Below the pieces are notes generated by a model. The model was not told where the DNA came from. It saw nothing but the letters and a program-made list of their open reading frames with translations, and made no database searches. From Amoeboaphelidium occidentale (lineage: Eukaryota > Aphelidiomycota > Aphelidea): a stretch of 34,577 bases of DNA. Shown piece after piece: positions 1-34,577 of this stretch. How positions within the stretch are numbered: the stretch's first letter is position 1; the number at the start of each line of letters is the position of its first letter. The stretch covers positions 22,117 through 56,693 of the forward strand of contig JALGPX010000072.1 of assembly GCA_023515795.1 (NCBI GenBank). The letters are read 5' to 3'. The translations under genes were made by a program, and so were the position numbers.

Positions 1-1
1 A

Positions 2-550
2 TCAATTTATCCAAAGCAATCTGAATACAACGCGGAAGTTTTCTTTCTATTGGTTGAAGACTTGAATCTGTTGTTCTCTAACCATATCGGTACCAGCGCA
101 AACATCTTCTTTGTATCTTCTTACTCTGTTGTTTCTTTGCTTTGTGAAATATTATGCGCTCCTGGAACATCGACGGGACTCAATAGCCTGAAAGAATGCA
201 TCGCACCAGAACATTACAATGAACTTGTTCGGTTAAATGATAGTGTTATGAACCGCCTTGAGCAATTAAAATCAGATGGCAAAATTGCTGCTACCATCTT
301 TGATACAACCCAAGATTTCAAGATGGACCTGGTATCTGGATTACTCTCTGAAAAGTTTGAATTATACCCTGGCAAATTTATCAAACTTGACTTATTTGAT
401 ATTCTTTCGTCAAAATCAGACACTCATAGGAGAGATGAAAGCGTTTATGAGATATTCTGTAAAGATGTCGCAAAGCTTGACGAAAGCATGATATCTTGCA
501 TTAAACTAAAATACTTGCACGTATTGTTAAACGCTCTCCTAGGAACATGA
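2..550 (+). CDS. C-terminal part of an unrecognised protein
   Basis: An open frame enters from the left edge and ends at TGA 548-550, giving about 182 residues. The true start lies outside the window. The visible part is mostly predicted helix with hydrophobic patches near its start (for example VFFLLVEDLNLLF) and no clear membrane span, signal or catalytic motif. The helical, leucine-rich look would fit a tether or scaffold subunit, but I do not recognise the family and assign no function. Its stop lies 15 nt from the stop of the convergent SMNDC1-like gene, so the two transcripts probably overlap at their 3' ends. The continuous coding-like frame supports a real gene. Confidence 0.7.
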   Translation, partial: SIYPKQSEYNAEVFFLLVEDLNLLFSNHIGTSANIFFVSSYSVVSLLCEILCAPGTSTGLNSLKECIAPEHYNELVRLNDSVMNRLEQLKSDGKIAATIFDTTQDFKMDLVSGLLSEKFELYPGKFIKLDLFDILSSKSDTHRRDESVYEIFCKDVAKLDESMISCIKLKYLHVLLNALLGT

Positions 551-565
551 TAATGTAATAGAGCA

Positions 566-1267
566 TTATTTGTACAAGTGCTTTGACTTTGCTTGAAATT
601 GAGAAACTGTTGTAGGCTTAACCGAAGAGGAAGCCCTAGACTTCAATGCTGATGATGTTGATACGGATGTCCCTTTCTTTCCTTTAGCTTGAAACTGCTG
701 CCATGAACTTTGTTTTGCAGCTTGCTCTGCTTCTTTCTTGGCTATTCTTTCCTCGAACGTGGCCTTTTTCTTCTTCCGTTCAGGCCCTTGTGCTTGTGCT
801 TTACGTTTCTTGGCTTGATCCTTTTTCGTGCTTTCGTCGCCATCTAACTTTTGCCGAATAGCATCAGGTTTTACCATTTCTGTACTGCCGTACTCAATAA
901 ATGTAACCGTGCACAGCCCATTCGGCTGGATTGCTTCTATGCGCGCATCGTAGAATTTGTTATCTTCACTCCATCTTGCCTGAACCAAATCCCCAATAGA
1001 AAATGATTTAGCTTTTTCCACATTTGATAGTCCGTCGGACTTTTGTTTACTGTCCTCTTCTGCTCGTAGAGGTGGCTTCTCTTCAGCTTTCTGAAAGGAT
1101 TCCGGTGATGGTTCCTTTGCGATCGCTTTAGATTCCACCTTCTGCGTAACTTTGATCAGCTCCTCCAATTTAGACTTCAGATCCAATAGGCCCTCATTTT
1201 CCGGATCGGCTTGCAGAGCTGCTGCTACTTGACTGAGTTGAAATTCATAAGTGTCGATGGTTGACAT
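566..1267 (-). CDS. SMNDC1: SMNDC1/SPF30-like Tudor-domain splicing factor
   Basis: A single-exon 233-residue protein that starts at an ATG. Residues 1-45 form a helix resembling the SPF30 N-terminus (LSQVAAALQADPENEGLLDL). A Tudor domain spans about 89-140 (FSIGDLVQARWSEDNKFYDA, then TFIEYGSTE), with aromatic residues placed to bind dimethylarginine. A lysine-rich middle (KKRKAQ, ERKKKKATFEERI) and the WQQFQ motif near 190 also match SPF30, and the length is near that of human SMNDC1. In the known family this nuclear protein binds symmetrically dimethylated Sm tails and helps tri-snRNP join the pre-spliceosome. That fits a genome rich in introns. Identification rests on domain order and motifs seen by eye. 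Confidence 0.92.
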   Translation of the reverse strand: MSTIDTYEFQLSQVAAALQADPENEGLLDLKSKLEELIKVTQKVESKAIAKEPSPESFQKAEEKPPLRAEEDSKQKSDGLSNVEKAKSFSIGDLVQARWSEDNKFYDARIEAIQPNGLCTVTFIEYGSTEMVKPDAIRQKLDGDESTKKDQAKKRKAQAQGPERKKKKATFEERIAKKEAEQAAKQSSWQQFQAKGKKGTSVSTSSALKSRASSSVKPTTVSQFQAKSKHLYK

Positions 1268-1328
1268 TTTCTATTGCTGTAGAAAAACAAAAAAGACAAA
1301 CTCATTATCGTTCATTCCGTTAGTAGAA

Positions 1329-2801
1329 TCATTTAAGCCTTTCCATATCCGCCATCAATTGAGCAAGGCGCTCTTCGATATGTTCTTCCGATACCAAAGT
1401 GGTGATATTATCGTCCAATTGCCGTCGCTCGATTTGCAGTTTACTCGATTCCCGTGTCAGCTCATTCAATCTTCTAAAATTACTCCTCAAAGTTTGAATT
1501 TTATCAAGAGCCTGTACATGCACGCTTTTGCCTTTACTTCTAAGTTCAGCGCTTATCGATTGAAATAAGCGCATGTTTGATCCTTCCAGCGATTCATTCT
1601 CTTTGTTAAGAAGCAAAATATCATGTTTAACCTTTTGAAGTTCTTTCTCCTGATTATTGAGGGCCTCGACGATATCATAAACTTTCTCCAAGAAATCCAT
1701 TCTGTTGGCACTAATTCCCTTTGGTTTTGTTTTTGCCCATTCTGTCAAGGAATTTAAATACTCTCTTTTTGACCTCAATTCTTCCGTGTATTTTAAGATA
1801 AGCGCAGACTCTTCCTTCATCTTCAGTTTCATGAATTTTGCTTCAAGTCTCCTGGTCTCTGTGCTCTTTTCTAGCCTTTTAATTTCTCTTTCAAACGGTT
1901 CCTTGTACTCTAACCACGCTTCTTGAAGCTTAACGTAATCGCGTTCAAGCTGTGCAACTCGTTCTTGTATTTGCTCCGGAGAGCTGTCATTTGTAAGCTC
2001 GAGAAGATGTTTTTGCTTTCGGAGACTTATTTCTGCTTCGTTGTATTTCGCCTTCACATCTTCCAACTCTTCAATGCACTTAATTTAAATTAGCAGGAGA
2101 ACAAGATTCTCACCTTTTTCAATAAATTTCTGTTTGTCTGAACTTCTTGTTCTAATTTAATCAAATCTTCCTCTGAGACACGATCATGTTTATCCTTATT
2201 TGTTTCCATACGTTTACGCAGTTCTTGAACAAATATTTTGAGCTGATCGATATCTTCTGCGGAATTAGAGAAGCCTGGAAGCTCCGGTGCAGATTTTGAG
2301 TTATCTTTCAAGTGGAATGCATCGGCATAATCTTTTCGATGCAGCAGTGGTTTGCCGCCCTTTCCACCCTCAGAGCCCGCTTCAGGCTGTTGCTTAATTA
2401 GCCATTGTATTATCTTTCGTATTTCCATAGGGCTTGGATAGAAAAAGTTACTGAAAGTGACATCTTCCGTGAATCCATGTTGCTATAACCGTAAATGCAT
2501 TGCAAGTGCTGCAATTTACTTTCAATTTTTCGCTTAAGCCAATGCAAATACGATACTTCTCCGCCATTGAAGTTTCTTTGAAGCCTTTTGTATCGATTTT
2601 GTCAGTATCATCAGAGATAAGGGAGTTTAACAGCCGGGCTGTGACCTGAACAAACTCGTAAGACGTCCACTCTTTTAGATCCTTCTCACAGTCCACCAAG
2701 TCCGTTTGCTTTCTTAAGAATTAAGCTTTTTAATGAATTATTTACGTGCGCGAGAGGATAGCTTGAAGCGAAATCTTTAGAATCTTGTCTGTTTTGTCCA
2801 T
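1329..2801 (-). CDS. CCDC22: CCDC22 homologue, CCC/Commander complex subunit
   Basis: Four exons, 2801-2746, 2712-2520, 2482-2114 and 2078-1329, keep one frame of 455 residues. The introns are 33, 37 and 35 nt (GTAAAT, GTAAAT and GTGAGA donors). The N-terminal 110 residues match the NN-CH (calponin-homology-like) domain of CCDC22: the start MDKTDKILKISLQA, then MAEKYRICIGLSEKLK, and across intron 2 NFFYPSPMEIRKIIQWLI. The remainder is coiled coil ending in the conserved CCDC22 C-terminal region (NRMDFLEKVYDIVEALNNQE). Human CCDC22 has 627 residues, so this copy is shorter, mostly in the linker. The known role is endosomal recycling with CCDC93, COMMD proteins and Retriever. The start codon is 21 nt from that of the divergent gene at 2823. 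Confidence 0.82.
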
Positions 2802-2822
2802 CTGGGCACTCTTTGTAAAAAA
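2802..2822. promoter_or_regulatory. 21-nt gap between divergent start codons
   Basis: Only 21 nt separate the ATG of the CCDC22 homologue from that of the gene at 2823. No in-frame upstream ATG exists for the right gene, because TAG at 2778-2780 closes its frame. The two promoters must therefore overlap coding sequence or share this element. No TATA box is visible; the segment ends in an A run beside the right ATG. Confidence 0.5.
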
Positions 2823-3833
2823 ATGTTGTTGTTAAAGGAGGCAATAAGACTGGCTAAGGCTGATATTGAGCTTGGAGAAGAGTATCACAACCCTTCTAAG
2901 ACTTTGATGGTTCAGCCTTGGAATGATCATGCTGAAACTATGTCCTATGTGGTTGATCAAGTTTCAACTCAGAGTCCAACTTTACTTATATCAAAACGAA
3001 TACTTCCATACAACACAGATGAGTTAAGACCCAAAGACGATGATCAAGTTGAAGGGCATGTGAAGACTCATTTGCTGTCGGAGGTATCACAACCTGCTCA
3101 TGATCATTCAACCTCATTTGCTAACATTCAAGCACAAAAGCCTTTACCCAGACAAGATGGCATGAGCTGTATATCAACAAGAAAGAAATTTGATTATGAA
3201 AAAGGAAGGCAGGCTGTTTTGGAAAGAGATTCTATTACAAGGCAGAGACTACAAAAGATGTTACAACAAAAGCTGCGACCAACGACGATTGTGATAAAAA
3301 GACCAACAATTCAACAGGCCCCGAAACCTCGCAAGAATACAGCAGAAGAAGTAATGTTAGAGGATGACCAGTTGGCTCAGTTGCGTGATATTGCAGCAAA
3401 ACTTGATCGAATTAGCAAGAGCGAAGACAAGATCATAAACAAGCGCAAACAGAAAGCTTCGATGACAAAAAGGAATGATCAACCTGTGGAATTACAGAGA
3501 CCTAAGCCTTCTTTTCAAAGACCATTAGCCCCTGCTCTGTCTCGCGCAAATGACTTTACTCAGAAGTATGGACCTCTGAAACAAGATGTTCAGAACCGTA
3601 TTATTACAGATGCGTTTAAGCAGCGGAACATTATAAAAGGTTTAAACATTCTCAGTGATATTCCGGGATTAAACACAAAATCAAAAGGACAGACTCTAAA
3701 ATTGAACAATGCAATCGAAAGCACAGAAGCAATCATCCTAGACAGTTTACTAGAATCATTATTATGTGATATAATGTCAGTATCACATGATATTGTAGAA
3801 AAGACGCTTCAGAATGAAACATTACATGGCTAA
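2823..3833 (+). CDS. Unrecognised basic helical protein
   Basis: A single exon of 336 residues starting at ATG 2823. Residues 1-20 form a short helix (MLLLKEAIRLAKADIELGEE). The middle is basic, polar and probably disordered, with helical stretches such as TRQRLQKMLQQKL and QLRDIAAKLDRISKSEDKI. The C-terminus has an acidic hydrophobic helix (ILDSLLESLLCDIMSVSHDI). There is no signal peptide or membrane span. This pattern occurs in centrosomal and ciliary scaffold proteins such as KIAA0753/moonraker, but I saw no motif strong enough to name it. It is divergent from CCDC22, and its stop is 19 nt from that of the convergent beta-NAC gene. Reality of the gene is likely; function is unknown. Confidence 0.7.
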   Translation: MLLLKEAIRLAKADIELGEEYHNPSKTLMVQPWNDHAETMSYVVDQVSTQSPTLLISKRILPYNTDELRPKDDDQVEGHVKTHLLSEVSQPAHDHSTSFANIQAQKPLPRQDGMSCISTRKKFDYEKGRQAVLERDSITRQRLQKMLQQKLRPTTIVIKRPTIQQAPKPRKNTAEEVMLEDDQLAQLRDIAAKLDRISKSEDKIINKRKQKASMTKRNDQPVELQRPKPSFQRPLAPALSRANDFTQKYGPLKQDVQNRIITDAFKQRNIIKGLNILSDIPGLNTKSKGQTLKLNNAIESTEAIILDSLLESLLCDIMSVSHDIVEKTLQNETLHG

Positions 3834-3852
3834 TAGAATACTTTATTACTTC

Positions 3853-4339
3853 TTATTTCTTAGCTTCCTCTTCAAAGTTTTCTACCAAATCAGGTACATC
3901 ATCATCCCCAACGGTCTCTCCGTTTGCGTTCTTTTGTGCCTCGAAAGATTCAGCCAACTTGCGCAAAGAAGCAAGCGAATCTTGTCCCAATTGAGTTAAA
4001 ATACCAGGAACCAAGTCAGATAGCGCCTTATCTTCACAGTTTCCACTGATCGCGAAAACATTAGATGCGATAGATGCTTGGACTTCAAAGAGGTTATAGG
4101 AGAAATCAGAAGCAGTTACCTCTAGGTGCCTGGAAATGCAATACGCGTCCATCAGACTTGAACATGTTGACTTCTTCAATCTGAGGGATGACTTGGCTGT
4201 TCAATTTGCTTAATGTAGTCTGCAATCTCTTGTCATCTGCACCAGGCGCTTTGAAAACTTTCTTCACCTTTCTACGTGCTGTTCCTTTTCCGCCGATTCT
4301 GACTTGAGCCTGAAGCTTTTGGAGTTTTTGAATGTCCAT
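3853..4339 (-). CDS. EGD1: Nascent polypeptide-associated complex subunit beta (BTF3/EGD1)
   Basis: Two exons, 4339-4120 and 4082-3853, with a 37-nt intron (GTAACT...TTGAAG), encode 149 residues, the usual length. The basic N-terminal ribosome-binding motif is present ([20 protein letters not shown]). The NAC domain follows ([16 protein letters not shown], then across the intron [15 protein letters not shown]) and then [17 protein letters not shown]. The acidic tail [16 protein letters not shown] also matches the family. Beta-NAC dimerises with alpha-NAC at the ribosome exit tunnel, shields nascent chains and limits mistargeting to the ER. The splice is forced by conservation: reading through the intron breaks the R-VQAS junction. 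Confidence 0.96.
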
Positions 4340-4528
4340 GATTGAGCAAAAGCAAAAAAAATTTCGGTTTCGAGGATTCGATAAGGAATTGTGGTTGTGG
4401 AGCTTCTGAAGATGTTTCGGGTCAGAATTGATAAATATTCCGGTATTGGTTTATCATGATGCTTGGTCTAGCTGCAGGATTGCTCGTTTTAAGGTCGTTG
4501 ATGTCTGCAGTTTTGATTTACAAGTGTG

Positions 4529-5422
4529 ATGCGATCATTGATTGTAAAACGGTTTCTAGATTCTTTAAAAGAACCACGAGTATTTGGACTGAAGAATTCG
4601 TATGAAGTTTCTGCAATACGCGATTTGCTGAAGATACTGGGCACTGTGGAAGCCAGCAAGAGCACGCTCCTTGAGAACGCTTTCAATGATATCAAAGTTG
4701 ATGAATTTGTTCGACACCCATTTGCTGAATTAGAGAACAAACTGGGCCTGGAGTGTGATATCACGGAAGAGAAGAATTATCCGATGCCTTGCACGAAATC
4801 AGAGCCGTCTTTGGTGTTCTCTGAGTCTGTAGACAGATTATTGATGTCGATGGATCTCAGGTCGTTTCCTGCAAGAAGGCACTTGTTAGAAAACGTTTTA
4901 ATGGAAGCAGCTGTAAATCCTTGTGATGAAATGAAAGAGTTTGATGTTGGTCTTCATCCTGAAAAGATTCTTGAATTCGAAAACCCAAGGCTTCGTGCTT
5001 TTGTTGAATACGCCATAAGACCGCACTTCAAAGATTCAGAGACGAATGATCTTTCGAAATGGTCGTGTTTAGTAGCGCTAGCGGATTATAAGCAAGATTT
5101 GGACACTCAGGCAACCAGAATGAATAATTTTATGAAGTTTGTATTCTTGCGCTCGAAACAACCCGTGATGAACTTCATTATTACCGACGGCTTGCGTTAT
5201 AAGTTTAGCAGAATTGCGCCTCGTTATTTAATGGATTCAAAGGAGGGTAATGAAGTAGTGAAACAATATTTTTATGGGGGCAATCCTGTTACTTCGGAAC
5301 ATTCTTTATCAAGTTTGCTGCTTCGTACTTCTGAAGAGTATGATATAAGCAGAGACAATGGAATGCACTTGTTTTCCATTTTTCCATCTTGGCTACGCGG
5401 CTTTTGGCCAACTTCAAAATAG
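4529..5422 (+). CDS. Unrecognised protein, about 297 residues
   Basis: A long coding-like frame from ATG 4529 to TAG. The start (MRSLIVKRFLDSLKE) is basic and amphipathic and could be a mitochondrial presequence. The body is soluble-looking with no signature I can name; the C-terminus is aromatic (HLFSIFPSWLRGFWP). The start is uncertain. An out-of-frame stretch beginning at ATG 4456 (MMLGLAAGLLVL) is strongly hydrophobic. A 31-nt GTCGTT...ACAAG intron would join it in frame and add a membrane anchor, but that donor is atypical here. The Brl1/Brr6 gene starts only 20 nt downstream on the same strand. Confidence 0.7.
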   Translation: MRSLIVKRFLDSLKEPRVFGLKNSYEVSAIRDLLKILGTVEASKSTLLENAFNDIKVDEFVRHPFAELENKLGLECDITEEKNYPMPCTKSEPSLVFSESVDRLLMSMDLRSFPARRHLLENVLMEAAVNPCDEMKEFDVGLHPEKILEFENPRLRAFVEYAIRPHFKDSETNDLSKWSCLVALADYKQDLDTQATRMNNFMKFVFLRSKQPVMNFIITDGLRYKFSRIAPRYLMDSKEGNEVVKQYFYGGNPVTSEHSLSSLLLRTSEEYDISRDNGMHLFSIFPSWLRGFWPTSK

Positions 5423-5442
5423 ACTTTTTTTGAAATTTGATC

Positions 5443-6329
5443 ATGTATCGGAGTAGTCGATGGAATGCCGCACCGATGCAATTGGACAAGGAGAATGAGA
5501 ATAGAGTATTCGTAAGTAACGTATGGGGCGCAAGAGAAGCTTTTGAGCCTAAAGAAATGGAAGTCGATGAGGTTCCAGTGAAATCCGACATTACTGAGAA
5601 AACAGTGCCTCAGCCAATGATTATTGACAGCGAACCTAAGGAAAACACTTCTGCACTGACTGCTACGAAGATTTTTGACGCTAAAGCTAGTCATGCAAAA
5701 CGGATGGCTCCGTTTACTGCACATCCCTCAGATTACAGCAATCATGACCGTTATTGGGGTTATTTCAAGGAACTACCTCTAGTATTCTCACAATGGATTC
5801 ACTTTTTGTACACTACGTCGTATATTCTATTGGTACTATACATTATGTTCCAGATGGTCTATGGGATTTACTCAGATTATCAATTAAAGCTGCAGTGGTT
5901 CCAGAACGAAATCCACCTAGAGAACCAGAGATGCTCCAAGAACTTTCAGCTGAACAAATGCGATCCAGAAACAAGAGTTCCTGCCGTGGAAGATGTATGC
6001 CAGGCATGGGAACACTGCATGCTGCGAGATCCACTGAAGGTCGCATCGACAAAGATCACAGCCTCAGTATTCGCAGAGATATTGGAGGAATTCGTTCAGA
6101 ATGTTTCTTACAAATCTATTGTATGTTTAACTTCAATATGACTTACTTTTAGTTCTTTATTGGGTGGTTGGTGATGCTTTTGGTTGCAGTTGGAAGATTT
6201 CTTCCGAATAATTCTGTTCGAAAAGCGTTTGAACCCAAACCTAGCAAGATACCTCCTGGTTCTCCGCGTAAATTCCACACTTATCGAAGGATTGAGTACG
6301 AAGATGACAGTGATGATGACGACGACTAA
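5443..6329 (+). CDS. BRL1: Brl1/Brr6-family nuclear envelope protein
   Basis: Exons 5443-6120 and 6153-6329 flank a 32-nt intron (GTATGT...TTTTAG) and give 284 residues. The N-terminal 95 residues are polar. A first membrane span lies at about 117-142. Next comes the luminal Brr6/Brl1 C-C domain with its four cysteines (C164, C173, C186, C192) and the family motif RVPAVEDVCQAWEHCM, then AEILEEFVQNVSYKSI. A second span follows the splice junction (FFIGWLVMLLVAVGRFL), and the tail is acidic (DDSDDDDD). In yeasts these proteins act in nuclear pore assembly and nuclear-envelope lipid homeostasis, with disulfides between the paired cysteines. The family is typical of organisms with closed mitosis. 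Without the intron the second span would be lost. Confidence 0.93.
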
Positions 6330-6809
6330 GAAGTGGAGAAACTTGGCTTGTTCTTAGTTCAGGAAGAAAGTGCTTACTCAATAGAATGAACTGCTTGGCA
6401 ATTACTTCAATTCGAAATGCTCACTCAATTGCGGACATAGCTGCAGCTTCGGAGAACTTTGATTCAATTCCTCGACTTCAAACAATACTTTGAAAATTTT
6501 GATATCAAGCACAATAAAAGATACTGTTCCAAGTCGTCAGAGATAAAAATCTTACTCGGCACAAAGAGCTACCCATGACTGCCAATGACTACAGACGGCG
6601 CTTCTCACATAGAGGGAATGTGCTTCTAGAGCATGGTATCATTTTCGAAGTTAGACTGCATAGGCTCATCAATCTCGCAGGTTGTTCGACTGAACAGTTC
6701 TTTTTCAAGCGAAACCTTAAACCGAAGCTATCTGGCTTCTAATATCATGTAGATAGCAGACTTGCAATTGTTTCTCTTGAGTGATTCGTTTTGGATTCAG
6801 TCGTAAAGT
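6330..6809. other. 480-nt stretch with no convincing gene
   Basis: One of the longer gene-free stretches. The + frame is open from 6518 to 6742. Its only ATG, at 6575, gives a 55-residue product beginning MTANDYRRRF that resembles no family I know. A frame this long is not rare by chance. I found no tRNA-like or snRNA-like fold and no clear repeat. It probably holds the BRL1 3' UTR and the RAMP4 5' region, but a short multi-exon gene with tiny introns cannot be excluded. Confidence 0.35.
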
Positions 6810-7051
6810 ATGGCAAAAGCACAAGTTATTAAAAAGAAGAATGAGCTATTCGCAAAGAATGTAGACAAGAGAGGAAATGGAACGAATAAGCCAAAGAAGA
6901 AGGATGATGAATCTCCGTTAGCAAATGCTTCTCCTTACTTAAAAGCTGCTGTATATTTTGTCCTAATCATCGTTGTGGGTTCAGGTACAGATTCTTCCTA
7001 GTCGATTTACTTTCTTTAGCCGTCTTGGAAGTCTTTAGGTTCATGATGTGA
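6810..7051 (+). CDS. SERP1: Stress-associated ER protein RAMP4/SERP1 (Ysy6-like)
   Basis: Two exons, 6810-6984 and 7020-7051, with a 35-nt intron (GTACAG...CTTTAG), encode 68 residues. The N-terminus is cytosolic and basic with the RAMP4 pattern (KKKNELFAKNVDKRGN). A single C-terminal membrane span follows (AAVYFVLIIVVGSA), ending in VLEVFRFMM, which aligns with the short luminal end of RAMP4. Tail-anchored RAMP4 associates with the Sec61 translocon and protects newly made membrane proteins in ER stress. Reading through the donor ends the protein within six codons, inside the anchor; the short intron restores the expected tail. The last exon codes for only about ten residues and is easily missed. 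Confidence 0.88.
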
Positions 7052-7119
7052 TAGTTATGCGAGATACTTTCGAGTGAAATAAACTTGGTGGTTCTTTTTT
7101 GCAGTGTTAATTTTGTCAA

Positions 7120-8325
7120 ATGAGAGGCATGGTGGAAGTAGACCATCTAATTGTCGGAGGTGGAATAATTGGCTGCGCAATTGGAGCTCAACTATTATCC
7201 AAATTGCGCCAGAAAGGTCTTCATAATCGAAGTGTTCTTCTCATTGAACGGGCACCATTCCTTGGAGATGGAAGCACCTCTCGCAATTCAGAGGTCATAC
7301 ATGCTGGAATATATTATCCTAAAGGCTCTTTGAAGGAAAGATTCTGCATAGATGGAAAGAACATGCTTTACAAGTTGTGTGATGATCATAGTATACCTTA
7401 CAAACGCACAGGCAAGTGGATTGTGGCAACATCCGAGCTCGAAATTGACTATCTTCACAATTTGAAAGAGAAAATGGCTAGCCTTAATGTTCCGGGCGAG
7501 TTCATACGCAAAGAAACTGCGCAACAGTTGGAGCCTCGAGTCAACTCTAGTTTAGTGCTCCACTCGCCATCGACAGGGATAATCAATAGCCACAGTCTCT
7601 TGTCGTATTTTGAAGGGAAATTTACAAGTTTAGATGGACTTTTAATGTTGAAACATGAACTGAAAGGCTTAGAGGCTAGTAATAGTCGCGATAATTTCAA
7701 CTACGTATCTCGATGTAAGGATTCTAAAGGAAACCAAATTGATATCAAAAGTCGCACTGTCATAAATTGCGCTGGATTACACGCCGATGAGGTTGCAAAT
7801 TATCTGTTACCGAGCATGTATCGCATTTATCCTGTGAAAGGCTATTACTACAAGTTTGCCGGGAAAGGATTTGTCAACCGTCTGGTATATCCAGTTCCTG
7901 AGAAAAATCTTGCAGGACTAGGTATTCATTGTACCGTTGATCTCTCAGGCAAGCTTCGATTCGGGCCAAATGTAGAATATGGTTTTGATGAGGAAGCTGA
8001 AACCTCTATAATCAACGAGAAATACAACTTCAAAATGGAGGATGATGCTAAAGAGTTTAGAAAGAAAGCTTTCGTTAATGCTATATCAAAATATCTGATA
8101 CTTAAAGAAGCAGACAAAGAAAAAATTGTAGAAGATTATGTTGGCATTCGCGCAAAACTATCCTCGAGAAAGAATCCAGGTGTGAAGGATTTTGTCATAA
8201 AGGACGAAAAAGAGCACGGATATCCAGGAATGATAAATTTAATCGGCATTGAGTCTCCAGGTTTGACTGCATCCCCGGCAATTGCAAAATATGTTGTTGA
8301 AACAATGTTACAAGATTATTATTAA
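7120..8325 (+). CDS. L2HGDH: L-2-hydroxyglutarate dehydrogenase, FAD-dependent
   Basis: A single-exon 401-residue protein in the DAO-type FAD oxidoreductase family. The dinucleotide-binding motif is at the very N-terminus (DHLIVGGGIIGCAIGAQLL). It is followed by the L2HGDH-typical DGSTSRNSEVIHAGIYY, QQLEPRVNSSLVLHSPSTGI, YPVKGYYYKFAG, YPVPEKNLAGLGIHCTVDL and the C-terminal NLIGIESPGLTASPAIAKYV. The enzyme oxidises L-2-hydroxyglutarate to 2-oxoglutarate, clearing a malate-dehydrogenase side product, usually on the inner mitochondrial membrane. Here the FAD motif starts within ten residues of the start, leaving no room for a presequence. An unused-looking 3' splice site (TTTTTTGCAG, ending near 7105) just upstream hints at a 5' exon I could not place. 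The stop is 8 nt from the convergent GT69 gene. Confidence 0.93.
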   Translation: MRGMVEVDHLIVGGGIIGCAIGAQLLSKLRQKGLHNRSVLLIERAPFLGDGSTSRNSEVIHAGIYYPKGSLKERFCIDGKNMLYKLCDDHSIPYKRTGKWIVATSELEIDYLHNLKEKMASLNVPGEFIRKETAQQLEPRVNSSLVLHSPSTGIINSHSLLSYFEGKFTSLDGLLMLKHELKGLEASNSRDNFNYVSRCKDSKGNQIDIKSRTVINCAGLHADEVANYLLPSMYRIYPVKGYYYKFAGKGFVNRLVYPVPEKNLAGLGIHCTVDLSGKLRFGPNVEYGFDEEAETSIINEKYNFKMEDDAKEFRKKAFVNAISKYLILKEADKEKIVEDYVGIRAKLSSRKNPGVKDFVIKDEKEHGYPGMINLIGIESPGLTASPAIAKYVVETMLQDYY

Positions 8326-8333
8326 AGGGATAC

Positions 8334-9407
8334 TCAACCTTGGACGCAAATTCTATCAGGGCCTGAAACTTCTAAAACCTCTGCTTTCTTCCAAGCATCT
8401 TGATATTTCCTATGCTTTCCATCTGTTGGGCCAGGCGGTGTTGGAGTATGAATCCATGACCACATAGATTCGAAGAACCAGTAAACGATCAACTCTTTAA
8501 ATGGACGAATATGATAATAAAAATGAAACCGCGTATCAATAAAAACTTTTTTAAATCCTCTTGAGTAAAAGTCTGAGAATATTAGACAGCATTCCGAAGC
8601 TTCAAAGCCTAGACCGGTCCTCTCCGGAAACAAAGCACGAAACTTTACTCCATCGTAAAATGGTTTCGCATTCAGAACAGCCAGACCATTCCAGCAACTA
8701 AATACACGAACATGCTCTCGCTTCCAAACAGAATCTTGGGATGTCTTGTTAAAGAAATATGGTTTGTAATTCGATGGCGGCCATTGAAACTTTGCTTGTC
8801 CATCATAGAAATCCCTTGTCGCAAAAGAATCATAGAATGTGTAATCGAAGTCTAGACCACAAAGCGCATCGTAATGTTCTTGATAAGAACTTAAAAGCCT
8901 GAAGACATCTGAATAATCCCACAATATGTCATTAAAGAATACCACTCTATCGAATCTTCGGTTGGTTTCGTTATGATTACGGAGCGGTTCCATCACTTTG
9001 TTCCGCAATTCAGCTAAATAAGGGATCCTCCGTACGAACTCTTTTGGCTCGTCCTCTGTCAGAATTCTGTGCTCCACTTTTCGCGCCAACAGTTCAGCTC
9101 TCAAGCCCTCTAACAAATCTTTAGATTTGTCGCTGCTTCCGTTCTCCAATAAAGAAACATACACGTTACTCCGTCCAATTAGTTCAATTAAAGATAAAAT
9201 ATTGCGATTGAATGACAGCAATATGGCTTCATTGTTGTAGAATAGCGCGCATACAAAGTACCGAGGATTTCGTTCATCGGGGTATTCTGCCGGAAATTCA
9301 ACGGCGCCATAGTCATTCGTAATAGAATAAGTCGTAAACAACAGTGAAATGGTGCCCAGGATGATGAAACAGACGGTCGCAAGTCGAATAAATCTCAGAT
9401 TCAGCAT
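8334..9407 (-). CDS. CAP59/CMT1-type (GT69) glycosyltransferase, Golgi type II membrane protein
   Basis: A 357-residue protein from ATG 9407. An N-terminal signal anchor lies at about 6-26 (LATVCFIILGTISLLF), followed by a luminal domain typical of cryptococcal alpha-1,3-mannosyltransferase (CAP59_mtransfer). The motifs are YFVCALFYNNEAIL, NVYVSLLENGSSDKSKDLL, VVFFNDILWDYSDVFRLL, ALCGLDFDYTFYDSFATRD, FSCWNGLAVLNAKPF and SECCLIFSDFY. Acidic pairs in FNDI and LDFDYTFYD could bind metal and sugar nucleotide. Known members use GDP-mannose in the Golgi. Phosphomannomutase at 11203 lies on the precursor pathway, but I read that as coincidence. The exact acceptor cannot be told from sequence. Confidence 0.85.
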   Translation of the reverse strand: MLNLRFIRLATVCFIILGTISLLFTTYSITNDYGAVEFPAEYPDERNPRYFVCALFYNNEAILLSFNRNILSLIELIGRSNVYVSLLENGSSDKSKDLLEGLRAELLARKVEHRILTEDEPKEFVRRIPYLAELRNKVMEPLRNHNETNRRFDRVVFFNDILWDYSDVFRLLSSYQEHYDALCGLDFDYTFYDSFATRDFYDGQAKFQWPPSNYKPYFFNKTSQDSVWKREHVRVFSCWNGLAVLNAKPFYDGVKFRALFPERTGLGFEASECCLIFSDFYSRGFKKVFIDTRFHFYYHIRPFKELIVYWFFESMWSWIHTPTPPGPTDGKHRKYQDAWKKAEVLEVSGPDRICVQG

Positions 9408-9459
9408 CGTCCTCAAGAGGTCACACACACACTAATGAAACACGAAGAAAAATAAATAT

Positions 9460-11112
9460 TTATGGGACTTGAGATATTTCAGCTGTCCTGTATGCAGGAT
9501 AGTACGCCATAAACTGAAAATTGGTGATTCTGAAGCTTCCTGCGTTAGTTATGCAGCAATCATCGATAACATCCTTAAAAGGGTCAAGCTTATCACCAAC
9601 GAATACAGCATCAGGAAGATGATTCATATCCATAACATGAGCATAAGGCCAATAAGTAGGAGCAATATTGTTCAGCAACGGAGAAACGGTACCTTGACTA
9701 GCGAGTGTAACTGAAACATGTCTTGACATTGCACTTTCAGAGTTTGGTCTTGAGCAAGAGTTTCGAAGCAGCTTATCTGCAATGTTTTCCCTGTACACTA
9801 AATATTCCTGGGTACAATAACGGATTCTAAAGTGAATTGATCACAAATGACAAATTACCTGCATGGATTTGAAGGGAAATGAACTTTCGTAGTCTTGGAG
9901 AAACATCCCTTTGTAATCGATTCCGGAAATCCTGGTTTTGGATCAATATTAGATGCCCAACCATCGCCTGGACCAGGAACCAAGATAAAATGCGAATTCT
10001 TTTGAATTTTTGGATAGGATTTAATGATCCGCCCAAGTTCCATGAGAGCATCTCTGAGTCTTCTTAGTTTACTAACACCATCCTCCTTGTCTTCACCAAT
10101 AAAATTGCCCATCATGATAAATGCAACAGGATAAATCCCTGCATCTTCGTAGCCTCCCAATAACTTTTTAATGGATTCAAGAACTTGGATATCATCTAAC
10201 CATGTATCAGACATGTACACAATACACTGATTAGGATCTTCTTCTGTCTTTTTGAACAACTCAATTATATCCGGAGTTAACGAGCTTTCTCTTTTGAATA
10301 CCGGAAAATATGATAGTGTTTTCAATCGGGATTCCGTTGGTGGATGACTGATTTCTTCCACAATGAACTTCTCATTTTCGTAAGTACCCAAGGCCAATAC
10401 AAAGCAACCTTCTGCGAAAATGCCTTCACCAAAAACAGCATTGCTCAGATCCAATTGAATATCAGAGTCCATATCTTCAAGAATCCATGATCCTTCAGAA
10501 CTTTTAAAGAGCATACCAAACAGCAGAAAAGAACCACCACCGCAACCCTGCAAATTCTTTAACGGCGTAATCTTAAACACGGCTGAGTTTGCATCAATCT
10601 CGCGCATAAACACAGGCGCCTTGAAACTGTCATTCCTCAATAATCTCTGCCTGATATTCTCAAATCTGTTTCGATACACGGCAATCTTCTGTGCAGCATT
10701 ACCCAACAGCCGCTTGGATTGTGTTTCAGTGCGCAAGTACTGATTAGTCTGACGGTCATAAGAGAGCTGCTCCATATCGAACATTGTGTCAACGTGCAGG
10801 AAGGCTGTGTCTGTAACTTTTCTAACTTCCTTCTTCCGGCCAACCGTAACCAAGTAATCTTCCATAACACTCTCAACTTCCTTCTTTGAAAGTATCTCCA
10901 AATCATCTTTAAGTAAGTTTAAACAATTGCAAAACGGTACCGAATTTCCGGAACAGCAGCGTGAAGATTTTATGCACTTCCTCTGTGGCCCTGTCAAGAT
11001 CTTGCAACCCAACATCCAAAAGCACGTTATGCAAGTACGAAAGGGCAGAAGGCTCAACAATTATCCCGTAGAATGTCTTTATAACTTTTGAAATGTCGGA
11101 TTTAAGGAACAT
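9460..11112 (-). CDS. POLE2: DNA polymerase epsilon subunit B (POLE2/Dpb2)
   Basis: Three exons, 11112-10941, 10906-9859 and 9826-9460, with introns of 34 and 32 nt (GTACCG, GTAATT donors), make 528 residues, almost the human length (527). Residues 1-60 form the N-terminal helical domain. Next come the OB fold and the inactive calcineurin-like phosphoesterase domain: CIVYMSDTWLDD, FIMMGNFIGE, FILVPGPGDGW. The C-terminal signature NPCR-IRYCTQEYLVYRENI is split by intron 2, and VFVGDKLDPF is close to the end. The protein is the structural second subunit of the leading-strand replicase and links it to GINS/CMG. The phosphoesterase metal-ligand positions are degenerate, as in other B subunits. 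It is divergent from PMM, 90 bp between starts. Confidence 0.95.
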
Positions 11113-11202
11113 TCTTCGTTTAACTTATTATTTACGGAGAGGCTGAAACAGTTCCGGAAGTTGGTCGAACAAATATTGTTTTGAGGCAGCTTCAAACTCA
11201 AA
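11113..11202. promoter_or_regulatory. Shared divergent promoter region, POLE2 and PMM
   Basis: The 90 bp between the two start codons must hold both 5' UTRs and promoters, or these extend into the coding regions. No TATA box or known fungal operator is obvious by eye. Confidence 0.45.
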
Positions 11203-12121
11203 ATGGTCGCGGATGAATGGAAAGACAGGGAACACCCACAAACGATTTGCCTTTTCGATGTCGATGGCACTCTGACTCAAGCAAGGAAGTTCGTTACTAA
11301 TGAAATGTTGGAAACTTTGCGTCTGTTGAGGAAGAAGTGCGTCGTTGGATTCGTTGGTGGAAGCGACTTGAGTAAACAGGAAGAGCAGCTTGGTAAAGAA
11401 GGTATACTTTCCTCAGCTGAAGAGTTACTTAACACGTGTGCTCTCATGAAGGCTTGTTACTCTTCGATTTTATGTTTGCTGAGAATGGCTTAACTGCGCT
11501 GAAGAAGGGCAAGCAATTGGAGTCTCAGAGCTTTATCAACTTCATTGGGGAAGAAAGATATCAGCAATTGGCAGATTTTATTTTGAAGTACATCGCAGAC
11601 TTGAAACTCCCAAAGAAAAGGTACGGATTATCGGCATGCTTGGATTTAATGCTGATTGCTTTGGTTTCCCGTGTAGAGGAACATTCATCGAGTTCCGTAA
11701 TGGCATGATCAATGTTAGCCCTATTGGTCGTAATTGTTCTCATCCGGAAAGGAACGAATTTGAAGAGTATGATAAGATCCACAAGATACGTGAGACATTC
11801 GTAACTGAATTGAAAAAGAAATTCCCTGACTTTGGTTTGACTTATTCCATCGGTGGGCAGATATCTTTTGATGTGTTTCCTACTGGTTGGGATAAGACTT
11901 ACTGTTTGAGACATTTGAAGGGCGAAGGGTTTACTACTGTTCACTTCTTTGGTGATAAGACTTTCAAGGTACATTACTTAAGCAAGCCAAAGATCTTACG
12001 GAAATCTTAAATATAGGGTGGTAATGACTATGAGATCTTCACTCATCCTGATGTCAAGGGCCATTCTGTTAAGAATCCTGATGAAACAATTCAGCAATTG
12101 AAGGGCATCTTTGGCTTCTAA
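11203..12121 (+). CDS. SEC53: Phosphomannomutase (Sec53/PMM2)
   Basis: Four exons, 11203-11401, 11452-11620, 11677-11968 and 12017-12121, with introns of 50, 56 and 48 nt, encode 254 residues. The HAD-type catalytic motif is [10 protein letters not shown], with nucleophile D19 and general acid D21. Then come [41 protein letters not shown] (split by intron 2), [34 protein letters not shown] and [16 protein letters not shown] (split by intron 3). The enzyme converts mannose-6-phosphate to mannose-1-phosphate for GDP-mannose, feeding N-glycosylation and GPI-anchor synthesis in the cytosol. All conserved blocks are intact. The introns are longer than in neighbouring genes, and intron 1 has a branch-like TACTTAAC. 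Confidence 0.97.
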
Positions 12122-12356
12122 TGAAAATCTCTCAATAAATCTCAAGCGCTCTTGATCTTATAAGTGCGTGATATCTCTATTGACTGAATAGAAAGTCCTG
12201 CGCGCGCTGTGTGTCCAACAGTCCGAGTTGCAGTTTGCGATTTCAGTAATCGCCAGCAAACTTCAACTCCGTTTTCAGCCTTTGAATCTGCACAGATACA
12301 TTCAGTGCGGTACATTACAGCCTTTGCCTTTTCTCTAACAAACCACTCGACAGATA

Positions 12357-13115
<759 letters not shown>

Positions 13116-13286
13116 AATGCATTTCTTATTTCATTCAAAATACGTTTCTCTTGGTGAGGTGACTTCTAATAAAAAGGTTATGGTCTACTCTTGTGGTTCA
13201 TATTAAAGCAGGCATCCCGTAACCCCCGGTACACCTAATGTCTAATGCTGTTCTATTCAGAGGTTGTGCGAAACGGTTCGGATCAA

Positions 13287-15715
13287 TCACTCTTTTGGTT
13301 TCAGGTGTTCTCCGTAGTAATCCAACAGAGACGGTACAACCGAGTTTGCTTTGAGTACCATCTCGTTATATTCATCTTCTGGGTCACTCAAATATGTGAT
13401 CGCTCCACCAGCGCCAACTGAAATCTCGGTAACGCCATCATGAGTTTTGGACAAACATGCTGCTCTGATGATCACAGAGAAGTCTGATGCACGATTGAGC
13501 CCTACAAATCCATGTATTCCAGAATACGGACCTCTATCTTCTCCGTAATTCAGCTTTGATTCTAAAGCTTGAAGCAGCTCGCAAGAACGTTTCTTTGGAG
13601 CCCCAGTCATAGAACCAGGTGGGAAGCACGACTTAAGAACCAGAAAAGGATCAGAACCTTCATTTTGCCAGTTCCTTGCTGTTCCAACAACTTCTGTTAC
13701 TAATTGATGAACCGTTTCGTAAGTTTCAATTTTCATGAGATTCGGTACTTGGACTGTGCCAGGAATGCAAATAGCATTCAGATCATTTCTGATCAAGTCA
13801 ACAATCATTAAATTCTCCGAAAAATCTTTCTCTGAGTTCTGCAGCTGTTGCTTGAATTCCTGATCTTCTGCTTCTGTGCGTCCTCTTCTTATCGTACCTT
13901 TTATAGGTTTCATTGAGATCTTTCCAGAAGAATCGATCTTTATAAATCTTTCAGGAGAAGAGGCCATTAGAACATTCTCACTTGGGCCGCGTCTAAAATG
14001 TAGGAAAGATCCGTATGGCGCTGGATTATTAGCTCGTATCGTTTCATACGCACCAAAGGGTTTCAAGTCGATATCTTCTAAAACATACTTCCAATTGCAT
14101 GTAAGACATAATTCGTAGGATTCTCCATCCGTAATATACTCCTTGCATTTGGCAATCGCTTCCACATAGGATTCGCGATGGTTATCCTTCGAATGACTTA
14201 TCATTTGACCTCGCTTAACTGCGTTCCTTTCGATCGGAGTTTCAGAGTTATAAAATGTGTGAAACTCTTCAAGAAATCCTGTAAAAAGCTTCCTCTGAAC
14301 CAAGATCTGATCGTGTGAATCATTGGAGTTTGCCAAACATAGAAAGTATAGCTTCTGACGTAAATTATCAACAACAAACAGCCTATCTACGAAACTGAAA
14401 CAAGCATCCGGGACCATGGAATCCTTAGATTTGGCATGGCTTGAATTTCGGAATATCTCGCAATCGAATCTGCATCCATAGCCAAAAAAGCCGAACAAGC
14501 CGCACTCAAAATTGAAATCCATATCATCGTCTAGTGCACCAAAAATTTCATCATCGATTGAAAAGTGATGCCTTCCCCTATGTTCATATTTCTGTAGGAA
14601 ATTACTTAAAAAAGTGAAAATAGAGCCATTTGTTTCGGATAAATGCGTTTTGATTTCCTTTCCATTGTGGACTGTTACAACGCTCCGATCGACAATATTG
14701 TAATAGATATCCGTCTGCTCTCTTGAATAAGATATAACGCTGAACCTGCTTCTCGAGTCTTCTCTCGATGAGTCCAGCCAACATGAGCTTACGACGTTCT
14801 CTACGTTCTTTTGATCAATGAACTTGAAAAGGACAGGACTTTGGCTCGGGTCAAAATCCATAGAAGTAACCAGAGTGAGCACGGAGGAAGAAGATACTTC
14901 AACGCCTTCATTTTCTCCTTTCTGAAAATCTGGAAGGCTATTGAGAGAGTAAATCCACTCGTTCAACGGAACCTTGTTTGTAGTCAGTCTAGAAATCTGC
15001 ATAAAGTTCTCAATTAGCAGCATTCCATGCTCTGAACAAATGCTCTCTGGGTGGAACTGAACGCCAAAGTATGGAAAGTTTTTGTGTTTTAGAGCTTGAA
15101 TGATTGTTTCATCTTGGCCATCCGACTTTGCCAAAACATCTAGCTCAGAACAATCTTCCATAGAAACACATAAACTGTGGTAGCTAGTAGCCACAAAAGT
15201 ATCAGAAAACCCATGAAACAGAAGGCTCTTATCCAAGACTTTAACACACGTCTTGACTCCGTGATAAGGTCTCTTGCACCTCATAACCTTATAAAATTGA
15301 GATGCAGCACACAGCATACACAAACCTTGCAGCCATAGCGGTATCCCAAGTACTGATGTCCTAAACAGACTCCCAAAATTGGCAACCTCTCGCTATCAAG
15401 CTCAAACGGAACAGCAGATAAACCAATATCACGCGAACAAGCAGGGCTACCAGGCCCTAAGCAAGGTTCAGTTTTACAAAAATGAATGCACCTGGAGAAA
15501 TTATGACATTATCAGCGCTTTGCAATAACTTGAGCATTTCAGATCTAAAACATCATAAGAGCTTCGAAGCCCAAAGCAAACCTCTCCATCTGGTCGTTCC
15601 TAACTACAATAATGTTCTTCAGATATTCAGGCTGGCGCGCTTTGTACCATGCCACAACAAGCTGATAAATGTTCAAAGTGTAACTGTCGTAATTATCGAT
15701 GATAACCGTTAACAT
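13287..15715 (-). CDS. ABZ1: Aminodeoxychorismate (PABA) synthase, PabA-PabB fusion
   Basis: Four exons, 15715-15582, 15544-15492, 15456-15326 and 15287-13287, with introns of 37, 35 and 38 nt, give 772 residues. The glutamine amidotransferase half begins DNYDSYTLNIYQL. Its oxyanion motif NVIISPGPGSP spans intron 2; the nucleophile is C93 in GVCLGHQ, with H185 and E187 in FHPES. The chorismate-binding half has SPERFI, FSENLMIVDLIRNDL, PPGSMTGAPKKRS and SGIHGFVG. The PIKGT motif (lysine, not the alanine of TrpE PIAGT) marks aminodeoxychorismate synthase over anthranilate synthase. With a lyase it makes p-aminobenzoate for folate. Fused enzymes like this are known in fungi, plants and apicomplexans. 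The N-terminal exons are only 53-134 nt, and all active-site residues are intact. Confidence 0.95.
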
Positions 15716-15899
15716 CGTCGTGACAAGAAAATGTGTACATAAACGAATGAACACCTCACAAGAACATATCACGTGGACATCGCGTAGTAGAGAATGACTT
15801 ATATCAAACGACTTGAGTGAATGGCTTATCTAATTGTGACAGTTGGCAATCTGAAACGTATATCGAGTCTGTGCAACGCCACAGCTTTTCTACAGAAAG
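15716..15899. promoter_or_regulatory. Divergent promoter region, PABA synthase and PDI
   Basis: A 184-bp spacer between divergent start codons. I looked for an unfolded-protein-response element upstream of PDI: ACACGTGGACAT-like bases occur at about 15768-15780 (TCACGTGGAC), containing CACGTG, which could bind a bHLH or bZIP factor. That is a weak, motif-only suggestion. Confidence 0.35.
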
Positions 15900-17487
15900 A
15901 TGTTTGGCATAGTTAAAACTTTACTTTTGGCATTTGCTGGTGTCACTTTGGCTTCCGAAGATGCATCATCTAACGTTCTTGTGCTTACTAAGGACACTTT
16001 TGAGAGTACCTTAAAAGAGAAGTCACTGATTATGGTTGAGTTCTATGCACCATGTAAGTTTCCGGAAGTTATGCGCTTAATACTTTGAAGGGTGCGGTCA
16101 CTGCAAAGCATTGGCTCCGGAGTACGAAAAGGCTGCTGATGATTTGGTTAATGACAATATTTCCCTTGCAAAGGTTGACTGCACAGTCGAGACCGAAGTT
16201 TGCACGGAACAAGGCGTTCAAGGTTATCCAACTATCAAAGTCTTCCGGTAAACTGCGTAAAGTTAAATTACTCATATTCTTAGTGATGGTCACCCTTCGG
16301 AATATAACAAGCCTCGTAAGGCTGAAGCGATTGTTGGTTACTTGAAGAAACAGTTGCTTCCACCGATTACAGACATAAAGCCGGAAGAGTTTGACGAGTT
16401 TACCAAGAAAGACAAGGTCGTCGTTGTTGGTTTCTTTGATAATGAAGATGACCCAGTTTTGGAAACTCTGAAGAAGGTTGCAAACCAGTTGAGGGACGAG
16501 TTCTTGTTTGGTTACACTACTCGTATGGATTTCGCTCACAAGGAGAAGGTTGATACTCCAGCGATTATTCTTTACAAGCAATTCGATGAAGGAAAGAGTG
16601 TTTTCCCAGAAAACCTTGATGAGTCTTTGGTGTTCCAAGGTACCGATAAGGAGATCACTTATGAGCAGATCACAAAGTTCATTCAGGTCAACTCTGTTCC
16701 TTTGATGAATGATATCGGACCAGAGAATTATGCGAAGTACATTGATGCTGGTTTGCCTATTGCTTTCTTGTTCTTTGGTGACGAAGAACAGAAGAAAGCT
16801 GCAGGTAAGGAAGTTGAACCTATTGCAAAGAAATATCGTGGCAAAGTCAGCTTTGTTTACTGTGACGGCAAATTGTATGGCGGTCATGCTGCAAACTTGA
16901 ATTTGAAGGAGACTTGGCCAGCTTTAGCTATTCAGGTTCCTGATAATGGTTTGAAGTATCCTTTTGATCAAAGCAAGAAAATTAAGGAGAGCGATGTTGA
17001 CGAATTTGTTGCAAGCTTTGTTGATGGAAAGTTGAAACCATCTATCAAGAGTGCGCCTATTCCTGAAAAGAACGATGAACCTGTCAAAGTTGTTGTTGCA
17101 GAAGAATTCGAGAAATTGGTCTTGGACAAATCAAAGAATGTTTTCATTGAGTTTTACGCTCCATGGTGTGGTCACTGCAAGGTAATTGCGTTCAAGATCA
17201 TCATTTTTAATGTTTAGCGTCTTGCGCCTATTTGGGAAGAACTGGCAGAAAAGTTGGCCAGTGTCGATAACATTGTGATCGCGAAGATGGATGCTACAGA
17301 GAATGATGTGCCAGCAGGCCTTGGTTTCCAAATCGAAGGTTTCCCAACGCTGAAGCTTTTCAAGGCAGAAACCAATGAGGTCGTTGATTATAATGGGGAC
17401 AGAACAGTTGAATCATTCGTCAGTTTCTTGAAAGAAAACGTTGATGAGAGCATTGAATTAAAAGAGGAGGAACGTGACGAACTTTGA
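15900..17487 (+). CDS. PDI1: Protein disulfide isomerase with RDEL retention signal
   Basis: Four exons, 15900-16053, 16091-16247, 16284-17181 and 17218-17487, with introns of 37, 36 and 36 nt, give 492 residues. There is a signal peptide at about 1-18 ([18 protein letters not shown]). Thioredoxin domain a has APWCGHCK (W52 to C56) interrupted by intron 1. The b and b' domains follow, then domain a' with APWCGHCK (C399, C402) immediately followed by intron 3. The protein ends EEERDEL, a variant ER-retention signal. It forms and rearranges disulfides in the ER lumen. Introns 1 and 3 both fall at a WCGHC site, the first inside it and the third just after it. Intron 3 has no in-frame stop until its own terminal TAG. 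Confidence 0.97.
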
Positions 17488-17524
17488 GGGAGGAAAATAT
17501 AAAGTATTTTCAGAAACAAAAGTT

Positions 17525-19020
17525 TTATTCGCTGTGTACGTGAAAGCAGTTATTGCATTGACCTCTCTTGAACAAACTTTCGTTGAAGTTTGAGCATTGA
17601 CAATGCGGACATAGAGTTTTAAAACTTTGCGTCGAGCCAGTCGCATTCTTCGAACCTAGATTTGGTTGAGGCGCATTTAAATTACTATCAAAACTTCCTA
17701 TTGCACGAGGTACCGATGATGATCTTGGTAATCCTTGTCGTTCAGAAGTTTCATACGACGGTAACGCCTCGCCTTTAACAGACGGCATTTCTGAACAATA
17801 AGTTGCAGGAAAAAGACCTCTTTTCCCTTCCATTTCACCTATCCACCATCCTGCATCAACCTTTTCAACAACAGTAATAATATCGCCTTTTTTAATCGAC
17901 ATTTCATTGTCGTTCTCTGCAACAAAACTGTAATTCGCAACCATCTTGTTGAGCGGTCTAGGTATTTGACTTAAAGATTGTGCGCTTCCAGAATCGACTA
18001 CAGCAATCGCAGGCTGTAACATAGCTCGAGGTGTTTCTTCTCTTCTAACGGAAGAAGGCGTTCCTTGAACACTCGGAGTTTTAGTCTGAGGTCGAAGAGC
18101 CTGAGACGAGTTGGGTCTAGCAAAACTACCACGAGGTTCTCTTAGTCTCTTTCCTTTTGCGTTGGGATCAAGAACGAACTGTTTAGCGGAATCCAATAAT
18201 TCAACGGATTTTCTAAAGTAGTTTTGTTGCGCGTCCAAAAAGTTATACAATAGGGCTGTATGCTCAGGCTGAAAAATCAGCATCCTTCTAAACTACAGAT
18301 TTACCTCACAGCTATTAAGTGATATCATTATTGTCTCCAATTCTGCCAAAGTCTCTTCATACTTTTGGGCTGCTGCTCTCATGTCTTCTTCTAATTGAGG
18401 TTGTTCCTTCTTGGATTTTTGTAATCTGTTCAACTTTGCATCATAATCTAGACGTCTACTCTCTAGCTTCCCCTTCAAGTGTTTATAATTCTTCATGTCA
18501 GCCAAGTAAGCTGATAGCTTGTTCAAGAATTCAGCCTTGATCATAGAAGCCTAAAGCAATGATCAGAACTTCATCACATCCATTAAACGTACGAATTCCA
18601 GCTGAATCTCCCCCAGCTTTGCCTCTGTCTCCCCCAGTTTAATCAGAGTCTGGCCAAAATCGCTTTCTTCAGGAAGATCAGAACCATACGCTCTCAGTGC
18701 ATTCCCAAATGACTCGACCGTGAGATACTTTTGCTTATCAGCTCCCTCCTTCTTCTTTTCTACTCAAAGTTTCTGTTAGGCATTCGTTAAGATCTCCATT
18801 TACCCAAAGTCTTGAGGTACTGTTCTGCTGATTCAGTAATCTCTTCAATATTGTCATGTCTGATCTCAGTCTGAGACTCCAGGGATTTGAAATCTTCAGA
18901 AAGTTCATGCTTTGTAGCAGTATTCAGTTTCTCCCCAACATACTGTCATTGGATATCAAGAGTTTTAGGGCTAAAGATTACCTGATTAAGTTTTCCCAAG
19001 TTCTTTGCGATAGCTTTCAT
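17525..19020 (-). CDS. N-BAR and SH3 protein with C-terminal zinc ribbon
   Basis: Five exons, 19020-18982, 18942-18804, 18759-18593, 18550-18305 and 18268-17525, with introns of 39, 44, 42 and 36 nt, encode 444 residues. It starts with an amphipathic helix (MKAIAKNLGKLNQ) and a BAR domain of about 225 residues; ESFGNALRAYGSDLPEESD and KGKLESRRLDYDAKLNRLQK resemble endophilin-like fungal BAR proteins. A serine/proline-rich linker leads to an SH3 domain (MVANYSFVAENDNEMSIKKG ... GWWIGEMEGKRGLFPATY). At the end is a CxxC...CxxC segment (CPHCQCSNFNE ... GQCNNCFHVH). The likely role is membrane curvature sensing in endocytosis or autophagy. The zinc-ribbon tail is unusual for endophilins. Start choice: first ATG that yields the amphipathic helix. 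Confidence 0.85.
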
Positions 19021-19135
19021 TCCAGGAACACGATTTAAATCCCTCAAACAGTTTACTTACTGTAAACCATACCGTTTTAATGCAAAGAGTTGAAACGCGC
19101 AATGTGACCGCGATTTAATTTTCAATTTCTTCGTC
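19021..19135. promoter_or_regulatory. Divergent promoter region, BAR gene and CCDC124
   Basis: A 115-bp spacer between start codons. It contains a TTTACTTACTGTAAAC palindrome-like segment (about 19052-19067) whose two halves TTTAC and GTAAA are inverted. Whether it is a binding site is unknown. Confidence 0.3.
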
Positions 19136-19822
19136 ATGCCAAAAAAGGTTCCGAACCAAAAAGCAGTGGCCTCCAACGCCAAAAAGGAAGCACACAGACA
19201 GGAAGTCGCCCAGAAACAAAAGCAGGAAGAGGAACGAAAGATCTCACAAGAATGGGAAGTAGGTGCTAAAGGGAAATCAAAGAAGGACGCAGATGCTGAA
19301 AAGAAGGCCCAAGCCAAAGCAAAGAAGGAGGAAGCAAAGAAACTTCTGGAACAAGAAGAAAAGGATTTAGGCGCTAAGAAGCCTATTATGAAAACCCATA
19401 CCAAGCGGAGCGACAAAGTGGCCGAAAAGAGGTCTAGAATGGTCGAGGCTGCGGAAAGGGATATGGAGAAACCAGAAGAGTATGTCGCGACTAACTTGGA
19501 TGATGCTCTGGATCTTCTGGCAGCAACGACAATATCTGGAAGCGGGGCCTCATCATCCACAAAAGAGGTGGAAAAGCATCCTGAGCGGAGGGTCAAGGCA
19601 GCTTACAAGGCATATGAAGAAGTCATGCTTCCGAAAGTAAAAGCAGATAACCCTTCATTGAGGCTTACCCAACTCAAAGAGATCTTATGGAAGATGTGGC
19701 AGAAAGCACCAGAAAATCCATTTAATCAAGTGATTGTATCATTCAACGCATCTCAAGAAGAAATACGAGAGGTTGTTCAAACAAAGAAGCAATCTGATGC
19801 TGACCGCTTGAGAATTAATTAA
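19136..19822 (+). CDS. CCDC124: CCDC124/Lso2-like ribosome-associated coiled-coil protein
   Basis: A single-exon 228-residue protein. The N-terminus MPKKVPNQKAVASNAKKEAH is the family's ribosome-binding start. A long charged single helix rich in K, E, A and Q follows. The conserved C-terminal domain has DDALDLL, EKHPERRVKAAYKAYEEVML, NPSLRLTQLKEILWKMWQ and PENPFNQVIVSFNA. In the human and yeast homologues (CCDC124, Lso2) the N-terminal helix occupies the tRNA/mRNA channel of idle 80S ribosomes and helps restart translation after starvation. The length is close to human CCDC124 (223). The stop is 19 nt from the convergent PIG-S gene. Confidence 0.92.
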   Translation: MPKKVPNQKAVASNAKKEAHRQEVAQKQKQEEERKISQEWEVGAKGKSKKDADAEKKAQAKAKKEEAKKLLEQEEKDLGAKKPIMKTHTKRSDKVAEKRSRMVEAAERDMEKPEEYVATNLDDALDLLAATTISGSGASSSTKEVEKHPERRVKAAYKAYEEVMLPKVKADNPSLRLTQLKEILWKMWQKAPENPFNQVIVSFNASQEEIREVVQTKKQSDADRLRIN

Positions 19823-19841
19823 AATAGAAGACTTTGTATAT

Positions 19842-21373
19842 TTAAGGGCGTATTGCAATCTTGATTTCTTTGATAACTGATATCACAACAGGAACTGCGA
19901 TCGGAAAAAATAACGGAGCATAAACTGCATAAATGTGTTCTTCTGGGAAATAAAGTAAGGAAGTCATGGAAGGATCAAAGAATGCCTTTTCTGCTAAATC
20001 TAATGATCTTTTCGCATATTCAAAGACCTGAGCTAGAGGCTGATTATTTTTTGAAAGCTAAAACTGTTAGTATTACTTGGATGGTAAATTACCGAATTCA
20101 AGTAAAACAAAGATTTTGCAGTCATATCAGCAATATTATCATTGACTACCATGTTTTGTAGTTTCTCAATCATTCTTACAAGAGAAGTCAAAGTATCAGA
20201 AGCTGTTACAGCGTTCTCGGCGGTCTTCCTTCTCAAGTATGCACATAATTCCCAGTCGCTTAGACCGATACTGCTCTCTTCAACGCTAATCTTAAAATCC
20301 TCCGTAATTTGCACTTCTGACCATAAATCTTCGATGCCTAGCAGCTGGCGTAATTGATAGATGAAAACATTAAAATGTTCACTAAGCTCATCAACTGAAA
20401 TTTTAGCCTTCTCCTTCTTTAAAGAGGATTTCAAATTGAATATTGACACACCTCCTGCACGAGGAAGTAAAAAACTGCTGGAATTCAATGCATGATTTTC
20501 AGATAGGGCAATTTTAAGCGGAGAATGCTTTCTTGATGGAACATAAAGAATGAAGTTAAGTTCCGCATCAAGGTTCGACGCCATTGCAAGATTCCATTCT
20601 GCAGTATTCACAAATTGAGACAACTCTTCGTGAGGGACTTGATAATAACCAGATTTTTTAACAGGTTCAACTTTTAAATGAGCATAATCCTGAACTTGCG
20701 ATGTAATCTGAAGAGTAACTGCATTGCCAATCTTCCTTACGAAAGGCATGACATACCTATTTATCGCAGTTTCAATGTCCCAATCTACCAAAACATTCTC
20801 AGTATCGCCATTCATCAAGTTGAATGATAATAGAACTTTCGACTTGAACGGAATAGCTTTAGCTGATGTATCAATCTCCAAACCATCTGGAACAGGACTT
20901 GATTTTTTTAAAACGCTCGTACGAACATACGCAGAGATCAAATCAGCCAAATGATCTTTTGTCGAATCTGTTGCACCTTCTACGATGATTGTGTTATTTG
21001 TGAGAATGTTTATGATATTCTTTCCCCCTTCTGACCCTTTAAGAACTTTGACCAAGATACTCTCAAAAGGATCATCCAACGTAGCTTGTGTAACTTCCTT
21101 TACGGTTACATCAAAGAAGTACAGAAAACTGTCCCCATGCCGATGATTCTGATAGATTTGTGACAGTTTCGTATTCAGCGCAGATTTGAATGCCTCCGTA
21201 GAAAATCCAGCGCTATCGCTACCATCTTCTAAATGAACCAAAATATTCAGTGGAAACCGTAAAAGTTCGTTTGCTTTTATGCTATCGACTGCCGGTAACT
21301 CACAGCGATAAACTGACGTTGTAACTAACCACAAGGGATACCCAACCAGAGCGAATAATAAAAAGTTAGACAT
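19842..21373 (-). CDS. PIGS: GPI transamidase subunit PIG-S (Gpi17)
   Basis: Exons 21373-20093 and 20057-19842 flank a 35-nt intron with a perfect TACTAAC branch site and give 498 residues. The first membrane span is at about 3-20, followed by the PIG-S signature GYPLWLVTTSVYRCELP. The long luminal domain includes LDAELNFILYVPSRKHSPL and LPRAGGVSIFNL. The second exon restores the conserved end: EKAFFDPSMTSLLYFPEEH, then a C-terminal span (VYAPLFFPIAVPVVISVI). PIG-S is a non-catalytic subunit of the ER complex that attaches GPI anchors. Without the intron the C-terminal anchor would be missing. Confidence 0.93.
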
Positions 21374-21505
21374 TATAACCCTCTTGTAATCATCTTTAAA
21401 ATGTTATTACTATGAAGCTCAAAGTCTAACCTAAAGCAGGAATCCTCGGCACCGGCACCCACATCTTTCAAACAATTTAAAAAAGAATTATTTACGACCG
21501 CGATT

Positions 21506-23103
21506 TTATTGCTCTTTTTCATCAGATTCCTTCTCAGCCTCAACCTTTTCTCCCTCTTCAGCATCCTCAGCAGCACCAGTTTCATCCCCATTAGCATCAA
21601 CTTCTTCTGTCTCTTTTGCCTTCTCTTCAGCTTCCTTCTCTTTCAGTTCCTTCAAGTACTTTTCTTCCATTTCCTTTGCCTTTTGGATATTTTCCTGAGT
21701 AGTCTTTGCCTGATTCTCCAAGAAGTACTTCTTCTTCTCAACCAATTGCTCAATAACTTTACCAGCATCACCCTTCTTTGACGGAACATCAACACCCAAC
21801 TTGAAGAATTGTTCCATTGCAACAATATCAAATTTCAAATCCTTTTCCTTAACCACACGCGTAACCTGAGAAGTTGAGGTTGCAGCAGTTTTACTAGAAG
21901 ACTTCAAACCTCCAAAGTAATTATCATCATCCATACGATCAGACTTCTTCTTCAATGCAACAGCACCAGTAATTCCCTTTGGAAGATTAGCATTCTCTGT
22001 AGCAGCACGAACATCCTTGGAAGAAGCAGGAGCAGCAGCAACAACATCTTCTGAAACAACAACATTAGCCCCCTTTGGAACGTATGCTTCCAATAACCCA
22101 ATCAACACATTACATGTATTAATCTCTTCCCGATACGCAGGAATCTCAGCATTTTCCTTTGCCCTTCTGATATCTTCCATCCTTCTCTCCCTTTCACGCT
22201 GTTCCTTCTGTTCCTTCCACTGAATAGCCTTCCTTGCCCTCTCTTCCTTCATGAACTTATCAAACTCTTCCTTTTGCTTATTGAACTCTTCGTTCATTTG
22301 CTTTCTACTCTGATACAACTGATTAATCTTCTCCTGCAACTGTTCCTTCTCCTGAATCAACAATTTAACCTTGCCATGATTCTCCTTCCCCTGCGCATCC
22401 AAAGCACGCAACTGCCCATACACTTCATCCATCTTTTCCTTGAACAGACGACTTTCTGGATCCATCAAATCCAACTGTTTGCGCACTTCATCCGCACGCA
22501 GCTTTTCCTTCTGAATCATATCCTCCTGAGAAACAAACTGATCAAGAATCTTCTTTTGTTTGCGCAATGCAGATACATCAGACAATAATCGCTTCTCTTC
22601 AATCAACTTCAACATACCAGAAGAAACCTGCCTCTCCAACTCCATAATCTTCCTATCAACTTCCTGATGAGATTTATACTGCAAACGTTCCTTAGCTGAC
22701 CTAATCTCTTCACTCCTTCTCTTCACCAAATCATTACACTGCTTCAACTGATCCTGCAACCTCTGCTTCTGATCCCAATGCCCCTGCTGTTCTGCACGCA
22801 ACTCATCAATCCTCTGACGCAATTCTTTTCTCTTGTCCTGATTCTTTGAATTTGAGCCACCATTAGCAATCTTTTCTTTTAAAGCATCCTACAAAAGTAA
22901 ATCATCATCATCAGAGGAATTAAACCAACAACACTTACCACTTGCTTCTTTAATGAATCAATCTCTTTAGTACACGCATCCAAATTCTTTTTAAACACTT
23001 TAAAATCTGGCTGAGGGGGACGTTTAAGAGTAGTAGTAGTAGAAGATTTAGGAGTCTTTAGTTCAGCTGAATTTTCTGTAGTTTGAGTGGAAGGAGTAGT
23101 CAT
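21506..23103 (-). CDS. BFR1: Bfr1-like polysome-associated coiled-coil protein
   Basis: Exons 23103-22939 and 22888-21506 with a 50-nt intron (GTAAGT donor) give 515 residues. The N-terminal 30 residues are rich in T and S, then PPQPDFKVFKKNLDACTKEI begins a long coiled coil. Bfr1 features are QRIDELRAEQQGHWDQKQRL, KRRSEEIRSAKERLQYKSHQ, EVDRKIMELERQVSSG, SALRKQKKILD and PAYREEINTCNVLIGLLEAY. The C-terminus is very acidic. Yeast Bfr1 binds mRNPs and ER-bound polysomes and was found as a suppressor of secretion defects. The antisense strand also shows long open frames, but these are shadows of the coiled-coil codon bias. Confidence 0.87.
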
Positions 23104-23161
23104 CCTAAAATTATTTAAATTTGATAGACTGAGAAAGAGAAGTAAAAAAAATTTTTTTTTT

Positions 23162-23361
23162 TAGAGATGTGATCCGAGTAGAGAGATGGAGATGTATATA
23201 GAATAATAAGATAACCACCTTAACAACTGCTTTAATTTAATTTAATTTAATTTAATTTAAGAAATCTATTTATAGAATCCTAAGAAGAAAGTATTCCTCT
23301 TAAAACTTGTCTATAATAAAATACTCCTATAATTCTCATTAAAACACTAAACACTCTACCC
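23162..23361. repeat. Left copy of a 200-nt sequence flanking an assembly gap
   Basis: Near-identical to 23382-23566. It carries six TTTAA units (23231-23260) against three in the right copy, plus single-base differences (CCGAGTAG against CCGAATAG, CCTAAGAAG against CCTAAAAAG). It stops exactly at the N run, so it looks like an unmerged contig end from a second haplotype. Confidence 0.9.
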
Positions 23362-23381
23362 NNNNNNNNNNNNNNNNNNNN
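23362..23381. other. Assembly gap of 20 N
   Basis: A placeholder gap. Because its flanks are copies of one another, the real distance is probably zero or negative, meaning the contigs overlap. Confidence 0.95.
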
Positions 23382-23566
23382 TAGAGATGTGATCCGAATA
23401 GAGAGATGGAGATGTATATAGAATAATAAGATAACCACCTTAACAACTGCTTTAATTTAATTTAAGAAATCTATTTATAGAATCCTAAAAAGAAAGTATT
23501 CCTCTTAAAACTTGTCTATAATAAAATACTCCTATAATTCTCATTAAAACACTAAACACTCTACCC
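23382..23566. repeat. Right copy of the gap-flanking sequence
   Basis: Matches 23162-23361 except for three fewer TTTAA units and a few substitutions. It contains the 3' end of the membrane-protein gene that runs leftward from 24013, so the left copy repeats that gene's last codons. Confidence 0.9.
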
Positions 23567-24013
23567 AAAGCATTAACAGAAGAGAAGATTGAATAAACTC
23601 TTGTAACAATTATTATAGTAGAATAAAGTAAAGACCATTTAAACACTGTAAATCTTGTTGTTGTATCAACAGAAGCAGAAGCAGAAGAAGCAGAAGCAGA
23701 AGAAGCAGCAGAACTTAGAGTGTATAGAACATGACAGTAATTTATAACAAATAAAACAAGTAATAATTCCAATATATAAACAAATAGAATAAAATAGAAT
23801 GAGTCATCCTCTGTCATTGGAGTTAATAATAATAAAGAAGTAGAAGTAGTAGTAGTAGTAGTAGTACTGGTGGGAGTGTATTGTTGTATTATAATGTCTA
23901 TAAGAATACTTGTAAGTATAATAACAGCATAAACACTATAATAAGTTGGATGGAATTAGGGTTAAGAATTAGGGTTAGGGTTACATTTTATTAGAATTAG
24001 AAGAAGAAGTCAT
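23485..24013 (-). CDS. Small multi-span membrane protein, possibly TMEM138-like
   Basis: Exons 24013-23985 (29 nt) and 23935-23485 join across a 49-nt intron in frame for 159 residues. The product begins MTSSSNSNK, then has about four hydrophobic spans: IVYAVIILTSILIDIII; FYFILFVYILELLLVLFVI; VFKWSLLYSTIIIVTRVYSI; and near the end RVFSVLMRIIGVFYYRQVL. Alternating Ala/Ser (SASASSASAS) and Thr runs come from triplet repeats. Size, four spans and the end motif resemble TMEM138, a ciliary transition-zone protein, but similarity is limited to pattern. The intron holds telomere-like repeats. The 3' end lies in the duplicated gap flank. An orphan protein is the alternative. Confidence 0.55.
23955..23984 (+). 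repeat. Interstitial TTAGGG-type repeats inside an intron
   Basis: Three full TTAGGG units and near-units (ATTAGGGTTAAGAATTAGGG, then TTAGGGTTAC) sit in the 49-nt intron of the membrane-protein gene. Read on the coding strand they form the donor-proximal CCCTAA tract. Confidence 0.8.
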
Positions 24014-24090
24014 TTTTAGAAAGAAATACAAGAGAAGTACTCCAATCACACTCAATCACTTTTCTTTCTCTCTAAAAATGACTTCTTCTT
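24001..24090. repeat. Inverted repeat containing both divergent start codons
   Basis: The arms are 24001-24019 and 24072-24090, a perfect 19-nt inverted match (CTAAAAATGACTTCTTCTT in each coding direction), extended by TTTCTTTCT with a small insertion. Each arm includes the ATG of one gene, so both proteins begin MTSSS. The 52-nt centre is the shared promoter of the pair. Confidence 0.85.
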
Positions 24091-25233
24091 CAATCTGTTT
24101 AGTTAAACATTCTGATTCAAAAGATTACTATTCATCTCTTCTTATTAAAAGTAAGTTTAAACTATTTTATTAACAATTAACAATTAAGAAGAGGAGGATG
24201 ATGATGAGTCATTCTTCAAAGTAGAAGTGGATGGTAATAGTAATTATCAAAAGATGAAGATTCTATTAGGAATATATGATACTACTGGAGATAAGAGATT
24301 AAAGGATATTTTACCTTCTACTTCTATAACCAATAATAATAATAAGAAGATTTCTTCTTCTTCTTCTTCTTCTTCTTCTTCTTCTTGTTTAAAGAGAAAT
24401 TCTCTTGTTAAAATTCCTGCTCTGATTGACCATAACACAAACTCTTCTTTAAGAGAATTCTCTTTTGGTCCACAGTATGATTCAACTGATTGTAATATAT
24501 CATATTCAGAATATTATTCTTATTATTGTTGTAATGATGGGATGGAATTAGATGATGATGATGATGATGATGATGTGGAAGTGGATCAGAGTATTTCTAC
24601 ACAGACACAATTGACTGATGTTCTTACTACTAATACTACTACTACTACTAATGAAAGTGGTGTTGATGAGTTGATTCAAAAGTATTCTACTACTTCTACT
24701 TCTTTAGATTCTTTGGTTGTAGAATTTCAGAAGGAGTTTCATTCTGGCTCTGCTGCTGCTGCTGCTGCTGCTAATGAAGATGATGATTTGAATGGGTTGA
24801 TTGGGAAAGGTTGGGATTTATTGATGGAATTGAAGAGAATTCAAGATGATCGGATCAACTTGTTGAAGGAAGTGGATATTTCTAGTGNGCTCTGATTGAC
24901 CATAACACAAACTCTTCTTTAAGAGAATTCTCTTTTGGTCCACAGTATGATTCAACTGATTGTAATATATCATATTCAGAATATTATTCTTATTATTGTT
25001 GTAATGATGGGATGGAATTAGATGATGATGATGATGATGATGTGGAAGTGGATCAGAGTATTTCTACACAGACACAATTGACTGATGTTCTTACTACTAA
25101 TACTACTACTACTACTACTAATACTACTACTACTAATGAAAGTGGTGTTGATGAGTTGATTCAAAAGTATTCTACTACTTCTACTTCTTTAGATTCTTTG
25201 GTTGTAGAATTTCAGAAGGAGTTTCATTCTGGC

Positions 25234-25266
<33 letters not shown>

Positions 25267-25623
25267 AATGAAGATGATGATTTGAATGGGTTGATTGGGA
25301 AAGGTTGGGATTTATTGATGGAATTGAAGAGAATTCAAGATGATCGGATCAACTTGTTGAAGGAAGTGGATATTTCTAGTGATGAATTGATAGTTTATAT
25401 GAAGTGCAAGAGTATAGTTTTGGAATTGATCAAGAGGATGGAAGGACAGCAGGTTGTTTCAATTGGTAGTAAAAAACAAGAAGGTGTGGATTATGGGTGT
25501 GTTGTTTATAGAAATGAGTATGGTTATAATGGTGTCATGAAGGATGGTAATATTGGTAATATTAGTGGTGGTGGTGGGGATGGAATGATTCCGCCACAAT
25601 TGTTGCCTAAAGGAGGAATTTAA
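24078..25623 (+). CDS. Unrecognised low-complexity protein, drawn in two overlapping allelic copies
   Basis: Exon 1 is 24078-24150, followed by a 38-nt intron (GTAAGT...ATTAAG) and exon 2 from 24189. The frame then meets N at 24888 where the assembly repeats itself. The real gene is most likely one copy, for example 24078-24418 joined to 24889-25623. It starts MTSSSICLVKHSDSKDYYSS, has an acidic stretch, a KMKILLGIYDTTGDKRLKD segment, runs of Ser, Asp, Thr and Ala coded by pure triplets, a helical region (GKGWDLLMELKRIQDDRINL) and a Gly-rich end. The helical region recalls chromatin-complex subunits only vaguely, and I assign no function. Codon use is strongly AT-biased. Confidence 0.65.
24419..24887 (+). 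repeat. Allelic copy 1 within the low-complexity gene
   Basis: 469 nt matching 24889-25381. It carries eight GAT, five ACT (before AAT) and seven GCT triplets, and ends at the single N at 24888. Confidence 0.88.
24889..25381 (+). repeat. Allelic copy 2 within the low-complexity gene
   Basis: 493 nt. The same sequence with seven GAT, a longer Thr tract (six ACT, AAT, four ACT) and ten GCT triplets; these three changes account for the whole 24-nt length difference. It continues into the unique 3' part of the gene. Confidence 0.88.
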
Positions 25624-25672
25624 AGTCAAAATGGTTTACTAATAAAGTGTCTTCATTTCAGTTGATTTATTA

Positions 25673-27537
25673 TTACTCTGTCTTCTTCTTCTTCTTTTCT
25701 TCCTCAGCCTCAGCCTCAGCCTCAACTTCTCCATCTTCTGCTTTTATCACTTGACCATACTCATTCGGTCTTGTATTATCTGTTGGATATATCCAGCGTT
25801 GGTATAAATAAACAATGAAGACTAGGTCATCTCTAAAGCATGCTAATCGGTGTAGTAGAGGCATCTTGATGATGAATGCAAACAAGTCATCAATTATTGT
25901 ATTTAGGGATTTGTACATTAGAGTACGCCATGGCATGTGTGCTACGGATTTCAGTTTGTAATTGATGAATAATTGTGGAGTCATTGCAATGAATCCAAAT
26001 GTATAGACGAATTGTACTAGAGTTTGGATGGTAAAAGAGTACCAGGATGTGTGGGTGGAGTAGAAGAGAGAGTATGCAGTGTAGCCAATTAATAATGGAA
26101 AGCATAGAATAGACAGATATTTAAAAGCCATAGCATCATACTCATCAGTTTGTTCTTGTAAAGTCTGCTTGTTTTTCTTGCTATTGCCGCTATTTTTATG
26201 GTGTTTTGGTTGGAATTTTAGTTGGAATGGATACACAGAAATAGAAATATCCATGGCCTTTTGTATTTTCCATGCTTCAATTATTAGACCAATGAATGAT
26301 GATACAATGATTATGTATGATGTTTCATTATCCAACAGGTACAGAAAGATTATAGTTTGGAATACAATATTCAGCATTATAGTTCTTATTGATAGTCCTT
26401 CATATGATTTCTGTTTTCTCCAGAATTGTACATCATTCTTGAATGCAAGGAAATCGAATACAGAGTGCAGAATGGAAACCATAAAAGTTATCATTAGAAA
26501 GTATGGATTTGTCTCATAGAACATTCTCTTTATGGAATCGACTTCTGTTTGAGATTGTCCCAGCATTTCTGTTTGTACTTTGAAGCTATGATCCATTTGT
26601 ACCATCAGTTGGAACTTCCACATTGATAAAGGATACAGTCGAATGATCAAAGGTAGAGTAGTAATGGTATCATTAATTGGATAATTGTAAACATCTTCCA
26701 TAAGCATCCAAAAAGTGTTTGGGTAGAGTATTGGTAAGTGTTTGCCACCGGATTTATCTGCAAGTTTGACATACTGGAACAATTGTGGTAATGCTTTGAG
26801 CTGGGACACTGGTAGCTTCTGTGCATCAGGAATGTAATTGATGGTCAGATTAGGATACCAATAAGAAATGATCGTGTCTTGTTCTTGTTTCACAGTGCTA
26901 ACGACTTGCTCTTCGACGCCAGTTAGTAAATTCTTTTTAGTTTCAGTTTTTCTTTTTGGATGGAATTTAGTAAGGATTTCTACAGAATGCACAACATCCA
27001 TCGCGCGCTGGGCTTCATAATCTTTTGGGTGTTTCTTGTTTCGTGCCAAGTAAATGTGCGCATACAATGAACCGTTATTTCTCAAATGATCAGTAACTTC
27101 AATCTGCACTTCTTTATACTCATCAGTTGCCCATTCGCCAAATACCAAATTATTCTGTTCATAAACTAAACCTTTGGAGAAGTCACACATAAAAGCATCC
27201 GGAGAAACGCAAATGTAAACGTCCATTTCAGTTCCCAAAGGCCACACACATTCGCTCATTCCCGGCAGCTGAACTTCTCCAGAGTTGGTTTTAATTGATA
27301 CCGGCGAGGAAGTATCAGGGCCTATTAAAGTTAAGATTGGGCACGAGATTCTAATTTACCTTTGAACCATTGGATGGCATAGTAAATAACCATAAATCTT
27401 ACAAAAGTACTAAAAATTTGTTCAATTACGGAAGGCTGTCTTTGCTGTGGTTGTTGTTCATGTTGCTGCTGCTGCTGCTGCTGCTGCTCTTGAGTGTCAT
27501 TTGCTTGAGGTTCTTTTTCTGCGCCACTATCAGACAT
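25673..27537 (-). CDS. CLPTM1: CLPTM1 family multi-pass membrane protein
   Basis: Exons 27537-27360 and 27321-25673 with a 38-nt intron (GTAAAT donor, CTTAAC branch) give 608 residues. The N-terminus is polar with a poly-Gln run coded by CAG repeats, then a first span (FVRFMVIYYAIQWF). The large extracytoplasmic domain has CLPTM1 features (LYAHIYLARNKKHPKDYE, TISYWYPNLTINYI). The helical region contains FMVSILHSVFDFLAFKNDVQ, FWRKQKSYEGLSIRT, then the signature GFIAMTPQLFINYKLKSVAH, MPWRTLMYKSLNTIIDDLFA and YLYQRWIYP. The tail is rich in Glu and Lys. Human CLPTM1 retains unassembled GABA-A receptors in the ER, and its relative CLPTM1L acts as a lipid scramblase in GPI synthesis. Confidence 0.94.
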
Positions 27538-27558
27538 CTGGTCTTTAACAAAAGAAAA
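27538..27558. promoter_or_regulatory. 21-nt gap between divergent start codons
   Basis: The CLPTM1 and PPR-like start codons are 21 nt apart, the same distance as at 2802-2822. Both spacers begin CTGG beside the left CAT and end in an A-rich run before the right ATG. Confidence 0.5.
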
Positions 27559-29208
27559 ATGTTACTCCCTCGGTTGCGATACTTCAAGACAATTAATCGA
27601 TTTATAATATCCACACGAAATACGCGTTTATATTCGACTTGTGATAGACCTGTTGGTGTTGTACAGCAAAGAGCAAGAGGCTCACAAGAGATGGTTGCAT
27701 ACAATCAACAGCATTTAAATCAAGGCAGCGTGGTTATACAAAAGCACTTACCATCAGCGGGCTCATTTATTAAAAAGCATTCAAAGTCAAAGTACAGAGA
27801 AGGGGATGAAATGTTTCTGAGATCTTATCTGCGCACGATATCTCAACAAAAGCACGATAATGTTCCGTCGTCTTATTGTGATGTACTAAAGGAGGAGACG
27901 ATGTTGGCTGGTATACAAGCCCTCTTAGAACAAAACAAAAACGTTTTACTCACACCCGAAGAGTACGCTTATATTCTTAAAGCATGTCGCAGTGCTAATT
28001 ATGATTTCTTTTTGCACCACGGTTATCCTGACGGATTTGATATTGCATTCACATTGCAGAATAGTGAATTATTCGAGGAATATGTCAGGCACCAGCACCG
28101 TTTCCATGGTGTCGACGCATTGGATGATATTTTGCAGAGCTTGGAATCACAAAAGGCGCCGAATCTGAACGTGTTCCATTCGATTATTGAGCTATACGCC
28201 CACAGTGGCAATTTTGAGAGTGCTGAAATGCTCTTAGCTGAAGTTTCTGATGCGCTTGTTAGTTCTGATAAGTTCTCGGAAGAAGAAAAGGCTTTGGTTT
28301 ATCGAGACGCTCTAGAATCGCTTGTGAGAGGTGGATGTGAACACGGAACTTCAAATATCAAACCTCACGTGGACTTACTGCTTTCGACCAAGAATACCAA
28401 GACTTTAGATTATGCCGGAGAATATTTGATCAAAGCTCATAGAGCTGACTTGAACAGTATTATCAACTTGCAGAAACACGAAACCGGAAAAGGCCCTGAA
28501 GAAATTAAGACAACCTGGAAGACTCTCAAGGCTGCATTGAGTCAGACGTGGGATGGTACTTCGATAGAAAATGTTCAGCACATTCATGAACTTTTAAAGT
28601 TTCTTGAAGTCTATTCAATTCATGATGTTTCAGAGGAAAGCGCTAATTTAAATCGACACTTTTCAGAATTACTGGCAAAGAATGGCTTCGTGCCATCAGT
28701 GGATATTCTTAACACGCAAATGGCGATTAATGCAAACTCCCGTTATTTAAGAGAAGAGAATTGTCAATTGCCTGACGCTTTGCTTGAAAACAAGAGACTC
28801 TACATGTATTACAAAAGTTTAGGATACTATCCAGAGCCTAAAACGTGCTCTGCATTATTTCGATCATGTATGAAGAATTTAAATACTGGATTAAAAGCTA
28901 TACCTGATAATACGAAGAAGGATATTTTTGATATAATTGACGACATGAAAACCAAAGTCGTTCCGTATACTAGAGACTCTTTGCTTTGCGCTGTCGACGC
29001 CTTAACGTCCTCCGGAATGTTTTTGGAGGCATGTAGAGAAATACAAGGCGCATTCAAGGCAACTTCAAGTGTATTCTCAAAATGTGTTGTCGATGATCAG
29101 ATCTTGGAACTGTTTATTCATCGTGCATCTGCTAATGGAGCTGTCGATCAAGTAGAAACTGTCCTCAATATTGCATCTCAAATCAATTCCAAGAAGAATA
29201 AAACTTAG
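27559..29208 (+). CDS. Mitochondrial PPR-like helical-repeat protein
   Basis: A single exon of 549 residues. I chose ATG 27559 because the next 25 residues are a good mitochondrial presequence (LLPRLRYFKTINRFIISTRN, no acidic residues). The open frame upstream of it is antisense to CLPTM1 exon 1. The body is alpha-helical with pentatricopeptide-type units, clearest in NLNVFHSIIELYAHSGNFES followed by AEMLLAEV, with weaker ones near YFPEP-like turns (GYYPEPKTCSALFRSCMKN) and LLCAVDALTSSGMFLEACRE. Such proteins usually bind organellar RNA, in mRNA maturation, translation or ribosome assembly. Sequence alone does not name the target. The stop is 8 nt from that of ethanolamine kinase. Confidence 0.75.
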   Translation: MLLPRLRYFKTINRFIISTRNTRLYSTCDRPVGVVQQRARGSQEMVAYNQQHLNQGSVVIQKHLPSAGSFIKKHSKSKYREGDEMFLRSYLRTISQQKHDNVPSSYCDVLKEETMLAGIQALLEQNKNVLLTPEEYAYILKACRSANYDFFLHHGYPDGFDIAFTLQNSELFEEYVRHQHRFHGVDALDDILQSLESQKAPNLNVFHSIIELYAHSGNFESAEMLLAEVSDALVSSDKFSEEEKALVYRDALESLVRGGCEHGTSNIKPHVDLLLSTKNTKTLDYAGEYLIKAHRADLNSIINLQKHETGKGPEEIKTTWKTLKAALSQTWDGTSIENVQHIHELLKFLEVYSIHDVSEESANLNRHFSELLAKNGFVPSVDILNTQMAINANSRYLREENCQLPDALLENKRLYMYYKSLGYYPEPKTCSALFRSCMKNLNTGLKAIPDNTKKDIFDIIDDMKTKVVPYTRDSLLCAVDALTSSGMFLEACREIQGAFKATSSVFSKCVVDDQILELFIHRASANGAVDQVETVLNIASQINSKKNKT

Positions 29209-29216
29209 TTCATCTA

Positions 29217-30317
29217 TTATCCTTTCAGCTTATGATACTGACCGATTCTAAGTGCGGCATATTCTATGTAATCGAATTCAATGTCGCTAATAGAAGCTTG
29301 AACCAGAGCCCATATTCCCCAAAAAAAGTGCGATACCAGAGCAAACTTGTTTACAGATTTGAGCGTTTCACTCAATAGTTCTTCATCAGGAGAAGAACCA
29401 TTAGACTGAGATAAGTAGTGACCAAGCCAAGACAATTGAAATTCCTTTGAGGGATACTTTGAGTAATCACAATCGAATCCAGCAAACTCGTTAAAGTGGT
29501 TCGCAATATCAAAATCACGATAAGAATAGCTCCCATACTCAAAGTCAATAAACACGATGTTGGAGCTCTCGCCAGGAATAGAGTGAAATTCACTAGAACC
29601 GTTCGCCACGATTTCATCCGGCTGATAAATCAAATTCGCACTCAAGAGATCATTATGACAGAAAACAACAGGCGACTTTGTGGTAGTTTCAATATCTACC
29701 TGAAGCGAGTCTAATTCACTAGCGATCTGTTCCACTCTCAAGAACGGATACTTGACAATCTTTGCTTGCTTGCCAGGAGGAAACTTTGAAGGAACTTTCT
29801 TCAACCACCGCCTCATCGTTTCCCATAACATAGTCTTACCAGGTGTTGCATCATTGGGAATTGGCATCTTAACCTTGTGGAACATTGCAAGCTTCTTGGC
29901 AATCAATGCAGATATATCCACGTTCATAAGATCGTCAGGGCTGAGAACTTTCCCTTCAACATAGCCATAGCAGAACCCATTTTCAAACCTGCCGATAATC
30001 GGTGGCGCATATTTCAACGAAGCCAAAGTGACGATGCTAATCAGTTCATTCTTGCGATCAATTATCACTGAAGTTCCATGACCATAACAGCGTATCAGCA
30101 CAGCCTCATTCGTCTGAGTATTCGTAGCCTTCAGAAGTTTGTTAGTAATTCCGTCAGTGCAGCGAGTAATTGCCAAATCAGCAACATTCCATTCTGGAAT
30201 AAACTCCTTCAAAAGTTCCTTGCTCTCTTCGATAATGTTGTCATGGTTCAAGAGTCGCTCAGACTTTGGCAGGGCTTCAATGATTTTCAGTACTTCTTCA
30301 TATCCCAGCGATTTCAT
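29217..30317 (-). CDS. ETNK1: Ethanolamine kinase (choline/ethanolamine kinase family)
   Basis: A single exon; the first ATG is at 30317, giving 366 residues (upstream frame lacks ATG). Motifs: ITRCTDGITNKLLKA for nucleotide binding, AVLIRCYGHGTSVIIDRKNE, the Brenner motif VVFCHNDLLSANLIY with the catalytic Asp, the metal-binding VFIDFEYGSYSYRDFDIANH followed by FNEFAGF, and the end ALVSHFFWGIWALVQ. The resemblance to animal ethanolamine kinases is closer than to choline kinases, especially in the DIANHFNEFAG region. It phosphorylates ethanolamine, the first step of the CDP-ethanolamine pathway to phosphatidylethanolamine. Substrate preference cannot be proven from sequence. Confidence 0.93.
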   Translation of the reverse strand: MKSLGYEEVLKIIEALPKSERLLNHDNIIEESKELLKEFIPEWNVADLAITRCTDGITNKLLKATNTQTNEAVLIRCYGHGTSVIIDRKNELISIVTLASLKYAPPIIGRFENGFCYGYVEGKVLSPDDLMNVDISALIAKKLAMFHKVKMPIPNDATPGKTMLWETMRRWLKKVPSKFPPGKQAKIVKYPFLRVEQIASELDSLQVDIETTTKSPVVFCHNDLLSANLIYQPDEIVANGSSEFHSIPGESSNIVFIDFEYGSYSYRDFDIANHFNEFAGFDCDYSKYPSKEFQLSWLGHYLSQSNGSSPDEELLSETLKSVNKFALVSHFFWGIWALVQASISDIEFDYIEYAALRIGQYHKLKG

Positions 30318-30660
30318 TTGGTTCCTCAAATGCAAAAAAAACTTGTCAATCACGCAACACAAAGGGGACTTTCCTTCTAGAACAGCTTAGCTTTTGGGAA
30401 TGATTGTTTCAAGTGATAGAACTCAACATTTCTCTTCAACCATAACGTGTGCTCCTCTAAAAGCCACAGAGATGATCTTTACTATTGCTCTTCTAGGATA
30501 AAACGGGATATCTCGATACTAATGATAAAAAGAGTTAAATAATTGGTAGCTTTTTCTTGCTGAGTCTGTTCAAATAATCTAGAGCGTTAAATCGCGTGTG
30601 CGCGAGTATGTTGCGTGCGTCTCTGACTTGTGTTTGTTCGGGTCTTTTCGGAATTCTCTC
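30318..30660. other. 343-nt gene-free stretch
   Basis: No open frame, tRNA-like fold or repeat of note. It presumably holds the divergent 5' regions of ethanolamine kinase and the methyltransferase-like gene. A tract of alternating G and C dinucleotides (GCGTGTGCGCGAG) lies at about 30594-30606. Confidence 0.4.
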
Positions 30661-31560
30661 ATGGGTATGGTTAAAACAGGACAGTTTTGCAGTAGTATCC
30701 CTATGATCTTAGCCATTGTGCTATTATTTTCGAATTGGATTGTTCTTTATCAGTACAAGTTCACTAGTTCATCAGAGTGCTTATCATCGCAGGGACAGCA
30801 AGAGGATCAGCAAGCTGTAACAGAAAAGACACGATCGGAAGTTTTACTAGAAAGAGCAGAGAATGCATTGAGTATTATCCAGAGAATGCGTAAAAGTAAT
30901 TAGTACTTCATGACACACTGCTCCAAACCTGTTCTTGTTGATTCTAGACCTGGGGATCATACTCCAGCAACAGTTGGCCAAGATTGTGAACCATGGCTAG
31001 TTAGAGATGCTGTACATTTTTTACATTACTTGCTCGTTGATCCAGAATCGACGAATGGCTTGGAATGGGGCAGTGGCTCTTCCAGTTTCTGGCTGGTTAC
31101 AAGGTTGCGTAGTTTGATATCAATTGAGAACGATCCTTCATGGTTTGAGTATGTCGCCGGGTATTTCAGATCAGCAGGCAAAGATCTTATTGAGACGCAA
31201 GGTACTGCTGAAGACGGTACATCACAGAAGCGCTGGAAGGGTTACTTGTTCCAGTCAACAGAAAAAGGTGATACTCAGTACAAGGGCAGCGATAACAGGT
31301 TTCACGAGGAATACGTTCAATTCGGAAACGAAGCGCAACCATGGGACTCCTCAGAGAATTATTTTGATTATGTTTCAGTTGATGGTCGTGCTAGAAACGC
31401 GGGTATGAAGGTTGCCATCAAGAGAATAAGACAAGATGGCGGCATTCTAATCCTAGACAACAGCGAAAGAGAAAGATATTCTCTGGGAAAAAGCTACGTG
31501 CCGTCTCATTGGAAAAAGTTTGAGTTCCACTCAGACAATTACGGCAGCACAACCATTTGA
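30661..31560 (+). CDS. Membrane-anchored SAM-methyltransferase-like protein, interrupted by an in-frame TAG
   Basis: From ATG 30661 the protein has a signal anchor (SSIPMILAIVLLFSNWIVLY), a polar stem, and a helical stretch ending MRKSN at TAG 30901-30903. The same frame resumes and holds a Rossmann domain: DSRPGDHTPATVGQDCEPWL, the SAM-binding-like GLEWGSGSSSFWLV, SLISIENDPSWFEYV, YFDYVSVDGRARN and DGGILILDNSERERY, ending at 31560. This resembles Methyltransf_24-type proteins. The TAG could lie in an intron: GTAACA at 30817 or GTTTTA at 30841 spliced to the AG at 30902-30903 both restore frame (87 or 63 nt), though both exceed the usual size here. Otherwise it is a true nonsense codon. Substrate unknown. 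Confidence 0.6.
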
Positions 31561-31715
31561 AAACTCGCCAAAAATAAACCCAGACTCTGTAAAATTGTTA
31601 CAATATCACGCTAACATTGAGCACTGAATAATTTTTAGAGTATTGAAACGACCACGACAGCTCTGTCTCAAGCTCCGATTGCCGCGTCAGCTTGAAACAC
31701 GATTTTCATTAAACA

Positions 31716-33014
31716 ATGTCATCATCACTAAATAACATGATGCAGCAACATGCACACGCAATTACAAGGCCTGTACCCGGATCTAATGTCAGAGAACAAA
31801 TAAGAGAGGCGATCAGACTGTCTCAAGAATTCCGCAGCAACAAGTACGAAGAAGTTGCAGTATTTTCCTGTTGCTGGCAAGAGGATGATACCGGAGCAGA
31901 AAAAGATTGCAATCTGTTTGTTGAGACCATCTCGAAGATTCAGAGTGACAGCTGTGCCTTGAAGGCCCGTATTCACAAGATCAATGTTTCTGATGATATC
32001 GAAAGTCTTTATCTTGACTGTGTGACTGCGCGCCAGCAACTTGACACATCGAAACGCTCATTGTTTGTATTTCATTACGCTGGGCATGGAGGTAGCAATA
32101 ATTCTGGTGATCTCCTTACTTTGGCCGTGAATGATCCTAATGCTGCTGTAGGAAGTATTCCGGAAGAACAAATTCGTGATTTCTCAGGTATCGAAAAACA
32201 GTTGGAGCGTGCGACTGATGTAAATCTCAACATGGATGTTCTATTTGTTATGGATTGTAGTCATGCTGCGGCTGGCAGAGGAAGTGTTATGAAACCCGCA
32301 CGGGTTGAGTACATTGCAGCAGCAACGACTGAAGGCATGAACAACTGCAGACAAGATTGTAATTCGTTCACGGGTGCTTGGTGCAAAGCATTTAATCATT
32401 TTCTTAATGAGGGAAAGGTGTTTAACACTCAAGATGTGGTTGACAAAGTTAATTTGGAACGTGTCGATTCAAGTCTTTCTGACTTGTTTATCATAAGGGA
32501 CAATGGCAGTCTTCCTGTTACCTTCAGACCGCCTAAACTAATTGAAAATGGTGCCTCGGAAGGATCTAAATTGTTATTGGTAGCGTTTCACATTGAGGAC
32601 GACGAATATGATTCTAAAATGAGGAGTCTCATTGAATTCTTGAAAAAGATTCCTGCTCCAATTGCCGCTATTAAAGTCTTGAGGACTGACTCGTCGTTGG
32701 TTGATGTACAGAAGCCTGAATTGTTGACGGGNGCAGTCTTCCTGTTACCTTCAGACCGCCTAAACTAATTGAAAATGGTGCCTCGGAAGGAACTAAAATG
32801 TTATTGGTAGCGTTTCACATTGAGGAGTCTCGTTGAATTCTTGAAAAAGATTCCTGCTCCAATTGCCGCTATTAAAGTCTTGAGGACTGACTCGTCGTTG
32901 GTTGATGTACAGAAGCCTGAATTGTTGACGGGATATATTGGCAGGAATTCTGGTTCGACTTCTCTGTTACCCGCAGCCGATAAAACGGGAAACGAAGATG
33001 ACCAGTTTTTATGA
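31716..33014 (+). CDS. Caspase-like (metacaspase-type) protease homologue
   Basis: ATG 31716 opens a frame with a caspase fold: strand VAVFSCCWQEDDTG, LFVFHYAGHGG with catalytic His124, and VLFVMDCSHAAAGRG with Cys181, followed by VEYIAAATTEG and SFTGAWCKAF. These match the His/Cys dyad of clan CD peptidases in fungal metacaspase-like proteins. No proline-rich prodomain, NLR or death-fold domain is attached. The C-terminal 100 residues contain LLLVAFHIEDDEYDSK and KKIPAPIAAIKVLRTD. An N at 32732 separates two haplotype copies; the intact protein would run from copy 1 into the unique end after 32932, about 366 residues in all. Copy 2 has a frameshifting 26-nt deletion. Confidence 0.78.
32506..32731 (+). 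repeat. Allelic copy 1 of the caspase-like gene 3' region
   Basis: 226 nt matching 32733-32932. This copy keeps the frame open through 32731 and stops at the single N. Confidence 0.88.
32733..32932 (+). repeat. Allelic copy 2 of the caspase-like gene 3' region
   Basis: 200 nt, the same sequence lacking 26 nt (present in copy 1 at about 32598-32623), with nearby substitutions. The deletion is bordered by GAG repeats and puts TGA in frame within four codons. It continues into unique sequence. Confidence 0.88.
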
Positions 33015-33156
33015 TGGTCCTAAATGCGTTGGTGAAAGTAATCAGTTTGTTTGGATGTAACTGGCCCTTCGCTGGTGGAGACTGTACAAGTAAATATGCA
33101 AACATAATCACCTGTCTTTAACCACCAATTAAATTTTGCAGTTAGCTGACGAAACA

Positions 33157-33480
33157 TCATGCACGAGTCTTCCTGGAGAACGCAAGCGGTCTTTTACCAC
33201 CATTTGCATTCAAATCCAAGAAAACGTGTCCGATATTTCGTGCAGCGTTAATGTCCCTGTTCCAAACAGTTAAGCAATCTGAATTGCAGACTTTAACCGC
33301 CCAAAACTTTGTCTGTTTCAACTCATGTAAACTGAATGAACATAACTTGCAGGGTTCAGATTGAGCAAGATATACCCCCTCTAAGAAAGCGCATTCGCAC
33401 TCCAGCTCGCAGCATATAAACGCTTGAGCTGGAGCTCTGCGCGATATACATTTATTTTTTAAACTGTTTTCCAGGTCAAC
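33157..33480 (-). pseudogene. Fanzor/TnpB-like nuclease relic, zinc finger and RuvC-III (copy 1)
   Basis: About 105 codons end at TGA 33157-33159. The recognisable part is a zinc finger (SEPCKLCSFSLHELKQ, then VKVCNSDCLTVWN) running straight into NRDINAARNI, the RuvC-III block with its catalytic Asp. That order, CxxC...CxxxC followed by WNRDxNAARNI, is diagnostic of IS607/IS605-type TnpB and their eukaryotic relatives, the Fanzors. Residues after it (KRPLAFSRKTRA) resemble the usual basic end. RuvC-I, RuvC-II and the N-terminal recognition lobe are absent: upstream, the strand runs into the 3' end of the HELGH gene. I see no flanking terminal repeats. This is a remnant of an RNA-guided nuclease gene. 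Confidence 0.8.
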
Positions 33481-33495
33481 TGAAAGGTAGTTAAA
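33190..33495. repeat. Allelic copy 1 of the Fanzor-relic region
   Basis: 306 nt matching 33497-33801 (305 nt); ends at the single N at 33496. Its right end repeats the last bases of the HELGH gene, showing overlap and not tandem duplication. Confidence 0.88.
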
Positions 33496-33496
33496 N

Positions 33497-33757
33497 TCTT
33501 TTACCTTCATTTGCATTCAAATCCAAGAAAACGTGTCTGATATTTCGTGCAGCGTTAATGTCCCTGTTCCAAACAGTTAAGCAATCTGAATTGCAGACTT
33601 TAACCGCCCAAAACTTTGTCTGTTTCAACTCATGTAAACTGAATGAACATAACTTGCAGGGTTCAGATTGAGCAAGATATCCCCCTCTAAGAAAGCGCAT
33701 TCGCACTCCAGCTCGCAGCATATAGACGCTTGAGCTGGAGCTCTGCGCGATATACAT
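33497..33757 (-). pseudogene. Second haplotype copy of the Fanzor/TnpB relic
   Basis: Carries the same zinc finger and NRDINAARNI. A 1-nt deletion relative to copy 1 (GATATCCCCC against GATATACCCCC on the + strand, near 33678) changes the frame upstream of the first CxxC. It abuts N at 33496 and is contiguous on the other side with the HELGH gene. Confidence 0.8.
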
Positions 33758-33764
33758 TTATTTT

Positions 33765-34478
33765 TTAAACTGTTTTCCAGGTCAACTGAAAGGTAGTTAA
33801 ATCAATTTCTACCTCCATTGATTGACCATTCCAGTTACTACGCAGTTGTTTCAATCCAGCATCTTCAGGTTGACTCTTCTGATCATCGGTAAGCAAAGGA
33901 ATGTCTCTCTTGATCCAACGAATAAATCTGGATTCCATGTCTTCCACTGAAGGATATAAACTTGCCTTCATGGTGAGAGTATTTAAAGGTCTTTTGTCAC
34001 GCCATGTACGTTGATTGAACAAAAGTTTTGGTAAAGACTGAGACTTTCCAATTCTCAAGTCGAAACCACCCTTGTTCTTTCTAACATTTGAAGGGATCGC
34101 CGAACCTTCGACTCTCATTTGTGTACATTCAGCAAGCAACAATGAAATATTGCCTTCTAACAGTAGTCCGATGAAGTTAGGAGACAATATTCTCTTTACA
34201 CCGTCTCCATAACCAATGTACAAGCCTTCAATCTGGAATTGATCTTCATCGCTAAGTGACAATGTACCGATTCTGCCACCCAAAGAGTCGAATTCCACAC
34301 AATTGCCGCATTCAATTTCACCAGGATTCAAAGAATCTTCTGTAATTTCAGATCCCGTCTTGTAAATAAACCAGTGGCCCAATTCATGAAGGACAGAAAC
34401 AACAATCAAAGCAGCCCAAATGTCTTCATTTTTCGAGCCAGGTTCAGGCTGGTCTTTAAAAAAGTAAGCCAAATTCAT
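33765..34478 (-). CDS. HELGH-motif putative zinc metalloprotease, 5' incomplete
   Basis: The frame from ATG 34478 encodes 237 residues, with the zincin motif VSVLHELGHWF (H31, E32, H35) after a hydrophobic helix. GEIECGNCVEFDSLGG could supply the third ligand. The rest has no named domain. The open frame continues upstream of the ATG to about 34514 (GAGHWKDILC), where a 3' splice-like TAG occurs, so earlier exons probably lie at or beyond the window edge. Many fungi carry uncharacterised HExxH proteins with the pattern HELGH...E.G..fE...GG, and this appears to be one. Neither substrate nor activity is known. Its 3' end overlaps the Fanzor-relic haplotype repeat. Confidence 0.65.
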   Translation of the reverse strand: MNLAYFFKDQPEPGSKNEDIWAALIVVSVLHELGHWFIYKTGSEITEDSLNPGEIECGNCVEFDSLGGRIGTLSLSDEDQFQIEGLYIGYGDGVKRILSPNFIGLLLEGNISLLLAECTQMRVEGSAIPSNVRKNKGGFDLRIGKSQSLPKLLFNQRTWRDKRPLNTLTMKASLYPSVEDMESRFIRWIKRDIPLLTDDQKSQPEDAGLKQLRSNWNGQSMEVEIDLTTFQLTWKTV

Positions 34479-34577
34479 GCAAAGAATATCCTTCCAATGA
34501 CCAGCGCCATAATACTACGCATAAGTGCCAAAATCATCTTTTGAAAAGCAAGCGCGATTATGGATGACCACAACGTC

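What the first reader, a model, noticed from the sequence alone, without database searches (positions are those of the whole stretch)
33157..33480. Relic of a Fanzor/TnpB-type RNA-guided nuclease
Zinc finger plus WN-RDINAARNI forms the C-terminal catalytic block of the TnpB/Fanzor superfamily. Fanzors are the eukaryotic OMEGA nucleases spread by transposons, known from chytrids and other zoosporic fungi. Only about 105 codons remain, but a source copy and its guide RNA probably exist elsewhere in this genome.
Basis: partly seen in the sequence, partly recalled or inferred. Interest (0 to 1): 0.75.

Follow-up and report, generated by a model that had tools for sequence, protein, structure and literature searches.

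The report
Chimeric Fanzor-tailed short mobile repeat
The fragment is a decayed copy of a short jumping repeat, found at about 45 places in what is probably the genome of an algal parasite (an aphelid), that joins the left end of one kind of element to the tail end of a Fanzor gene.

Summary
The Fanzor signature is real, but this is not a lone gene relic. The second copy (33497-33749) is probably an assembly duplicate around a single n: 52 of 52 flanking bases repeat too. The genome is very probably Amoeboaphelidium occidentale.

The whole feature, 33056-33443, belongs to a short non-autonomous element (354-478 bp in 34 clean copies; at least 45 loci) without detected TIR or TSD, usually starting after TTTAT and ending GGGCCAGTTATT. 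It is a chimera: about 97 nt match the left end of elements carrying an XPG/FEN1-like nuclease, the rest matches a 327-aa Fanzor1 frame and its right end, joined at GCAA. It resembles published "ghost" Fanzor loci. The right end is a candidate omegaRNA, without covariation support; the window copy has lost about 80 nt of it.

Beyond the finding: XPG-like and divergent Fanzor ORFs lie in tandem at 6 of 9 XPG-like loci. Mobilisation in trans, omegaRNA production and nuclease function are inferences.

The parts
33056..33443 (-). Window copy of the short Fanzor-tailed element (long form with an ~80-nt deletion), 388 nt
   Evidence: Boundaries from comparison with 34 clean copies and read in the window
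33347..33443 (-). Left-end module (~97 nt) shared with elements that carry an XPG/FEN1-like nuclease
   Evidence: 55 of 61 bases before GCAA match L095, 14 of 61 match the Fanzor locus L089; left end shared with L091-L096
33389..33442 (-). Left-end hairpin
   Evidence: Majority sequence of the first 60 nt folds at -31.6 kcal/mol, z -4.1; no covariation test made
33157..33350 (-). About 64 codons of a Fanzor1 C-terminus (zinc ribbon, WNRDINAARNI) up to a stop codon
33056..33156 (-). Remains of the 3' UTR and right end (candidate omegaRNA region), ~80 nt deleted between two AGCG
   Evidence: against the majority sequence; ends GTTACA where 30 of 34 clean copies end GTTATT
33496..33496 (.). Single n: inferred assembly join of two overlapping contig ends
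33497..33749 (-). Second, truncated copy; inferred assembly duplicate of the same locus
   Evidence: 98-99% identity; flank 33750-33801 identical to 33444-33495, 52 of 52
33765..34514 (-). Neighbouring 249-aa frame, no Pfam match; the left end lies 15 nt beyond its stop codon

Best explanation
The window holds one decayed copy of a short non-autonomous mobile element. Its left end (~97 nt, with a hairpin) derives from an element that encodes an XPG/FEN1-like nuclease; its remainder is the last ~64 codons, 3' UTR and right end of a Fanzor1 gene, joined at a 4-nt microhomology. Shown by sequence: the family, its constant ends, its chimeric make-up, its spread over at least 45 loci. Inferred: it was spread in trans by machinery that recognises the shared left end next to TTTAT and stops at the Fanzor right end. 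Also inferred: in intact copies the right end is a Fanzor omegaRNA scaffold whose guide is the 3' flank, with TTTAT as target-adjacent motif. The window copy lacks most of that scaffold and is probably inert.
For: Three searches with the window DNA, a right-end and a left-end piece merge into 52 places; taking off six left-end-only places with other bodies and the 327-aa Fanzor locus leaves 45. Of 34 clean copies 25 begin TTTAT[CT]GCGCAGAG and 34 end TTATT. The window copy matches L095 in 55 of 61 bases before GCAA and the Fanzor frame in 28 of 30 after it, against 14 of 61 and 8 of 30 the other way round. The same right end follows the 327-aa Fanzor frame. The Fanzor1 assignment. Ghost loci that keep an omegaRNA but no protein are published for S. 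punctatus (PMC10432273, sections 7 and 11 read).
Against: No transposase was identified. No empty site was found. The omegaRNA is unproven: 184 nt after the long-form stop fold at z -3.4, but shorter right-end windows at only z -0.3 to -1.7, four single copies at z -0.4 to -2.1, and 0 of 55 consensus pairs change on both sides. Nine of 34 left ends deviate from the usual start. The peptide block as a whole still shows a third-position excess (changes 72, 56, 124 by codon position), so coding constraint in at least the source cannot be dismissed. The genome is a draft with joins inside these repeats.
Confidence: 0.8

Rival explanations
1. A simple degraded Fanzor element: a gene that lost its 5' part by decay at this place.
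For: The block is a true Fanzor C-terminus; many other truncated Fanzor copies exist in this genome.
Against: The same 5' boundary, left-end module and 3' end recur at at least 45 loci; independent decay would not give one constant junction.
Confidence: 0.05
2. An internal-deletion derivative of one autonomous element that had this left end, an XPG-like gene, the Fanzor1 gene and this right end, rather than a fusion of two elements.
For: The left end stands upstream of XPG-like ORFs, and XPG-like ORFs are often followed by a Fanzor ORF. The 5' region of the only long Fanzor1 copy is missing, so its own left end is unknown. The 4-nt microhomology fits an internal deletion equally well.
Against: The Fanzor linked to XPG is of another, divergent kind (no Fanzor1 chain within E 0.01), and the relatives of the 327-aa frame listed are not among the loci with XPG-like hits, except C188 and C183-type contigs where they lie elsewhere on the contig.
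Confidence: 0.25
3. A SINE-like retroposon: an RNA-transcribed head fused to a Fanzor tail.
For: 34 of 34 3' ends coincide while 9 of 34 5' starts deviate; one head is joined to several bodies.
Against: No tRNA by ARAGORN in six loci, no Rfam match at E <= 1 in three loci, no TSD of 3 bp or more at the assumed boundaries; the same head begins XPG elements alike over 1.3 kb.
Confidence: 0.07
4. On mechanism only (compatible with the best explanation): the left end is that of a Helitron2-type rolling-circle element, and the short elements arose by transposition that ended at the Fanzor right end.
For: 5' hairpin next to a T-rich target, no TSD; at C119 an 11-nt inverted copy of the usual left-end start stands beside a palindrome near the right end. 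Fanzor1 in Helitron2 elements is published (PMC3627910, section 9 read).
Against: The short elements have no such inverted repeat (453 of 500 shuffles reach the score). The C119 case is a single copy, and with that copy's own mutated left end 60 of 2000 shuffled tails reach the score. No Helitron Rep domain matched, but the control did not ring either.
Confidence: 0.3

Closest known systems
Ghost Spu-1 elements of Spizellomyces punctatus (Saito et al. 2023, PMC10432273; sections 7 and 11 read, passages elsewhere)
   Same: Many short copies that keep element ends and the region downstream of the Fanzor1 stop codon but not the protein; suggested there to act in trans as guide sources
   Different: Spu-1 ghosts are ~550 nt with 30-nt inverted repeats and a small-RNA-proven omegaRNA; here no inverted repeats, the last ~64 codons are kept, the left end comes from another kind of element, and no RNA data exist
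Fanzor1 in Helitron2 elements CRe-1, 2, 3 of Chlamydomonas (Bao and Jurka 2013, PMC3627910; sections 9 and 12 read, passages elsewhere)
   Same: 5' hairpin, T-rich target, no classical TIR, one-sided ends
   Different: CRe elements have asymmetric inverted repeats and often TSDs; the short elements here have neither
IS200/IS605-type non-autonomous elements (PATE-like; recalled, listings only)
   Same: Short, hairpin-bearing, no TIR or TSD, fixed flanking motif
   Different: Prokaryotic; no Y1 transposase match in this genome (control rang in 5 of 14 genomes)

Membership tests
Fanzor1 (protein) | TNB zinc ribbon and RuvC-III block | tested here: met
   Window block below the Pfam cut-off (16.5 and 21.6 of 26.3 bits); the 327-aa copy passes it (35.7 bits)
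Fanzor1 (protein) | Closest to solved Fanzor1 proteins by profile and fold | tested here: met
   For the 327-aa copy, not the window: E 2.3e-23, 5.9e-13, 2.3e-10 to three Fanzor1 proteins with a 14-sequence profile; single sequence only E 0.016 and 0.098; top seven fold matches Fanzor1, TM by query 0.50-0.55
Fanzor1 (protein) | DPG motif and alternative glutamate in RuvC (PMC10711439, passages seen) | tested here: met
   327-aa copy has LDPGR and NEHNTSKLC (glutamate assigned by eye from alignments). Absent from the window copy, which lacks that region or part of it
Fanzor1 (protein) | Complete protein of about 600-700 aa (PMC11423790, passages seen) | tested here: not met
   Window ~64 codons; longest close copy found 327 aa, 5'-truncated
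Fanzor1 system | omegaRNA from the right end | tested here: inconclusive
   Fold z -3.4 for 184 nt, weaker for shorter windows and single copies; no covariation; no RNA data
Ghost Fanzor elements | Both element ends kept, protein lost | tested here: met
   34 clean left-right pairs; the window copy keeps both ends with a deletion in the right one
Ghost Fanzor elements (Spu-1 type) | Terminal inverted repeats | tested here: not met
   Best inverted match 5 nt, reached by 453 of 500 shuffles
Helitron2 | 5' hairpin at the element start | tested here: met
   z -4.1
Helitron2 | Asymmetric terminal inverted repeats | tested here: not met
   Short elements: none; only a single-copy hint at C119
Helitron2 | Rep-helicase gene in the genome | tested here: inconclusive
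   PF14214 no match, but control silent
IS200/IS605 | Y1 (HUH) transposase | tested here: not met
   PF01797 no match; control rang in 5 genomes
IS607 | Serine recombinase linked to the element | tested here: not met
   One resolvase hit in the genome, C172:89432; nearest PF07282 hits on that contig about 62 kb away

The most novel reading that the evidence does not exclude
Aphelids carry a transposon type that pairs an Exo1/FEN1-class flap nuclease with a divergent Fanzor in adjacent or overlapping frames, and the short Fanzor-tailed elements are satellites of it: they borrow its left end for mobility while their right ends supply another Fanzor with dozens of different guide RNAs. The flap nuclease would trim single-stranded ends made during transposition or during repair of Fanzor cuts.
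Probability: 0.3. Interest if true: 0.75.

Novelty: new variant of a known kind. Interest (0 to 1): 0.5.

Why it matters
The natural role of Fanzors is unknown; Saito et al. suggest that ghost loci could act in trans as a guide repertoire (PMC10432273, section 11). A compact genome with at least 45 chimeric ghost copies, 90 Fanzor C-terminal matches and a recurrent flap-nuclease partner would allow that idea, and the chemistry of the transposition, to be tested.

Tried and rejected
Rejected: a real tandem duplication in the window (the flank is duplicated with it). A tRNA-derived or Rfam-known head (three and six loci only). Inverted repeats between the ends and a TSD at the assumed boundaries; TTAT stands on both sides in most copies, but copies with another left tetranucleotide keep TTAT on the right, so I do not read it as a duplication. 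The IS605 route. Selection on the peptide in the short elements now: singletons are 8 synonymous, 26 non-synonymous, 4 stops; changes shared by 3 or more copies are 10, 13, 1; 5 of 34 rows have frame-breaking gaps. I read this as constraint in a source and neutrality now; numbers are small, and the total over all cells (83 synonymous, 124 non-synonymous, 6 stops) points to past constraint.

Led nowhere: empty sites among sequences in hand and through the repeat beside L046 (of 15 matches only the two element-bearing copies reach the insertion point). Covariation of the right end. A shared left end for the XPG-Fanzor copies C146, C129 and C197 (upstream ~500 nt unrelated). A model of the ORF1 C-terminal part (pLDDT 45, not used for a search). 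Identity counts printed are invalid (failed string search) and are replaced. One search folded a majority sequence, not single copies.

Full report
OBSERVATION. The minus strand of 33157-33516 encodes a 119-aa frame ending in a zinc ribbon and WNRDINAARNI. Pfam finds only weak TNB matches (16.5 bits; second copy 21.6; cut-off 26.3). The frame spans an n, and its first half is not Fanzor. Sequence 33190-33495 repeats as 33497-33801 around the single n at 33496, and 52 of 52 bases of the flank beyond the element repeat as well. I infer one locus assembled twice. A similar repeat stands around the n at 32732, and other copies have the same pattern, for example L055.

GENOME. The window is G000:C168:22117-56693 of an 11.3-Mb assembly in 204 contigs. 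A homolog of the Fanzor frame, annotated Amoeboaphelidium occidentale MP638_007218, lies on a contig of 157,554 bases, exactly the length of C188. I infer that species, an aphelid (lineage). The genome has 90 PF07282 matches at E <= 0.001. No paper in the library holds both 'aphelid' and 'Fanzor'.

THE ELEMENT. Searches with the window DNA, a right-end piece and a left-end piece gave 52, 42 and 40 matches; in each only 40 of the 66, 59 and 70 candidates were scored. Merged within 1.2 kb they make 52 places: 40 with body, 34 with right end, 38 with left end, 20 with all three. Six have only the left end and proved to be followed by other bodies; one is the 327-aa Fanzor locus. That leaves 45, the window included. 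From the loci held, one search lists 43 left-right pairs; nine with n (among them all merged copies) were dropped and 34 kept; some of these share one flank, so they are not all independent. Sizes are 354-478 bp, mostly a short form (~392) and a long form (~468). Ends: 25 of 34 begin TTTAT[CT]GCGCAGAG, 34 of 34 end TTATT (30 GTTATT). None has a TSD of 3 bp or more at these boundaries, and no inverted repeat above chance joins the ends. Identity to the majority lies between 0.93 and 0.99 in most 20-column bins and is lowest (0.84, 0.90) around the junction. The window copy is a long form lacking ~80 nt of the right end and lies 15 nt beyond the stop codon of a neighbouring frame.

THE FANZOR PART. 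The closest longer copy found is P0004, 327 aa at C185, with LDPGR, NEHNTSKLC and WNRDINAARNI, followed by the same right end. It passes PF07282. Alone it matches solved Fanzor1 only at E 0.016 and 0.098; a 14-sequence profile matches S. punctatus Fanzor1 at E 2.3e-23, P. parasitica Fanzor1 at 5.9e-13 and G. theta Fanzor1 at 2.3e-10. Its predicted fold (pLDDT 75.6, pTM 0.67) has seven Fanzor1 chains as best PDB matches, TM by query 0.50-0.55, with rmsd of 7.8-12.6. Relatives: 13 proteins, among them A. protococcarum, A. occidentale and metagenomes.

THE LEFT PART. Behind the six left-end-only places the first 90-103 nt are those of the short element and the bodies differ. L091 (C119) and L095 (C38) are 81% alike over 1.3 kb and carry an XPG_I domain (36.4 and 30.0 bits, cut-off 24.9); L091 matches Exonuclease 1 and flap endonuclease 1 chains (best E 4.9e-7). 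Two more XPG-like loci, C5 and C189, have protein-level matches to the left-end half of the window frame at the same distance of about 360 nt; I did not check these in DNA. At the junction the window copy follows L095 before GCAA (55 of 61; 14 of 61 to L089) and the Fanzor frame after it (28 of 30; 8 of 30 to L095).

XPG-FANZOR PAIRS. The 13 XPG-like matches fall at nine loci. At six (C119, C146, C129, C197, C188, C11) a PF07282 match lies 2.3-2.9 kb downstream on the same strand; frames. At C38 the contig ends first; C5 and C189 have no listed PF07282 match. With 90 matches as independent points the chance is 0.016 per locus and 1e-9 for six of nine; the copies are related, so this overstates it. 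Seven linked or similar Fanzor frames are 28-85% identical to the first and keep D202, E371 and D405 (their catalytic role is recalled). Their profile matches LaTranC and Cas12f1, no Fanzor chain, within E 0.01. Database searches gave one ORF1 homolog and three homologs of the linked Fanzor, each with only the best ~8,000 candidates scored. C146, C129 and C197 share a right end by eye but not the upstream ~500 nt; the left end of the short elements is thus tied to the C119/C38 kind only. 'Fanzor' with 'flap endonuclease' occurs in two library papers: a preprint speaks of 'candidate Fanzor flap endonuclease homologs' in animal viruses (passage); the other was seen as a listing only. A search for at least three of Fanzor, FEN1, XPG and transposon listed 8 of 11 papers, of which one held Fanzor. 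Within these searches I found no description of the gene pair; the library misses most subscription journals.

RIGHT END AS GUIDE RNA. In S. punctatus the region between stop and right end is an omegaRNA, and 134 ghost loci lack the ORF (PMC10432273, section 7). Here 184 nt after the long-form stop fold at z -3.4, with a stem that takes in the terminal GTTAT, but windows of 77, 93 and 129 nt reach only z -1.0, -1.7 and -0.3, and the last ~85 nt of four copies z -0.4 to -2.1. None of 55 consensus pairs changes on both sides, and the consensus structure does not keep the terminal stem. Copies this similar could hardly show covariation. So the omegaRNA is plausible by position, not by structure.

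MECHANISM. Shown: constant ends, dispersal, composite make-up. Inferred: mobilisation in trans through the left end, arrest at the Fanzor right end, guide RNAs from intact copies. The transposase is open. Whether the two parts came from two elements or from one lost autonomous element is also open, since the left end of the Fanzor1 element is unknown; I give the second reading 0.25.

Noticed in passing
L076+L091 (C119), L078 (C146), L079 (C129), L080 (C197), L083 (C188), L075 (C11): XPG/FEN1-like ORF followed on the same strand by a divergent Fanzor ORF at 6 of 9 XPG-like loci.
   Followed up: partly
L093, L094 (C110:9200-10600, C145:69500-70820): Another element sharing the same left end, 95% alike over 460 nt, without the Fanzor tail.
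   Followed up: partly
L076 near the Fanzor stop (C119 right end): 11-nt inverted copy of the usual left-end start followed by a palindrome; among the loci held, the only place of this motif outside left ends. Single copy.
   Followed up: partly
L090:1127-1693 (-), C172: A stand-alone serine-recombinase frame, the only PF00239 match in the genome.
   Followed up: no
window 32506-32932: Another repeat around a single n (32732), at the end of a frame with a weak caspase-like match; looks like the same kind of assembly join.
   Followed up: no
L058 (C87): In this copy the loop of the left-end hairpin reads in the inverse orientation.
   Followed up: no
G000:C125:16825-17121: A copy of the short element lies within an open frame of 998 aa, possibly taken into a coding sequence.
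   Followed up: no
L089:295-1278 (-) and 1294-2301 (+): Two Fanzor frames of different kinds lie head to head, 15 bp apart.
   Followed up: no
L069 near 1011: A copy of the short element interrupts what looks like the RuvC-I motif of another Fanzor frame (read by eye from the flank).
   Followed up: no
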